Source: Chitinophagaceae bacterium
GTDB lineage: Bacteria; Bacteroidota; Bacteroidia; Chitinophagales; Chitinophagaceae
Length of the DNA: 64,000 nt
Reading direction: 5' to 3'
NCBI GenBank assembly: GCA_947372105.1
Contig: CANBSH010000001.1
Coordinates: 42,135 to 106,134 of the forward strand
Shown: piece after piece, positions 1 through 64,000 of the stretch
Numbering within the stretch: position 1 is the stretch's first letter
How the letters are laid out: each line of letters starts with the position of its first letter
Translations under genes and position numbers: made by a program
Notes under the pieces: model-generated
Databases searched by the model: none
Told to the model about the DNA's origin: nothing
What the model saw: only the letters and a program-made list of their open reading frames with translations

Positions 1-99
1 ATTTAAAATTTCGCTGGATACATTTAATGCCAAAAGCGCTGTCAACACCAAGTACATGATGTTGATCATTTTCTGCCTAGGCTCTTTAGGTAACGACAT
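1..99 (-). CDS. gldM: Gliding motility protein GldM, N-terminal fragment (truncated by window edge)
   Basis: Reverse-strand translation MSLPKEPRQKMINIMYLVLTALLALNVSSEIL is a typical GldM N-terminus; directly downstream of gldL. Confidence 0.85.
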   Translation of the reverse strand, partial: MSLPKEPRQKMINIMYLVLTALLALNVSSEILN

Positions 100-137
100 G
101 TATACTAATTTTTTTTAGTGGATGAAATTTTAAAATA

Positions 138-824
138 TTATGCGCGGCCTTGCATTGCAGAAATCATGTTGCCATAAATCTGATTCAACTTAGTTAAGTT
201 ATCAGCTAACAAACTAATTTGCTCTTTGGCTCTCACTGCATCTTGTGCCGAACTTGACATTGCAGAAGAAGCTTCTGTTAATTTGCTATAATATTGATTC
301 ATTGCTTCCATTGATTTACTCATCATTTGAAATTGAGCATCTAATCCTTTTACAGATTCTGTTGCAGTTGAAAAACTTCCTAAATTGCTAGCAACGCCAC
401 TCACTGCATCTTTAATAGTACCTAAAGAAGCAGCTGCTGCTGCAGTATTGGTAGAAAAATCTTTACTTGCTTTAGACATATCTGCTAAGTCACCTAAGTA
501 CATAGCAGTATCATTCAAACGTTGAAAGCTATTACTTAATTTTTCGAAAGCAGCTTGGTCAATTTTTGCAGCTTCTAATTTAGCGATCACCACATCTGTT
601 ATGCCATTACTAGAATCAGATGATACTCCTCCAATTTCTGGGGGAGGTAAAAAAGCGTATATCACGAAAATTAATGCTTCGGTAGATAATCCCACAATCA
701 AAGCGTAATCCGCCCATGATAAGTGAATAATTTTGGCAAGAGCACCAATAATAACTACGGCAGCTCCTAGCGAAATAACTACGTTAACAATCTTGTTGGT
801 TCTAGGTGAAATCGAATTTGACAT
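138..824 (-). CDS. gldL: Gliding motility / type IX secretion protein GldL
   Basis: N-terminal two-TM segment VVISLGAAVVIIGALAKIIH..ALIVGLSTEALIFVIYAF typical of GldL; gldK-gldL-gldM order. Confidence 0.9.
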   Translation of the reverse strand: MSNSISPRTNKIVNVVISLGAAVVIIGALAKIIHLSWADYALIVGLSTEALIFVIYAFLPPPEIGGVSSDSSNGITDVVIAKLEAAKIDQAAFEKLSNSFQRLNDTAMYLGDLADMSKASKDFSTNTAAAAASLGTIKDAVSGVASNLGSFSTATESVKGLDAQFQMMSKSMEAMNQYYSKLTEASSAMSSSAQDAVRAKEQISLLADNLTKLNQIYGNMISAMQGRA

Positions 825-919
825 TATTCTGTTTTGTAGGTTTAAAAATGAGTATTTTAAAAAATGTTTTCTTAAAGTGTTGAATACATTGAACTAGATG
901 AATAAAATTATTTTTTATA

Positions 920-2197
920 TTATCTAGTCTTGGGTGTCATTGAAAGTGCACATCTAAATCCAATATAAGATTTTGCAGTGTCTTGATATTCATAGTTGCG
1001 TGTACTTACTTGACAATTGTATGCAATATCTTTCCAAGAGCCACCGCGAATCACTTTACGCTTCATGGAAACTGGATCGCTATCTTTTGCATTAAATTGT
1101 AAATCGGGACTCATGTCACCAATGAAATTATATCCACCTTCATAAAATACGGAACTGGTCCATTCAGCAACATTGCCTGCCATATCAGCAAGTCCATATC
1201 CATTCAATGGATAGCTTTCCACTTTCATGGTATAAATATTATCCTTGCTTGGATTTCCCCCAAAATAATCACCACGACCTGGTTTGAAATTAGCTAATAA
1301 CCAACCTTGTTTGGTACGTGTGTTTGGGCTGCCCCATGGATACATGGTATTAGTTTGTAAACCACCTCTTGCAGCATATTCCCATTCTGCTTCTGTTGGT
1401 AATCTATAGATGCCATCAATTTTTAAATCGGCACGACCTGGACGTCCTGCAAAGTAATCGCTATTATTAGTTCTCCAACGACAAAAAGCAGTAGATTGTT
1501 TCCATGTAATTCCCACCACAGGATAATCATTATAAGAACGGTGGGAAAAATACAATCTAGTTTGTGGTTCGTTATAGGAATAAGAATAATCACGCATCCA
1601 CACTAAAGTATCTGGATAAACAGGCTGATTTTGAGTCACTACATATTTTCCAATGGCTTGTTCCAAACCTTTAGAAGCACGAGCTGCCGCTTTTAAATCC
1701 ACATAAATACTTTTGTAAATTAATTTATTAGGATCAATTTCAATTCTGCCTTGAATACGATTGTCAGGTGATAATAAAAGTTCATTTAATTTCTCAATCA
1801 CCGCCTTGCTACCATAATTGATACGTCTCACTTTTGCCCAATCCACTTTAATCATGGTATCTTCTGATTGATTAATACCTCCTGCATATAAAGCCAAATA
1901 ACATAAGGAATCACGAACGTAATTCACAAAACGACGATATTCTTCATTGGTAATTTCCGTACGATCCATCCAAAAAGCAGGTACAGAAACTAACTTTTTT
2001 CTGTTAATCATAGCCATATCTACTTCCTCATCGCTTGCTCCTAAATAAAAAGCGCCTCCTTTAATTTCCACCATATTTGGATCAGGTCGCCAAACCGCTT
2101 TTTTAGGTTTTTTAGCTTGAATAAATACGCAAGCAATTAATACTGTTAACAGTAAAAATGGAAACTTAAATCTTGCTATTTTAAAATTTTTTATCAT
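920..2197 (-). CDS. gldK: Gliding motility lipoprotein GldK (formylglycine-generating-enzyme-like fold)
   Basis: SUMF1-like motifs (GGAFYLGASDEE, YRLPTEAEWEYAARGG, DMAGNVAEWTSS, RGGSWKD, GFRCA); upstream of gldL. Confidence 0.88.
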   Translation of the reverse strand: MIKNFKIARFKFPFLLLTVLIACVFIQAKKPKKAVWRPDPNMVEIKGGAFYLGASDEEVDMAMINRKKLVSVPAFWMDRTEITNEEYRRFVNYVRDSLCYLALYAGGINQSEDTMIKVDWAKVRRINYGSKAVIEKLNELLLSPDNRIQGRIEIDPNKLIYKSIYVDLKAAARASKGLEQAIGKYVVTQNQPVYPDTLVWMRDYSYSYNEPQTRLYFSHRSYNDYPVVGITWKQSTAFCRWRTNNSDYFAGRPGRADLKIDGIYRLPTEAEWEYAARGGLQTNTMYPWGSPNTRTKQGWLLANFKPGRGDYFGGNPSKDNIYTMKVESYPLNGYGLADMAGNVAEWTSSVFYEGGYNFIGDMSPDLQFNAKDSDPVSMKRKVIRGGSWKDIAYNCQVSTRNYEYQDTAKSYIGFRCALSMTPKTR

Positions 2198-2348
2198 AAT
2201 CGAATTTTAACCCCTTCTAAAAATGAATAAATCGCGTTATTTTACGCATTTAAATTACATCATAAAATTGAAAAAACCACCTCATTTCACTATGGAAATG
2301 TTTGATATTCAGCAACTTTATAGGAAATGCAAATTAATACTTTAGTTG

Positions 2349-4439
2349 TTAGATTAATGCTAAAATATCAGACAATTGGCTGACCGGAGGTAAACAGGTG
2401 TTATTATAACATATATAATATTGATTATCAATACTATACCTGCCTTTTGTACTTAATATAGTAGCATCTTCTTGAGGGGTCAAAATAACCCATTTAAAGG
2501 GTAAAAACGGTGCTAAAACCTCTTTTCGAAGTACGGAACTTTTGGGACCTACCCCCACCAGCTCCTTTTTTCCCATGGCCATACTTGCAAAACTTTGCCC
2601 CCAAAACGCAAAGGAGCTAGGATATTGCAGAAGCATTTTACGCATCATTTGCATCATTTTTTCTGCCTGGGCAGTCCAAGTAGTATTTAGAAAAATGGTA
2701 CCTAAGGCATTCAAATTCCAACACATCATCGAATTTCCACTTGGTTGTGCGCCATCATAGGTTTCTTTTTTTCTGACAATAATATCAGTTTGGTATTGAG
2801 GTGTGTAATAAAAAAAAGTGTCTTGTTCATCTATGAAATTTTCAAGCACATACTCCGTCCACTTTTTTGCTTTATGCAAATAGGAAAGATCTCCAGTAAT
2901 TTCCTGTAAATCTAAATATGCTTTAATTAAACTTGCATAGTCATCTAAAAAAGCAAAAGTTTTTTTAATGCCATTTGTATTGGTATGAAACAAATGAGTT
3001 GCTGTATCATCTATAAAATTAAGTTCCACCCAATTCATATTTTCAATCGCTCTATTTTTATATTCCTCCTTCCCCAATGCTGCATAGCATTTACAAAATG
3101 CAGTAATCATTAAATTATTCCAGCTTAGTATAATCTTATGATCTAATGCAGGTCTAATTCTTAGCGATCTTTGTGCCAATAAAATATTCTTTGCTTCTAC
3201 AAAGTTTTCCGAAAACCCAATCTCTAAGGATTCTTGAGTCCATAAAATATTGGTGTGCTCCCAATTACCTTCTGGTCTTACTTGATAGTACTTACAAAAA
3301 GAAGTAAACAATTCATCCGGAATTATTTTTTCAATTTCATCATAAGACCAAGTATAAAATTTACCTTCTACCCCCTCACTATCTGCATCTAGAGCCGCAT
3401 AATATGCACCTTCGCCATTATAAAGTTCTCTTTGTAAAAAGACAACAGTATCATCAATCACTTTTCTATAAATTTCTTTTTTAGTAATTTGATAGGCTTC
3501 TGCTAGCACTCCTAAAAGCAATGCATTATCGTATAACATTTTTTCAAAGTGAGGCGCTTGCCATTGTGCATCGGTGCTGTATCTTGAAAAGCCTCCCCCT
3601 ATATGATCATAAATACCTCCTTGTATCATTTTGTCAATGGATCGAATGGCATGCACCATACTCGCTTCATCCTTATGCATGGCATAATTGCGCAATAGCA
3701 TTTGCAAACAAAAGGTTTGTGGAAATTTGGGTGCATTTCCAAAACCACCCCACTGTGTATCTGCAGATTGTAAAATGCGTTGTGCCATCAAAGCCACTTC
3801 GTCCTTGCTAGCGATCACTTCATTCATAGCCTCTACTCCTGATGAATCATTCGTAATAGAAGTATTTGTCTGTATTTTACTCGCCACAATATTGGTATTC
3901 ACAATATGTTGCGTAAGTTGATTGGCTTGTTCTTGTAATTTTTCTAAGTTATTTTCAAAAGCCTCTTTGACTCCTTTTAATACTTCCATCCAAGATGCTC
4001 TTTGAGGCATTTTAATAGGCGGAAAATAAGTGCCCCCAAAAAATGGTTTTCCATCGGGCAATAAAAAAATATTTAAAGGCCAGCCACCCGAGCCAGTCAT
4101 GGCTTGCAATGCATCCATATAGATATGATCTACATCCGGACGCTCTTCTCTATCCACTTTTACATTTATAAAATGAGCATTCATATAATCGCCCACTTCT
4201 TGTTGTTCAAAACTTTCACGTTCCATCACATGACACCAATGACAAGCAGCATACCCTATGCTTAATAAAATAGGCTTATTGTGTTGTTGGGATAATGTAA
4301 AAATATCGGGAGACCAAGCCTGCCAATGCACTGGATTATGCGCATGCTGTAATAAATAGGGACTGGTTTCTTTGCTTAATTTATTCAATAATTTTGGCAA
4401 GTTGGAGTGGGGTGAAGAAGGAGATAAATAGGAAGACAT
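2349..4439 (-). CDS. Thioredoxin-domain protein of the YyaL/DUF255 family
   Basis: NKLSKETSPYLLQHAHNPVHWQAW, GYAACHWCHVMERESFE, DREERPDVD, GGWPLNIFLLPDGKPFFGGTYFP motifs. Confidence 0.93.
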   Translation of the reverse strand: MSSYLSPSSPHSNLPKLLNKLSKETSPYLLQHAHNPVHWQAWSPDIFTLSQQHNKPILLSIGYAACHWCHVMERESFEQQEVGDYMNAHFINVKVDREERPDVDHIYMDALQAMTGSGGWPLNIFLLPDGKPFFGGTYFPPIKMPQRASWMEVLKGVKEAFENNLEKLQEQANQLTQHIVNTNIVASKIQTNTSITNDSSGVEAMNEVIASKDEVALMAQRILQSADTQWGGFGNAPKFPQTFCLQMLLRNYAMHKDEASMVHAIRSIDKMIQGGIYDHIGGGFSRYSTDAQWQAPHFEKMLYDNALLLGVLAEAYQITKKEIYRKVIDDTVVFLQRELYNGEGAYYAALDADSEGVEGKFYTWSYDEIEKIIPDELFTSFCKYYQVRPEGNWEHTNILWTQESLEIGFSENFVEAKNILLAQRSLRIRPALDHKIILSWNNLMITAFCKCYAALGKEEYKNRAIENMNWVELNFIDDTATHLFHTNTNGIKKTFAFLDDYASLIKAYLDLQEITGDLSYLHKAKKWTEYVLENFIDEQDTFFYYTPQYQTDIIVRKKETYDGAQPSGNSMMCWNLNALGTIFLNTTWTAQAEKMMQMMRKMLLQYPSSFAFWGQSFASMAMGKKELVGVGPKSSVLRKEVLAPFLPFKWVILTPQEDATILSTKGRYSIDNQYYICYNNTCLPPVSQLSDILALI

Positions 4440-4474
4440 AGTAAATGGAGATGATTAAATGTATTCAGTCCCAG

Positions 4475-5278
4475 TTACTTTTTCTTTGACTGTTGCGCTA
4501 AATATTGATCCAATCCTGAAAACATACTTGAAATTTGCGGACTCGGTACTTTAATATGTAAACTCAAACCTGCTTCTTCAACTGCTTTGCAAGTATTGGA
4601 GCCAAAAGCACCAATGATAGTTCCATTTTGTTTGAAGTTGGGTTGATTGTCATACAAACTTCGTAAACCACTAGGTGTAAATAAACAAATAATGTCAAAA
4701 GTATGCTCCTTTAATAAACTAGCAATATCACTACTCACCGAACGATACATATACGCTAATTCAAATTGACAACTATGATCTTTTAACCAATTTACAATTT
4801 CATTATCCTGTTGATTTTCGCTACACACATATAAAAACTTCTCGTTCGCCTTATGTTTATTTAAAACATCAAATAATTTTTTATTCGTCCCGTCTGAGCC
4901 AAAAAACACTTTACGTTTACGATACATAATAAATTTTTGTAAATACAAAGCAACAGACTCGGTAATACAAAAATATTTGGTATCCTGACTGATATTAATT
5001 TTTAATTCATCACAGGTTCTAAAAAAATGATCAATGGCATTTTTACTTGTAAAAATAACACCTGTATATAAGGGAATATCGATCTTAGTTTTTCTAAATT
5101 CCTTGGAAGGAATAGCCACTAATTGTATGAGGGGTTGAAAAAATAAAGACACCGGATATTTACGCTCCAAGTCAAAATAAGGCGACTTTTCGCTTTCTGG
5201 CTTAGCTTGTGAAATTAATATTTTTTTAATGGTCTTTGTTGTAGTCGTTTTTTTTACTCCACTCATTTCTTTTGCCAT
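4475..5278 (-). CDS. hemD: Uroporphyrinogen-III synthase
   Basis: HemD-like layout (IPLYTGVIFTSKNAIDHFF, FTPSGLRSLYDNQP, GTIIGAFGSNTCKAVEEAGL); next to a DUF4271 gene. Confidence 0.8.
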   Translation of the reverse strand: MAKEMSGVKKTTTTKTIKKILISQAKPESEKSPYFDLERKYPVSLFFQPLIQLVAIPSKEFRKTKIDIPLYTGVIFTSKNAIDHFFRTCDELKINISQDTKYFCITESVALYLQKFIMYRKRKVFFGSDGTNKKLFDVLNKHKANEKFLYVCSENQQDNEIVNWLKDHSCQFELAYMYRSVSSDIASLLKEHTFDIICLFTPSGLRSLYDNQPNFKQNGTIIGAFGSNTCKAVEEAGLSLHIKVPSPQISSMFSGLDQYLAQQSKKK

Positions 5279-5298
5279 TTATCATTCACGTTTCGAGA

Positions 5299-6318
5299 TT
5301 AGTAAGTACCTCCAAAGTATTGTACAATAAATTTATACAACAAAGTAAGAGGCAATATTTCGAAAGCACAAAGGTATAGAAAAAAATGAAACGAGGAGAT
5401 ATGTAATTTGTTTCGAACAGACGTTAAAGAGAATAGATATCGGTATAATAGGAGTAATACTGCCGCCACCCCTGCACCCATGATGGCATAGGGATAAAAT
5501 ACAGGCTTCGCAAAAGCAAGCACTAAGACAAAAGGTACTAGTAAAACTCCTAATACTTTATTGATCATAAAAACTACGAAAATATAGGTACTTACCAATT
5601 CCTCTGTGTTGAAAATATAACCCGCAAATTTTAAACAAAGATATTTTCCTACATACAGTCCGATGAAAAATAAAATAATATAGAGGAACCCTTCCCAAAA
5701 AGATAAAGCCAGCAAATGATTGTTGAAAATAAATAAAGTAGCTAATAAAGAAAAAGATAAAACAAAACAAAAATTAACTATAAGGGAACCTAAACTATTT
5801 TGCAAAAGCTGTTCTCTAAATTGGATCATTCTCAAAGAGGATTGACTAAACTGATTAAATAATTTAGGGAAATATTGCGGATAGACATTATTTACAAATC
5901 CATATAAAAAAATCAAAATTACAATAGTATAAAATAATCCATCTTTATTAGGTATCAAAAAACGTTGTTCAATTTTATACAATACTTGATTACTTCCTTG
6001 TTCCGCCAAATGATCCATATATAATTTAAAACCATTGGACTTTTGTGTAAAGTAAGTTTTATACTCTTTTAAAATTGGAAGCAAAGTATCTTTCAAATTT
6101 AAATCGCGCAAAGACTGTAAAAAAATGCCATCTCTTTCTTGAAAACTATGAGGAAGAACAGGAACATATTTAATGAGTAAGGTATCTTTTACTTTTGCAG
6201 AATCTACTAAAGTAATGGGAGTGTCGGTAGTTAATAATGGAGTCTGTTTTTTTTGAAAAGAACTGAAAAGTACCCAGCTCCCGAGTAGTAAAAATGTATA
6301 TTTTAAAAATGACTTCAT
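5299..6318 (-). CDS. DUF4271 family multi-TM membrane protein
   Basis: Several hydrophobic segments; Bacteroidetes-typical neighbour of hemD; N-terminal signal-like segment. Confidence 0.7.
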   Translation of the reverse strand: MKSFLKYTFLLLGSWVLFSSFQKKQTPLLTTDTPITLVDSAKVKDTLLIKYVPVLPHSFQERDGIFLQSLRDLNLKDTLLPILKEYKTYFTQKSNGFKLYMDHLAEQGSNQVLYKIEQRFLIPNKDGLFYTIVILIFLYGFVNNVYPQYFPKLFNQFSQSSLRMIQFREQLLQNSLGSLIVNFCFVLSFSLLATLFIFNNHLLALSFWEGFLYIILFFIGLYVGKYLCLKFAGYIFNTEELVSTYIFVVFMINKVLGVLLVPFVLVLAFAKPVFYPYAIMGAGVAAVLLLLYRYLFSLTSVRNKLHISSFHFFLYLCAFEILPLTLLYKFIVQYFGGTY

Positions 6319-6394
6319 CCTTGCAAAAATAAGTATCCTGATGCAGAATTAGTAACTTATAACTAGCTTTGTCCAATACACTTATTACTTCGCT

Positions 6395-7519
6395 ATGGCA
6401 GGCATCTATATTCATATCCCATTTTGCAAAAAAGCCTGTCATTACTGCAATTTTCACTTTTCTACGCAAGTAAAATATATGGAGCCCTTTAATATGGCGC
6501 TTTTAAAAGAAATCGAACTTCAAAAAAATTACCTCCAGGGCCCCATTGAAACCATTTACTTAGGCGGAGGAACGCCTTCTCTATTAGCAATACAAGATAT
6601 AGAAAACCTTATCCATCAAATTCGGCTTCATTTTCAGTTAGCCAATGATATCGAATTCACATTAGAAGCCAATCCCGATGATATTGATGTAGCAAAAGTG
6701 CAAAGTTGGAAAAATGTAGGCGTCAATAGATTAAGTATTGGGATTCAAAGTTTTCAGCAAAAGTCCCTGGATTGGATGAATAGGGCTCATACCACCCATC
6801 AATCGCATCAAGCCATTCAGGCTGCTTTGCAAGGAGGCATTCCTAATATTAGTGCCGATCTTATTTATGGCACACCACATTTATCAGACGAGGATTTGAT
6901 CGCTGATTTAAAAGAACTCACCCAATACGCTATCCCCCATATTTCTTGTTATGCTTTAACGGTAGAAGAAAAAACAGCCTTGCATACCATGATTCAACAA
7001 CAAAAGATGGAAGCCGTAGATGTAGAAAAGCAAGCAAGGCATTTTGAAATTGTAGTGGATACCTTAGAAAAAAACGGAATGGAACAATATGAAATTTCTA
7101 ATTTTAGTCAACCACATTATAGAAGTAAACACAATAGCAATTATTGGAACGGTATTCCTTATTTAGGGCTAGGACCTTCGGCACATTCATTTAATAAAAC
7201 ATCCAGACAATGGAATGTAGCCAATAACGCGTTGTATATAAAATCGATTGAAGAAAATAAAGTTCCCTTTGAATTAGAGGCCCTCTCTTTAGCTACCAGA
7301 TATAATGAATATATGATGACTTCACTTAGATGCATCGAAGGCTTCGACAATCAATATATTGAAACAGCTTTTGGTAAAGATTTTTTAGATCACACCATGA
7401 CAATGATTGAACCTATGTTAGAAAAAGAATTGCTCACTCCTACTTTGAATGGGTATGCAATCACTAAAAAAGCAAAGTTTTTAGCAGATGGCATCGCGAG
7501 TGACTTTTTTTGGATTTAG
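6395..7519 (+). CDS. hemW: Radical SAM family heme chaperone HemW
   Basis: MAGIYIHIPFCKKACHYCNFHFST (CxxxCxxC), YLGGGTPSLL, GIQSFQ, YEISNFS, YWNGIPYLGLGPSAHSF. Confidence 0.93.
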   Translation: MAGIYIHIPFCKKACHYCNFHFSTQVKYMEPFNMALLKEIELQKNYLQGPIETIYLGGGTPSLLAIQDIENLIHQIRLHFQLANDIEFTLEANPDDIDVAKVQSWKNVGVNRLSIGIQSFQQKSLDWMNRAHTTHQSHQAIQAALQGGIPNISADLIYGTPHLSDEDLIADLKELTQYAIPHISCYALTVEEKTALHTMIQQQKMEAVDVEKQARHFEIVVDTLEKNGMEQYEISNFSQPHYRSKHNSNYWNGIPYLGLGPSAHSFNKTSRQWNVANNALYIKSIEENKVPFELEALSLATRYNEYMMTSLRCIEGFDNQYIETAFGKDFLDHTMTMIEPMLEKELLTPTLNGYAITKKAKFLADGIASDFFWI

Positions 7520-7553
7520 GAAATTTTAATGAGAAATAAGAGTTGAATACTTA

Positions 7554-8558
7554 TTAAATTAAAATCTGCTCCAATTGTTTAAAGGATTCCATTCTACAAT
7601 TTCCTTCCCAAAGAATTTTATAAATAGTGGTGATGATCGGTAGCTCTAATTGTAAATGTTCGTTGATGGCCATGATACATTTGCTGGCATTGTATCCTTC
7701 CGCCACCATATTCAACTCTAATTCAGCTGACTTTACAGAATATCCTTTCCCAATCATATTTCCAAAAGTGCGATTTCGACTATGTAGAGAATAGCAAGTC
7801 ACTAATAAGTCTCCCAAATACACCGAAGAAGCATAATTAATTGAGTTATCATTGCCTCCTCCCTTTTCATAAATCGATTTTAATAATACTTGCATTTCAT
7901 GTGCGCAATTTGCAATATAGACACTTAAAAAATTATCTCCATATTCAAGCCCATGAGCGATACCCGCTCCTAAGGCATAAATATTTTTTACCACCCCTGC
8001 ATATTGCACTCCAACCACATCATGATTCACAATGGTATTAATATAATCACATTTAAAATAAGAAGCAATTTGTTCAGTAACTGCAATATCTAATCCTGAA
8101 AAAGTTAAATAAGACAATTGTTCTGCTGCTACTTCTTCGGCATGGCTAGGACCTAATAAAGTATAATAATGAGAAAGCGGAAATTGATATTGCTTTTGTA
8201 AATATTCATGCAATAAAATATTGTGCTTGGGTAACACTCCCTTGATAGCAGAGACTATATTTTTCCCTTCCAGCATTTGAGCTGTCACACCTTGCAGAGA
8301 GGATTCCACATGAATAGAAGGCACTGCCATGACTATCAAATCTGATGCTGCAATTATCTCAGTTACTTCACTTGAAAAATGTATACGTGAAGTATCAAAA
8401 TAAGTATTTCTTAAGTAGTGGGGATTATGATGTCTTTTTTTAAAATAGTCAATATTATTAGCCTGTCTCATCCACCAATGAATCGCATTACCATTGTCCA
8501 TTGCAATTTTTGCAATCGCTGTCGCCCAACTTCCACTTCCTATGATTCCAATTTGCAT
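7554..8558 (-). CDS. gpsA: NAD(P)H-dependent glycerol-3-phosphate dehydrogenase
   Basis: IGIIGSGSWATAIAKI, LLGPSHAEEVA, GVVKNIYALGAGI, GDLLVTCYSLHSRNRTFG. Confidence 0.92.
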   Translation of the reverse strand: MQIGIIGSGSWATAIAKIAMDNGNAIHWWMRQANNIDYFKKRHHNPHYLRNTYFDTSRIHFSSEVTEIIAASDLIVMAVPSIHVESSLQGVTAQMLEGKNIVSAIKGVLPKHNILLHEYLQKQYQFPLSHYYTLLGPSHAEEVAAEQLSYLTFSGLDIAVTEQIASYFKCDYINTIVNHDVVGVQYAGVVKNIYALGAGIAHGLEYGDNFLSVYIANCAHEMQVLLKSIYEKGGGNDNSINYASSVYLGDLLVTCYSLHSRNRTFGNMIGKGYSVKSAELELNMVAEGYNASKCIMAINEHLQLELPIITTIYKILWEGNCRMESFKQLEQILI

Positions 8559-8592
8559 GTTGCCAAATTTTTACAAACATACGAAACTCAAT

Positions 8593-8628
8593 AAAAAAGG
8601 GGCGCATTTTTTAAATGCACCCCTTTTT
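8593..8628. terminator. Rho-independent-type hairpin, possibly bidirectional
   Basis: AAAAAGGGGCGCATTTTTTAAATGCACCCCTTTTT imperfect inverted repeat between gpsA and the efflux adaptor gene. Confidence 0.65.
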
Positions 8629-8651
8629 AGACTGATTCACAGTGCACTATC

Positions 8652-10004
8652 TTACTTTTTCTCTTCAAATAATTTTTCTTTTGCAACTACTTTTACCAAC
8701 ATGCCATCTTTTAAAGTTTTGCTTACTGTACTATAAGGTCCAGTGATCACCTTGTCACCTACTTTTAATCCAGCTACTTCAATATAATTTAAATCTTGGA
8801 TGTCTGTTTTCACTTTTACCATTTTTACTTTATTGTCTGGCTGCAATACATAAACCACTTCATTCAATTCATCTTTTGCTGCAGGTGCATCCCCATTTTT
8901 ATTGTCTTCTTTTTTAACAGCCATTTTAGTATCCTTGCCTTCGCCGTCTTTATCACGCGTCGTAACCGCATTTAAAGGAACAGTAATTACATTTACTTTT
9001 GACTTAGTTTGAATATCAGCACTCGCTGTCATACCAGGACGAAAAGGGAAAATACTATTCTCTTTTGTTAAGTCCTCATAGCTTGCAGGTAATAAGCGAA
9101 TGTGTACTTTATAGTTCGCTACTTCTGTACTTGCCCCTAAACCGCTAGCAGCTGAGGTTACAGGATTCGCAATTTTATATACAACTCCTTTAAATTTACG
9201 TTTATTATAAGCATCCACTTCTACTAAAGCAGTATCTCCAATCTTTACTTTAGTAATATCATTTTCACCCACATCTACTCTTACTTCAATACTCTTCATA
9301 TCAGCTACACGCATCATTTCGGTACCTGCCATTTGAGCTGTACCTACAACTCTCTCCCCTTTTTTTACATTCATTAAACTTACAATGCCATCCATAGGTG
9401 AAGTAATAGTCGTACGTGCTAAATCCTTTTCTGCACGAGCTAATTGTGCTTTCACACCTTGAATTTGAGCTTCCCCACTTTTAATAGATTCTTTAGCCGA
9501 ATTATAGCTTGATTCGGCAGAACGAAATGCTTGTTCTGTTTGCTCATATTCCGATCTAGAAACTATTTTATCGGCATATAATTTTTTATAGCGCTCATTA
9601 CTAGCTTTAGCATTTTCATACGCCGTCCTTAAACCACTTAAAGCAGCTTTTACATTTTCGTATTGCGCTTTTACTTGATTCACACTTGCTGTCACTTGAT
9701 CACGTTGTGAGGAATAGATGTCGGCATATATTTTAGCTAACACCTGACCTTTAGTAACTCTATCTCCTTCTTCTACAAAAAGATTAACGATTTCTCCAGA
9801 AATATCTGGACTCACTTTTACTTCAATTTCAGGATATACCTTACCACTCGCATTCACCGACTCGGTGATGGTTCTTAATTGTACAGCTTCTGAAGTGACT
9901 AATGTGCCTTCTTCTTTACCAATTACACCTGCTTTTTTCAAGCCTACCAAAAGCACAATTAAAAACACTAAACCACCTCCAATCCAGATTAACTTTTTGT
10001 TCAT
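8652..10004 (-). CDS. Efflux periplasmic adaptor subunit (HlyD/MacA-like)
   Basis: N-terminal TM, GKVYPEIEVKVSPDISGEIVNLFVEEGDRVTKGQVLAKI, coiled coil, TTITSPMDGIVSLMNVKKGERVVG. Confidence 0.92.
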   Translation of the reverse strand: MNKKLIWIGGGLVFLIVLLVGLKKAGVIGKEEGTLVTSEAVQLRTITESVNASGKVYPEIEVKVSPDISGEIVNLFVEEGDRVTKGQVLAKIYADIYSSQRDQVTASVNQVKAQYENVKAALSGLRTAYENAKASNERYKKLYADKIVSRSEYEQTEQAFRSAESSYNSAKESIKSGEAQIQGVKAQLARAEKDLARTTITSPMDGIVSLMNVKKGERVVGTAQMAGTEMMRVADMKSIEVRVDVGENDITKVKIGDTALVEVDAYNKRKFKGVVYKIANPVTSAASGLGASTEVANYKVHIRLLPASYEDLTKENSIFPFRPGMTASADIQTKSKVNVITVPLNAVTTRDKDGEGKDTKMAVKKEDNKNGDAPAAKDELNEVVYVLQPDNKVKMVKVKTDIQDLNYIEVAGLKVGDKVITGPYSTVSKTLKDGMLVKVVAKEKLFEEKK

Positions 10005-10043
10005 TTTATTTATTTTTTGCTTCTGTAATTTTTTGCATTTAAA

Positions 10044-11504
10044 TTAAAGTGATAAAGACTCGCCTTTGTAAAATTCAAGGAGCTTAATTCTAAATACATA
10101 CTCATACTGAGCAGATTTAAAATTCACTTTAGCCTTTAAAAAATTATTTTGATTGTTCAATAATTCAATAGTACCTAACAAACCTAGCTCATACCTTTTC
10201 TTCGCAAATTCGAAAGCTTTTTCGGCTGAAGTCACTGCCTTCTTATTGGCATTTAATTTGTTTAATGCTACAATGGCATTGGTATAGGCAGAGTAAATAT
10301 CTTGCTTTAATTTACGATTGGTATTTTCTTGATTTAATTCAGCTGATTTGTAATTCAACTTTGCTTGTTGATAGGAAATACGAGCTTGTCCACCATTAAA
10401 AATAGGGATGGATAATTGAAAGCCAAAACTTTGACCAAAATTATTATTGACTTGTGTCCCCCAACCATTCCATACATTCCCAAAATTACGCGTCCCAGTG
10501 GTGGCGGCATAAGTGGGGCTTTGTACAAAATATTTGGTATTATTCATTGTTACAAAAGGACTCGCAGGTGTAATAGCACTTAATCCTGTTAGTTCATAGC
10601 CGTTAATATATTTGAACTGATTTGAAAAATTAGAAGTTAAACTATATCCAAAACTTAAAGAAGGATAAAAATTCGCTTTGGCAGCCAATGAACTTTTTTC
10701 AGCGGCTTTTACTCGAAATTCAGCTGCTTTTACATTAGGTAAATTTTGTTGCGCTATGGTAAAAACATAGTCAGGTTGCAAATCGGCAAAGCCTTGCAAT
10801 TTAATTTGATCCACAGGTTGTACAAGAACATCAAAATCGGTACCCGCATCTAAATTCAACAACGCTTTTAAACTTAATTTAGATTGTTCCACATTTGAAA
10901 TTGCCGTTATATAATTACTGCTGTCATTAGCAAGTTGGGTTTCTAATTCCAATAAATTAATTTCGGGAAGCAAACCAACTTCTACTCTTTTTTTAGTTGC
11001 ATTTAATTGCTCTAAAGTTTGTTGAATTTGAATTTTAGAAATTTCAGATTGCTCAATAGTAGACAATACTTGTAAATAAAAAGTAGCCACGTTCAATGAA
11101 ATATCATTAGACGCATTTTGCAAATCGGCCAAAGAAGCTTGCCAGTTATAATTAGTAGCGTCTGCGTTATTTTTTAACTTTCCTGCATTATATAATTGAA
11201 TACCCCCATTTAAACCAAAGTTATTGTATAAGAATTGCGTATTTGCAAAGCCATTTGTCGTTGGGTCAATAGATCTTCCTAGTCTTAATCCCATACCAGA
11301 AGACCCCGTTAAACTGGGTAATCTGCTGGAGCTAGCCAATTCGGCTTGTAGTTTAGCAAGACGCGTTTGAACATCGGCTTGCTTAATAGAAATATTATTT
11401 TTTATCGCATATTCCACGCATGTTTTTAAGTCCCACTTCGTGGCCTGTTGCGCTTGAACTTGAAAAGCAAAACCCACTAAAAATAAAGAAAGTATGTATT
11501 TCAT
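10044..11504 (-). CDS. TolC family outer membrane protein
   Basis: Signal peptide, WDLKTCVEYAIKNNISIKQADV, repeated coiled-coil regions, KKRYELGLLGTIELLNNQNNFL. Confidence 0.92.
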   Translation of the reverse strand: MKYILSLFLVGFAFQVQAQQATKWDLKTCVEYAIKNNISIKQADVQTRLAKLQAELASSSRLPSLTGSSGMGLRLGRSIDPTTNGFANTQFLYNNFGLNGGIQLYNAGKLKNNADATNYNWQASLADLQNASNDISLNVATFYLQVLSTIEQSEISKIQIQQTLEQLNATKKRVEVGLLPEINLLELETQLANDSSNYITAISNVEQSKLSLKALLNLDAGTDFDVLVQPVDQIKLQGFADLQPDYVFTIAQQNLPNVKAAEFRVKAAEKSSLAAKANFYPSLSFGYSLTSNFSNQFKYINGYELTGLSAITPASPFVTMNNTKYFVQSPTYAATTGTRNFGNVWNGWGTQVNNNFGQSFGFQLSIPIFNGGQARISYQQAKLNYKSAELNQENTNRKLKQDIYSAYTNAIVALNKLNANKKAVTSAEKAFEFAKKRYELGLLGTIELLNNQNNFLKAKVNFKSAQYEYVFRIKLLEFYKGESLSL

Positions 11505-11629
11505 CTAGTATATATATAAATTAAATAGCTTTTGACCCTACAAAAGTAAACTAATATTAAATAGGTCTCTAAATATTAGACAGGCGGAAGGGGGGTCTGC
11601 TGAACAGCGATTAGTATAGATGAAAGGTG

Positions 11630-12955
11630 TTAAACAGCCTTTTTATAATAAAATAACCTGTAAATCACTAAAACAACGGCTACTAAACATATAGCAGTTA
11701 GGGCAGAATAAGGTTTATCAATCACCACTGCCAATGCCACTAACGCATAGGATAATACAAAAATAACGCAGAAAATAGGGGTCCATTTTTTTAAAGCCCC
11801 AGTGACTGACTCATTTCCTTGATTTTTTTGTCTCAAAATAAGTAAAGTAGCCGCCGAAGTGCTCATCCCCATGCAATCTAGAAATATGCTAAAGCTTAAT
11901 ACATCATCTACCCCTTTACCAAAAAAGGTCACCAAAATAGTAGTGATGGCAAATAAAGTTAATCCAGGAACTAAGGCTTCTGTTGTAGGATGTTTTTGTT
12001 GAAAAATTTTAGGCAAGACTTTGTCCTCACTCATCGCAAACATAACGCGAGGATTACTCATTAAAATGACATTCACGTAAGCCAACACACTTAATACCAT
12101 AGCAAAATCAAAAACCTTAGCGCCTAATTTACCAAACCAAGCTTCAAAAAGAAGTGACCCAATGGCATTTGCATTTTTCATGGATTCAAACCCAATCACT
12201 TTAATATAAGTATAATTAATAGTGAGATATAAAAACAAAACAACTAATATGCCCACTACAATACCACGCTGCATGGTTTTCGCGGATTTTACTTCAGATC
12301 CAAAATTGATGGTTTGTTGATAGCCTCCGTATGTAAAAAACACAGACACTAAACTAACTAATAAAAGTAAGGCTCCATTAGTTCCATCATACACGTAAAT
12401 TTTTCCTTCATTCACTCCGTGTGGCGGAACTGTCACCCCTTTGAATAAAGAAGAAATTAATAAAACAATTAAACTAATTTTCACCACTGTCAAAATGTTT
12501 TGTGTGCGGCTACTCGTTTTTAATCCCAATAAATTCACCACATAAAATAATGCCACCGATAAAGAAGCTACTCCAATATTAAATAATGTACCAGAAGGTT
12601 GTCCAAATAATAAATCACTTACATAGTCGGCTCCAATTAAAGCTACTACGGCTAAAGAAGCTGCATTGCTAATTAATATTAAAACATTTATGGTAAACCC
12701 TACCCCTGGATGATAACAATGCGCAAACACTTTATAATACCCTCCCATTACGGGTAAACGTTGTCCAATTTCAGCATAAGTTAATGCTCCAAACAAAGCA
12801 ATCACCCCTCCTATTAACCAAGCCGTGAAAAAAATACCAGGTGTTCCTGACTTTGCAGCAATCGTAGCAGGGGTTTTAAAAATACCCATCCCTATAACTA
12901 AACTCACCACAATCATGGTTAAACTAAAAAAATTAATGCTTTGTTTTGATTTCAT
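11630..12955 (-). CDS. APC-family amino acid permease
   Basis: About 12 TM segments; SLVIGMGIFKTPATIAAKSGTPGIFFTAWLIGGVIALFGALTYAEIGQRLP. Confidence 0.9.
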   Translation of the reverse strand: MKSKQSINFFSLTMIVVSLVIGMGIFKTPATIAAKSGTPGIFFTAWLIGGVIALFGALTYAEIGQRLPVMGGYYKVFAHCYHPGVGFTINVLILISNAASLAVVALIGADYVSDLLFGQPSGTLFNIGVASLSVALFYVVNLLGLKTSSRTQNILTVVKISLIVLLISSLFKGVTVPPHGVNEGKIYVYDGTNGALLLLVSLVSVFFTYGGYQQTINFGSEVKSAKTMQRGIVVGILVVLFLYLTINYTYIKVIGFESMKNANAIGSLLFEAWFGKLGAKVFDFAMVLSVLAYVNVILMSNPRVMFAMSEDKVLPKIFQQKHPTTEALVPGLTLFAITTILVTFFGKGVDDVLSFSIFLDCMGMSTSAATLLILRQKNQGNESVTGALKKWTPIFCVIFVLSYALVALAVVIDKPYSALTAICLVAVVLVIYRLFYYKKAV

Positions 12956-13124
12956 GCTTACGTTTTTAAGTATGCAAATAATTTAAATTTAATATAAAAC
13001 TACTTAGTCTAATTGCTTAAGCAACTACCCTATTTTAATAAGCTTAAATATAACAAAAAGCGGTTAAGTTTTCAACAATGGGTTAATAATTAATGCATTC
13101 GGCAAAATTATTTACACTTATGTT

Positions 13125-13290
13125 TGTCTTGGAATTAGGTTCATGCAAATGATTAAAAGGGAACCCCGTTTAAATCGGGGGCTATTCCCGTAGCTGTGAG
13201 TTCATTGCCAAAAGCAATCAATGCAATATATCCACTGAAGCAATTTGGGAAGGATGCATTCAAAAAGAACAAGCCAGAAGACCTGCCTAA
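13125..13290 (+). promoter_or_regulatory. Cobalamin (B12) riboswitch
   Basis: TTAAAAGGGAAcCCCGTTTAAATCGGGGgCTaTTCCCGTAGCTGTGA ... TCCACTG ... TTTGGGAAGG ... AAGCCAGAAGACCTGCC, canonical cobalamin-riboswitch elements in order, upstream of a BtuB-like receptor. Confidence 0.93.
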
Positions 13291-13460
13291 TTAATAAATC
13301 AACAGCTTTCGGGTAAAAAGCAAGGATTGTAAAAAAAAGATTTGCGTTTGTATAACATTGGATCACTTAAAAAGGGATCTTATGCTTTGTAACATGCACA
13401 TCAATTAATTATGGTTCTCTTTCTCCAGGAAGCTCATTGTTAACAATAAAAAACAAAACA

Positions 13461-15404
13461 ATGAGCCAAAAATTATTTACGCTCTGGGTGTGCATCATGG
13501 CCGCCTTCCCTTCTGTCTTGGGGCAAAAAAAAGACCTTTCTCTGAATGACAGCTCTCAGTCAAACAATCGAACTTTAGAAGACGTTGTAATTACTGCCAA
13601 CAAAATTGCACAAAAACAAAACAGTACCGGCAAAGTCATCACTGTAATTAATCAAGAACAGCTTATCGCAAATGCAGGAAGAACCGTTGCTCAAATACTC
13701 AATGAGCAAGTAGGATTATCACTTCCCGGAAGTTTAAGTAATGCAGGTACAGTTCCTAGTATTTACATGCGAGGTGCTTCTAGTGGACGTACTTTGATTT
13801 TGATAGATGGAAATCCTGTGGGAGATCCTTCCATGATTAGTAATGAGTTTGATTTAAACTTAGTGCCCTTAGATCAAATTGAAAGAATTGAAATTTTAAA
13901 AGGATCGCAAAGTACTTTGTATGGATCAGACGCCATTGGTGGAGTGATTAATATTATCACCAAAAAATCTAGCGCCACTCATTGGATCGGCGGTGCCAGC
14001 AAAGGCAGTTATGGTACTCAAAAATGGAATATTCAACATCATAACAATTGGGGTAAACTTAATTTGAATGCAGGTATTGAGCAACAAACTGCCACTGGAT
14101 TTTCTTCTGCCACCGACATCAAAAACACGGGTAAATTTGATCCAGATGGATATGAAAATAAAAGTTGGTTTGTAAAATTACAATATGATATTAAGCCTTC
14201 CCTGCAAGCTACCCTATTTACACGCAAAACGGCCTATACTGCTGCCATTGACTATGGCGCTTTTATGGATGATAAAGACGATCATTTTAAAAATGCGACT
14301 CAACTTACTGGAACTGAAATAAAATATCAAAAAAATAAAACTAAAGTTCAATTTCAATATCAAATGAGTACACAAGATCGAAGTTATAAAAATGATAGCG
14401 TCGATAAAACGTATACGATTTATGAAGACAATCAATACGCAGGGAAATCTCATTTTGCCGACTTGTTAGTGGCACAACAAATTCACCCTAATATCCAATG
14501 GATTGTAGGGTCCGACTTTAGATATGGATCCTATCATCAAACTTATATTTCATTGAGCCAATGGGGGCCTTATAATGATCAATTCAAAGACACTTTCCAA
14601 TTTCAAAATGCATTGTACAGTTCCCTATTACTGAATGACTCCAAAAACAAATGGTTACTTGAAATAGGCGGCAGATTTAATAAACAATCCAGATACGGAA
14701 ACAATCAAACCTTCACCGTGAGTCCTTCCTATAAAATAAATAGTGAATGGAGAATCTTAGCCAATATATCTTCTGGATTTAAAGCGCCTTCTTTATATCA
14801 ATTAAGCTATAATGAAAAATTATTGCCTGAGAAATCGGTAAACGCTGACATGGGTATCGAATATAAATCCAATACATTATATACCAGACTTGTCGCTTAT
14901 CAACGAACTATTGATAATGGAATTGATTATAATTATATTGACTATAATTTTTTCAACTTTATCCAACAAAAAGTAAATGGATTAGAATTAGAAGTAAAAT
15001 GGAATCCCAATGAGCACCATCAAATTTCAGGCAACCTGAGTTGGATGGATGGAAAGGAAACCAACCAAAATAGAGTCACGACCACCGATACCATCACCTA
15101 CCCTTATTTATTAAAACGCCCCAAAAACACCTTGGGTTTACAATGGCGTTTTGAACCCAACCAAAAATGGTCTTTCCAATTACATGCGCAATATGTAGGT
15201 GCTAGATATGATGTAGGTGGTTATGCAACAGATGATGTAAAATTACAGGACTACACTTTATTCAATGCGCATGTGCAATATAAGATGAGTAAACATGTGT
15301 TGTTGTTTAGTGATATTCAAAATGCAACGAATACTACATTCAATGAAATTAATGGGTACAATAGCATCGGACGCATGTGGATGTTGGGTATACAAATACA
15401 TTAA
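13461..15404 (+). CDS. btuB: TonB-dependent receptor, probable vitamin B12 transporter BtuB
   Basis: TonB box/plug (LEDVVITANKIAQKQNSTGKVITVI, YMRGASSGRTLILIDGNPVGDPS, ILKGSQSTLYGSDAIGGVINIITKK) under a cobalamin riboswitch; the longer ORF starts at 13437. Confidence 0.88.
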   Translation: MSQKLFTLWVCIMAAFPSVLGQKKDLSLNDSSQSNNRTLEDVVITANKIAQKQNSTGKVITVINQEQLIANAGRTVAQILNEQVGLSLPGSLSNAGTVPSIYMRGASSGRTLILIDGNPVGDPSMISNEFDLNLVPLDQIERIEILKGSQSTLYGSDAIGGVINIITKKSSATHWIGGASKGSYGTQKWNIQHHNNWGKLNLNAGIEQQTATGFSSATDIKNTGKFDPDGYENKSWFVKLQYDIKPSLQATLFTRKTAYTAAIDYGAFMDDKDDHFKNATQLTGTEIKYQKNKTKVQFQYQMSTQDRSYKNDSVDKTYTIYEDNQYAGKSHFADLLVAQQIHPNIQWIVGSDFRYGSYHQTYISLSQWGPYNDQFKDTFQFQNALYSSLLLNDSKNKWLLEIGGRFNKQSRYGNNQTFTVSPSYKINSEWRILANISSGFKAPSLYQLSYNEKLLPEKSVNADMGIEYKSNTLYTRLVAYQRTIDNGIDYNYIDYNFFNFIQQKVNGLELEVKWNPNEHHQISGNLSWMDGKETNQNRVTTTDTITYPYLLKRPKNTLGLQWRFEPNQKWSFQLHAQYVGARYDVGGYATDDVKLQDYTLFNAHVQYKMSKHVLLFSDIQNATNTTFNEINGYNSIGRMWMLGIQIH

Positions 15405-15417
15405 ATGAGCATTTTTC

Positions 15418-15449
15418 AAAAAGCTTTGTATCTTCATACAAAGCTTTTT
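15418..15449. terminator. Perfect 13-bp hairpin followed by T-tract (terminator/attenuator)
   Basis: AAAAAGCTTTGTA-TCTTCA-TACAAAGCTTTTT(TT). Confidence 0.85.
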
Positions 15450-15451
15450 TT

Positions 15452-16030
15452 ATGGAAATACATTTTGACCAACTGTTAACCATTATATTCACCTTATTTG
15501 CAGTGATTGATATTGTGGGATCTATTCCTTTGCTTATTTCCATGAAAGAAAAAGTGGGTGAAATTAAATCATTCAAAGTGACCCTCATTTCAGGAGGATT
15601 AATGATATTATTTTTATTTCTTGGCAAACCTTTTTTACAAATATTAGGATTGGATGTAAAATCTTTTGCTGTGGGAGGTTCTATTGTGATATTTTTATTA
15701 GGGTTGGAGATGGTATTAGGACATGAAATATTTAAAGGCGATAAAAATGCGCATAGTGGAGCCGTGGTACCAATTGCTTTTCCCATTATCGCAGGAAGTG
15801 GGACACTAACAACCATCATGTCTTTGAAAGCCAACTTTGAAGAAGCTTATATTGCGGCAGGTATTATCATCAATTTAATTGTAGTCTATATCGTACTTAA
15901 ATCACTTAATTATATTGAAAGATTATTAGGCCCCGGTGGCTTACTAGCCGTACGTAAGTTTTTTGGAGTCATCTTGCTAGCTATTGCCGTTAAAATTTTC
16001 TCTAGCAATATTGGTGCTATTAAAAGATAG
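15452..16030 (+). CDS. MarC family membrane protein
   Basis: FTLFAVIDIVGSIPLLISM, GLEMVLGHE, PIAFPIIAGSGTLTTIM, FFGVILLAIAVKI; start taken as the internal ATG at 15452 rather than the ORF start at 15377. Confidence 0.88.
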   Translation: MEIHFDQLLTIIFTLFAVIDIVGSIPLLISMKEKVGEIKSFKVTLISGGLMILFLFLGKPFLQILGLDVKSFAVGGSIVIFLLGLEMVLGHEIFKGDKNAHSGAVVPIAFPIIAGSGTLTTIMSLKANFEEAYIAAGIIINLIVVYIVLKSLNYIERLLGPGGLLAVRKFFGVILLAIAVKIFSSNIGAIKR

Positions 16031-17567
16031 ACTCTTTCTTTAAAATTTCAAGTGCTTCTTGATCCTTATATTCATTGATAAGAATTCTCAATTGATTTTT
16101 CAATTGATTGATGAGTTTTATTTTAGAGACGTCATGAATGACATTATTCATTTCATGAGGATCTTTACTTAAATCATATAATTCCCATTGATTATTGGGT
16201 CCATAAAATCTTATTAATTTATAACGCTGTGTTCTGATGCCAAAGTGAGGAGCTACTTTATGAGGTTCAGGATACTCATAATAATGATAATAAATCGCAT
16301 CCCTCCACTTCAAAGTAGCTTTTGGATTTTTAAGTATTGGAAAAAAACTTTTTCCTTGTATTTCTTTGGGAATTTTTAATCCTGCCATATCTAACAGAGT
16401 AGGCGCAAAATCTACATTGAGTACCATATTTTGAATCTGCGTGCCTGGTTTAATTTTTGTTGGATATTTTATGACAAAAGGAGTTCTCAAACTTTCTTCA
16501 TACATAAATCTTTTATCAAACCAGCCATGTTCTCCTAAATAAAATCCTTGATCAGAAGCATAAATCACAATAGTATTTTTATCGAGCCCTGTGCTATCTA
16601 GATAATGTAATATTCGTCCAATATTCCTGTCCAATGATTTTGCAGTTGCCAAATAATCTTTTAAATAACGCTGATATTTCCATTCTATAACCGCTTTTGA
16701 ATCGTTTTTAATTTGCTCATATTGCTTTTGAATCGAATTATAATAATTAGAGTAAGCCTCCTTTTCATTGGAGTTCAATCTGCCAAACATACCTGGCTTT
16801 TTATAGTTGACATTCATTTTTAAATCATCGCCAAGTAGCATTGTTTTATCAATAGTCATATCTTGTTCAGAAGCGGCCACTCTATCTTTATAAGTGTCAT
16901 AAAAATTTTCCGGCATACTAAAATTTTGATCATCATATGCTCCTAAATCTTCTATAGCAGGCATCCAGTTACGATGTGTTGCTTTTTCTCCAATGACTAA
17001 AAAAAAGGGTCTTGTGCTATCTCTTTGATGCAACCAATCAAAAGAAAAATCACTTATTAAATTGGTGACATAGCCTTTATATCGAGTGGTATCATGAGAC
17101 ATATTAATAAAATCCGGTTGATAATAGTTCCCTTGATCTGGTAAAATTTTCCAATAATCAAAACCTTGAGGATAAGATTGCAAATGCCATTTGCCCACCC
17201 AAGCCGTTTGATAATTTGCGTTTTGTAATAATTTTTGAACTTGTTGCTGTGTGCCGTCAAATAATCGTTTAGGACTATTATCCTTTAACCCATTTAAATG
17301 ACTGTATTTCCCTGTTAGAAGTACCGCTCTACTGGGTGCACAAATCGAATTCGTTACAAAAACATTTTTTAAAATAGCTCCCTCATTAGCAATACGATCA
17401 ATATTAGGGGTTTTCATTAATTTGCTTCCATACGCCCCTATAGCTTGTTGGGTATGATCATCAGAAAATATAAATACAATATTTGGCTTGCTATTGGTCT
17501 GAGAATACAAATATGCAGACGAATAGAGCAATAACAGCATAGAGATATAAATAATTTTTCGAATCAT
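16020..17567 (-). CDS. Secreted sulfatase (arylsulfatase-like)
   Basis: Signal peptide then KPNIVFIFSDDHTQQAIGAYGS, CAPSRAVLLTGKYSHLNG (CxPxR formylglycine site), YASDQGFYLGEHGWFDKRFMYEESLRTPF; the longer ORF extends to 17618. Confidence 0.93.
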   Translation of the reverse strand: MIRKIIYISMLLLLYSSAYLYSQTNSKPNIVFIFSDDHTQQAIGAYGSKLMKTPNIDRIANEGAILKNVFVTNSICAPSRAVLLTGKYSHLNGLKDNSPKRLFDGTQQQVQKLLQNANYQTAWVGKWHLQSYPQGFDYWKILPDQGNYYQPDFINMSHDTTRYKGYVTNLISDFSFDWLHQRDSTRPFFLVIGEKATHRNWMPAIEDLGAYDDQNFSMPENFYDTYKDRVAASEQDMTIDKTMLLGDDLKMNVNYKKPGMFGRLNSNEKEAYSNYYNSIQKQYEQIKNDSKAVIEWKYQRYLKDYLATAKSLDRNIGRILHYLDSTGLDKNTIVIYASDQGFYLGEHGWFDKRFMYEESLRTPFVIKYPTKIKPGTQIQNMVLNVDFAPTLLDMAGLKIPKEIQGKSFFPILKNPKATLKWRDAIYYHYYEYPEPHKVAPHFGIRTQRYKLIRFYGPNNQWELYDLSKDPHEMNNVIHDVSKIKLINQLKNQLRILINEYKDQEALEILKKESIF

Positions 17568-17737
17568 AGGTTCTATTTTAAATGATTGATTTAAATAAGG
17601 GACCCTATTATCTAGCATCGGAACTAACCGCCCTTTTTAATACAATAAATTTAATACGAAATATTTAAATCGTGTATTAAAAAAGAAAAGGGATTCGAAT
17701 TATTATATAATAACAATTAAATGATAATTTTGCGGGG

Positions 17738-18595
17738 ATGATTCATTTCATTTTCAACCCTCATGCAGGGCATCAAAAAAGCACGCAAAAAAGTAAAATC
17801 TTACAACTATTGCGCGAAGTTCCCAATAGTTTAGTTTGGATCACTACGCAACCTTTGGAAGCCACTCAAATGGCTCAAAAAGCCATTGCACAAAAAGCAG
17901 ATAAAGTAATTGCAGTGGGAGGTGATGGAACTATCAATGAAGTTGCTTCTGCTCTTATAGAAACCACCATTCCATTAGGCATTATACCTTTAGGATCCGG
18001 AAATGGATTAGCAAGACATTTAGCCATTCCGCTCCACCCTAAAGAGGCTTTACATGTCGCCTTACATGGAAAAGAAATCGCTATGGATGTGGGACTTATT
18101 AATAATCGACCTTTTTTTTGTACAATGGGAATTGGTTTTGATGCACAAGTAGCTACTCGATTTTCTAAATCTGCACAAAGAGGCTTTAAAAATTATGTAA
18201 AAGCAACTTTAAAAACTTTATTCCATTATCAACCCATCAAAATAAGTTTGAATCATGGGCCATTTGAAAAAGTTTTTTCTTTAACGATTGCCAATGCGAA
18301 TCAGTTTGGAAATAACGCCTATATATCTCCTTACTCTGATGTTCAGGATGCTCAATTAGAAGTGGTTAAAATAAAACCATTAAATATTTTTCAAGCAGGT
18401 TATATGGCCATCCAACTTTTTTCAAAAACAATTCACACTTCCAAGAATACCACTATACAATCTGTGAAATCATTGCATATACAATATGCATCCAAGCAGC
18501 CTTTGCATATTGATGGAGAAGCGCTTTTGACAACCCAGGAAACAATTGAAATAACTATGGAACCCTTATCTCTTTTAGTAGTGGTTCCATCTTAG
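17738..18595 (+). CDS. Diacylglycerol/lipid kinase family protein (YegS/BmrU-like)
   Basis: FIFNPHAGHQKS, VIAVGGDGTINEVASALI, PLGIIPLGSGNGLARHL, HIDGEAL. Confidence 0.9.
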   Translation: MIHFIFNPHAGHQKSTQKSKILQLLREVPNSLVWITTQPLEATQMAQKAIAQKADKVIAVGGDGTINEVASALIETTIPLGIIPLGSGNGLARHLAIPLHPKEALHVALHGKEIAMDVGLINNRPFFCTMGIGFDAQVATRFSKSAQRGFKNYVKATLKTLFHYQPIKISLNHGPFEKVFSLTIANANQFGNNAYISPYSDVQDAQLEVVKIKPLNIFQAGYMAIQLFSKTIHTSKNTTIQSVKSLHIQYASKQPLHIDGEALLTTQETIEITMEPLSLLVVVPS

Positions 18596-18651
18596 GTTAT
18601 TTCTTAGGTTATTTCTTAGATTCTTTGTTAGGTTCTTTCTTAGACTCCTTT
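18592..18651. repeat. Five imperfect 12-bp tandem repeats, TTAGGTTATTTC-like
   Basis: TTAGGTTATTTC / TTAGGTTATTTC / TTAGATTCTTTG / TTAGGTTCTTTC / TTAGACTCCTTT. Confidence 0.85.
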
Positions 18652-18752
18652 TGTTCAGTTACTTTTTTGTATCACTACAGTCAATTATTCAATTATAAAT
18701 TACATAAAAGGTGTGGTAATTTATTATGAAGCCATTATCTTTGTTACCACCT

Positions 18753-20879
18753 ATGAGAAAAATATATTTTTTTGTGCTTCTCTTTTTAAGTTTAAACGCA
18801 CAAAGCCAAAATAATGTGGCAAAACAAAAAGATACTATTGCGAATAAGTCTGTGAAATCAAATTCTTTAGAAGATGTTATTGTGACGGCTCAAAAAAAAG
18901 AAGAATTAGCACAAAAAATTCCATTGAGTTTAAGCGTTTTTTCAAGTAATACTATTGAACAATTAAAACTATGGAACAATAAAGATATTTCAGGACTTGT
19001 ACCTAATTTATATAGTGCAGACCCAGGTGACCATCGGGATGCCATTAGCCTTCGCGGAATCAGCACCACCTCCTATGACCCTGCTGTCATTACCTATATA
19101 GATGGTGTGGCCCAATTTAATTTAGATACTTATATCCCCACTTTGAATGATATTGAACGCATTGAAGTTTTAAGAGGACCTCAAGGAACTTTATATGGAC
19201 GCAATGCCATGGGAGGCGTGATTAATATTATTACAAAACAACCCAATAATACAACCAATGGATATGCAGAAATCACAGCAGGTAATTTTGGTTTACAAAG
19301 AATCATGGGGAGTATAAAAACGCCTTTGGTAAAAAATAAATTATTTTTCGGAATCGGCATTTTACAACAACAAAGAAATGGATACTATACTAATACAGTG
19401 ACCCAAAAAAGTTACGATCAGCAATCTGAATGGACAGGAAATTATTTTATAAAATATCTACCCCGCCCTAATTGGCAAATTTTATTGAATATTAAAAACT
19501 ATCAAAGTAATAATCAAGGCGCTTTCCCCTTAACTGCTAATGGCATGGAAGATGCATTTCAGCAACCCTATGAGTTAAGCCAAAATGCTGTGACAACTAT
19601 GAAAGATAACACTTGGAATAGCTCATTACTCATCCAGCATAAAGGGAAACACATTGATTTTACAAGTACCACAGCTTATCAACAAAATTATCGTTACTAT
19701 ACTAAACCAATAGATGGAGATTTTTCTCCAATAGACGCTATCAGCATCATTAATAATTATGGTAAAAGCTGGAATAACATTAAAGCATTCACACAGGAAT
19801 TTAAATTAAATTCCTCCCCTAGTATCAATCAAAAAATAAGTTGGACCGCAGGTGCTTTTCTTTTTTATCAAGATGCCCCTTCTAAACAAGCTACTCGATT
19901 TGGGAAAGATGCTAACTTGATGATGATTGGAGATTCTTTATTTAGTATCATCAACGAAACTTCAGTTCAAAAAAAGGGAGTAGAATTATTTGGTCAAATA
20001 AACTATGCTATCCATCCCCAATGGCAGTTGACACTGGGTATAAGAAATGATTATGAAAAACAAGATCAAACAGTAGCGGGATATTATCAACATGATCCAA
20101 GCCCTAGTATCATAAATGTTTTTCCATTCACTCAAGGAAATATTCAATTTAATTCCTTGTCTCCAAAAATTGCATTGAAGTATCAAGTAGCCCCTCAAAG
20201 TATGATGTATTTACAATACAGTCAGGGTTATCGCGTAGGTGGTTTATCTCCTCTTTCTTCCGACCCTTCTCAACCTCCCTTAATTTCATATCTACCAGAA
20301 CATAGTCACAATTACGAATGGGGTATGAAAAATAGTTGGTTACAAGACAAAATTAGACTTCAACTTTCTGCATTTATTACCAAAGTAAATGACGCACAAG
20401 TGCCCACTTTGTTATTACCAGATGCTATAACCGTGATTCAAAATATTGGTAAATTAGAAAGTAAAGGAGTAGAAGTTGAATTGTATGCTGTCCCTACAAA
20501 AGGCTTAACAATGAGTTATCATGGAGGTATCACAGATGCTAGTTATTTAAATTCTGGAAAACATCCTATTATCACACCACAGCACACTCAAGCCATTACA
20601 ATAAATTATAACTATGAAATAACACCTTTCAGTTCCTTCTATATTCAAACCAGAATGCAATGGATGGGTGATACTTATTATGATATTAAGAACGAAATTA
20701 AGCAAAGCCCTTATTTTGTTCAACATTTTAATATGGGCTGGAATCTAAAAGCAAACAATATTTCTATTTGGTGTAAAAATATATGGAACCAAAAATATAT
20801 TGCATACGCATACGATTTTGGAGCCATTCATTTAGGAGATCCAGCCACATTTGGAATAAGTCTTTCCCGAAAATTTTAA
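18753..20879 (+). CDS. TonB-dependent receptor
   Basis: LEDVIVTAQKKEELAQKIPLSLSVFSS, ISLRGISTTSYDPAVITYIDGV, IEVLRGPQGTLYGRNAMGGVINIITK; C-terminal ...FGISLSRKF; the longer ORF starts at 18726. Confidence 0.92.
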   Translation: MRKIYFFVLLFLSLNAQSQNNVAKQKDTIANKSVKSNSLEDVIVTAQKKEELAQKIPLSLSVFSSNTIEQLKLWNNKDISGLVPNLYSADPGDHRDAISLRGISTTSYDPAVITYIDGVAQFNLDTYIPTLNDIERIEVLRGPQGTLYGRNAMGGVINIITKQPNNTTNGYAEITAGNFGLQRIMGSIKTPLVKNKLFFGIGILQQQRNGYYTNTVTQKSYDQQSEWTGNYFIKYLPRPNWQILLNIKNYQSNNQGAFPLTANGMEDAFQQPYELSQNAVTTMKDNTWNSSLLIQHKGKHIDFTSTTAYQQNYRYYTKPIDGDFSPIDAISIINNYGKSWNNIKAFTQEFKLNSSPSINQKISWTAGAFLFYQDAPSKQATRFGKDANLMMIGDSLFSIINETSVQKKGVELFGQINYAIHPQWQLTLGIRNDYEKQDQTVAGYYQHDPSPSIINVFPFTQGNIQFNSLSPKIALKYQVAPQSMMYLQYSQGYRVGGLSPLSSDPSQPPLISYLPEHSHNYEWGMKNSWLQDKIRLQLSAFITKVNDAQVPTLLLPDAITVIQNIGKLESKGVEVELYAVPTKGLTMSYHGGITDASYLNSGKHPIITPQHTQAITINYNYEITPFSSFYIQTRMQWMGDTYYDIKNEIKQSPYFVQHFNMGWNLKANNISIWCKNIWNQKYIAYAYDFGAIHLGDPATFGISLSRKF

Positions 20880-20927
20880 TAAAATAAAGCAAAAGAAGTA
20901 ACTTGCTTGTTCAAAATTTAAAACCTT

Positions 20928-21974
20928 ATGATACCTGTTAAATCTTATGCAGCTACTGCTCCCGCAAGTCCTTTAGGACCTTATGAATTTAATCGCAGAG
21001 CGGTGGGTGACAATGATGTACAAATAGATATTTTATATTGTGGTGTTTGCCACAGTGATTTACACCAAGCAAGAGACGAATGGGGAGGTTCTCAATATCC
21101 TATGGTACCTGGTCATGAAATTGTAGGAAAAGTAGTTTCAGTAGGTTCCCATGTTTCTAAATTTAAAGTAGGTGATATTGCAGGTGTAGGTGTAATGGTA
21201 GATAGTTGTAAAACATGTAAAAGTTGTCAAGCCGATTTAGAACAATATTGTTTAGAAGGATTTGTTGGTACCTATAATAATAAAGAAAGAAACAGTGATG
21301 AGATTACTAAAGGGGGTTATTCTACACAAATTGTAGTGGATGAATATTATACTTTTAAAATTTCACCTAATTTAAATTTAGCAGCCGTTGCTCCTTTGCT
21401 TTGTGCTGGGATTACTACCTACTCTCCATTAGTGTATGCAGGTGTTAAAAAAGGAATGAAAGTTGCAGTGATTGGATTAGGAGGATTGGGGCATATGGGT
21501 GTCAAATTCGCAGTATCCTTTGGTGCTGAAGTAGCTGTAATTAGCACATCTCCTTCCAAAGAAGCAGATGCAAAAAAATTAGGCGCCACTCATTTTATTG
21601 TAAGTACGAATGAGGATCAAATGAAACAATACCAAGGTTATTTTGATGTCATTTTAGATGCAGTATCTGCCAATCATGACTATACTACTTACTTAAATTT
21701 ATTAGGAGTAGATGGTAAATTAATGGTCGTTGGATTACCTACGAATCCCCCACAATTAACTCCTTTTTCTATTGTAACGCACCGCAGAAGCGTGATTGGA
21801 TCTTGTATTGGAGGGATGAAAGAAACTCAAGAAATGTTGGACTATTGTGCAGCTCATAATATCGTATCTGAAGTAGAACTAATTCCTATGCAAGAAATTA
21901 ATAATGCATATGAAAGAATGCTTAAAGGTGACGTCAAGTATCGTTTTGTGATTGACTTGGCTTCCTTGAAATAA
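20928..21974 (+). CDS. Zinc-dependent NAD(P)-dependent alcohol dehydrogenase (cinnamyl-alcohol-dehydrogenase-like)
   Basis: YCGVCHSDLHQARDEWGGSQYPMVPGHEIVG, CKTCKSCQADLEQYC, GLGGLGHMGVKFA. Confidence 0.93.
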   Translation: MIPVKSYAATAPASPLGPYEFNRRAVGDNDVQIDILYCGVCHSDLHQARDEWGGSQYPMVPGHEIVGKVVSVGSHVSKFKVGDIAGVGVMVDSCKTCKSCQADLEQYCLEGFVGTYNNKERNSDEITKGGYSTQIVVDEYYTFKISPNLNLAAVAPLLCAGITTYSPLVYAGVKKGMKVAVIGLGGLGHMGVKFAVSFGAEVAVISTSPSKEADAKKLGATHFIVSTNEDQMKQYQGYFDVILDAVSANHDYTTYLNLLGVDGKLMVVGLPTNPPQLTPFSIVTHRRSVIGSCIGGMKETQEMLDYCAAHNIVSEVELIPMQEINNAYERMLKGDVKYRFVIDLASLK

Positions 21975-22000
21975 TAGATCCATTAAATAAAATTCTCTTT

Positions 22001-22030
22001 AAAGGCTTCATCACAAATGAAGCCTTTTTT
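22001..22030. terminator. Rho-independent-type hairpin
   Basis: AAAGGCTTCATCACAAATGAAGCCTTTTTT downstream of the alcohol dehydrogenase. Confidence 0.85.
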
Positions 22031-22061
22031 ATGCAATAATTGTTTAGTTTTGGAACACACC

Positions 22062-24473
22062 ATGAGAAAATTACATTCTTTATTACTATTAATCTTCATC
22101 CCTGCATTGACATGGTGTCAAAATGCGCCAATACAAAAAATCACTGGGGTAATTTCAGGAAATATACAAGACGGGAAAACAGGCAAAGCAATACAAGGAG
22201 CTACTGTTATTTTATATTCGAAAGAAAATAAGAATGTGTTTAAAAATAGCATTACCGATAAAAATGGGGAATATATTTTTGACAAAACAAATTTCGGGTA
22301 TTACCAATTATCCATAAAAATGATAGGTTATGCGCACTATCAGTTAGACAGCTTATGGTTGAGGTCCGAAAAAGATGAAATTTACTTAAGTGATATTCAA
22401 TTAAAAGATTCCTCCAACGCTTTAAATGAAGTAGTCGTCTATGCTGAGAAAAAATTAATTGAAGAAAAAGATGGCGTATTAACTTATAATGTAGCGGAGA
22501 GCCCTCTCAATAATGGATCTAGCACTTCGGATATGCTTAAAAACATCCCCTTAGTGAATGCGAATCCAGATGGAAGTATTACCGTTAAAGGAAAAGGACC
22601 CTTAATATTGATTGACGAAAAACCCACCAATTTAAATGCACAACAATTAGCAGATTTACTTGAAAGTTTACCCGCTAATATGGTGGAGAAAGTGGAAGTG
22701 ATGCAAACCCCACCTCCTGAATATGCTACTTATGATGGAAGCGTCATTAATATAGTGACTAAAAAAGGCAGAGTGGGTTTATACCAGCGATATGCGGCAA
22801 GTGCAGGAACCAGCGGTTCTAAGTCCATCAGCTCCCATGTGAATTATAAATCCAATAGTTTTTCATTTAATAGTAATTTTAATTTAGGAATTAATAAAGC
22901 AATAGGAAATTCTTGGTCACATCGCAAAAACATTTACACTGATTCGGTAAATTATTTATATAATGAAAGCTCCTATATCAATAAAAGCATAAACCCTTCT
23001 TTACGTTTACAAGCAAGTGTGGATTATAACAAACAAAGTAATTCCGATTTTGTATATCAGGGAAATTTAAATTATATAGATAACACCAGCCATACTTTAT
23101 ACAGTAATTTAAACAATCAAATGAAAGTATGGAAAGCAAGTAATCGAAATGTGAACTATGATGGCAATACCTATAGCCATGGACTGACAGGCTCCTATAT
23201 GTGGAAATCCAAGACAGGTCTTGAAAAAATTCAAATTTATTCGGGCATCAATTTTGGTAAAAACGTGAATAACAAAAGCTTTTACCAACAATACTTACTG
23301 AGTGATTTACTCCCTAATGGATTAGATTCCACACAGAATCAATTAATGGACAACTACTCTACTTCTTATTATGTAAGAGGGAACTATACTAAGCCATTCA
23401 ATAAAAAGGGTAAAACATTATTTACAAGTGGTTTATCTTTTACCGAAAATGATTATCATACTATTTTAAATGCCAATTACTTAAATAAATTAGACAGCAG
23501 TTTTTACCCTAATGAATTATTAAATAGCGACTTCTTTTTTTATCAAGGAATACTAACGGCACGCATGGGAATTGTATTTATATTACCAGCAGGATGGAGA
23601 ATTACAATCAATGAACAAGGGGAATATACGAATACCCGCTTTCGTTTTATCAAAGGCAATATCCCTAATTCTAATGCAGACTATTGGAGATTTTTACCTA
23701 GCATTACTATTAGAAAAGAATTTAGCAAACAATTTAATACCAGCTTTACTTATCGAGAAACTATTCGTCGTCCAGGTATCACTGAACTCAATCCTAATAT
23801 TGATTATACCGACGCTTATAATATTCGCTTTGGTAATCCATTTATACAACCAACTTTGACCCAAAATATTGAATTTAACCTTAGTTATAACCAACCCAAG
23901 TTTAATATTAATACCACTTATGGTTATAATAAGGTCAATGATGTGTTTAGTTCGGTACGTACCTTAATTTCCACGGGAAAAACACAAACTACTTATCAAA
24001 ATATTTCGGATCAAGACGAATACCATGCTAACATTTGGAGTGGTATCAATGTGAGCAATAAGTTTAAACTAAATATAAGTTCGGGTATTAACTATAACAA
24101 ATATAGCCCTATTGAAAAATTATTGTACAAGTATATTGATGGCAGCTCCTACTATGCTGGTTTAAATTACAGCTACATGCCCAACAATTTAACAATGATT
24201 GAAGCAAGTAATAAATACAACAACTTCGCTTCCCCACAAGGAAAAACAAGAAGTAATATTAGCATGTCGATTAGCTTGCAAAGAAAGTTGATGAATAAGC
24301 AATTAGTCCTAAACCTTGCTGCCATTGATCCTTTTGGCTTAACCACTTATACCGGGTATACTGCTGGAAGTAATTTCACCATTGATAGCTATAGCCAAAA
24401 CAATGTCAAAAATTTTAGATTCACAGTGAGCTATAATTTCAATAAAAATTACACTAAGAAAATAAAAGGGTAG
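22062..24473 (+). CDS. TonB-dependent receptor-like outer membrane beta-barrel protein with N-terminal carboxypeptidase-regulatory-like domain
   Basis: GVISGNIQDGKTGKAIQGATVILYS...DKNGEYIFD, LNEVVVYAEKKLIEEKDGVLTYNV, GPLILIDEKPT; the longer ORF from 22017 overlaps a terminator. Confidence 0.88.
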   Translation: MRKLHSLLLLIFIPALTWCQNAPIQKITGVISGNIQDGKTGKAIQGATVILYSKENKNVFKNSITDKNGEYIFDKTNFGYYQLSIKMIGYAHYQLDSLWLRSEKDEIYLSDIQLKDSSNALNEVVVYAEKKLIEEKDGVLTYNVAESPLNNGSSTSDMLKNIPLVNANPDGSITVKGKGPLILIDEKPTNLNAQQLADLLESLPANMVEKVEVMQTPPPEYATYDGSVINIVTKKGRVGLYQRYAASAGTSGSKSISSHVNYKSNSFSFNSNFNLGINKAIGNSWSHRKNIYTDSVNYLYNESSYINKSINPSLRLQASVDYNKQSNSDFVYQGNLNYIDNTSHTLYSNLNNQMKVWKASNRNVNYDGNTYSHGLTGSYMWKSKTGLEKIQIYSGINFGKNVNNKSFYQQYLLSDLLPNGLDSTQNQLMDNYSTSYYVRGNYTKPFNKKGKTLFTSGLSFTENDYHTILNANYLNKLDSSFYPNELLNSDFFFYQGILTARMGIVFILPAGWRITINEQGEYTNTRFRFIKGNIPNSNADYWRFLPSITIRKEFSKQFNTSFTYRETIRRPGITELNPNIDYTDAYNIRFGNPFIQPTLTQNIEFNLSYNQPKFNINTTYGYNKVNDVFSSVRTLISTGKTQTTYQNISDQDEYHANIWSGINVSNKFKLNISSGINYNKYSPIEKLLYKYIDGSSYYAGLNYSYMPNNLTMIEASNKYNNFASPQGKTRSNISMSISLQRKLMNKQLVLNLAAIDPFGLTTYTGYTAGSNFTIDSYSQNNVKNFRFTVSYNFNKNYTKKIKG

Positions 24474-24515
24474 CCACTGGAATTGAAGCCTTCTCGAATG
24501 ATCGAGAAAGCTTTG

Positions 24516-24587
24516 TAGCCTCGCCGGGAATCGAACCTGGATTAGGAGCTTCGGAAACTCATGTACTATCCATTGTACTACGAGGCT
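24516..24587 (-). tRNA. tRNA-Arg (anticodon CCG)
   Basis: Cloverleaf on minus strand: AGCCTCG..GTACAATGGATAGTAC..TGAGT-TTCCGAA-GCTCC..CCAGG-TTCGAAT-CCCGG-CGAGGCT-A; anticodon loop TTCCGAA. Confidence 0.93.
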
Positions 24588-24630
24588 AGAAGTGCAAACT
24601 TAAGAAAACTAGCAACAATAAAAGGGATAG

Positions 24631-25833
24631 TTACCGCCGTAATAAGACATGCAAAGCAGCAGGTAAAAATATATTGGTTGGTAAGGAGCGCATGATTTGA
24701 ATATCCTCCCAAAAAGTAGACGTGTTTGATAAAAATTTAAATACGGTAGCAGCTTCGTTTTTCTCAAATATTTTTTTAAAAATAACAGCACCTTGCATTT
24801 TACGATGTTGCAAAATATACAACAGCACTGCATCATAAAATTGATGTCTTGAAGTATGGACTTTAGTAGAAATGTCTTTATTCTTGACTAATTGATGTAC
24901 AATGTGCTTAGACTGTTGTTGAATAAACTGAAAGGCATACCCTGTACTGGCTTTAATAGCAGCACCTAAAGCTCCAATAGCATATATATTTTCCGAAGGG
25001 GATGCAAAATCAAATTGCGTCATGGGAATGGCCCCTTTTTCCTCATGTATAATCTCAAATGATTGATCAGGATAATTTTTTGATAAATAAGCAGCAATCA
25101 CTTCATCATATTCTGTATTGGCTAAAATAGTTTCTGAAAATATAGTGTACTCTACTAATGCTTCTTTTTCATTGAGTGGAAGTAAATACATAAAAGCAGT
25201 AGCCTCTTTTTGTGGCACATTAAAATCCATCAATCTGGCGATGTTAGGCTTGAAAACAGATTTCTCAAATCTTACCACCTTCCCTTTAAAATGTTGCCAT
25301 AAAAATGGTTGAATGTTAGGATGGGGTAAACTATATTTTTGTGCACTCAATAAATCATGCATTTGAAAAGGTAGAATACTCGTAAACACTTTAGATGCAT
25401 AGACTTGCCCCCCTTCATACTGCACTATTGCGCCATTAGTGGAAGATTCTATTTGGAGCACTTTGGCCTGTAACCAACTAACATTATTAGATTGTTTTGC
25501 ATTCTCAATAATGAATTGATAGTAATCTAACCCTTGTATCATTTTATAGGTAAAAGGTGCAGTCGTGAGTTCCTTCTGGAAGGAAGGAGCTAGAATTGAG
25601 ATTTTATCCCATGAATTTTTTACCAAATGTTCAAATGAACTAGTTTCAGTCTCCCAAAAACACCAAGTGCGGTCATTTGACTTTTCTAAATTTTGATCAA
25701 GGACCAATATTGTTTTACCTTCTAATGTAGGTGCTTGTAAAATTTGATACAATAAAGAAAGGCCAGCACAGCCTGCGCCCGCAATAATATAATTGTAGGA
25801 TGATATACTTGAATCTGTTGGTTGATTATCCAT
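24631..25833 (-). CDS. crtY: Lycopene cyclase (CrtY type)
   Basis: Rossmann motif YIIAGAGCAGLSLLYQIL, DQNLEKSNDRTWCFWE, IGALGAAIKASTGYAFQFIQQQS; carotenoid cluster. Confidence 0.9.
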   Translation of the reverse strand: MDNQPTDSSISSYNYIIAGAGCAGLSLLYQILQAPTLEGKTILVLDQNLEKSNDRTWCFWETETSSFEHLVKNSWDKISILAPSFQKELTTAPFTYKMIQGLDYYQFIIENAKQSNNVSWLQAKVLQIESSTNGAIVQYEGGQVYASKVFTSILPFQMHDLLSAQKYSLPHPNIQPFLWQHFKGKVVRFEKSVFKPNIARLMDFNVPQKEATAFMYLLPLNEKEALVEYTIFSETILANTEYDEVIAAYLSKNYPDQSFEIIHEEKGAIPMTQFDFASPSENIYAIGALGAAIKASTGYAFQFIQQQSKHIVHQLVKNKDISTKVHTSRHQFYDAVLLYILQHRKMQGAVIFKKIFEKNEAATVFKFLSNTSTFWEDIQIMRSLPTNIFLPAALHVLLRR

Positions 25834-26296
25834 TTTTTTGCAATTCCTCGTCTCTTCTTACTTTATCCCAATATTTTTTTGAAACATAAAGCATGCCAAA
25901 ACTTTCACTATCCTCTTTTCCTAAATTTTTATGATGCATTTTATGCGCCCAACGCAATACTTTAATGTATCGAATATTGGACCTCGTAAACCATTTGATT
26001 CTTTGATGAATAATCACTTCATGTACTACAAAATAAGCAAAGCCATACATCGCAATCCCAGTTCCTAATCCAGCTAACCAAGGCATTTGGTTAAATGTGC
26101 CATAAAATATACACATCATACTAGGAATAGCAAAAATTAGAAAGAAGGCATCATTTTTTTCTAAAATATGGCCAGTAGGTTGATGATGATCTTCATGCAA
26201 GTACCACAAAAAACCATGCATCACATATTTATGCGTCAACCAAGTCACCCCTTCCATTGTTAAAAATGTCAATAACATAACTATTATAAAATCCAT
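25826..26296 (-). CDS. crtZ: Beta-carotene hydroxylase (CrtZ; sterol-desaturase fold)
   Basis: HKYVMHGFLWYLHEDHH, FVVHEVIIHQR, LRWAHKMHHKNLGKEDSESFGMLYVSKKYW His boxes. Confidence 0.93.
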   Translation of the reverse strand: MDFIIVMLLTFLTMEGVTWLTHKYVMHGFLWYLHEDHHQPTGHILEKNDAFFLIFAIPSMMCIFYGTFNQMPWLAGLGTGIAMYGFAYFVVHEVIIHQRIKWFTRSNIRYIKVLRWAHKMHHKNLGKEDSESFGMLYVSKKYWDKVRRDEELQKNG

Positions 26297-26312
26297 AAAT
26301 ATTTATTTAATG

Positions 26313-26834
26313 TTAATTAAAATTTGATTCATACCACTGCGCTACTTTCGGAAAAGCGATCTGGAACCATACTGTATATTTATCAGGATAGGTTTCTAAA
26401 TTGCTTTTAACTTCCTCTATAGATTGATATACAAAGTTACCTACTTCCAAAGGATTAGGCGTCACATCTCCATCATATTGTCCAATATAAACATGATCAA
26501 ATTCGTGCTCGCTTAATTCATTGGGAAGAGCGGCTTTATAAATAAAATCAAAAGCCTTAGTGACTGTTGCTTCTATACCCATTTCCTCTTGTAATCTTCT
26601 TGTAACTGCATGGTCTAAAGACTCGCCTGGACGTGGATGACTGCAACAAGTGTTGGTCCAAAGCCCTGGGCTATGATATTTTGAAAAAGCGCGTTGTTGT
26701 AGCAACATTTTACCTTGCTTGTTAAATAAAAAAACGCTGAAAGCACGATGCAATAAAGCTTGCTTGTGCGCCTCCATTTTTTCCATAACCCCTACTTCAC
26801 TATCGTTAGTATCTACTAAGATGACTTGTTCCAC
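26313..26834 (-). CDS. idi: Isopentenyl-diphosphate delta-isomerase (type I)
   Basis: LFNKQGKMLLQQRAFSKYHSPGLWTNTCCSHPRPGES (catalytic Cys), RLQEEMGI. Confidence 0.93.
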   Translation of the reverse strand: MEQVILVDTNDSEVGVMEKMEAHKQALLHRAFSVFLFNKQGKMLLQQRAFSKYHSPGLWTNTCCSHPRPGESLDHAVTRRLQEEMGIEATVTKAFDFIYKAALPNELSEHEFDHVYIGQYDGDVTPNPLEVGNFVYQSIEEVKSNLETYPDKYTVWFQIAFPKVAQWYESNFN

Positions 26835-26848
26835 TATGCTATATTTAT

Positions 26849-27691
26849 TTAAAATAAATTTAATTGACTACGAATACTTGCTTTTGCTAAAATAAAAAGC
26901 TTTCCATAATCCGGAATTCTGATTCTTGTTTTTAAAATAGATTGTGGTTGTACTTTCTTTATTTTTTTAAATAAAGAATAGTAATATTTAAAAGCCACAT
27001 ACACCCCAAATCGAGCTTTTAAGGGCAAATGCTTAATGCCATGTAGCGCTTTTGAAAAATCATTTTGAATATCTTCTTCAATTTGTAATTTATCCTCTTG
27101 GGTGAACTTCGTAAAATCACAATCAGGGAAATACATACGTTCTAACCCTTCAAAGTCTGCTTTGATATCTCTTAAAAAATTAACTTTTTGAAATGCAGCT
27201 CCCAAACTTCGAGCGGCTGGCTTTAACTCTTCAAATTGTTCTTGGTTGCCTTCACAAAATATATACAAACACATTAATCCTACTACTTCAGCACTTCCAT
27301 AAATGTAATCGTTATATGTTTGTTGATCATATTCGTGTTTAGATAAATCCATTTCCATACTTACTAAAAATGCTTCTAATAAAGCAGTATCAATTTTATA
27401 TTTATGATAGGTAAGTTGAAAACGATGAAGAATTGGATTCATACTTATCTTTTGATCCAAAGCTTGATAAGTATCAATTTTAAATTGATTGAATAATGCT
27501 ACTTTATCGTAATCATGAAAAGTATCAACAATTTCATCTGCAAAACGAACAAAGCCATAAATATCAAAAATAGGTTGACGCAAATCCTTATGCAATAATT
27601 TTATAGCAGAGGAAAAGCTAGAACTGTATAATAAAGTAGTGTACTTACTACTATATGCAGCTACCTCATCATATAATTTTACTGTTGACAT
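26849..27691 (-). CDS. crtB: Phytoene synthase
   Basis: YGFVRFADEIVDTF, GSAEVVGLMCLYIF, LGAAFQKVNFLRDIKADFEGLERMYFP. Confidence 0.92.
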   Translation of the reverse strand: MSTVKLYDEVAAYSSKYTTLLYSSSFSSAIKLLHKDLRQPIFDIYGFVRFADEIVDTFHDYDKVALFNQFKIDTYQALDQKISMNPILHRFQLTYHKYKIDTALLEAFLVSMEMDLSKHEYDQQTYNDYIYGSAEVVGLMCLYIFCEGNQEQFEELKPAARSLGAAFQKVNFLRDIKADFEGLERMYFPDCDFTKFTQEDKLQIEEDIQNDFSKALHGIKHLPLKARFGVYVAFKYYYSLFKKIKKVQPQSILKTRIRIPDYGKLFILAKASIRSQLNLF

Positions 27692-27699
27692 AATTCAAT

Positions 27700-29202
27700 T
27701 TAAGTTGTATAATTTTTATGGACCAAATCCGCTACTACTTCCCCACTAATCAAACTTGGCGGCACCCCTGGCCCGGGGATTGTTAATTGGCCGGTGTAAT
27801 ATAAGTTTTTTACCTTTTTGCTCCTACAACTTGGTTTAAAAATTGCAGTTTGCATTAAGGTATTGGCTAGTCCGTAGGCATTCCCCTTAAAAGAATGATA
27901 GTCATTTTTAAAATCGGCCACCGCGAAAGATCTTTTATACACTATGGCATCTCCAATGCTAGTACCCCATTTTTTTTCTAATCTATCTATTAATATCTTA
28001 AAATATCTTTCTCTAACTTCTTCAGTATCACCTTCTAACCCAGCAGCTATGGGAATTAATAAAAATAAGTTTTCACCACCCACTGGTGCTACTGAAGGAT
28101 CTGTTACAGAAGGAACACTTGCATAAAATAATGGATTACTAGGCCATTGTGGGTTATCATAAATCTCTTTCCCATGCACTCCAAAATCCGTATCAAAGAA
28201 TAAGGAGTGATGTGTTACTCCTGGAATTTTTTTATTCAACCCTACGTAAAATAATAAAGAACTTGGTGCCATTACTCTGCTCTCCCAATATTTTTTTGAG
28301 TAAGATTGATATTTTGCTGGTAGTAAGTCGGTTTCAATGTGATGGTAATCGCCTGCTCCAATTAAAACATCAAAGGAATATTCATTTTCAATACCAGTCG
28401 TAGTTACTTTAGTGTGAATTTTTTTTGCGACTCCATTTTCAATGTCTATAGACTTTACTTCCTCTCCTAATTTAAAATTGACCCCTAATTCCTTGGCCAC
28501 TTGCACCATTCCATCTACTATACTGTACATTCCAAATTTAGGATACCAAGTCCCCCCTTTGATATCTGCATAATTCATTAAACTATATAATGCAGGTGTA
28601 TTTTCAGGAAGCGCTCCTAAAAACAAAACCGGGAACTCCATTAAAAACTGAATATAGGGATGCTTAAAATAACGAGCTATATGTTTTTTCATGGATTGAA
28701 AAACGTCCAATTTAAATACGCCTTTCAATAGATCCAAATCCATAAATTCTGTGATAGATAAGCTAGGCTGATACACTAATTTACCTACGCCTACTTCATA
28801 TTTATATTTCGCTTCGGCTAAAAATAAGTCCAACGCAGCTCCTGCACCTGGTTCTACCGATTCAAATAAATCTTTTAACGATTCATAATTTGCGGGCAAG
28901 TCCCAGGTAGCTTTTTCAAAGTAAACTCTATAAGAAGGGTCTAATCGTTGTAAGGAATAATACTCACTTACTTTTTTGCCAAAAGAGGCGAAGTATTTTT
29001 CAAAAACATCTGGCATCCAATACCAACTGGGACCCATGTCAAAAACAAAACCATCCACTTCAAATTTTCGTGCTCTTCCCCCTGGTAAAGTATTTTTTTC
29101 TATAATAGTAACGTCCCAACCTTTTTGTGCTAAAAAAGTAGCCGCTGAAATTCCTGCGAATCCAGCTCCAATCACAAAAGCTTTAGGAGCATTTTTTATC
29201 AT
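27700..29202 (-). CDS. crtI: Phytoene desaturase
   Basis: VIGAGFAGISAATFLAQKGWDVTIIEKNTLPGGRAR; C-terminal NLYYTGQLTIPGPGVPPSLISGEVVADLV. Confidence 0.94.
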   Translation of the reverse strand: MIKNAPKAFVIGAGFAGISAATFLAQKGWDVTIIEKNTLPGGRARKFEVDGFVFDMGPSWYWMPDVFEKYFASFGKKVSEYYSLQRLDPSYRVYFEKATWDLPANYESLKDLFESVEPGAGAALDLFLAEAKYKYEVGVGKLVYQPSLSITEFMDLDLLKGVFKLDVFQSMKKHIARYFKHPYIQFLMEFPVLFLGALPENTPALYSLMNYADIKGGTWYPKFGMYSIVDGMVQVAKELGVNFKLGEEVKSIDIENGVAKKIHTKVTTTGIENEYSFDVLIGAGDYHHIETDLLPAKYQSYSKKYWESRVMAPSSLLFYVGLNKKIPGVTHHSLFFDTDFGVHGKEIYDNPQWPSNPLFYASVPSVTDPSVAPVGGENLFLLIPIAAGLEGDTEEVRERYFKILIDRLEKKWGTSIGDAIVYKRSFAVADFKNDYHSFKGNAYGLANTLMQTAIFKPSCRSKKVKNLYYTGQLTIPGPGVPPSLISGEVVADLVHKNYTT

Positions 29203-29205
29203 GAA

Positions 29206-29706
29206 TTAATAACGTTGTATTTTTTGTTTTAAAATTTTTCTAGCAAAGTGAATTCTACTTTTAATAGTTCCTAATGGTTCATTCAATGCTTCAGAAATTT
29301 CATTATACTTATACCCTTCATAATACAAAGTAAAGGGAGTTCTAAATAATTCAGGTAAATCATGAATCATTTGATGTACTTCTTTCAAATTTACATTATT
29401 GATTCCTTCATTTACTACTTTATTAGTGGTTTGATTGATTAAGAAATCATTGGGACTATGATCAAATACTAAAGACTGTTTTGACTTACGACGATAATCA
29501 TTGATAAAAATATTACGCATAATGGTATATAACCATGCTTTAATATTAGTACCTACATTGTACTTATCCTTATTGGAAAAGGCACGATATAAAGTGTCCT
29601 GATATAAATCCTTAGCCGCTTCATAATCCTTGGTAAGATTGATAGCAAAAGGTCTTAAAAACTCAGCATTTTCGGTCAGTAATAGACTAAATTCAGCGTT
29701 TGACAT
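29206..29706 (-). CDS. ECF-type RNA polymerase sigma factor, first gene of the carotenoid operon
   Basis: FAINLTKDYEAAKDLYQDTLYRAF, IKAWLYTIMRNIFINDYRR, YNEISEALNEPLGTIKSRIHFARKIL; 3 bp from crtI. Confidence 0.92.
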   Translation of the reverse strand: MSNAEFSLLLTENAEFLRPFAINLTKDYEAAKDLYQDTLYRAFSNKDKYNVGTNIKAWLYTIMRNIFINDYRRKSKQSLVFDHSPNDFLINQTTNKVVNEGINNVNLKEVHQMIHDLPELFRTPFTLYYEGYKYNEISEALNEPLGTIKSRIHFARKILKQKIQRY

Positions 29707-29913
29707 ATAATAATGTTTAACATTTAGATTATAAAGTTAAACAAAATCATAATACCAAGTCGTGTTTTTGTTTAATATTTTATAAAATTATTTAAACAAA
29801 ATAAAAATAGAACCCGCATAAAATGGGCAAAAAATAGGGGTTGCAAAAATGAATTACTGATTTAAAATATTGATTTTCAACATTTTAATTAAAAAATAGT
29901 CTTAATGGAGGAA

Positions 29914-30798
29914 CTAAATGGATTTAAGAAAATCTATGGTCTCGGCTAAACTCTTCTTTAGATGAATATTGGGAGCAACCGCTCCTTTGTATATTTGAAT
30001 CAATTGACCTGAAAGAATAATTGGAATGTTGCTACTTACATCCTGCAAACCTTCAAAAAACTTATTGACCTTGAAATTTTTTGCTGGAGACGTTAAATGA
30101 CAATATAAATAATCCACCTTTTTTACTCCGGTTAGATACTTCAAATCCACTGTAGGAACATTGGCACCTAGATAATCTACAAAAATACCCCGTTGTTTTA
30201 ATAAAAAGTGGACATACAATAATCCAATTTCATGATGTTCTCCTTCGGGCATAAACAAGACCACTCTCTTGGTATATTGTAATAAGGAAGGCAATTTTTC
30301 AATCCCCATTATAATTTTTTGTCGTAAAATATTGGTTGCTAAATGCTCTTGCGCAGGATTAATATGATTAGTTACCCAAAGAATACCCACTCTTTCCAAG
30401 AAATTAAAAATAACCTCTGTAATAGTTCTATCTATTCCTTTTTGAGCAATATTTAAATCTAATAATTTTTCAAAATTTGCCATATTTAAGGAAATCATTT
30501 CCTTAATAAGTCCATTCACAATACGCTCTCTTTGAGCTTCCATTTGATTCAAACTGAGGATTTTTTCTTCAATTTGATCCGTGGACATTTTGTCTATATG
30601 GGAAATTTTAAACCCATATTTATTTAAAAGTGAAACGTTTAAAATAGTCTTTAACTCCTCCCCTGAATAGGTACGAATATTAGTTTCAGTACGCTTAGGT
30701 TGTAAGAAATGATAGCGCTGCTCCCAAATACGAATAGTATGGGCCTTAATACCTGAAATTGTCTCTAAATCTTTAATCGTGTAAGAGGTCATACCCAA
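29914..30798 (-). CDS. MerR-family regulator with cobalamin-binding domain (CarH/LitR-like)
   Basis: MerR HTH (YTIKDLETISGIKAHTIRIWEQRY), W-x9-EH motif (WVTNHINPAQEH), ExHxxG cobalamin-binding motif (EHHEIG). Confidence 0.92.
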   Translation of the reverse strand: MGMTSYTIKDLETISGIKAHTIRIWEQRYHFLQPKRTETNIRTYSGEELKTILNVSLLNKYGFKISHIDKMSTDQIEEKILSLNQMEAQRERIVNGLIKEMISLNMANFEKLLDLNIAQKGIDRTITEVIFNFLERVGILWVTNHINPAQEHLATNILRQKIIMGIEKLPSLLQYTKRVVLFMPEGEHHEIGLLYVHFLLKQRGIFVDYLGANVPTVDLKYLTGVKKVDYLYCHLTSPAKNFKVNKFFEGLQDVSSNIPIILSGQLIQIYKGAVAPNIHLKKSLAETIDFLKSI

Positions 30799-30871
30799 AA
30801 AACAAAAACAAATGGGAATGGTTCAGTCAAAACCTCAAAAAAGTTAAAATTTATCCTTTTTAGGCTGAAAA

Positions 30872-31732
30872 TTATTTTTTCAAGCCCCTTAAATATTCTC
30901 CGTAACCACTTTTAGCATACTTGTCCGCCAATACTAATAATTGAGCCTTATCTATAAAGCCCATTCTAAAAGCCACTTCTTCTATACATCCAATTTTCTG
31001 ACTTTGGCGCTTTTCAATCACTCTTACGAATTCACAAGCATCTGCTAAGGACTCAAAAGTACCTGTGTCTAACCAAGCTGTGCCACGATTCATAATACCC
31101 ACTTGCAATTGCTTGCGTTCTAAATACACTTTATTGACATCTGTGATTTCATATTCCCCACGAGGAGAAGCTGGTATATTTTTTGCAATTTCCACTACCT
31201 GATTATCATAAAAATACAATCCAGGGACTGCATAATTGGACTTAGGTGCTTTTGGTTTTTCTTCTAATGACAAAGCATTGTTGTTGTCATCAAACTCCAC
31301 TACTCCATAACGCTCCGGATCATTTACTTCATACGCAAACACAGCAGCCCCTTCCACGTCATTGAAAGATTGTACCAATTTACTAAAGCCAGCCCCATAA
31401 AAAATATTATCACCTAAAACCAAAGACACTTTGTCCTTACCAATAAAATCGGCACCAATCACGAATGCTTGTGCCAACCCATTAGGAACTGCTTGCACTG
31501 CATAACTAAACTTACATCCTATTTCAGAACCATCTCCCAATAATCTTTTAAATTGATCATTGTCTTCGGGGGTGGTAATAATTAAAACTTCTTTAATCCC
31601 CGCTAACATTAAAACGGACAAAGGATAATAAATCATGGGCTTATCATAGATAGGCATCAATTGTTTGCTGATTCCCTTGGTAATTGGATACAATCTTGTA
31701 CCTGATCCACCTGCTAATATGATTCCTTTCAT
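30872..31732 (-). CDS. rfbA: Glucose-1-phosphate thymidylyltransferase
   Basis: [46 protein letters not shown]. Confidence 0.96.
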
Positions 31733-31808
31733 AAACCTGATTTTTTATTTTTTTACTTGTGTTTATGTTTTCGCACTTTGTGCTCAAATCATATCACTTA
31801 TTATTTCA

Positions 31809-32360
31809 TTATAAACTCGCTACATACTCAGCGAAGCTTCCTAATATTTTATCTTTTTCGGATAATATGATTTCATGTGTAGCCAATTTCCAATCAATAT
31901 TTAAATCGGCATCATTATACATAATCCCTACTTCGTTTCCTGGTTCATAAAATTTATCTACCTTATAAAAGAAGGTTGCAGAATCACTCAACACTACAAA
32001 ACCATGTGCAAATCCTGCTGGCACAAAAAATTGTTTACGATTTTCTGAGGTTAATTCAATCGCAAAATGTTGTCCAAAACTGGGCGACCCTTTTCGTAAA
32101 TCTACTGCAATATCTAAAACAGACCCCTCCAACACTCTTACTAGTTTTGCTTGCGCAGCAGCGCCTCTTTGCATATGCAATCCTCTTAATACGCCTTTAG
32201 AAGATCTGGATTGATTGTCTTGCACAAATTGAACATCCAATCCACTGGCTGCTTTAAAATCACGTTGATTAAAGGTTTCAATAAAATAACCTCTAGCATC
32301 GCCATGCACTTTTTCATGCACTATAAAACAATCTTGAAGGGGGGTCTGCTCAATTCTCAT
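31809..32360 (-). CDS. rfbC: dTDP-4-dehydrorhamnose 3,5-epimerase
   Basis: GYFIETFNQRDF, QDNQSRSSKGVLRGLHMQ, FFVPAGFAHGFVVLSD. Confidence 0.95.
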   Translation of the reverse strand: MRIEQTPLQDCFIVHEKVHGDARGYFIETFNQRDFKAASGLDVQFVQDNQSRSSKGVLRGLHMQRGAAAQAKLVRVLEGSVLDIAVDLRKGSPSFGQHFAIELTSENRKQFFVPAGFAHGFVVLSDSATFFYKVDKFYEPGNEVGIMYNDADLNIDWKLATHEIILSEKDKILGSFAEYVASL

Positions 32361-32394
32361 TCGACTCTTTATAAATTAATTAAATATGCAATGA

Positions 32395-33489
32395 TTAACG
32401 ATTCGTATACATTTCAGTATAATATGTTTGGTAAGCACCACTTGTTACATGTTCTAACCAATCATTATTATTTAAATACCAATCGATGGTTTCTGCTAAA
32501 CCTTGCTCAAAGGTAACCGAAGGAGCCCATCCTAATTCTTTATTTAATTTGGTCGCATCAATAGCATATCGACGGTCATGTCCTGGTCGGTCTTTCACAT
32601 AAGTAATAAGCGCTTCGCTTTCGCCTAACGTTCTGCCTAATTTCACATCCATTTGCGCACACATCAATTTTACTAAATCAATATTAGTCCATTCATTAAA
32701 GCCACCAATATTATAAGTATCACCACGTTTACCTTGATGAAATACCATATCTATAGCGCGTGCATGATCTTTCACATACAACCAATCACGTGTATACAAA
32801 CCATCTCCATATACAGGCAATGCTTTTTTATGAATGATATTATGTATAAATAATGGAATTAATTTTTCAGGAAAATGATTAGGCCCGTAGTTATTAGAAC
32901 AATTAGAAATCACTGTAGGTAAATGATAAGTTTCACCATATGCTCTCACAAAATGATCACTCGCTGCTTTACTTGCTGAATAAGGTGAATTAGGATCATA
33001 CGCTGTGGTTTCGGTAAATAATCCTTCTTTGCCTAAGCTACCATATACTTCATCGGTAGAAACATGATAAAATAAATGATCACGTTTTTGTTCCCAAGAT
33101 CCATCATGTGCTATCTCATAACTTAAATCGTTCTTCCAATATTCCTTCGCTGTATTTAATAAATTCACGGTACCAATCACATTGGTATATACAAAGTCCA
33201 AAGGTGAAACAATCGAACGGTCCACATGAGATTCTGCAGCCAAATGGATGACGTCGGTAATGTGATGTTTTTGAAATATTTCTTTTAGAACGTCTGCTTC
33301 TAAAATATTGGCTTTTACAAAATGATAATTAGAAGCTCCTTCAATATCTTTTAAATTTTCTAAATTACCTGCATAGGTTAATGCATCCAAGTTAAAGATT
33401 TGATAATCAGGATATTTCGTAACCATTAATCGAATCACATGGGAACCAATAAATCCTGCACCTCCGGTGATTAAAATGTTTTTTTGCAT
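32395..33489 (-). CDS. rfbB: dTDP-glucose 4,6-dehydratase
   Basis: MQKNILITGGAGFIGSHVIR, HLAAESHVDRSI, FYHVSTDEVYGSLG, PYSASKAASDHFVRAYGETY; the longer ORF extends to 33573. Confidence 0.95.
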   Translation of the reverse strand: MQKNILITGGAGFIGSHVIRLMVTKYPDYQIFNLDALTYAGNLENLKDIEGASNYHFVKANILEADVLKEIFQKHHITDVIHLAAESHVDRSIVSPLDFVYTNVIGTVNLLNTAKEYWKNDLSYEIAHDGSWEQKRDHLFYHVSTDEVYGSLGKEGLFTETTAYDPNSPYSASKAASDHFVRAYGETYHLPTVISNCSNNYGPNHFPEKLIPLFIHNIIHKKALPVYGDGLYTRDWLYVKDHARAIDMVFHQGKRGDTYNIGGFNEWTNIDLVKLMCAQMDVKLGRTLGESEALITYVKDRPGHDRRYAIDATKLNKELGWAPSVTFEQGLAETIDWYLNNNDWLEHVTSGAYQTYYTEMYTNR

Positions 33490-33561
33490 CTGAATTTTGT
33501 ATCTTACAAAGATATTAAAACAAGTATATATATTACGAAGTAATTTATAAAAGTTTAAGTC

Positions 33562-34716
33562 ATGAAGCAACAACGCTATTATTCCCTAGATGTGTTTAGA
33601 GGTGCCACCGTGGCCCTCATGATTTTAGTGAACAACCCAGGTTCTTGGGGACATATTTTTAGCCCATTAGCCCATGCCAGTTGGCATGGCTGCACCCCTA
33701 CGGATTTAGTGTTTCCTTTCTTTTTATTTGCCGTGGGAAATGCCATGTCCTTTGTGATGCCTAAGTTGCAACAAGGAAATGATAGTGCTTTTTGGGGCAA
33801 AGTCATCCAACGTACTATAATGATTTTTGGAATTGGCTTATTTTTAAATTGGAGCCCCTTTGTTAAATTTTCGGAAGATGTATTAGTTTGGAAACCTTGG
33901 GAGAATGTGCGCATATTAGGAGTACTTCAACGAATTGCATTGTGTTACTTTTTTGCATCCGTTATTATTTATTATGGAAAATCTCGAATGGCTTTATTTA
34001 TAGGAATGATGATATTAGTGATTTACTGGGTACTCACTTTTTCACTAGGCGTGCCAGGACATATGTATAGTTTATCCGGATACTTTGGCAACGCCATGGA
34101 TCAACAAATTTTAGGACTCACTCATATTTATAAAGGAGAAGGAGTGCCTTTTGATCCAGAAGGACTTACTAGCACTTTGCCTGCCATTGTGCAAGTAATA
34201 TTTGGATATTTAGTAGGCGAGTATATACAACTCAAAGGAAAAAACTTTGACATGTTAGCGCAATTATTGTTAACAGGAGTGGTATTAGTACTTGTTGGAT
34301 ACATCTGGGATTTTAGTTTCCCTATTAATAAAAAAATATGGACAAGTAGTTATGTGTTTTATACTACCGGTTTAGCCATGATTACATTGGGCATGTTTAT
34401 TTACTTATTAGAATTTAAAGAAGCCAAAGGAAGATGGAGTCAATTCTTTGATGTGTTTGGCAAGAATCCACTTTTCATTTTTGTGCTCAGTGGATTTTTA
34501 CCAAGAGTATTGGCTTTATTAAGATGGGTAGATCATGTAGATGAAAAAGGAGAAAAAGTATACACTTCAGCCCTACCCTGGTTTTACGAACATGTTTGTA
34601 AAAATATCGCAACCGATTTACGCATTGGATCATTGCTGTATGCTTTATGCATGATTGCATTTATGGGTTTACTAGCCTATATTTTAGATAAGAAGAAAAT
34701 TTACATCAAAGTGTAA
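33562..34716 (+). CDS. Multi-TM acyltransferase, heparan-alpha-glucosaminide N-acetyltransferase-like (DUF5009/NagX-like)
   Basis: RYYSLDVFRGATVALMILVNNPGSWGHIFSPLAHASWHGCTPTDLVFPFFLFAVGNAMSF, GVLQRIALCYFF, FDPEGLTSTLPAI. Confidence 0.9.
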   Translation: MKQQRYYSLDVFRGATVALMILVNNPGSWGHIFSPLAHASWHGCTPTDLVFPFFLFAVGNAMSFVMPKLQQGNDSAFWGKVIQRTIMIFGIGLFLNWSPFVKFSEDVLVWKPWENVRILGVLQRIALCYFFASVIIYYGKSRMALFIGMMILVIYWVLTFSLGVPGHMYSLSGYFGNAMDQQILGLTHIYKGEGVPFDPEGLTSTLPAIVQVIFGYLVGEYIQLKGKNFDMLAQLLLTGVVLVLVGYIWDFSFPINKKIWTSSYVFYTTGLAMITLGMFIYLLEFKEAKGRWSQFFDVFGKNPLFIFVLSGFLPRVLALLRWVDHVDEKGEKVYTSALPWFYEHVCKNIATDLRIGSLLYALCMIAFMGLLAYILDKKKIYIKV

Positions 34717-34747
34717 ATAATAAAAGAGTTCAAAAAAATGATGCAAA

Positions 34748-35494
34748 TTACGCAAACAAAGTAGCTGCTTTTTCTAAACTCTCCGGCTTTCCAACATCTA
34801 ATAAAATGCTATCGCTATGATCATAGCAACCAATGGTATGCGTAGCAGCTATTTGTAAGTAAGCATCAATGAGCGAAAATTTACCCGTGAATGCAAGGGC
34901 TTTATAAAATGCTTGATGTATTATTTGAATTCCGCTAAAAGCTTTGGCAGTATAGGGTTGAGTTGAGGCACTTTGATTGACCCATTTTTCTTCGCCCGTT
35001 GTGTTATTTTTCCAACCTACTAGATGACCTGCATCATTAAATAATAAATTACGACTAGATGTTCTACTAGTTACTGCTAGTGTAGCAATATAATGATTCG
35101 TTGCTGCTGAATTTATTTGATCCGCTTGAATCAATGATGCTAAATTCATATTAGTAAGTATGTCGGCATTCATGACCAACCAATTCTTTTCATTTGCAAA
35201 ATAAGTTGCTGCTTTTAAAACTCCTCCTCCTGTTTCTAACACTTCATTGGTTTCATCTGAAATGGTCACATTCGCTCCCCAACCACTTGCATTCGTAATG
35301 GCTTGTATTATTTGATCGCTAAAATGATGCACATTTACAATGACTTCTTGGATGCCTGCATGTTGTAAATATTCAATATTTCTTTGTAATAAAGATTTAT
35401 CATTCACCACCGCTAATGCTTTGGGATGATGATCGGTGAAGGGTTTCAACCTAGTACCTAAACCTGCAGCTAAAATCATGGCACGCATACACAA
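34748..35494 (-). CDS. Sugar nucleotidyltransferase, MurU-like
   Basis: MRAMILAAGLGTRLKPFTDHHPKALAVVNDKSLLQRNIEYL, VTISDETNEVLETGGGVLKA, VMNADILTNM. Confidence 0.85.
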   Translation of the reverse strand: MCMRAMILAAGLGTRLKPFTDHHPKALAVVNDKSLLQRNIEYLQHAGIQEVIVNVHHFSDQIIQAITNASGWGANVTISDETNEVLETGGGVLKAATYFANEKNWLVMNADILTNMNLASLIQADQINSAATNHYIATLAVTSRTSSRNLLFNDAGHLVGWKNNTTGEEKWVNQSASTQPYTAKAFSGIQIIHQAFYKALAFTGKFSLIDAYLQIAATHTIGCYDHSDSILLDVGKPESLEKAATLFA

Positions 35495-35495
35495 A

Positions 35496-36935
35496 TTATT
35501 TAACCCAATTTTCTTGGTTCGTATGCAATAAAATAGTTTTCACTTTGTACTTGTTTTTAAGATGTCTTGCAGTTTGTTCTGCCGCAAATACACTTCTATG
35601 TTGTCCACCAGTACATCCAAAGTTAATATGCAAGGATTCAAATCCTCTTTCTAAATAATTCTCCACTGTAATATCTACTAAGTCCCACACACTATTTAAA
35701 AATACATTCATCTTGGTTCTTTGTTCTAAAAAATCTTGCACTGGCTTATCTAAACCTGATAATTTTTTATAATCATCAAACCTTCCTGGATTTAAAATAC
35801 CACGCATATCAAAAACAAATCCACCACCATTATCGGAAGCATCTTTAGGGATTCCTTTTTTATAACTAAAACTGTGAATGGTAATCACTAAAGGCGTTTC
35901 GTCAGTTGCCTTAGGGGGTGTAAATCGCCCTACTACTTCGTCCGTCACCATCCATTTTAAGATGGATGCGAATACGGGTGTCTTTGCATCAATGGCATGA
36001 TGTGCTAAAAAGTTTTTGATATTATTTAAGCCCAAAGGAATACTCGTTAAAAAATGAGCTTTGCGCTCAAACAAACCTCTAAATCCATAAGCACCCATAA
36101 CTTGTAATAATCTTAATAAAACAAAACCTTGATACTGTTTTTTAAGTGCTGGTATATTTAATGGGGTAGGAATTAATTTTTGAACTTCTTCAATATAGTA
36201 ATTCAATAATTTTTCCTTCCACTCTTGAGAAAGTTCAGCCTTTGCTTGCCACAATAAAGAAGCTACATCATAAGTCAAACCGCCTTGCATTCCTCCTTGG
36301 AAATCGATGAAAAAAACTTCGTCCTTAGCTACAATAATATTTCGGCTTTGGAAATCACGAAACATAAAATGGTTCAATTCATTGGAAGCTAATTCATCAC
36401 TTAGCCATTCAAATTCATCAATTAATGCTTGTTTATCGTAAGGGTATTGTAAAGTGTCTAAGAAATAGTACTTATAATATAGTAAGTCAGTTAGTATGGA
36501 ATGTTTTCCAAATACTTTAGAAGTTAAGCACTTAGAGTAATCTAAACCCTCCCCACCTTGCACTTGTAATTTTGCTAACGCTGATAAGCTTTTTTGAAAT
36601 AAAGTGAACACATGATCTGTCTTGCCTTCTTTTTCTAATACATCTAATAATGAAGTGGCCCCTAAGTCTTCCTGCAAGTAAACAGTTTTAGCATCATTCA
36701 TTGCCAATACTTTAGGAACTGGCAATCCTTTACTTTTAAAATGATCTGCGAAGTAAATGAAGGTATCGCTCTCTCTTATATTCAAACTATAAGTAGCCAT
36801 CCAAGACTGGTTTCCTTGAATGATTCTATAATAAACACGGTCACCCCCACTTTGAGGAATCTTATGAATTTGATCCCAATCTTTCCCGTGATAGGAAATA
36901 TATAGATTGTGTATATGTTTTACAATATCCTCCAT
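35496..36935 (-). CDS. Fusion: N-terminal aminoglycoside-phosphotransferase-fold (AmgK-like) kinase plus C-terminal RapZ-type domain
   Basis: Kinase motifs HFMFRDFQSRNIIV / VFFIDFQGGMQGGLTYDVASLL; C-terminal FVFDMRGILNPGR...HINFGCTGGQHRSVFAAEQTARHL matches the RapZ C-terminal domain. Confidence 0.88.
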   Translation of the reverse strand: MEDIVKHIHNLYISYHGKDWDQIHKIPQSGGDRVYYRIIQGNQSWMATYSLNIRESDTFIYFADHFKSKGLPVPKVLAMNDAKTVYLQEDLGATSLLDVLEKEGKTDHVFTLFQKSLSALAKLQVQGGEGLDYSKCLTSKVFGKHSILTDLLYYKYYFLDTLQYPYDKQALIDEFEWLSDELASNELNHFMFRDFQSRNIIVAKDEVFFIDFQGGMQGGLTYDVASLLWQAKAELSQEWKEKLLNYYIEEVQKLIPTPLNIPALKKQYQGFVLLRLLQVMGAYGFRGLFERKAHFLTSIPLGLNNIKNFLAHHAIDAKTPVFASILKWMVTDEVVGRFTPPKATDETPLVITIHSFSYKKGIPKDASDNGGGFVFDMRGILNPGRFDDYKKLSGLDKPVQDFLEQRTKMNVFLNSVWDLVDITVENYLERGFESLHINFGCTGGQHRSVFAAEQTARHLKNKYKVKTILLHTNQENWVK

Positions 36936-37038
36936 GGGCTTAAAATTACCTTTAAAGAACGAAATAAAAGCAAATAAATTATCCTATTTAAACCCTACAG
37001 TTTAAAAAAGCTTTAATTTTAAGTAAAACTAACCCCTT

Positions 37039-39831
37039 ATGTTTAAAAAGTTAATCCTCCCTTTTAGCCTCGTATTAACCTTATTATCCATGACTACTTT
37101 TGCACAAAAACAAACTGCAAAAGGAACTATTTTCGACAATAAAGGAAATGCGCTAGAAGGTGTTACTGTAAAAGCTTTATCTAGTAAAGCACTTGCCGCT
37201 TCTGGTAAAAACGGAAGCTTTAGTGTCAACGCAACATTGAACGAATTGATTGAATTTAGTTTTGTTGGATTTGATAATAAAGTGGTCAAATTTACAGGCG
37301 GTAATTTGAATGTTATTTTATCTGCAAGCACCAACGATTTACAAGATGTCATTTTAGTGGGTAGCAGAGGAAATGGTAGGGTGAAAACCGAATCGCCTGT
37401 TCCAGTAGATGTGATTAAATTAAACGATGTGGGAATGAATACCGCACGCATGGATTTAACTTCTACTTTAAATTACGCAGCACCTTCTTTTAATTATAAT
37501 AAACAATCAGGTGCCGATGGCGCGGATCATATTGATATTGGTACCTTACGTGGCTTAGGACCTGACCAAACTTTGGTTTTAGTAAACGGGAAACGCAGAC
37601 ATAGCACAGCTTTAGTAGGTTTATTTGGAACTAGAGGTCGTGGTAATTCAGGAGTGGACTTAAATGGATTTCCACAATCTGCAGTAGATAGAATTGAAAT
37701 TTTAAGAGATGGCGCTTCTGCACAATATGGATCTGATGCGATTGCAGGTGTTATGAATATTGTGTTAAGAAAAAACACCAACGAATGGAATATCACTGCT
37801 GGCTTGGCCGGTTATTATGATAAAAAATTCAATACGACTCAATTCAAAGACAATCATGATTATTTGTATGATGGCGCAATTGATGGTGTAACGAAATCCA
37901 TTTCAATGAATCGCGGATTTGATCTTGGTAAAAAAGGTGGATTTATTAATTTGTCATTGGATGTTTTAGATCAAGGAAAAACTTTCCGTCAAGCCGCATC
38001 TTCAGACATTGCAGATAAAGATGGCTTACCTACCAATACTTGGAGACAAGGTTTTGGAGATGGCTCTGTAAAAACAATAGGTGCTATGTTTAATATGGAA
38101 TTACCATTAGGAGATGATATTAAATTTTATGCTTTTGGAAGTATTAATAACAAAAATTCAGACGCCTACGCTTACACTCGAAATTGGTCAGCGAAACCCA
38201 CCCGCTTTCCAGTAAACAGCAAAGGCCAACTTATTTATGTTCCAAGTATCATGTTTGCTTCAGGATCGGGCGACACTAGCTACAACCCTCATATCCAAGC
38301 TCAAATACATGACCTTTCATTCGTAACTGGTTTTTCTAAAACTAGTAAAAATGGATGGGATTGGGATTTTAGCAATGCTATAGGAAATAACAATTTCCAT
38401 TATTTTGGAGACGGCACTTTTAACGCTTCTAATATTGGGAATGTAAGTCAAACACATTTTGATGATGGTGGATTTAATTTTTTACAAAACACTACTAACC
38501 TTGATTTATCCAAACAATTTGGAAGAGTCAATCAGGGCGGTGTCAAAGTTTCTTATGGTGCTGAGATGCGATTTGAACAATACAGTATTTTCAAAGGCGA
38601 GATTGCTTCTTATAAAGCTTTCCCTAATTCTTACGGATTACAGCAAGCTCCTGGATCCCAAGGATTTCCTGGATTTAGCCCAGATGATAAAGTCACAGCG
38701 AACAGAATTGTTACAGGTTTATATACCGATTTGGAATACACTCCTACCGAAGCCTTGTTGTTAACTGGAGCAGTTCGTGCCGAAAATTATTCTGATTTTG
38801 GATCGGTGGCTACTTTTAAAACTTCTGCTAGATTAAAAGTGACTGATAACTTTAATTTAAGAGGATCTTTTAGTACTGGCTATCGTGCACCTTCCTTACA
38901 ACAAAAATATTTCAGTAACACACTTACTTCTTTTTCTCAAGGACAATTAGTTCAATCAAGAGTTTCTAATAATGACGATCCTGTTACTAAACTAGCCGGC
39001 ATCCCTTCTTTAAAACAAGAAACTTCCATTAATAGTAGCGTAGGTTTTTCATGGAAACCTGCTAAAGGATTCACTGTAACCGTAGATGGATATAGTATTA
39101 AAATGAAAGATCGTGTGGTATTATCTGGCTTGTTTAGCGCAAGCGATGCTACTTTACCTGCAGCATTAACTGCTAAATTAAATGCTTTAGGTGTCGCTAC
39201 TGCTCAGTTTTTTGCAAACGCTGTAAACACGACCAATTCTGGGGTTGACATTGTATTAGACTATCAAAAAAAGATTTCTGCTACAGAAAAGTTCAAGTTT
39301 TTATTAGTGGGTAACTTCCAAAGTATCACCATTGATGAAGTGCATGTTCCTGCCGCATTAAACACCAACGATTATAACGCGAACACTTTCTTTAATGATC
39401 GTGAAAAATATTTCTTAAAAGCTTCTGCTCCAAAATCTAAATTCTCTTTCAGCTTTGATTACACTAAAAACAAAGTAAGCCTAGGCACACGTATCACTTA
39501 CTTTGGTAATTTAGCCTTAACTGGATTTGGATACAATGGTGATGGTATTGATCCACAAGTTCCATTAGATGTGGATGATACTAAATTTACTCCTGAAATA
39601 TTTAATTACTCAGGTAAATTCACTACCGATATTTATGCCAATATTCAATTGAGCAAAAAAACATCTTGGATTTTGGGTGCCGACAATATCTTCAATGTAC
39701 ACCCTGACTTCGCCGTTGTTCCGCAAGCAAAATGGTGGGCAGGTGATAACGAAACAGGTGGACCTTGGGATGGCGTTCAAATGGGCTACAATGGTTTAAG
39801 AATATTTACCAAACTTGCTTTTAGATTTTAA
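37039..39831 (+). CDS. TonB-dependent receptor with N-terminal carboxypeptidase-like regulatory domain
   Basis: TAKGTIFDNKGNALEGVTVKALSSK, DIGTLRGLGPDQTLVLVNGKRRHSTALVG, IEILRDGASAQYGSDAIAGVMNIVL. Confidence 0.93.
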   Translation: MFKKLILPFSLVLTLLSMTTFAQKQTAKGTIFDNKGNALEGVTVKALSSKALAASGKNGSFSVNATLNELIEFSFVGFDNKVVKFTGGNLNVILSASTNDLQDVILVGSRGNGRVKTESPVPVDVIKLNDVGMNTARMDLTSTLNYAAPSFNYNKQSGADGADHIDIGTLRGLGPDQTLVLVNGKRRHSTALVGLFGTRGRGNSGVDLNGFPQSAVDRIEILRDGASAQYGSDAIAGVMNIVLRKNTNEWNITAGLAGYYDKKFNTTQFKDNHDYLYDGAIDGVTKSISMNRGFDLGKKGGFINLSLDVLDQGKTFRQAASSDIADKDGLPTNTWRQGFGDGSVKTIGAMFNMELPLGDDIKFYAFGSINNKNSDAYAYTRNWSAKPTRFPVNSKGQLIYVPSIMFASGSGDTSYNPHIQAQIHDLSFVTGFSKTSKNGWDWDFSNAIGNNNFHYFGDGTFNASNIGNVSQTHFDDGGFNFLQNTTNLDLSKQFGRVNQGGVKVSYGAEMRFEQYSIFKGEIASYKAFPNSYGLQQAPGSQGFPGFSPDDKVTANRIVTGLYTDLEYTPTEALLLTGAVRAENYSDFGSVATFKTSARLKVTDNFNLRGSFSTGYRAPSLQQKYFSNTLTSFSQGQLVQSRVSNNDDPVTKLAGIPSLKQETSINSSVGFSWKPAKGFTVTVDGYSIKMKDRVVLSGLFSASDATLPAALTAKLNALGVATAQFFANAVNTTNSGVDIVLDYQKKISATEKFKFLLVGNFQSITIDEVHVPAALNTNDYNANTFFNDREKYFLKASAPKSKFSFSFDYTKNKVSLGTRITYFGNLALTGFGYNGDGIDPQVPLDVDDTKFTPEIFNYSGKFTTDIYANIQLSKKTSWILGADNIFNVHPDFAVVPQAKWWAGDNETGGPWDGVQMGYNGLRIFTKLAFRF

Positions 39832-39856
39832 CGAACACATTTATTTGAATAACTTT

Positions 39857-39890
39857 AAAGCCTTCTCGTTCACTCGTGAAGGCTTTTTTA
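39857..39890. terminator. Rho-independent-type hairpin
   Basis: AAAGCCTTCTCGTTCACTCGTGAAGGCTTTTTTA downstream of a TonB receptor gene. Confidence 0.85.
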
Positions 39891-39994
39891 ATGTACGAGT
39901 ATTTAAAATAAAAGAGTAAATAAATAGTTTATGAGTGACGACGTTTTCAGGAGACAGGAATAAAGCTATTTATGTACGAGTATTTAAAATAAAA
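39891..39994. repeat. Pair of 23-bp direct repeats ATGTACGAGTATTTAAAATAAAA, 81 bp start to start
   Basis: Copies at 39891-39913 and 39972-39994, identical. Confidence 0.88.
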
Positions 39995-39999
39995 CGAAT

Positions 40000-40905
40000 A
40001 TGAAAAAAATAATTACGGGCTGTGCTTTTTTTTTATTAACAGCGATCACCGCAGTAGCACAAAATGGTATTGTTGTTTTTCAAACCGACTTTGGAACCAA
40101 GGATGGTGCGGTGTCTGCTATGAAAGGCGTAGCGAGTAGTGTTGATATGAACCTAAAATTATACGATTTAACGCATGACATTCCTGCTTATAATATTTGG
40201 GAAGCAGCGTATCGATTAGATCAAACCGTTGCCTATTGGCCCGCGGGTACTGTATTTGTATCGGTAGTAGATCCAGGAGTGGGCACGCAAAGAAAATCGG
40301 TGGTAGCTAAAACTAAAACAGGTCACTACATTGTGACGCCCGATAATGGAACACTTACTCTAATTGCTCTATCATTAGGTATTGACTCTTTGAGAGAAAT
40401 TGATGAAGTCACCAATCGAAGAAAAAATTCAGGAGCGTCTTATACTTTTCATGGACGTGATGTGTATGCCTATACCGCGGCACGTTTAGCGTCGCACACC
40501 ATTCGATACGATCAAGTGGGCAGCGCCGTTTCTACTTCTATTCAATCTATTCCTTTTCAAAAAGCAGTTTTACAAAATCAAACTTTAAAAGGAACCATTT
40601 CTATTTTAGATATTCAATATGGAAACCTTTGGAGTAATATGGAAGCTTCTCTTTGGAAAAATTTTCTACTCATCCCGCATGCTGCCAATAAATTAATGGT
40701 ACGTATTTATCATCAACAAAAATTAGTGTACCAAGGAACTATGCCTTTTGAAAATACTTTTGGTGCCGTTCCAATGGGAAAACCACTCGCTTATTTAAAT
40801 AGCCTCATGAATGTTTCGGTGGCACTCAACCAAGGCAGTTTTGCCCAACAATATAAAGTAGGTTCCGGCAATGATTGGACCCTCACCATCAACTGGGCCC
40901 AATAA
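40000..40905 (+). CDS. SAM hydroxide adenosyltransferase family protein (DUF62) with predicted signal peptide
   Basis: FQTDFGTKDG, DLTHDI, VDPGVGTQRKSVVA, TPDNGTLT, FHGRDVYAYTAARLA; N-terminal MKKIITGCAFFLLTAITAVAQ. Confidence 0.9.
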   Translation: MKKIITGCAFFLLTAITAVAQNGIVVFQTDFGTKDGAVSAMKGVASSVDMNLKLYDLTHDIPAYNIWEAAYRLDQTVAYWPAGTVFVSVVDPGVGTQRKSVVAKTKTGHYIVTPDNGTLTLIALSLGIDSLREIDEVTNRRKNSGASYTFHGRDVYAYTAARLASHTIRYDQVGSAVSTSIQSIPFQKAVLQNQTLKGTISILDIQYGNLWSNMEASLWKNFLLIPHAANKLMVRIYHQQKLVYQGTMPFENTFGAVPMGKPLAYLNSLMNVSVALNQGSFAQQYKVGSGNDWTLTINWAQ

Positions 40906-41019
40906 GCTGCGCCAACCGTCCTACCCCTTAAAAAAGGTATAAATACGTTGAAAAAAGGGGGTAAATTAATGTATTAAATACTAAAATATTTAGTTAATAT
41001 TGCTAATAAATTTAGTAAT

Positions 41020-41451
41020 ATGGATATTTTAGAGGAACATCACGCCACCTATACCGGAGCCAAAAAATTTGAATCCAGCCAAATTATACAAGCCAACGCT
41101 ACAGGTTTTGGGGCTGCTTCGGACGACTTTATGGATCGAGGAATTGATTTAAATGAACAACTCATTCGCAATAAGCCCGCTACTTTTTTCTTTCGAGTTA
41201 ACAGTGATGCGATGCTAGGAGCAGGCATTCATGTAGGAGATATTTTAATTGTAGACAGAAGCATTCAAGCGAGTTCAGGAAAAGTGGTGGTGGCGGTACT
41301 CAATGGAGAACTTCTTGTTCGTCGTTTACAAATACAAGAACATAGCATTAGTTTACTACCCGAAAATAAAAGATACGGCGCCATTCAAATAGAACAAATG
41401 GGCGAATATAGTACTTGGGGAGTGGTTACGTTCGTGATTCATACTGTATAA
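41020..41451 (+). CDS. umuD: UmuD-like S24 peptidase (translesion polymerase V subunit)
   Basis: FFFRVNSDAMLGAGIHVGDILIVDRS (Ser), GKVVVAVLNGELLVRRL (Lys); followed by umuC. Confidence 0.92.
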   Translation: MDILEEHHATYTGAKKFESSQIIQANATGFGAASDDFMDRGIDLNEQLIRNKPATFFFRVNSDAMLGAGIHVGDILIVDRSIQASSGKVVVAVLNGELLVRRLQIQEHSISLLPENKRYGAIQIEQMGEYSTWGVVTFVIHTV

Positions 41452-41453
41452 AG

Positions 41454-42740
41454 ATGCAAGCGATTGTTGACTGCAATAGTTTTTATTGTTCCTGCGAACG
41501 ACTTTTTCAACCTCAATTAAAAAATGCGCCCGTAGTGGTGTTGAGTAATAATGATGGTTGTATTGTGTCGCGTTCGGATGAAGCAAAACAGCTAGGCATT
41601 TCTATGGCCGTCCCTTATTTCCAAGCCAAAGAACTCATTGAAAAAAATAAAGTGCATGCTTTTTCTTCCAACTATCATTTATACGGCGACCTAAGTTGGC
41701 GTGTCATGGAAACCATGCGACAGCTAGTGCCACCGGGCTGTGTAGAAGTATATTCGGTAGATGAAGCTTTTTTAGATTTAGATCATGTGCCCTTGAATCA
41801 ATTACATCACTACTGCACTAACATCAAAAAAAAAATTGAAACCTGGACAGGTATTTCAGTATCTATTGGTGTAGGTCCTAATAAAGTATTAAGTAAAGTC
41901 GCGAATAGATTAGCGAAAAAAAATAAATTACTCACTGGATGTGTAGTGATTTTACATGATACTAAAACCATACAAGCTGCTTTACAAAAAACACCTATCG
42001 AAGATGTATGGGGCATTGGATATAGTTATAGTGAAAAATTAAAAACCTATGGCATACACAACGCCTATCAATTAAGTATTAAAGATCTGAGTTGGGGGAA
42101 ACGTTTTTTAGGAGGCATCGTTGGCATGCGATTAATACGAGAATTAAAAGGCATGAAAAGTCACTCCATGCAAGCCCCTCGAACCGAAAAAAAAATGATT
42201 GCTACGACACGTATGTTTGGACGCGAAGTAACCCAATGGCAGGAAATAGAAGAAGCCTTGGCTACTTATGCCACTAGGGCCAGTGAAAAACTAAGAAGAC
42301 AACATAGTGCAGCTTATGGAGTAGCTGTTTTTTTATTAAAAAAAGCCCCCGTGAATTTAGATGCCACTTATTATCATCGAGGCCGACAAGTAAGTGGCTA
42401 TGTAAAATTGGACAACCCCACCCACCTAACCCCAGATATTATCAAAGCTGTCGTGGCCTTGGGGAAAAGTTTGTTTGAGGAAGGCGATATTTATAAAAAG
42501 GCCGGGGTGATTTTAAGTGATTTTGTACCGGACAGCGCGCTCCAAACCAACTTATTTGTGCCGCCTGCCGACCAAAAACGAAAAAAGCTAATGAATGTAA
42601 TAGATAATATGAATGCGGCTTACAGGGATGATATCCTCAAATTCGGAACCAGTGGGACACACAAAAACTGGAAAATGCGTAGCGAAAGACGTAGTAAACG
42701 CTATACAACACGCTGGGATGAGCTTTGTGGGGTACGATAA
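41454..42740 (+). CDS. umuC: Y-family DNA polymerase UmuC
   Basis: MQAIVDCNSFYCSCERLFQPQLKNAPVVVLSNNDGCIVSRSDEAK, YSVDEAFLDL, SIGVGPNKVLSKVANRLAKK; the longer ORF starts at 41415. Confidence 0.95.
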   Translation: MQAIVDCNSFYCSCERLFQPQLKNAPVVVLSNNDGCIVSRSDEAKQLGISMAVPYFQAKELIEKNKVHAFSSNYHLYGDLSWRVMETMRQLVPPGCVEVYSVDEAFLDLDHVPLNQLHHYCTNIKKKIETWTGISVSIGVGPNKVLSKVANRLAKKNKLLTGCVVILHDTKTIQAALQKTPIEDVWGIGYSYSEKLKTYGIHNAYQLSIKDLSWGKRFLGGIVGMRLIRELKGMKSHSMQAPRTEKKMIATTRMFGREVTQWQEIEEALATYATRASEKLRRQHSAAYGVAVFLLKKAPVNLDATYYHRGRQVSGYVKLDNPTHLTPDIIKAVVALGKSLFEEGDIYKKAGVILSDFVPDSALQTNLFVPPADQKRKKLMNVIDNMNAAYRDDILKFGTSGTHKNWKMRSERRSKRYTTRWDELCGVR

Positions 42741-42818
42741 TGACTATTCGTGGAAAACCATTGGCTAAAAATTCGTAGAAATGATTTCGCTGATGTATTT
42801 TTGCCCAATTTTATACCT

Positions 42819-44012
42819 ATGAGCCACTCTTTATCATCCAACGAATCTATTCGCTCTTCCAGAAAAAAAATTATTGTATTAGGTAGCGGTCCCAATAGAA
42901 TTGGACAAGGTATTGAATTTGATTATTGTTGTGTTCACGGATTATTAGCAGTCAAGGAAGCAGGTTATGAAGCCATCATGGTGAATTGCAATCCTGAAAC
43001 TGTTTCTACCGATTTTGACATGGCTGATAAATTATATTTCGAGCCTGTATTTTGGGAGCACTTATGGGAAATCATCGAATTAGAACAACCCGAAGGAGTC
43101 ATTGTACAATTAGGTGGACAAACTGCTTTAAAATTAGCTAAACGTTTAACCGAAAGAGGTGTAAAAATTATAGGTACTTCCTTTGATAGTCTAGACATCG
43201 CGGAAGATCGTGGTCGCTTTAGTGATTTATTAAAAGAATTAAAGATTCCTTATCCCGATTACGGAACAGCTTACACAGCCGAAGAAGCCATTGATGTAGC
43301 GAATAAAGTAGGCTATCCTGTTTTGGTGCGTCCTAGTTATGTCATTGGTGGACAAAGAATGCGTATTGTTATTAATGATGCAGAAGTAGAAACTGCAGTA
43401 GTAGGAATCTTAAAACATATCCCTGATAATAAAATTTTGATTGATCATTTTTTAGATCGTTGTCAAGAAGCAGAAGTAGATGCCATTTTTGATGGAGAAA
43501 CTTTTCACATCATGGGTGTGATGGAACATATTGAACCAGCGGGAATACATAGTGGTGATAGTAATGCGGTCCTACCTGCATTTAACCTTACTCCATTGAT
43601 TGTAGAAACTATGGAATTTTATAGTGAGAAAATTGCAAGAGCTTTAAATATCAAAGGATTGATTAATATTCAGTTTGCCATTAAAGATGGTAAAGTGTTT
43701 GTGATTGAAGCTAATCCAAGAGCTTCCCGTACCACTCCTTTCATTGCAAAAGCATATCAAATACCTTACTTAAATATTGCGACTAAAATTATGTTAGGCG
43801 CAGCGAAGTTGACCGACTTCACGATGAAGAAAAAACTAGACGGTTATGCTATTAAAGAGCCTGTGTTTAGTTTTGATAAATTTCCAGGAGTGAATAAAGA
43901 ATTAGGACCAGAAATGAAAAGTACAGGAGAAGCCATCCGATTCATCAAGGATTTACGCGACCCTTACTTCAGAACTTTGTATAAAGAACGTTCTATGAAC
44001 TTGTCTCGATAA
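42819..44012 (+). CDS. carB: Half-length carbamoyl-phosphate synthase large subunit (second ATP-grasp half only; no N-terminal half, no MGS domain)
   Basis: NESIRSSRKKIIVLGSGPNRIGQGIEFDYCCVHGLLAVKEAGYEAIMVNCNPETVSTDFD, RPSYVIGGQRM, MEHIEPAGIHSGDSNAVLP; about 400 aa against about 1070 aa for E. coli CarB; ORF open from 42750. Confidence 0.88.
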   Translation: MSHSLSSNESIRSSRKKIIVLGSGPNRIGQGIEFDYCCVHGLLAVKEAGYEAIMVNCNPETVSTDFDMADKLYFEPVFWEHLWEIIELEQPEGVIVQLGGQTALKLAKRLTERGVKIIGTSFDSLDIAEDRGRFSDLLKELKIPYPDYGTAYTAEEAIDVANKVGYPVLVRPSYVIGGQRMRIVINDAEVETAVVGILKHIPDNKILIDHFLDRCQEAEVDAIFDGETFHIMGVMEHIEPAGIHSGDSNAVLPAFNLTPLIVETMEFYSEKIARALNIKGLINIQFAIKDGKVFVIEANPRASRTTPFIAKAYQIPYLNIATKIMLGAAKLTDFTMKKKLDGYAIKEPVFSFDKFPGVNKELGPEMKSTGEAIRFIKDLRDPYFRTLYKERSMNLSR

Positions 44013-44038
44013 AATACAAATTCATATTAGCAATCAAT

Positions 44039-44072
44039 AAAAAAGCCCTTAGATTTAATCAAGGGCTTTTTT
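44039..44072. terminator. Rho-independent-type hairpin (perfect 12-bp stem)
   Basis: AAAAAAGCCCTT-AGATTTAATC-AAGGGCTTTTTT. Confidence 0.88.
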
Positions 44073-44078
44073 ATTGGG

Positions 44079-44243
44079 AAAAATCATAAGAGAAAAAATC
44101 ATAAGAGAAGTAAGAATCTAGCCCTTATGTTTTATAAAGGGCAAGAAACTTAATCAAGGCCACCGTTTATGGGTGGCCTTGAAAAAATCATAAGAGAGGA
44201 ATATATTATCCCTTAGATTTAAAGAAAGGGATGATATATTCCT
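44079..44243. repeat. Intergenic array: three copies of AAAAATCATAAGAGA interspersed with hairpins
   Basis: 15-mer at 44079-44093, 44094-44108, 44183-44197; hairpins CAAGGCCACC/GGTGGCCTTG (44155-44181) and AGGAATATATTATCCCTT/AAGGGATGATATATTCCT (44197-44243). Confidence 0.85.
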
Positions 44244-45633
44244 ACCTCACGCCGTATTGATCAACTAAATAAACTAATGCTGCCATATTCACGGCACCTA
44301 ATAATAATTCTCTCTTGTTTACATTTTCAAACACGTCTGTTTTAGCATGATGTAAATCAAAATAACGTTGACTATCTGGAGACAAACCTGATAAAACCAC
44401 ATTGGTATCAACTGTTTTTAAAGGGCCAATATCTGCACCACCACCCCCTGCTGTAATTTCGGTGCCATAAGGTTTTAATAATGGAGTCCAAGTTTGAAAG
44501 CGAGTTAATTGCGCAGGAGAACATGTAATTCCTAAAGTGCGAGGAGTGAAACCACCCGCATCACTTTCTAAAGCAAAAACATGTTTTTCATTATTTAATT
44601 TTGCAAGTTCTGCATATTTAGCGCCCCCTTTTCCGCCATTTTCTTCATTCGCAAATAATACAAAACGAATGGTGTGTTTAGGAACATAATTTAACGCTTT
44701 GAACGTTCTTAATAATTCCATGGTTTGAACAATACCTGCGCCATCATCATGCGCCCCTTCATTCACATCCCAACTATCTAAGTGACCACCAATAGTAATA
44801 ATTTCATTGGGGAATTCAGAACCTTTTATTTCAGCAACAACATTATTTTCATCTGCATCTGGTAAAAAATAACCATAGGTTTGCATTTGTACTCTAATAG
44901 TTCCTTTTTTTGCGCGCGCATATAATTCCTTAGCATCATTAGGTCCTAAAGCCACTGCCGGAATTTTTGGAAAATTATTATCATAATTCATAGCACCTGT
45001 ATGAGGTGCATTATCAGGAGCACTACTCAAAGAATGAATCATCACACCAATCGCACCATACTTAGCAGCGCGGCTAGCACCGGTACCACGATATACTCCC
45101 GATTTTCCATAAGCCCCAAAAGTTTGAATAATAGTAGGATCAAACATGCTATGGAAATACACAATTTTTCCTTTGATTTCATCCTTACGTGCTTCCAGCT
45201 CATCAAAATTTGCAACGGCCAATAATTCACCTTCAATCAAACCATTACTTCCTAATGAATTTCCTAAAGCTAAGGCTGCTAAGGGTTGATTCACCGCTTT
45301 CCCATTTACGCCAACGACTGCAGCAAAATCCTTGCCCCCTCTTTGCCAACTGGGTGTTTTGCAGGGTTGCATATATACTTTATCAGCATTCATCGCTTCC
45401 ATACTTCTCTTCCCCCAAATGGCTGCATTTTGTTGTTGAGGAGAACCCGCTAAACGACCTCCAATTTGTTTCGTTAACTGCCTAAGTAAATCGTAAGCCT
45501 TTCCATTGCTCATGATCTCATCTGCAATTTTTTTAATATATACACTGTCTTTGTTAGATTGTGCCTGAAGTAAAAAAGGAGCACAAAAAAGAATAAATAG
45601 AATACGACGCATGATGTGATATTTTAAGTTCAA
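44242..45633 (-). CDS. M28 family metallopeptidase with PA domain (carboxypeptidase Q-like)
   Basis: ITIGGHLDSWDVNEGAHDDGAGIVQTMELLR, LFANEENGGKGGAKYAEL; signal peptide. Confidence 0.92.
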   Translation of the reverse strand: MNLKYHIMRRILFILFCAPFLLQAQSNKDSVYIKKIADEIMSNGKAYDLLRQLTKQIGGRLAGSPQQQNAAIWGKRSMEAMNADKVYMQPCKTPSWQRGGKDFAAVVGVNGKAVNQPLAALALGNSLGSNGLIEGELLAVANFDELEARKDEIKGKIVYFHSMFDPTIIQTFGAYGKSGVYRGTGASRAAKYGAIGVMIHSLSSAPDNAPHTGAMNYDNNFPKIPAVALGPNDAKELYARAKKGTIRVQMQTYGYFLPDADENNVVAEIKGSEFPNEIITIGGHLDSWDVNEGAHDDGAGIVQTMELLRTFKALNYVPKHTIRFVLFANEENGGKGGAKYAELAKLNNEKHVFALESDAGGFTPRTLGITCSPAQLTRFQTWTPLLKPYGTEITAGGGGADIGPLKTVDTNVVLSGLSPDSQRYFDLHHAKTDVFENVNKRELLLGAVNMAALVYLVDQYGVR

Positions 45634-45701
45634 ATAATTATTAAATATAAATAAACTTTATTGAATATTTAGTTGTTATTTGCACATACAATAGCACTAA
45701 A

Positions 45702-46838
45702 ATGAAGATTGGAATTGTTTGTTACCCTACTTTTGGCGGGAGTGGCGTATTAGCCACCGAATTAGGTAAAGCCCTTGCCGAAAAAGGACATGAAGTGCAT
45801 TTTATTACCTACCAGCAGCCTGTTCGATTAAATGGATTTCATGCCAATATTTTTTATCATGAAGTAAGGGTTCCTACTTATCCATTATTTGATTACCCTC
45901 CTTATGAATTGGCATTAGCAAGTACTATGGTGGATGTGATTTTAAATCACGATTTGGATTTAATTCATGCGCATTATGCAATACCTCATGCTTCTGCTGC
46001 TTATACCGCGAAACAAATTGTGAAACAAAAAACAGGAAGATCCGTTCCCGTGATTACCACTTTACATGGAACTGATATTACTTTAGTAGGTCGAGATAAA
46101 ACCTATGAACCTGTCGTTACATTTTCTATAAATGAGAGCGATGCGATTACAGCTGTTTCTGAAAATTTAAAAGCAGAAACATTAAAGCACTTTGAAATTA
46201 AAAAAGAAATTCAGGTCATCAACAACTTTGTAGATGTAAGTAGATATAATAAAAAACCTGTGGCCGCATTTAGACAAGTGATTGCGCCTCATCAGGAAAA
46301 AATTATTATTCACGCTTCCAATTTTAGAAAAATAAAACGCATCGATGATGTGATGGCAATTTTTAATAATATTCATAAAGCATTACCTGCTAAATTATTA
46401 ATGGTGGGTGATGGTCCAGAGCGTCCTGTTGCAGAAGACCTAGCTAGACAGTTTGGAATTGAAAATGATGTTCGTTTTTTAGGCAAGCAGGAGCAAATGG
46501 AAGAAATTTTAGCAGTGAGCGATTTATTTATTTTACCTTCTGAATATGAAAGTTTTGGTTTAGCAGCTTTAGAAGCCATGGCTGCAGGATCGGTGGTAAT
46601 AAGTTCTGACGCAGGTGGATTAGGAGAAATTAATATTCATGGCAAAACTGGATATACAGCGCCAGTAGGTGATGTAGAAAACATGAGTCAGCATGCCATT
46701 GCTTTATTAAAAGACGAAGCCTTATTGAAGGAATTTAAACACAATGCGATTGCACAAGCTAAATTATTTGACATTCACCATGTGATTCCGGTGTATGAAG
46801 CTTTATACAAACAATATTGTCGTACGGGCAATTGTTAA
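45702..46838 (+). CDS. bshA: N-acetyl-alpha-D-glucosaminyl L-malate synthase (bacillithiol biosynthesis)
   Basis: MKIGIVCYPTFGGSGVLATELGKALAEKGHEVHFITYQQPVRL, HAHYAIPHASAAYTAKQI, LPSEYESFGLAALEAMA. Confidence 0.93.
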   Translation: MKIGIVCYPTFGGSGVLATELGKALAEKGHEVHFITYQQPVRLNGFHANIFYHEVRVPTYPLFDYPPYELALASTMVDVILNHDLDLIHAHYAIPHASAAYTAKQIVKQKTGRSVPVITTLHGTDITLVGRDKTYEPVVTFSINESDAITAVSENLKAETLKHFEIKKEIQVINNFVDVSRYNKKPVAAFRQVIAPHQEKIIIHASNFRKIKRIDDVMAIFNNIHKALPAKLLMVGDGPERPVAEDLARQFGIENDVRFLGKQEQMEEILAVSDLFILPSEYESFGLAALEAMAAGSVVISSDAGGLGEINIHGKTGYTAPVGDVENMSQHAIALLKDEALLKEFKHNAIAQAKLFDIHHVIPVYEALYKQYCRTGNC

Positions 46839-46859
46839 CTTTGGTTAGCTAGAAAATTA

Positions 46860-48056
46860 TTAGCCGACTACTTGATCAATACTGAGTTTTATTTTCTCGA
46901 TGGCATCTATTAATTCAGTTTCTGAGATACATAATGGTGGAGCGATGCGAATACGATCCTCGCTAAATAAAAACCAATCTGTAATCACTCCATTCAAAAC
47001 ACATTGTGCAGCAATTTTTTTAGTGAGGTCTACTGATTCAAATTGCAATGACATCCACAATCCTTTATGTTGTCTATTTAAGATCAAAGGGTGATTCATA
47101 TGTTGTAGCAGTATCGCTTCCTTCGCAGCTACTTCTTGTATCCAATTTTCTTTTTGCAATACTTCAAAAGCGGCTTTTCCTGCTGCGCAAGAAACTGGAT
47201 TTCCACCAAAAGTGGTGATATGGCCTAATACAGGGCTATACGTTAAAGTCGCCATCATTCTTGGATCCGTAATAAAAGCACCTAAAGGCAAACCTCCGCC
47301 CAACGCTTTTCCTACTAATATTATATCAGGTTGAATATCATACTGCTCAAAAGCAAATAAAGTACCTGTTCTGCCAAAACCAGATTGGATTTCATCTACA
47401 ATAAATAAAATGCAATGTTCTTTGCACTTTTTTTGCAAGGCTTGCACCCAATCTTTTTGAGCAGGAGTAACGCCTGTTTCAGCTTGCACTAATTCTACAA
47501 AAACACATGCAACTGTATTGTCAATCAAATGAATATCGGTTAGGTCATTATATTTCAATTGTAGAGTATCAGGCAACAAAGGACGAAATGCATTTTTAAA
47601 ATATTCATCCCCCATAATACTTAATGCCCCTTGTGTACTTCCATGATAAGCTCCTTTAAAAGAAACAATTTTACTTCGTTTCGTAATTCGCTTTGCTAAT
47701 TTCATAGCGCCTTCGGTAGCCTCGGCGCCACTATTGGTAAAATAAACTGATTGTAAATAAGGAGGAAGTGATTGTGTTAACAATTGCGCATATTGCACTT
47801 GCGGGCTTTGTATAAATTCACCATACACAATCACATGCATGTACTTTTCTATCTGTTCTTTGATAGCAGCAATCACTGCTGGATGACTATGACCAATATT
47901 ACAAACACTAAATCCGGATATCATATCTACATAAGATTTTCCAGCCACATCTGTAATATGAATCCCTTTTGAACTCGCTACTTCTATCCCAATGGGCACA
48001 GGAGAGGTTTGTGCTAGGTGTTGAAAAAAAAGTTGTCTGTTGTTTAGTGTTGCCAT
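46860..48056 (-). CDS. Class III (PLP-dependent) aminotransferase, acetylornithine/4-aminobutyrate type
   Basis: YVDMISGFSVCNIGHSHPAVIAA, FTNSGAEATEGAMKLAKR, FIVDEIQSGFGRTGTLFAFE, LVGKALGGGLPLGAF (Lys); the longer ORF extends to 48101. Confidence 0.9.
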   Translation of the reverse strand: MATLNNRQLFFQHLAQTSPVPIGIEVASSKGIHITDVAGKSYVDMISGFSVCNIGHSHPAVIAAIKEQIEKYMHVIVYGEFIQSPQVQYAQLLTQSLPPYLQSVYFTNSGAEATEGAMKLAKRITKRSKIVSFKGAYHGSTQGALSIMGDEYFKNAFRPLLPDTLQLKYNDLTDIHLIDNTVACVFVELVQAETGVTPAQKDWVQALQKKCKEHCILFIVDEIQSGFGRTGTLFAFEQYDIQPDIILVGKALGGGLPLGAFITDPRMMATLTYSPVLGHITTFGGNPVSCAAGKAAFEVLQKENWIQEVAAKEAILLQHMNHPLILNRQHKGLWMSLQFESVDLTKKIAAQCVLNGVITDWFLFSEDRIRIAPPLCISETELIDAIEKIKLSIDQVVG

Positions 48057-48090
48057 TACTTGTAAATTGCAGTACAAAAGTCGCATTTTT

Positions 48091-48627
48091 ATGGCAACCA
48101 TACTACCTGTTCAAGGCAAAGATCCACAATTTGGTCAAAATTGTTTCGTAGCCCCCAATGCAACTATCATTGGAGACGTTCAAATGGGGGACGATTGTTC
48201 CGTTTGGTTCAATGCAGTTATAAGAGGCGATGTTCATTTTATTAAGATGGGACATCACGTTAATGTGCAGGATGGTGCAGTGATTCATTGCACTTATTTA
48301 AAACATCCCACCACCATTGGCAATCATGTTTCCATAGGCCACAATGCGATGGTCCATGGCTGTACGATTCACGATAATGTACTTATTGGAATGGGAAGTA
48401 TTGTGATGGATGGATGTGTGGTTCATTCTAATTCTATTATTGCAGCAGGAGCCGTGGTGTTAGAAGGAACTATTGTGGAAGAAGGAAGTATTTATGCTGG
48501 CGTGCCTGCTAAAAAAGTAAAAACGGTTTCTCAAGATTTGATTGAAGGGGAAATTAATAGGATCTCACATAACTATGTAAAATATGCTTCTTGGTTAGCG
48601 CCTTATAATGAAGCGCCTACTAAATAA
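48091..48627 (+). CDS. Gamma-carbonic anhydrase family protein (left-handed beta-helix)
   Basis: CFVAPNATIIGDVQMGDDCSVWFNAVIRGDVHFIKMGHHVNVQDGAVIHC, IGHNAMVHGCTI, AGVPAKKVK; the longer ORF starts at 48040. Confidence 0.92.
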   Translation: MATILPVQGKDPQFGQNCFVAPNATIIGDVQMGDDCSVWFNAVIRGDVHFIKMGHHVNVQDGAVIHCTYLKHPTTIGNHVSIGHNAMVHGCTIHDNVLIGMGSIVMDGCVVHSNSIIAAGAVVLEGTIVEEGSIYAGVPAKKVKTVSQDLIEGEINRISHNYVKYASWLAPYNEAPTK

Positions 48628-48695
48628 TTTTTTTAGAATTTTTTGCGAAGGCGATATTTTTTTCTTGTGATTTTGTTTAGAACTTGTAATTTACT

Positions 48696-49622
48696 TTAGT
48701 ATTTGTGATTTTCAATGCCATGCCATAAATCTACATAGCTAAAAAAACGTTCTTCACTAATAATCCCTTTTTCAACGGCCGCTTTCACTGCACAACCTGG
48801 TTCATTAATATGTTGGCAATCATGAAACTGACAACCACTCATTTTTTTTCTCATTTCCGGAAAATATTGCGCTAATTCTTCCTTCTCTAAATTTACTAAT
48901 CCTAATTCACGCATCCCCGGAGTATCAATCACAGAGCCCCCTTCGGGCAAATCATACATTTGTGCAAAAGTAGTAGTATGCATCCCCTTTCCACTCCAAC
49001 CACTTACTTCCTGCGTGGTCACTTCTAAATTAGGAAATATAAAATTGATGAAAGAAGATTTTCCAACTCCACTATGCCCACTCACCAATGTCGTTTTTTT
49101 TTGTAATAATAATTGTAACGGCGCTAACCCTTCTTTCTTTTCTATACTAATAAGAAAAACTTGGTATCCAATTGTTTCATATCTCTTTTTAAATGCATCA
49201 AATGCTTCCATTTCCTTAGGACCATAGATGTCCGATTTATTAAAAACAATAATTGCAGGAATATGAAAAGCTTCACAGGAAATTAAAAAACGATCTAAAA
49301 ATCCAGCTGATGTTTTGGGAGACTTTAAAGTCGCTAGTAAAATAGACTGGTCCATATTAGAAGCAATAATATGTTGTTGTCTTTTATTATGCGGAGATTG
49401 TCTTGCTACATAATTATCTCTATCTAAAATAGAGTGAATCATAGCTGATTTTTTTTCTTCATCCTCCAGCTCAAAATTGACCCAATCACCCACTGCAATG
49501 GGGTTCGTTGAAGTGATATTGTCTAACTTTATCGCGCCCTTAATACGGGCTTGATAAAACACTCCCTCCTCCGATTTAATGGAGTACCAGCTACCTGTTG
49601 ATTTATATATCCTTGCCTTCAT
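48696..49622 (-). CDS. rsgA: Ribosome small subunit-dependent GTPase A
   Basis: VSGHSGVGKSSFINFIFP, SVIDTPGMRELGLV; zinc-site CQFHDCQHINEPGCAV; circularly permuted GTPase order. Confidence 0.95.
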   Translation of the reverse strand: MKARIYKSTGSWYSIKSEEGVFYQARIKGAIKLDNITSTNPIAVGDWVNFELEDEEKKSAMIHSILDRDNYVARQSPHNKRQQHIIASNMDQSILLATLKSPKTSAGFLDRFLISCEAFHIPAIIVFNKSDIYGPKEMEAFDAFKKRYETIGYQVFLISIEKKEGLAPLQLLLQKKTTLVSGHSGVGKSSFINFIFPNLEVTTQEVSGWSGKGMHTTTFAQMYDLPEGGSVIDTPGMRELGLVNLEKEELAQYFPEMRKKMSGCQFHDCQHINEPGCAVKAAVEKGIISEERFFSYVDLWHGIENHKY

Positions 49623-49698
49623 TGAATACGAAGATAAAAGTAATTGTTAAGAACTCGATATCCTTCAAAAGCACCCACATTTTCAATATATTTGCAGT

Positions 49699-50445
49699 AT
49701 GAGTGAGTACGCCCATGACCATATTGTTCCCTATGACAAAAGTGATGCCTCCAAAAAGGAACAAGTGGCTACTATGTTTGATTCCATCGCCCAACGCTAC
49801 GACTTTTTGAACCGTTTTTTAAGTCTTGGGGTTGACCAAGGATGGCGTAAAAAAGCAATTTCCCACTTCAAAAGTAAGCCTCCTCAACATTTATTAGATA
49901 TTGCTACAGGAACTGCTGATATGGCTTTAATGGCTCATAAATTAATCCATCCGGCTAAAATCACTGGTATTGATATTTCGGAAGGAATGATGCAATATGG
50001 CCGTATCAAAATTGCCCACAAAGGACTTGCTAATAGTATCCAATTATCGCAAGGCGACAGTACTGCTATTCCCTTTGCTGATGCACATTTTGATGGAGCG
50101 ATGGTAGCTTTTGGAGTTCGTAATTTTGCTGATTTGGAAAAAGGGCTGAGCGAAATTTATAGGGTTTTAACTCCTGGCAGTAAATTGGTGATTTTGGAGT
50201 TTTCCCAACCTAGTAGTTTTTGGTTTAAACCCATTTATAACTTTTATATGAAATGGGTGACCCCCACCATTGGTAAAATATTTTCAGGAAACAAGGCCGC
50301 TTACGCTTATTTAAACGAAAGTGTCATTGCATTTCCTGAAGGAAAAGCTTTTTTAAGTATCTTAGAAAAAGCAGGATTCAAAAATACACAACAACAAAAA
50401 TTAAGTTTAGGCATATGCAGTATTTATTGCGGAAACAAATTGTAA
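49699..50445 (+). CDS. ubiE: Demethylmenaquinone methyltransferase (UbiE/MenG)
   Basis: MFDSIAQRYDFLNRFLSLGVDQGWRKKAI, LLDIATGTADMALMA, MVAFGVRNFADLEKGLSEIYRVL. Confidence 0.95.
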   Translation: MSEYAHDHIVPYDKSDASKKEQVATMFDSIAQRYDFLNRFLSLGVDQGWRKKAISHFKSKPPQHLLDIATGTADMALMAHKLIHPAKITGIDISEGMMQYGRIKIAHKGLANSIQLSQGDSTAIPFADAHFDGAMVAFGVRNFADLEKGLSEIYRVLTPGSKLVILEFSQPSSFWFKPIYNFYMKWVTPTIGKIFSGNKAAYAYLNESVIAFPEGKAFLSILEKAGFKNTQQQKLSLGICSIYCGNKL

Positions 50446-51152
50446 TTATTTGCGGTTGCCTCTTCGCCGCATTTTCTCTAGAAGCACAACGTGGTGAAAC
50501 ATTTCAACCCGAACACGATGATATGCCTTATTATTTAGGTATTAGTATTGGTATGGGATACAATCATTTGAACCTAGAGCGCAATGCCTTCTTTGGCCCT
50601 AATTCCAGTAATATCGCCAATCTTTTGAATTCGGTTAATAGTAAAAATTTAAATTTGGGTTTAACAGGAACCTTAAAATTATCAGACCACTTTTTACTAA
50701 GAGCAAACCCTATGCTGCTTATTGGAGGTTCTAAAAATATTGGATTCACTAAAAATTCAATTCGAGATTCTATTGATATCCCTTCTACTGTGATTAGTTT
50801 ACCCTTAGCGTTAAAAATGCAATCTGATCGTTATAATGCATTTCACTTTCGCAACTTAATGCGTCATTATGTTTTTGCAGGCGGCAAAGCCGATTTTGAT
50901 TTATCCAGTTCCAAAGTAGCAACTAGTGGATTGGGAGATGCTTACAAAGCCTTATTAAATGGAACCGACTTAGGATATGAATTTGGATTAGGGTTGAGTT
51001 TTTATTTAAGATATGTCACCATTTCCCCAGAAATTAAATTTTCTTACGGACTCTCCAACTTGAAAAATCCAAATACAACAGAATTACTTTTGAATAATGT
51101 CAATAAAGTAAATGCCAACTTTGTTTACTTTACAATACATCTTGAAAACTAA
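50415..51152 (+). CDS. porT: PorT-like outer membrane beta-barrel protein (type IX secretion)
   Basis: Signal peptide IVIICGCLFAAFSLEAQ, YLGISIGMGYNHLNL, LRANPMLLIGG; position directly after and overlapping ubiE. Confidence 0.75.
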   Translation: MQYLLRKQIVIICGCLFAAFSLEAQRGETFQPEHDDMPYYLGISIGMGYNHLNLERNAFFGPNSSNIANLLNSVNSKNLNLGLTGTLKLSDHFLLRANPMLLIGGSKNIGFTKNSIRDSIDIPSTVISLPLALKMQSDRYNAFHFRNLMRHYVFAGGKADFDLSSSKVATSGLGDAYKALLNGTDLGYEFGLGLSFYLRYVTISPEIKFSYGLSNLKNPNTTELLLNNVNKVNANFVYFTIHLEN

Positions 51153-51157
51153 TTGGA

Positions 51158-52498
51158 ATGAGCAACTATATCATCAAAAATACCATCATTGTTAATGAGG
51201 GGGAGCAAATACAAGGTGATGTACTCATTCAACAAGGAAGAATTCAAAAAATAGCCCCTCAAATAGAGACGCCCGCTGGCGTCAAAGAAATAGATGGTAC
51301 AGGTCAGTATTTAATTCCTGGAGCCATTGATGATCAAGTTCACTTTAGAGAACCTGGCTTAACACATAAAGCCAACATTTACACCGAAGCAAAAGCAGCC
51401 GTTGCAGGTGGTGTGACTAGTTTTATGGAAATGCCTAATACGCAGCCACCCGTTTTTACACAGGAATTATTAGAAGATAAATATGCAATTGGGGCACAAA
51501 ATGCTTTAGCCAATTACTCTTTTTTTATGGGAACATCTCAAGATAATTGGGAAGAAGTGTTAAAGACGAATGCTAAAAAAAATGAAGTGTGTGGTGTGAA
51601 AATATTTATGGGATCCTCTACCGGTAATTTATTAGTGGATAACCCCATTGTGTTAGAACGCATTTTCGAAGGTTCGGAATTACTCATTGCTACACATTGC
51701 GAAGAAGAAAGTATTATTAAAAAAAATAAAGCGGCGTTAGAAGCTATCAAACCCATTTTGGAACCCTCTGATCATCCTATTATCAGAAACGAAGAAGTGT
51801 GTTTTGAGTCTTCTTTTAAAGCCATTCAATTAGCAAAAAAATTTGATGCACGTTTGCATATATTACATATTAGTACTGCTAAAGAATTACAATTATTTTC
51901 CAATTTGCGTCCCTTGACCGAAAAACGTATTACCGCAGAAGTATGTGTGCATCATTTACATTTCACGGCTAATGATTATGCTGCATTAGGAAATTTAATA
52001 AAATGTAATCCTGCCATCAAAGCCTCTCATCATAGAGATGCTTTATGGGAGGGATTATTGAATGACCAATTAGATGTCATTGCTACCGATCACGCCCCTC
52101 ATACTTGGGCCGAGAAACAAGAAGACTATGCCCATGCACATGCTGGATTGCCCTTAGTGCAACATTCAGTGATGTTGATGTTGAAATATGTGAAGGAAGG
52201 AAAATTGAGTATTGAAAAGATGGTCGAAAAAATGAGTCATGCCGTGGCCACTTGTTTTCAGATTAAAGATCGCGGATTTATTCGTGAAGGATATTGGGCT
52301 GATTTAGTATTAGTAAAAGAAGCACCCCATATGGTTACAAAAGAATCTATTTTATATAAATGTGGGTGGAGCCCATTAGAGGGAACACATTTTCCTTACC
52401 AAATTAGCAGCACTTTTGTAAACGGAGTATTAGTGTATCATCAGGGACAATTTGATGAAAGCCAAAAAGGACATAGACTCCAATTTAATAGAGGTTAA
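51158..52498 (+). CDS. pyrC: Dihydroorotase
   Basis: YLIPGAIDDQVHFREPGLTHKANIYTEAKAAVAGGVTSFMEMPNT, LHILHISTAKEL, DVIATDHAPHTWAEK. Confidence 0.93.
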   Translation: MSNYIIKNTIIVNEGEQIQGDVLIQQGRIQKIAPQIETPAGVKEIDGTGQYLIPGAIDDQVHFREPGLTHKANIYTEAKAAVAGGVTSFMEMPNTQPPVFTQELLEDKYAIGAQNALANYSFFMGTSQDNWEEVLKTNAKKNEVCGVKIFMGSSTGNLLVDNPIVLERIFEGSELLIATHCEEESIIKKNKAALEAIKPILEPSDHPIIRNEEVCFESSFKAIQLAKKFDARLHILHISTAKELQLFSNLRPLTEKRITAEVCVHHLHFTANDYAALGNLIKCNPAIKASHHRDALWEGLLNDQLDVIATDHAPHTWAEKQEDYAHAHAGLPLVQHSVMLMLKYVKEGKLSIEKMVEKMSHAVATCFQIKDRGFIREGYWADLVLVKEAPHMVTKESILYKCGWSPLEGTHFPYQISSTFVNGVLVYHQGQFDESQKGHRLQFNRG

Positions 52499-52513
52499 AG
52501 GAAATTACCTTAC

Positions 52514-53827
52514 ATGCACGTAGATCAAATCACCTTAAAAGATATTGGACTTTTTCAACAAGAAGAAGGCGGTTCTATTGCAGAACATATCAATTTTACA
52601 AGAACCAGTGGAGGTAAAATTCAACTTGAAAAATATTTGGCCCATCCCCTATCCAGTATTTCTCGCATTCAAGAAAGACAAGACGCTATTTTATTATTTC
52701 AGCAGGACTATGCTTTTCTGGAAGCAATGCAAATTACCAATGGAACCGTGTTTGTCATAGACAAGTATTTTGAAACAGGCGTCAACTATATTCCACACCA
52801 TCCAGGTTTATTACAAGCCTATTGGTATCAATTTTGGAATCAACAGGATTATGCACTTTTGAGTTATTCTGTAAGTCATTTCACGTTATTCATACAAGAA
52901 TTAAAAAAATGGATGCTGCAATTTGAGACGAAGCAATCCAACCCTGTGATACAACAATGGATTCAAAAAATGCAGCCATTGTTATCCAACGTAGCATTTG
53001 ATTCACTCCCTGTAGATGCCAAAAATAATTCGATGTTGGAAAACATCCATTGGGGACACTTTTTCTTATACCAATATAAAACACAAACTCGTTTATTACT
53101 TCAATATTATTATGAAATAGACGCAATATATAGCATGGCCACAGCGATGCAAAATTTTCATTGGGTATTTCCTACTTGGATAGCATCGGATCAGCCCCAA
53201 ATACAAATGGAAGCTGCCAGACATCCATTGTTAGAGCACCCCATTGGCAATCATTTAAATTTGGATAGTCAACAAAATTTATTGTTTTTAACAGGTGCAA
53301 ATATGGCGGGCAAAAGCACTTATATTAAAACAATTGGATTGGTTGTATACTTTGCTCATATAGGTATGGGAGCTCCGGTAAGCCAAATGAAACTTACGTT
53401 AATGGATGGGCTTATAAGTAATTTAACGATTGCGGATAATATCACTAAGGGAGAAAGTTATTTTTTCAATGAAGTTCAACGTATCAAAAACACAGTAGAA
53501 AAAATAAAAGATGGAAAAAAATACTGTGTCTTAATTGATGAATTATTTAAGGGCACTAATATTCAAGATGCCATGAAATGTAGCATCAAAGTAATTGAAG
53601 GATTACAGAAGCTTCGACATAGTTTAATTATTTTATCTACCCACTTATATGAAATTAGTGATGCCATAAGTATTCATCCTAATATTCAGTTTAGTTATTT
53701 TGAAACTCAAATCACCCAAAAGGAATTAGTTTTTCATTATCAATTAAAACCAGGCGTCAGTCAGGATCGCATTGGGTATCTAATTCTAGAGCGCGAAGGA
53801 GTGGTAGACCTATTGGATCATCTATAA
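52514..53827 (+). CDS. Short MutS-family ATPase (MutS C-terminal domain, no mismatch-recognition domain)
   Basis: LFLTGANMAGKSTYIKTIGLVVYFAHIGMGAPVS, ITKGESYFFNEVQRIKN, CVLIDELFKGTNIQDAMKCS, ILSTHLYEIS. Confidence 0.9.
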   Translation: MHVDQITLKDIGLFQQEEGGSIAEHINFTRTSGGKIQLEKYLAHPLSSISRIQERQDAILLFQQDYAFLEAMQITNGTVFVIDKYFETGVNYIPHHPGLLQAYWYQFWNQQDYALLSYSVSHFTLFIQELKKWMLQFETKQSNPVIQQWIQKMQPLLSNVAFDSLPVDAKNNSMLENIHWGHFFLYQYKTQTRLLLQYYYEIDAIYSMATAMQNFHWVFPTWIASDQPQIQMEAARHPLLEHPIGNHLNLDSQQNLLFLTGANMAGKSTYIKTIGLVVYFAHIGMGAPVSQMKLTLMDGLISNLTIADNITKGESYFFNEVQRIKNTVEKIKDGKKYCVLIDELFKGTNIQDAMKCSIKVIEGLQKLRHSLIILSTHLYEISDAISIHPNIQFSYFETQITQKELVFHYQLKPGVSQDRIGYLILEREGVVDLLDHL

Positions 53828-53889
53828 GAAATTCAAGTATTTATACGCAGTTTCCTTTTGAATGGAGACCCTACTTTCCGACCAAAACA

Positions 53890-55437
53890 ATGCTAGTTAA
53901 AACTAAGGGGGCAGCTATTGTAGGTATCAATGCCATCACCATAAATGTGGAAGTCAATGTAAGTATGGGCCAGGGCTATTGTATAGTGGGGCTTGCTGAC
54001 AGTGCTGTGAGAGAAAGTTTAGATCGTACTGAAAGTGCTATTAAATCAAATGGCTTTCATATGCCTCGCACAAAAGTGGTCATTAATTTATCACCTGCAG
54101 ATATCAAAAAATCGGGAGCTGCATTTGATTTACCAATTGCAATAGGTATTTTGGCTGCCTCGGAACAATTAAGTTCTGTGGCATTATTGGATGATTACAT
54201 TATAATGGGTGAACTAGGATTAGATGGTCAGTTATATCCCATCAAAGGCGTTTTATCTATGACCATGCAAGCCAAAGTTACAGGGCATTTAGGTATTATA
54301 GTCCCTTTTCAAAATGCAGAAGAAGCTGCCTTGGTGAAAGGGATTCCTGTTTTTGGATGCCGACATTTAAATGATGTTGTTGCTTTTTTAAATCATCCCC
54401 AAGACTTTGCTCCTTTTCAATCAAGTCAAAAAAAAGATTCAAATATATTATTATCGGAAGCCCCTAATTTTTCAGCAGTAAAAGGCCAACAACAATGCAA
54501 AAGAGCATTAGAGATTGCGAGTGCTGGCGGACATAATATTATCATGATTGGCCCGCCCGGCGCCGGAAAAACTATGTTAGCCAAAAGTATTGTATCTATT
54601 TTGCCCCCTTTGAATACCTTGGAAACATTAGAAACAACGCAGGTATATAGTATCTCTGGAAAAATGGACACCATTCGACAACTGATGTATCATCGACCTT
54701 TTCGACAACCTCACCATACATTATCTGCTATTGCATTAATTGGAGGAGGAAGTATTCCGCAACCAGGTGAAATTTCATTGGCTCATAATGGGGTATTATT
54801 TTTAGATGAACTTCCCGAATTTAACCGTTCGGTGATGGAAGTATTAAGGCAGCCCATGGAAGAAGGGGTAGTGAATATTGCACGTGCAAAAATGAGTGTC
54901 ATTTTTCCCGCCCGATTTATGTTAATGGCCTCCATGAACCCCTGCCCTTGCGGGTTTTACAATCATCCCACAAAAGAATGTTATTGTAGTCAAGTCGCGA
55001 TCCAAAAGTATTTACATAAAATTTCAGGGCCATTATTAGACCGAATTGACTTACATATTGAAGTGACTCCGGTTCTTTACCATGAATTAAGGGCCCCCAC
55101 CGAGGGCGAAAGTTCTGAAACGATAGCTTTAAGAGTCAAAAAGGCTAGGACTATCCAAATGGAACGATATAAAAATGAACCAGGCATCTATACCAATGCA
55201 CAAATGACGGGTCAACACCTTAAAAAATACTGCCTATTAAATGTAGAAGCGGAAAATTTATTACAAAAAGCAATGGAAAAATTTCAATTAAGTGCACGTG
55301 CCTTTGATCGTATTATAAAAGTGAGTAGAACGATTGCGGATTTACAAGGAGAAAAAAATATCAGTTTAGAGCATATAAGCGAGGCCATCCAATACCGAAG
55401 TTTAGATAAATCGAGCTGGGGGAAATTTAAAAATTAA
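53890..55437 (+). CDS. YifB/ComM family Mg-chelatase-like AAA+ ATPase
   Basis: VNVSMGQGYCIVGLADSAVRESLDR, NIIMIGPPGAGKTMLAKSI, RPFRQPHHTLSAIALIGGGSIPQPGEISLAHNGVLFLDELPEF. Confidence 0.95.
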   Translation: MLVKTKGAAIVGINAITINVEVNVSMGQGYCIVGLADSAVRESLDRTESAIKSNGFHMPRTKVVINLSPADIKKSGAAFDLPIAIGILAASEQLSSVALLDDYIIMGELGLDGQLYPIKGVLSMTMQAKVTGHLGIIVPFQNAEEAALVKGIPVFGCRHLNDVVAFLNHPQDFAPFQSSQKKDSNILLSEAPNFSAVKGQQQCKRALEIASAGGHNIIMIGPPGAGKTMLAKSIVSILPPLNTLETLETTQVYSISGKMDTIRQLMYHRPFRQPHHTLSAIALIGGGSIPQPGEISLAHNGVLFLDELPEFNRSVMEVLRQPMEEGVVNIARAKMSVIFPARFMLMASMNPCPCGFYNHPTKECYCSQVAIQKYLHKISGPLLDRIDLHIEVTPVLYHELRAPTEGESSETIALRVKKARTIQMERYKNEPGIYTNAQMTGQHLKKYCLLNVEAENLLQKAMEKFQLSARAFDRIIKVSRTIADLQGEKNISLEHISEAIQYRSLDKSSWGKFKN

Positions 55438-55799
55438 TATTGACCTGTTTTTAATAAGACCAAGGTACATGCTTCTTGGGTTTCAATGCCATTTTGGGCT
55501 GCAATCCTTTCCAGTTCTGGGTTTTCAGTACCTGGATTAAAGATAATTCGGCGTGGCTGAAGGGCTAAAATAGCATCATAATATTCCTTTTGACCAGCTG
55601 GACCCACATATAAAGTAACGGTATCGATGGTATTATTGAGGGGCCATTCATTTAAAATGGCAATATCATCAATCATCCCTTTTTTAATTCCAAAGGGATA
55701 CACTGCATATCCTTTTTCATGTAGTAAAGCAGTAGCTAAATAACTATATCTTTCTGAATTTGGGGAAGCTCCTAAAACTAAGCTGACAGGTGTTTGCAT
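55434..55799 (-). CDS. CoA-binding domain protein (YccU-like)
   Basis: VLGASPNSERYSYLATALLHEKGYAVYPFGIKK; IIFNPGTENPELERIAAQNGIE. Confidence 0.85.
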   Translation of the reverse strand: MQTPVSLVLGASPNSERYSYLATALLHEKGYAVYPFGIKKGMIDDIAILNEWPLNNTIDTVTLYVGPAGQKEYYDAILALQPRRIIFNPGTENPELERIAAQNGIETQEACTLVLLKTGQY

Positions 55800-55902
55800 A
55801 CCACAAAAGTATTTTAAATAGATGAATAGTTTTTATTTTGTTACAATAAAAGAATGTAATTTTATAAAAATCAACTTTACTAACTAAAATAAAATTACCA
55901 TT

Positions 55903-56298
55903 ATGGCAAAGTCAAGCAAAAAAAAGGCAGCTAAAAAAGTAGCTCCAAAGAAAAAAGTAGTAGCCAAAAAAGCGGCTAAAAAAGCAACTAAAAAAACTGT
56001 GAAAAAAGCAGTTAAGAAAGCAACTAAAAAAGTAGCTCCAAAGAAAAAAGTAGCAGCAAAGAAAGCAGCTAAGAAAGCAGCTCCAAAGAAAAAAGTAGCA
56101 GCGAAAAAAGCAGCTAAGAAAGTCGCAAAAAAAGCACCCGCTAAAAAAGCACCCGCTAAAAAAGCAGCTCCAAAGAAAAAAGTAGTAGCTAAAAAAGCAC
56201 CCGCTAAAAAAGCGGCTCCTGCACCAGTAGCAGCTCCAGTTGCTCCAGTAGTAGCGCCTACACTTTTTACTGAGCCTACGACAACTCCAACTGCATAA
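55903..56298 (+). CDS. Lys/Ala/Pro-rich histone H1-like protein
   Basis: Reiterated KKAAKKVAPKKKVVAKK/APAKKAAPKKKV blocks with an Ala/Pro/Val-rich C-terminal tail. Confidence 0.8.
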   Translation: MAKSSKKKAAKKVAPKKKVVAKKAAKKATKKTVKKAVKKATKKVAPKKKVAAKKAAKKAAPKKKVAAKKAAKKVAKKAPAKKAPAKKAAPKKKVVAKKAPAKKAAPAPVAAPVAPVVAPTLFTEPTTTPTA

Positions 56299-56321
56299 TT
56301 TAGCAGTAAATTTCATATCTT

Positions 56322-56356
56322 AATCCTCCCAATGCTTTATTGTCATTGGGAGGATT
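56322..56356. terminator. Rho-independent-type hairpin (perfect 13-bp stem)
   Basis: AATCCTCCCAATG-CTTTATTGT-CATTGGGAGGATT-TTT. Confidence 0.9.
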
Positions 56357-56381
56357 TTTATTTAATGTAAATCGTACTATT

Positions 56382-58784
56382 ATGAAAAATGTATTATTGC
56401 TTCTTTGTTTTCCTTTCCTGCTTCAAGCACAAAGTAATTCCATGAGTGAAAAAACTAAAAACATGGAATTTAGAAAAGGGTATTTCAATTATTATTGGGA
56501 TGCAAGTCAAGGAAAAATTTATTTAGTCATTGACAAAATGAATACTTCATTTTTATACGTCAATACATTGCCAGCAGGTCTAGGATCCAATGATATTGGG
56601 CTTGACAGAGGACAAATTGGCGATACACGTATTGTTTATTTTAATAGAGTAGGTAAAAAAGTATTATTAACACAGCCTAATTATGATTATCGAGCTGTCA
56701 CCAACGACCCTAGAGAACAAAAAGCAGTGAATGAATCATTTGCGCAATCTATATTATTTAGTTTTAATGTGGAAGCAGAAGAAGGTAGCAATGTATTAGT
56801 AGATGCCACCTCTTTTTTCTTAAGAGATGCACACAACGCAGCAGATAAAATTAGAAAAATGCGACAAGGCACCTATACCTTAAACGAAGGTCGATCTGCC
56901 ATCTATATTCAAAACACAAAAAACTTTCCTAAAAATTCAGAATTTGAAGCGACCCTCACATTTGTAGGAGGTAGTGATGCTGGAAGATTTGTTCAAGCAG
57001 TTACTCCTTCTACAGAAGCTATTACACTTCGTATGCATCATAGTTTTGTAGAACTTCCTGATAACAATTATACTCCACGTGTGTATGATATTAGAAGTGG
57101 TTATTTTGGAATTAGTTATTTTGATTACGGAAGTGATATCAGTGAGCCCATTCAAAAAATGTTTATAAGTAGACATCGTCTACAAAAAAAGGATCCTACT
57201 GCATCAATGAGTGAAGCAGTGAAACCTATTGTTTATTATTTAGATAATGGAACACCCGAACCCATTCGTTCTGCATTATTAGCAGGAGCAAGATGGTGGA
57301 ATCAAGCGTATGAAGCAGCTGGATATAAAAATGCATTCCAGGTAGAAATCCTTCCAGACAGTGCCGATCCCATGGATATTCGTTACAATATGATCAATTG
57401 GGTACACCGTTCCACACGCGGCTGGAGCTATGGTGCCAGCATTACCGATCCTCGTACAGGTGAAATTATTAAGGGTCAGGTTACATTAGGATCCTTAAGA
57501 GTAAGACAGGATTATTTAATCTTCACTTCGCTCCTATCTCCTTATGTGAACGGAAAACCTGTGACCGATCAAATGAGAACTGCTGCATTACACCGATTAA
57601 GACAATTAGCAGCTCATGAAGTGGGACATACTTTAGGATTGCAACATAATTATGCTTCTAGCTTTAACAATCGTGCTTCAGTGATGGACTATCCTCACCC
57701 CAATGTATTCGTTAATAATAAAGGGGATATTGATTTTTCAGATATCTACACCAACGAAATTGGTCAATGGGATAAAAGAGCCATTACATATGGCTATCAA
57801 GATTTTCCCAAAGGAACAGACGAATCAAAAGCACTGCAATTCTTATTAGAAGAAAATTCGAAAAATGGAATTCAATTCATAGCAGATGCGGATGCAAGAT
57901 CTGCGAGCGGATTTCATCCCAACGCACATTTATGGGACAACCAATCCGATGCCGTTGATGGATTAAAACAAGTGATTGCGGTAAGAAGTAAATCCTTATC
58001 ACAATTTGGGGAAGAAGCCATCCCTAATGGCACACCACTTTCTAAATTAGAAGATGTGTTAGTGCCTTTGTATAATTATCATCGCTACCAATATGAAGCG
58101 GTGACTAAAGTGATCGGTGGCATAAATTATATGTATAGTGTTCGTGGAGATGCAAATCAAATAAAACCAACTATTTTATCTAACGAGGTACAATTAAAAG
58201 CTTTACATGCTGCAATAGCCTGCTTATCAGCAGAAACTTTAACCTTACCAGAAAATATTTTAAAATTAATCCCGCCTCGCCCGCCTATGTATTATGGTGT
58301 AGGCGAACTTTTTGAAAAAAGAACTGGTATGAGTTTTGATGCATTAAGTGCTGCAGAATCTTTAGCTGATTTTGAATTAGGATTTTTATTCAATGTGGAA
58401 AGAGCGAATCGTTTAGTGCAAAATAAAGCAAGAGCCAATGTGATGGGCTGGGATAATGTATTAGATGAAATATTGAAAAACACCTGGTACGCATCAATTC
58501 CAAAAGGATTGTCCGGTAGTGTACAAATGCAAACTCAACAGCAAACCTTACATTGGTTATTGGGAGTGAGTCAAAGTGCAGATGCCAATTATGAAGTAAG
58601 AAGCATTTCACAACAAGCCATTCAAAAACTAAAATCAAAATTGGAAGGACTTGTTAAATCTGACCCTATACATAATGCGCATTATCAATATGCATTAGAG
58701 CGTATTGCACACCCTGATAAAATCACTTTACCTAAACCAGTCACCATTGCACCTGGCGCTCCCATTGGTTGTGATTTGGATTAA
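56382..58784 (+). CDS. Secreted zinc-dependent metalloprotease (DUF5117/DUF4953-like)
   Basis: Signal peptide MKNVLLLLCFPFLLQAQ; HEVGHTLGLQHNYASS (HExxHxxGxxH); the longer ORF starts at 56340. Confidence 0.92.
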   Translation: MKNVLLLLCFPFLLQAQSNSMSEKTKNMEFRKGYFNYYWDASQGKIYLVIDKMNTSFLYVNTLPAGLGSNDIGLDRGQIGDTRIVYFNRVGKKVLLTQPNYDYRAVTNDPREQKAVNESFAQSILFSFNVEAEEGSNVLVDATSFFLRDAHNAADKIRKMRQGTYTLNEGRSAIYIQNTKNFPKNSEFEATLTFVGGSDAGRFVQAVTPSTEAITLRMHHSFVELPDNNYTPRVYDIRSGYFGISYFDYGSDISEPIQKMFISRHRLQKKDPTASMSEAVKPIVYYLDNGTPEPIRSALLAGARWWNQAYEAAGYKNAFQVEILPDSADPMDIRYNMINWVHRSTRGWSYGASITDPRTGEIIKGQVTLGSLRVRQDYLIFTSLLSPYVNGKPVTDQMRTAALHRLRQLAAHEVGHTLGLQHNYASSFNNRASVMDYPHPNVFVNNKGDIDFSDIYTNEIGQWDKRAITYGYQDFPKGTDESKALQFLLEENSKNGIQFIADADARSASGFHPNAHLWDNQSDAVDGLKQVIAVRSKSLSQFGEEAIPNGTPLSKLEDVLVPLYNYHRYQYEAVTKVIGGINYMYSVRGDANQIKPTILSNEVQLKALHAAIACLSAETLTLPENILKLIPPRPPMYYGVGELFEKRTGMSFDALSAAESLADFELGFLFNVERANRLVQNKARANVMGWDNVLDEILKNTWYASIPKGLSGSVQMQTQQQTLHWLLGVSQSADANYEVRSISQQAIQKLKSKLEGLVKSDPIHNAHYQYALERIAHPDKITLPKPVTIAPGAPIGCDLD

Positions 58785-58811
58785 TTTGAAATAATATATT
58801 ATTGGATACTC

Positions 58812-58847
58812 AAAAAAATCCCCCCGAAGTTTCGGGGGGATTTTTTT
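58812..58847. terminator. Perfect 17-bp inverted repeat, bidirectional terminator
   Basis: AAAAAAATCCCCCCGAA-GT-TTCGGGGGGATTTTTTT between convergent genes. Confidence 0.95.
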
Positions 58848-58865
58848 GCAATGACCTTAATAATC

Positions 58866-59321
58866 TTATCCTACAATATCTCTTATAATTTTTTCATGAT
58901 GATAGCTGTGTACATATAAAAAACGAATAGCACTAGGCAACTGAAGATCTCCAAAAATGGGATGTGTAAAATATTGTTTTTTATTTGCAGTCAATAACAA
59001 GTTCGCGCTTTTGCGTGCTTCTTTGATATGTTCTAATACCATATCCGAAGTAATTTCTCCTGCAGGTTGAGTAAAGGAAGGTGCTTTTGCTTTTCCTCTA
59101 GGAAATTTCGCCAAAAGCAATACTACAAAAGCTTTCCAGCTAAATTTCTTTTTAAAATGAGAAGGGTGAGAGTTCAAAATTGACTTAGTAACTGAAGTAA
59201 TCACCAAACAACTATGTATGATATGCCATCCAACGTTGCCTTCGGACACATTACTATTTTGAGCTAAATAATGAGGTGTTTGATTTTCGAAATCTACTAA
59301 AACTTGTAATAATTTTTTCAA
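58866..59321 (-). CDS. DUF1569/DinB-like protein
   Basis: GNVGWHIIHSCLVITSVTKSIL and C-terminal LPSAIRFLYVHSYHHEKIIRDIV. Confidence 0.65.
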   Translation of the reverse strand: MKKLLQVLVDFENQTPHYLAQNSNVSEGNVGWHIIHSCLVITSVTKSILNSHPSHFKKKFSWKAFVVLLLAKFPRGKAKAPSFTQPAGEITSDMVLEHIKEARKSANLLLTANKKQYFTHPIFGDLQLPSAIRFLYVHSYHHEKIIRDIVG

Positions 59322-59331
59322 TCTACTTGTT

Positions 59332-60972
59332 TTAGATAAACATGCGTAATGGTTCTTCTAGATAAGCTTTCAAAGTTTGTAAGAAAGCGGCACCTGAAGC
59401 TCCATCAACCACACGATGATCACAACTTAGGGTTACATTCATCACATTGCCTGGTAATACTTGACCATTTTTAACAACAGGCTCTTGCGCAATACCCCCC
59501 ACCGCTAATATACAAGCATCTGGAGTATTGATGATCGCTGTAAATTGATCTATTCCAAACATACCTAAATTAGAAATAGTGAAAGTACTTCCTTCCCAAT
59601 CGGCAGGTTGTAATTTTTTATCTTTCGCTTTTTTAGCAAACTCTTTTACTGAAGTGCTGATTTGTGGCAATGATAAGCCATCTGCAAAACGCAATACAGG
59701 AACTAATAATCCTTCCTCCACTGCTACTGCAATACCAATATTTACATGATGATTGGTACGGATCACATCTCCTAACCAACTACTATTCACCGTAGGATGT
59801 TGTTTTAAAGAAAGCGCCACTGCTTTAACAATAAAATCATTGAAACTTATTTTAACTGAAGAAGTCTCATTTAATAATACTCTTGCTGCTATAGTTGCGT
59901 CCATGTTTATTTTCATGGTCAAATAAAAATGCGGTGCAGTAAACAAGCTTTCACTTAATCTACGTGCAATCACTTTTCTCATTTGAGAAACGGGCGTATC
60001 TACAAAACTCACTTGACCCACAGGCGCCGCTTTAGCAGACACATTATGGGAAGGAGTGTAATGATCTAAATCTCCGCGAGTAATTCTTCCATGCTCACCG
60101 GTTCCTTTTACAAATTTTAAATCTATCCCTTTATCTTTTGCAACTTTTTTAGCTAATGGAGAAGCAAAAATGCGACCTTCATTGATGACTGTTTCTGATG
60201 ATGCAGGAGTAGATGATGGCACTGGAGCTACTGAAGTAGTAGATGGCGTTGCTGTTGTAGGAGTTGCTATTGAAGGCGCCGCAACTGCTGCAGGCGCACC
60301 AGTATTCGCTTTCACGGCATTCACCATCGCGTCAATATCAATACCAGGCTGACCAATGATACATAATAATTGATTCACTAATATTTTTTCACCCGCTTGC
60401 GCTCCTTGGTATAATAAAATCCCATCTTTATAGGATTCTAATTCCATTGTTGCTTTATCGGTTTCTATATCTGCTAATACGTCTCCTTTTTTAACGGCAT
60501 CTCCTACCTTTTTTTGCCATCCAGCAATCACCCCTTCGGTCATGGTATCACTTAAACGAGGCATTAAAACTATTTCGTCGCTATTTAATACATCAGAATT
60601 TGCTGCAGTTGGAGTAGCAGGAGTTGGTGCAGAAGCTGTTGTTGTAGTTGCTGCCGCAGGTTCATTGTTGGAAGCAGCTGTAACACTAGCAGATGCATTG
60701 GTATGTTGAGCAATTAAGGCACTCACATCTTCACCTTGTTTTCCAAAAATGGCTAATAAATCATTCACTTGTAATTTTCCACCACGAGGCGTACCAATAT
60801 GCAATAAAATGCCATCTTGATAGCTCTCTAATTCCATAGTCGCTTTATCCGTTTCTATCTCGGCTAATAAATCACCTTTTTTTACGGTGTCCCCCACTTT
60901 TTTATGCCAAGCAGCGATAACACCTTCGGTCATTGTATCGCTCAAACGGGGCATTAAGATAACTTCTGCCAT
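59332..60972 (-). CDS. Pyruvate dehydrogenase complex E2, dihydrolipoamide acetyltransferase with two lipoyl domains
   Basis: Two MPRLSDTMTEGVIA...ETDKATMELES lipoyl domains, E3-binding FASPLAKKVAKDKGIDL, catalytic SCDHRVVDGASGAAFL. Confidence 0.95.
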   Translation of the reverse strand: MAEVILMPRLSDTMTEGVIAAWHKKVGDTVKKGDLLAEIETDKATMELESYQDGILLHIGTPRGGKLQVNDLLAIFGKQGEDVSALIAQHTNASASVTAASNNEPAAATTTTASAPTPATPTAANSDVLNSDEIVLMPRLSDTMTEGVIAGWQKKVGDAVKKGDVLADIETDKATMELESYKDGILLYQGAQAGEKILVNQLLCIIGQPGIDIDAMVNAVKANTGAPAAVAAPSIATPTTATPSTTSVAPVPSSTPASSETVINEGRIFASPLAKKVAKDKGIDLKFVKGTGEHGRITRGDLDHYTPSHNVSAKAAPVGQVSFVDTPVSQMRKVIARRLSESLFTAPHFYLTMKINMDATIAARVLLNETSSVKISFNDFIVKAVALSLKQHPTVNSSWLGDVIRTNHHVNIGIAVAVEEGLLVPVLRFADGLSLPQISTSVKEFAKKAKDKKLQPADWEGSTFTISNLGMFGIDQFTAIINTPDACILAVGGIAQEPVVKNGQVLPGNVMNVTLSCDHRVVDGASGAAFLQTLKAYLEEPLRMFI

Positions 60973-61096
60973 AAGTAAAAGGCTGTTTTGTAATTGAGCC
61001 GTGAAATTACATTAAAAATGTATTTTTTCCCACCCAAAAATGCAATTTTTGGTCAAATTGGGCCAAATAAGGGCTATTTATATCAAAGCAAAGGTA

Positions 61097-62548
61097 CTAT
61101 TGACCTTGCGCTAAACTATATGCTTTTTTATCCGCCCACATATTCAACAATTCTAAGGAACAAATTTGAAAATCCTTGGCTAAAGAACGGTATAAATCGA
61201 TGACCTGATCCTGGGTCAAAGCGGTTTCATTGACTGTCTCAAATCGACAATAATATTGATTCACCAAATTTGTGAAAACCGACCCCGAAGGCCACACCTG
61301 TGTACCACGATTGGTGATGGTGACTAATTTCAACTTTTCAGTAGCATGTAAGACACATTTGTCTGCAATTTTTTGTGGTTGTTCGGCACTTTCAATAAAA
61401 AAATCAACCCCTACAATTTTATGCACTTCTCTCAAATCACTTTGTAACATGGGATTATGTTCTAATTTAAAATTAGTAGGTGTGACATAAAAATTAGGTA
61501 GAAATGGTTTTGGATGATGCGCTGGTTGTTTTCCAAAATTATCAATGATAGATTGTGCAAATTGAGTGGTGTTGACAGATGGAATATTTTTGTCTCCAAA
61601 GTCGCCTGTATGCACTCCAGATTCTAAAGTATATAACAATGCATTTTCAATCATGACTGCTTGTTCCATTAAACCCAAATGTCGCAACATACTTAAGCCA
61701 CTTAATAAAAGGGATGTGGGATTTGCAATATTTTTTCCTGCAATATCTGGCGCAGTGCCATGTACTGCTTCAAAAATGGAGATATGATCACCAATATTTG
61801 CAGAAGGCGCAAAACCAAGCCCACCTACTAATCCAGCACATAAATCACTTACAATATCCCCTTGCAAATTGGTTAAAACAATCACATCAAATAAATCTGG
61901 ACGACTTACTAATTTCATACATAAGTCATCTACAATGACATCATCCGATTTTAATTCAGGATATTCTTTTGCCACTTCTTTAAACACTTCTAAAAAAAGA
62001 CCATCAGTTAATTTCATGATATTGGCCTTGTGTCCACATGTAATGCGACGTGCTCCTTTTTTCTTAGCCATCTCAAAAGCATAGCGAATCACTTGTTCAC
62101 TTCCTGGTCGCGTAATAAAACGACGACCTAATGCAACATCCTGTGTCAACATATGTTCTATACCTCCATAAGTGTCTTCAATATTTTCTCTTACAATCGT
62201 TAAGTCAATAGGAATTCCTGCTTTACTAAAAACAGTATCTACTCCACTTAAGGTTTGAAATTTTCGATCGTTTGCGTAAGTATTCCAAGTTTTACGTGCA
62301 GTCACATTTACACTTTTCACTCCTTTTCCTTTGGGCGTTTCCATAGGTCCTTTAAAAAGAATGCCTAGATCTTCAATAGTCTGCTTGGCTTCGGGAGTCA
62401 TCCCATTACTAAAACCTTTATCGAAGACCCATTTACCCATATCCACAAAAACATACTCCATGGGCACTTTAGCAGCATTAAAAACACCAATTACCGCGTC
62501 CATAATTTCAGGACCTATTCCGTCTCCTTTTGCTACAGCGATCTTCAT
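61097..62548 (-). CDS. icd: NADP-dependent isocitrate dehydrogenase (form with C-terminal extension)
   Basis: IAVAKGDGIGPEIMDAV, ETPKGKGVKSVNVTARKTWNTYAN, LTIVRENIEDTYGGIEH, VLTNLQGDIVSDLCAGLVGGLG. Confidence 0.88.
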   Translation of the reverse strand: MKIAVAKGDGIGPEIMDAVIGVFNAAKVPMEYVFVDMGKWVFDKGFSNGMTPEAKQTIEDLGILFKGPMETPKGKGVKSVNVTARKTWNTYANDRKFQTLSGVDTVFSKAGIPIDLTIVRENIEDTYGGIEHMLTQDVALGRRFITRPGSEQVIRYAFEMAKKKGARRITCGHKANIMKLTDGLFLEVFKEVAKEYPELKSDDVIVDDLCMKLVSRPDLFDVIVLTNLQGDIVSDLCAGLVGGLGFAPSANIGDHISIFEAVHGTAPDIAGKNIANPTSLLLSGLSMLRHLGLMEQAVMIENALLYTLESGVHTGDFGDKNIPSVNTTQFAQSIIDNFGKQPAHHPKPFLPNFYVTPTNFKLEHNPMLQSDLREVHKIVGVDFFIESAEQPQKIADKCVLHATEKLKLVTITNRGTQVWPSGSVFTNLVNQYYCRFETVNETALTQDQVIDLYRSLAKDFQICSLELLNMWADKKAYSLAQGQ

Positions 62549-62733
62549 TTTAGAATATTTTGGATATGTGAAATGGTCGAAAATTTGACCTAACTCCTTA
62601 GTTGCCGCAAAGTTACGTGAGTTCTGTTGGGTTTCGAAAAAATAGAGCTCATTTTTATATTTTCCCGCTTATTTTTTTATTATTTTTACCCCGCAGTATT
62701 CTCTGCAATTGTACCTCTTAGACACTATTCATT

Positions 62734-63120
62734 ATGGTTTCTAAAATTTCAGAAGGCATCGAAGTAAGTATCGAAACTTTTTACCAAAAAGATTATAGTA
62801 ATCCGCTCCAAAACGAGTACATGTTTGCGTATCGTATTACAATTGAAAATCACAATTCCTTTCCTGTAAAATTATTAAAGCGTTATTGGGAAGTTTTCGA
62901 TAGCAATACCGAACATAGAGTGGTCGAAGGCGAAGGTGTGGTTGGAGTGCAACCTTTAATTATGCCTGGCAAACATTATCAATACGTGAGTGGTTGTCAT
63001 TTGAAAAGTGAATTAGGTAAAATGCAAGGTTATTACACGATGGAAAATATTGAAAATAAGGAATGTATTCATGTAAATATTCCTGCTTTCAAAATGGCTG
63101 CTCCAGTAAAACTGAACTAA
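62734..63120 (+). CDS. apaG: ApaG domain protein
   Basis: FAYRITIENHNSFPVKLLKRYWEVFDSNTEHRVVEGEGVVGVQPLIMPGKHYQYVSGCHLKSELGKMQGYYTM. Confidence 0.95.
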   Translation: MVSKISEGIEVSIETFYQKDYSNPLQNEYMFAYRITIENHNSFPVKLLKRYWEVFDSNTEHRVVEGEGVVGVQPLIMPGKHYQYVSGCHLKSELGKMQGYYTMENIENKECIHVNIPAFKMAAPVKLN

Positions 63121-63229
63121 AAATACTTTTTACGAAAGTGCCTTTCTTATAGACTCAACCTACCTTTTTGTAAGTCAATTACTATTATTGCATCTTAGCC
63201 CTTATTTTATATGATGATAGTAATAACTA

Positions 63230-63967
63230 TTAATGCTGATACTTGCTTTCTTCCCATATTTGACGATCCGACATTTTCAACAAAGAATTTAAATCATCTT
63301 GTTTTATAGGGCTTTGTTGCTTCAGCCATGATTGAACTATTCGATATCCTAAGTAGGATCCAACATTTGCAGGAATCTCATTTCCAAAGTAAATATTAAA
63401 TGGACCCTCTTCCATCATATTTTTTAAGAGCTTCGGATCTTTGGAATACAATAAATTCATTTTTAAAATATACTTCCAAATATCCGATTCAGACTCTTGT
63501 ACATGTTGCCATTGTGCAGTTGTATATCCTAATATATTTTCAATTTTACTTTGAGGCAATAACTTTTGAAGGGTCACTATTTTTTTTCCTTCTTGGACCA
63601 TCTGTTGCATGAAATTATTGGAAGAAGAAAAAGAGGAAGGGGTGTTTTTTATCATAGAGGACGACGATTGCATGTCCATCCATAAATTTTGCGCTGCCAT
63701 AATAGGAATAAAGTCTGGCGTAAACCGCTGACTCCTATAATTTGGATAAAGTCCTTGTATTTTAGAAGACTGATACCATGGAGAAGAGGCTCCCATATAC
63801 ATTTGTAATCCTATTGCCATATAATCATCCCCCATCGTATTTGCAAATCCTTCCAAGGGTCCTATAAAATAAATTAAAGTAGAAGGTAAATGATAGGAAG
63901 GAAAATAATAATGAAAATAGGTAAACAATTGTTGTAATTGTGGCTGGGCAATAGCCACCAAATTCAT
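63230..63967 (-). CDS. gldB: GldB-like gliding motility protein; N-terminus possibly interrupted by a frameshift at a homopolymer near the window edge
   Basis: YYFPSYHLPSTLIYFIGPLEG, GYTTAQWQHVQESESDIWKYILKMNLLYSKDPKL, IYFGNEIPANVGSYLGYRIVQSW resemble GldB. Confidence 0.75.
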   Translation of the reverse strand: MNLVAIAQPQLQQLFTYFHYYFPSYHLPSTLIYFIGPLEGFANTMGDDYMAIGLQMYMGASSPWYQSSKIQGLYPNYRSQRFTPDFIPIMAAQNLWMDMQSSSSMIKNTPSSFSSSNNFMQQMVQEGKKIVTLQKLLPQSKIENILGYTTAQWQHVQESESDIWKYILKMNLLYSKDPKLLKNMMEEGPFNIYFGNEIPANVGSYLGYRIVQSWLKQQSPIKQDDLNSLLKMSDRQIWEESKYQH

Positions 63968-64000
63968 TTTTTTTGTTTCCTTATAAATAGGCTGATACGC

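Follow-up and report, generated by a model that had tools for sequence, protein, structure and literature searches.

The 64,000-nt stretch of DNA analysed here (the window) encodes on its minus strand a 479-aa protein, read from an ATG start, that joins an APH/AmgK-like sugar kinase to a RapZ C-terminal domain (35496..36935, including the stop codon). This fusion is probably a bifunctional peptidoglycan-recycling enzyme, whose RapZ domain would dephosphorylate MurNAc-6-phosphate (MurNAc-6P) and whose kinase half would make MurNAc-1P for a MurU-like enzyme encoded next to it. Comparisons of gene content across Bacteroidota suggest that the RapZ C-terminal domain (RapZ_C) acts as the missing phosphate-stripping enzyme for a recycled cell-wall sugar rather than as a sensor. 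Although genomes that carry the fusion are public, no paper describing it was found among open-licence publications, and we rate it, against that literature, as a variant, not previously described, of the known AmgK/MurU recycling pathway.

Domain architecture of the fusion protein

The kinase half (residues 1–330; 35946..36935, minus strand) contains a Pfam APH domain (PF01636) at residues 55–248 (E = 8.1e-12; 45.8 bits vs. a cut-off of 23.2) and matches PDB entry 3csv both by sequence and as the top fold match. Alignment of 27 homologues revealed the APH-type catalytic residues D194, N199 and D211 (catalytic Asp, Asn and metal-binding Asp, respectively) to be invariant. Two AmgK models from NCBIfam were the best kinase matches listed for the fusion, though with 52.3 and 42.5 bits they stayed under their equivalog cut-offs of 550 and 500, respectively.

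The RapZ C-terminal domain comprises about residues 348–467 (35535..35894, minus strand) and was called by Pfam at residues 350–467 (PF22740; E = 2.9e-32; 111.8 bits vs. a cut-off of 27). Indeed, the C-terminal domain of E. coli RapZ (PDB 5o5s) was the best PDB sequence match of the fusion (E = 1.3e-15). The N-terminal P-loop half of RapZ is missing from the 479-aa protein according to Pfam and NCBIfam, with the kinase standing in its place, and the whole-protein RapZ equivalog (NF003828) reached only 103.6 bits, below its cut-off of 244. A preliminary description of the locus, made from the sequence alone, had proposed this architecture—an APH/AmgK-like kinase, a RapZ C-terminal domain and no P-loop half—and was borne out on each point by these searches.

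AlphaFold modelled the full-length fusion, using 27 homologues, with a pLDDT of 90.3 and a pTM of 0.78, and the C-terminal domain alone with a pLDDT of 94.6. When compared by Foldseek, the latter model showed the same fold as the E. coli RapZ C-terminal domain 5o5s (TM-score of 0.91 on the target; rmsd of 1.9 Å), and among the 50 matches listed, RapZ alone had significant E-values.

Genomic context and the MurU-like neighbour

The downstream gene of the operon-like arrangement encodes a MurU-like nucleotidyltransferase (34748..35494, minus strand). As the preliminary description had noted, a single base separates its ORF from that of the fusion; this holds with a TTG start, while a more usual ATG lies six bases further in, at 35488, and is the probable start. 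MurU was the top-ranked NCBIfam equivalog of this neighbour, yet at 133.9 bits it remained under the cut-off of 250 (NF045761). The best PDB matches were 4y7t and 8hhd, of which 8hhd bears the name MurNAc-alpha-1-phosphate uridylyltransferase. As both the AmgK and the MurU scores fall under the NCBI equivalog cut-offs, 'AmgK-like' and 'MurU-like' are the appropriate terms.

When one genome per species was scanned, at least 592 stretches matched, at least 582 of which encode a relative, placing the fusion in hundreds of species genomes, mostly of Bacteroidota. The 80 relatives kept from these (of at least 582) likewise derive mostly from Bacteroidota (Chitinophagaceae, Bacteroides, Phocaeicola, Parabacteroides, Prevotellaceae, Muribaculum and Tannerella), and a small number from Ignavibacteria, Calditrichia, Delongbacteria and Elusimicrobia; among the relatives listed, the organism of the window is nearest to Chitinophagaceae. 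In line with the linkage noted in the window, a MurU-like gene was present in 55 of the 80 loci and directly downstream in 50 of them. Since the arrangement is conserved across loci, the adjacency of the kinase–RapZ_C and MurU-like genes does not reflect chance. Regardless of adjacency, MurU-like genes were found in 13 of 13 RapZ_C genomes tested vs. none of 13 genomes devoid of RapZ_C.

Convergent with the MurU-like gene is an ORF for a 384-aa multi-pass protein (33562..34716, plus strand) that had no Pfam match at E 1e-5 and that may be a membrane protein of the heparan-alpha-glucosaminide N-acetyltransferase type (NagX-like). Elsewhere in the window, three consecutive dTDP-sugar genes (nucleotidyltransferase, 3,5-epimerase, 4,6-dehydratase; 30872..33573, minus strand) form an rml-like cluster. 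A MerR-type regulator with B12-binding-like domains (29914..30798, minus strand) is encoded near sigma-factor-like and phytoene-desaturase-like genes, suggesting that these surroundings comprise light-regulated carotenoid genes. A cobalamin riboswitch (RF00174; 98.7 bits; 13120..13304, plus strand) precedes an ORF at 13437.

RapZ_C accompanies the kinase, fused or not

PF22740 was detected in 36 of 297 Bacteroidota genomes, representing 11 families, with one copy per genome. The kinase (≥121 bits) was present in all 36, vs. a single one of the 261 genomes without RapZ_C (G009, where it is of comparable strength); the Fisher p value of 1e-45 for this co-occurrence ignores kinship and is to be read as a description. 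We considered whether the G009 kinase is an unrelated APH and rejected this, as it falls inside the RapZ_C-associated kinase clade (100/100; its position within the clade is not fixed by the tree).

In most of the 36 genomes, RapZ_C is fused to the kinase. Family f4, however, has kinase, RapZ_C and MurU, in this order, as three separate genes next to one another; RapZ_C and kinase are separate neighbours in G031; and in G180 and G272 the RapZ_C gene is unlinked, far from the kinase in the genome. The latter stand-alone genes (L031 and L032) encode proteins of ~140 aa and have no kinase or MurU gene nearby; both genomes have AnmK. At least three changes on the kinase tree are needed to account for the unfused state. 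Given that RapZ_C has stayed with the kinase in these genomes despite separating from it more than once, the domain probably contributes a function required by the pathway, and the fact that RapZ_C follows the kinase as a separate or even unlinked gene fits an enzymatic step better than a regulatory domain acting in cis.

Plausible source and fate of MurNAc-6P in RapZ_C genomes

MurNAc-6P is made from anhydro-MurNAc by AnmK and destroyed by MurQ; in Pseudomonas, it is dephosphorylated by MupP, a phosphatase of the HAD family. AnmK was found in 26 of the 36 RapZ_C genomes, one of the 26 copies (G216) being a contig-end fragment. Nine of the other ten genomes encode a BadF-type, MurK-like kinase (85–144 bits) with an AmpG-like permease, and often also a GH3 enzyme, nearby. 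For two of these nine kinases that were tested, the closest PDB entry was a MurNAc/GlcNAc kinase (E = 5e-40 and 6e-33). The tenth AnmK-less genome, G230, carries a weakly BadF-like gene immediately next to MurQ, and its assignment as a kinase is weak. AnmK in 26 genomes and MurK-like kinases in ten thus provide a plausible source of MurNAc-6P in each of the 36. We had regarded the ten AnmK-less genomes as a potential refutation of a MurNAc-6P substrate, an objection dropped once the MurK-like kinases were found, nearly all beside an AmpG-like permease.

As for the fate of this metabolite, MurQ is missing from 19 of the 36 RapZ_C genomes, and no MupP equivalog was detected in any of the 36 (best score 101 bits vs. 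a cut-off of 359), so that in the 19 MurNAc-6P would otherwise lack a known fate. TIGR00274 matches to genes of ~615 aa or to sub-50-bit frames were not counted as MurQ and were treated as other SIS-domain proteins. HAD phosphatases scoring under the MupP cut-off could carry out the dephosphorylation.

The informative cases of absence are those where the kinase occurs without RapZ_C. AnmK was absent from all 46 genomes tested that lack RapZ_C yet encode either the kinase itself or a distant AmgK-like one, a set that consists of one family (f17, 45 genomes) and one genome (G009), so that kinship lowers the number of independent cases. In G009, no BadF kinase was found. The f17 AmgK-like/MurU-like pairs examined are accompanied by a sodium-solute symporter and, in the annotated locus L194, also by a NamZ exo-muramidase, which would deliver MurNAc already devoid of phosphate. 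Some f17 genomes gave strong BadF matches, which were rejected as sugar kinases; the one that was checked adjoins a 2-hydroxyacyl-CoA-dehydratase-like gene, and the group is hence taken as activases. Conversely, the kinase was absent from all 20 sampled RapZ_C-less genomes that possess AnmK together with a strong match to MurQ. RapZ_C accompanies the kinase where an AnmK or MurK-like 6-kinase exists and is missing where none was found, a distribution that a MurNAc-6P phosphatase would be expected to show.

These comparisons brought up other gene sets. The f17 loci L194 to L196 contain an operon for an AmgK-like kinase, a MurU-like protein with hexapeptide repeats, NamZ and a sodium-solute symporter (domains annotated in L194), probably a free-MurNAc salvage operon. 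In Bacteroidota genomes without AnmK, L184 to L186 and similar loci share a conserved group of genes for a MurK-like kinase, an AmpG-like permease and a large GH3 protein (L184 also featuring a PBP4B-like domain), which may represent an AnmK-independent muropeptide recycling operon.

An invariant C-X5-R-S loop in the RapZ domain

Based on alignment and model, we propose as phosphate-binding and catalytic element the C-X5-R-S loop C441-T-G-G-Q-H-R447-S448 (35592..35615, minus strand), corresponding to C247–S254 of E. coli RapZ. In the AlphaFold model, it lies between a strand (residues 434–441) and a helix (residues 447–463), with the cysteine ending the strand and the arginine starting the helix. 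Loop residues 441–448 are invariant in 71 homologues save Q445 (68 of 71), and so are D376, R378 and H471. The E. coli RapZ pocket binds sulphate or malonate via T248, G249, H252 and R253 (PMC5737377). The substitutions C247A and C247S inactivate the E. coli protein, for which the authors suggest a catalytic thiol, and its crystals with GlcN6P likely contain a chemically transformed product (PMC9841335). Later papers ascribe phosphatase activity to the RapZ relatives YvcJ (PMC7525490) and HpaP (PMC10782981); both proteins also carry the P-loop half.

With C441, R447 and S448 invariant in the 71 homologues, the loop conforms to the C-X5-R-S/T signature of the protein tyrosine phosphatase superfamily. 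Classifying the domain as a tyrosine phosphatase was nevertheless rejected, as the fold search with the C-terminal domain model pointed only to RapZ, with no protein tyrosine phosphatase fold among the 50 matches listed.

The pocket departs from that of E. coli RapZ at one position. Pairwise alignment puts Gly384 (35784..35786, minus strand) in the place of the ligand-pocket residue His190, and glycine occupies this position in 71 of 71 homologues aligned. The pocket set of H190, T248, G249, H252 and R253 is hence incompletely retained: T, G, H and R are invariant in the 71 homologues, and H190 is replaced. The loop is thus retained, and a histidine essential in E. coli (PMC9841335) is not. 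One may speculate that Gly384 makes the pocket more open, perhaps leaving room for the lactyl group of MurNAc.

A candidate MurNAc-6P phosphatase and its alternatives

In the route that we favour, AnmK, acting on anhydro-MurNAc, or a MurK-like kinase, acting on MurNAc, would produce MurNAc-6P, from which the RapZ-type domain would strip the 6-phosphate. Cys441 would serve as the nucleophile and, with Arg447, form a C-X5-R phosphate loop, implying a cysteine-phosphate mechanism within the RapZ fold. The MurNAc released would then be phosphorylated at C1 by the AmgK-like half, and the resulting MurNAc-1P would be turned into UDP-MurNAc by the co-transcribed MurU-like enzyme, bypassing MurA/MurB. 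The RapZ domain would, in effect, substitute for the HAD phosphatase MupP of Pseudomonas. Counting against a phosphatase, the known role of E. coli RapZ is that of an adaptor that binds GlcN6P.

Amino-sugar gating of the kinase, or regulation of RNA or protein partners, was the function suggested in the preliminary description. While the domains and the MurU linkage on which it built were right, its mechanism is disfavoured by the separate and unlinked RapZ_C copies, the tracking of 6-kinases, the exchange of His190 for glycine and the lack of a basic tail. A RapZ domain of this kind would bind GlcN6P (or another amino-sugar phosphate) and switch the fused or partner kinase, balancing salvage against GlmS-driven synthesis. 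Binding of GlcN6P by the E. coli RapZ C-terminal domain (PMC7073468), the retention of most pocket residues in the 71 homologues and the prevalence of the kinase fusion would agree with such a switch; yet the histidine essential for E. coli RapZ (PMC9841335) is glycine in 71 of 71 homologues, and MurNAc-6P would be left without a known fate in the 19 MurQ-less genomes. Because GlcN6P gating predicts neither the AnmK/MurK dependence nor the persistence of the domain as an unlinked gene, we demoted it from main explanation to an unlikely rival.

MurK-like kinases also use GlcNAc, and the 6-phosphate might therefore be GlcNAc-6P. Dephosphorylation of GlcNAc-6P or GlcN6P as the main substrate, with the kinase making GlcNAc-1P for a UDP-sugar, would suit the naming of AmgK-type enzymes as N-acetylmuramate/N-acetylglucosamine kinases (NCBIfam), the resemblance of the MurK-like kinases to a MurNAc/GlcNAc kinase and the binding of GlcN6P by E. 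coli RapZ (PMC7073468), but we consider it improbable given that both the MurU-like gene and the correspondence with AnmK, a maker of MurNAc-6P, point to MurNAc. That the domain binds small RNAs controlling amino-sugar genes, as in enteric bacteria, is barely credible despite its homology and fold match to the RNA-binding C-terminal domain of E. coli RapZ: the basic C-terminal tail tied to RNA binding in the latter (PMC7073468, PMC7525490) is absent from the aligned fusion and restricted to Enterobacteriaceae together with GlmY/GlmZ (PMC7073468), and no RNA family besides the cobalamin riboswitch and a tRNA was found in the 64,000-nt window.

If MurNAc-6P dephosphorylation by the RapZ domain is true, cell-wall recycling in a phylum dominant in the gut and in many environments follows a route with an unrecognised phosphatase, a route that bypasses MurA, the target of fosfomycin. 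There is a real chance that the fusion pathway reveals a new phosphatase family. The RapZ C-terminal domain would gain a chemical function, and the essentiality of Cys247 and the alteration of GlcN6P in RapZ crystals would be explained. More tentatively, the domain might by origin be a Cys-dependent amino-sugar-6-phosphate phosphatase with a fold unrecognised as such, which performs the MurNAc-6P step in Bacteroidota and whose descendant in enteric bacteria was repurposed as the sRNA adaptor RapZ, with GlcN6P sensing as a reflection of the old active site. The origin of this well-studied RNA adaptor would thereby become testable.

Relation to known systems

Among the closest known systems is the anabolic MurNAc recycling of Pseudomonas by AmgK, MurU and MupP (PMC5371407, PMC5371409), which shares with the present locus the neighbouring AmgK-like and MurU-like functions and AnmK in the host genome. 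It differs in that here no MupP equivalog was detected, a RapZ C-terminal domain is located on or alongside the kinase, and AmgK and MurU scores lie under the equivalog cut-offs. Also within Bacteroidota, MurNAc salvage has been studied in Tannerella forsythia, and a Tannerella sp. locus (L110) encodes the same fusion. That work demonstrated MurK and proposed an AmgK/MurU route for Bacteroidetes; T. forsythia has MurK and MurQ but no predicted AnmK, and a RapZ domain is not mentioned in the available portions of the papers (PMC7670621, PMC5790795).

With the RapZ proteins (YhbJ/YvcJ/HpaP), the domain of the fusion has in common the fold (TM-score 0.91) and the GCTGG-x-HRSV loop. In contrast to RapZ, the fusion lacks the N-terminal P-loop half and the basic RNA-binding tail, has glycine for His190 and an NGGG insertion before VFD, and the Bacteroidota domain is fused to, or co-occurs with, a sugar kinase. 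Finally, the C-X5-R cysteine phosphatases exhibit the same Cys–Arg spacing and, judging from the model, the same placement at a strand end and helix start, but their overall fold is different, so that the likeness extends at most to a similar phosphate loop.
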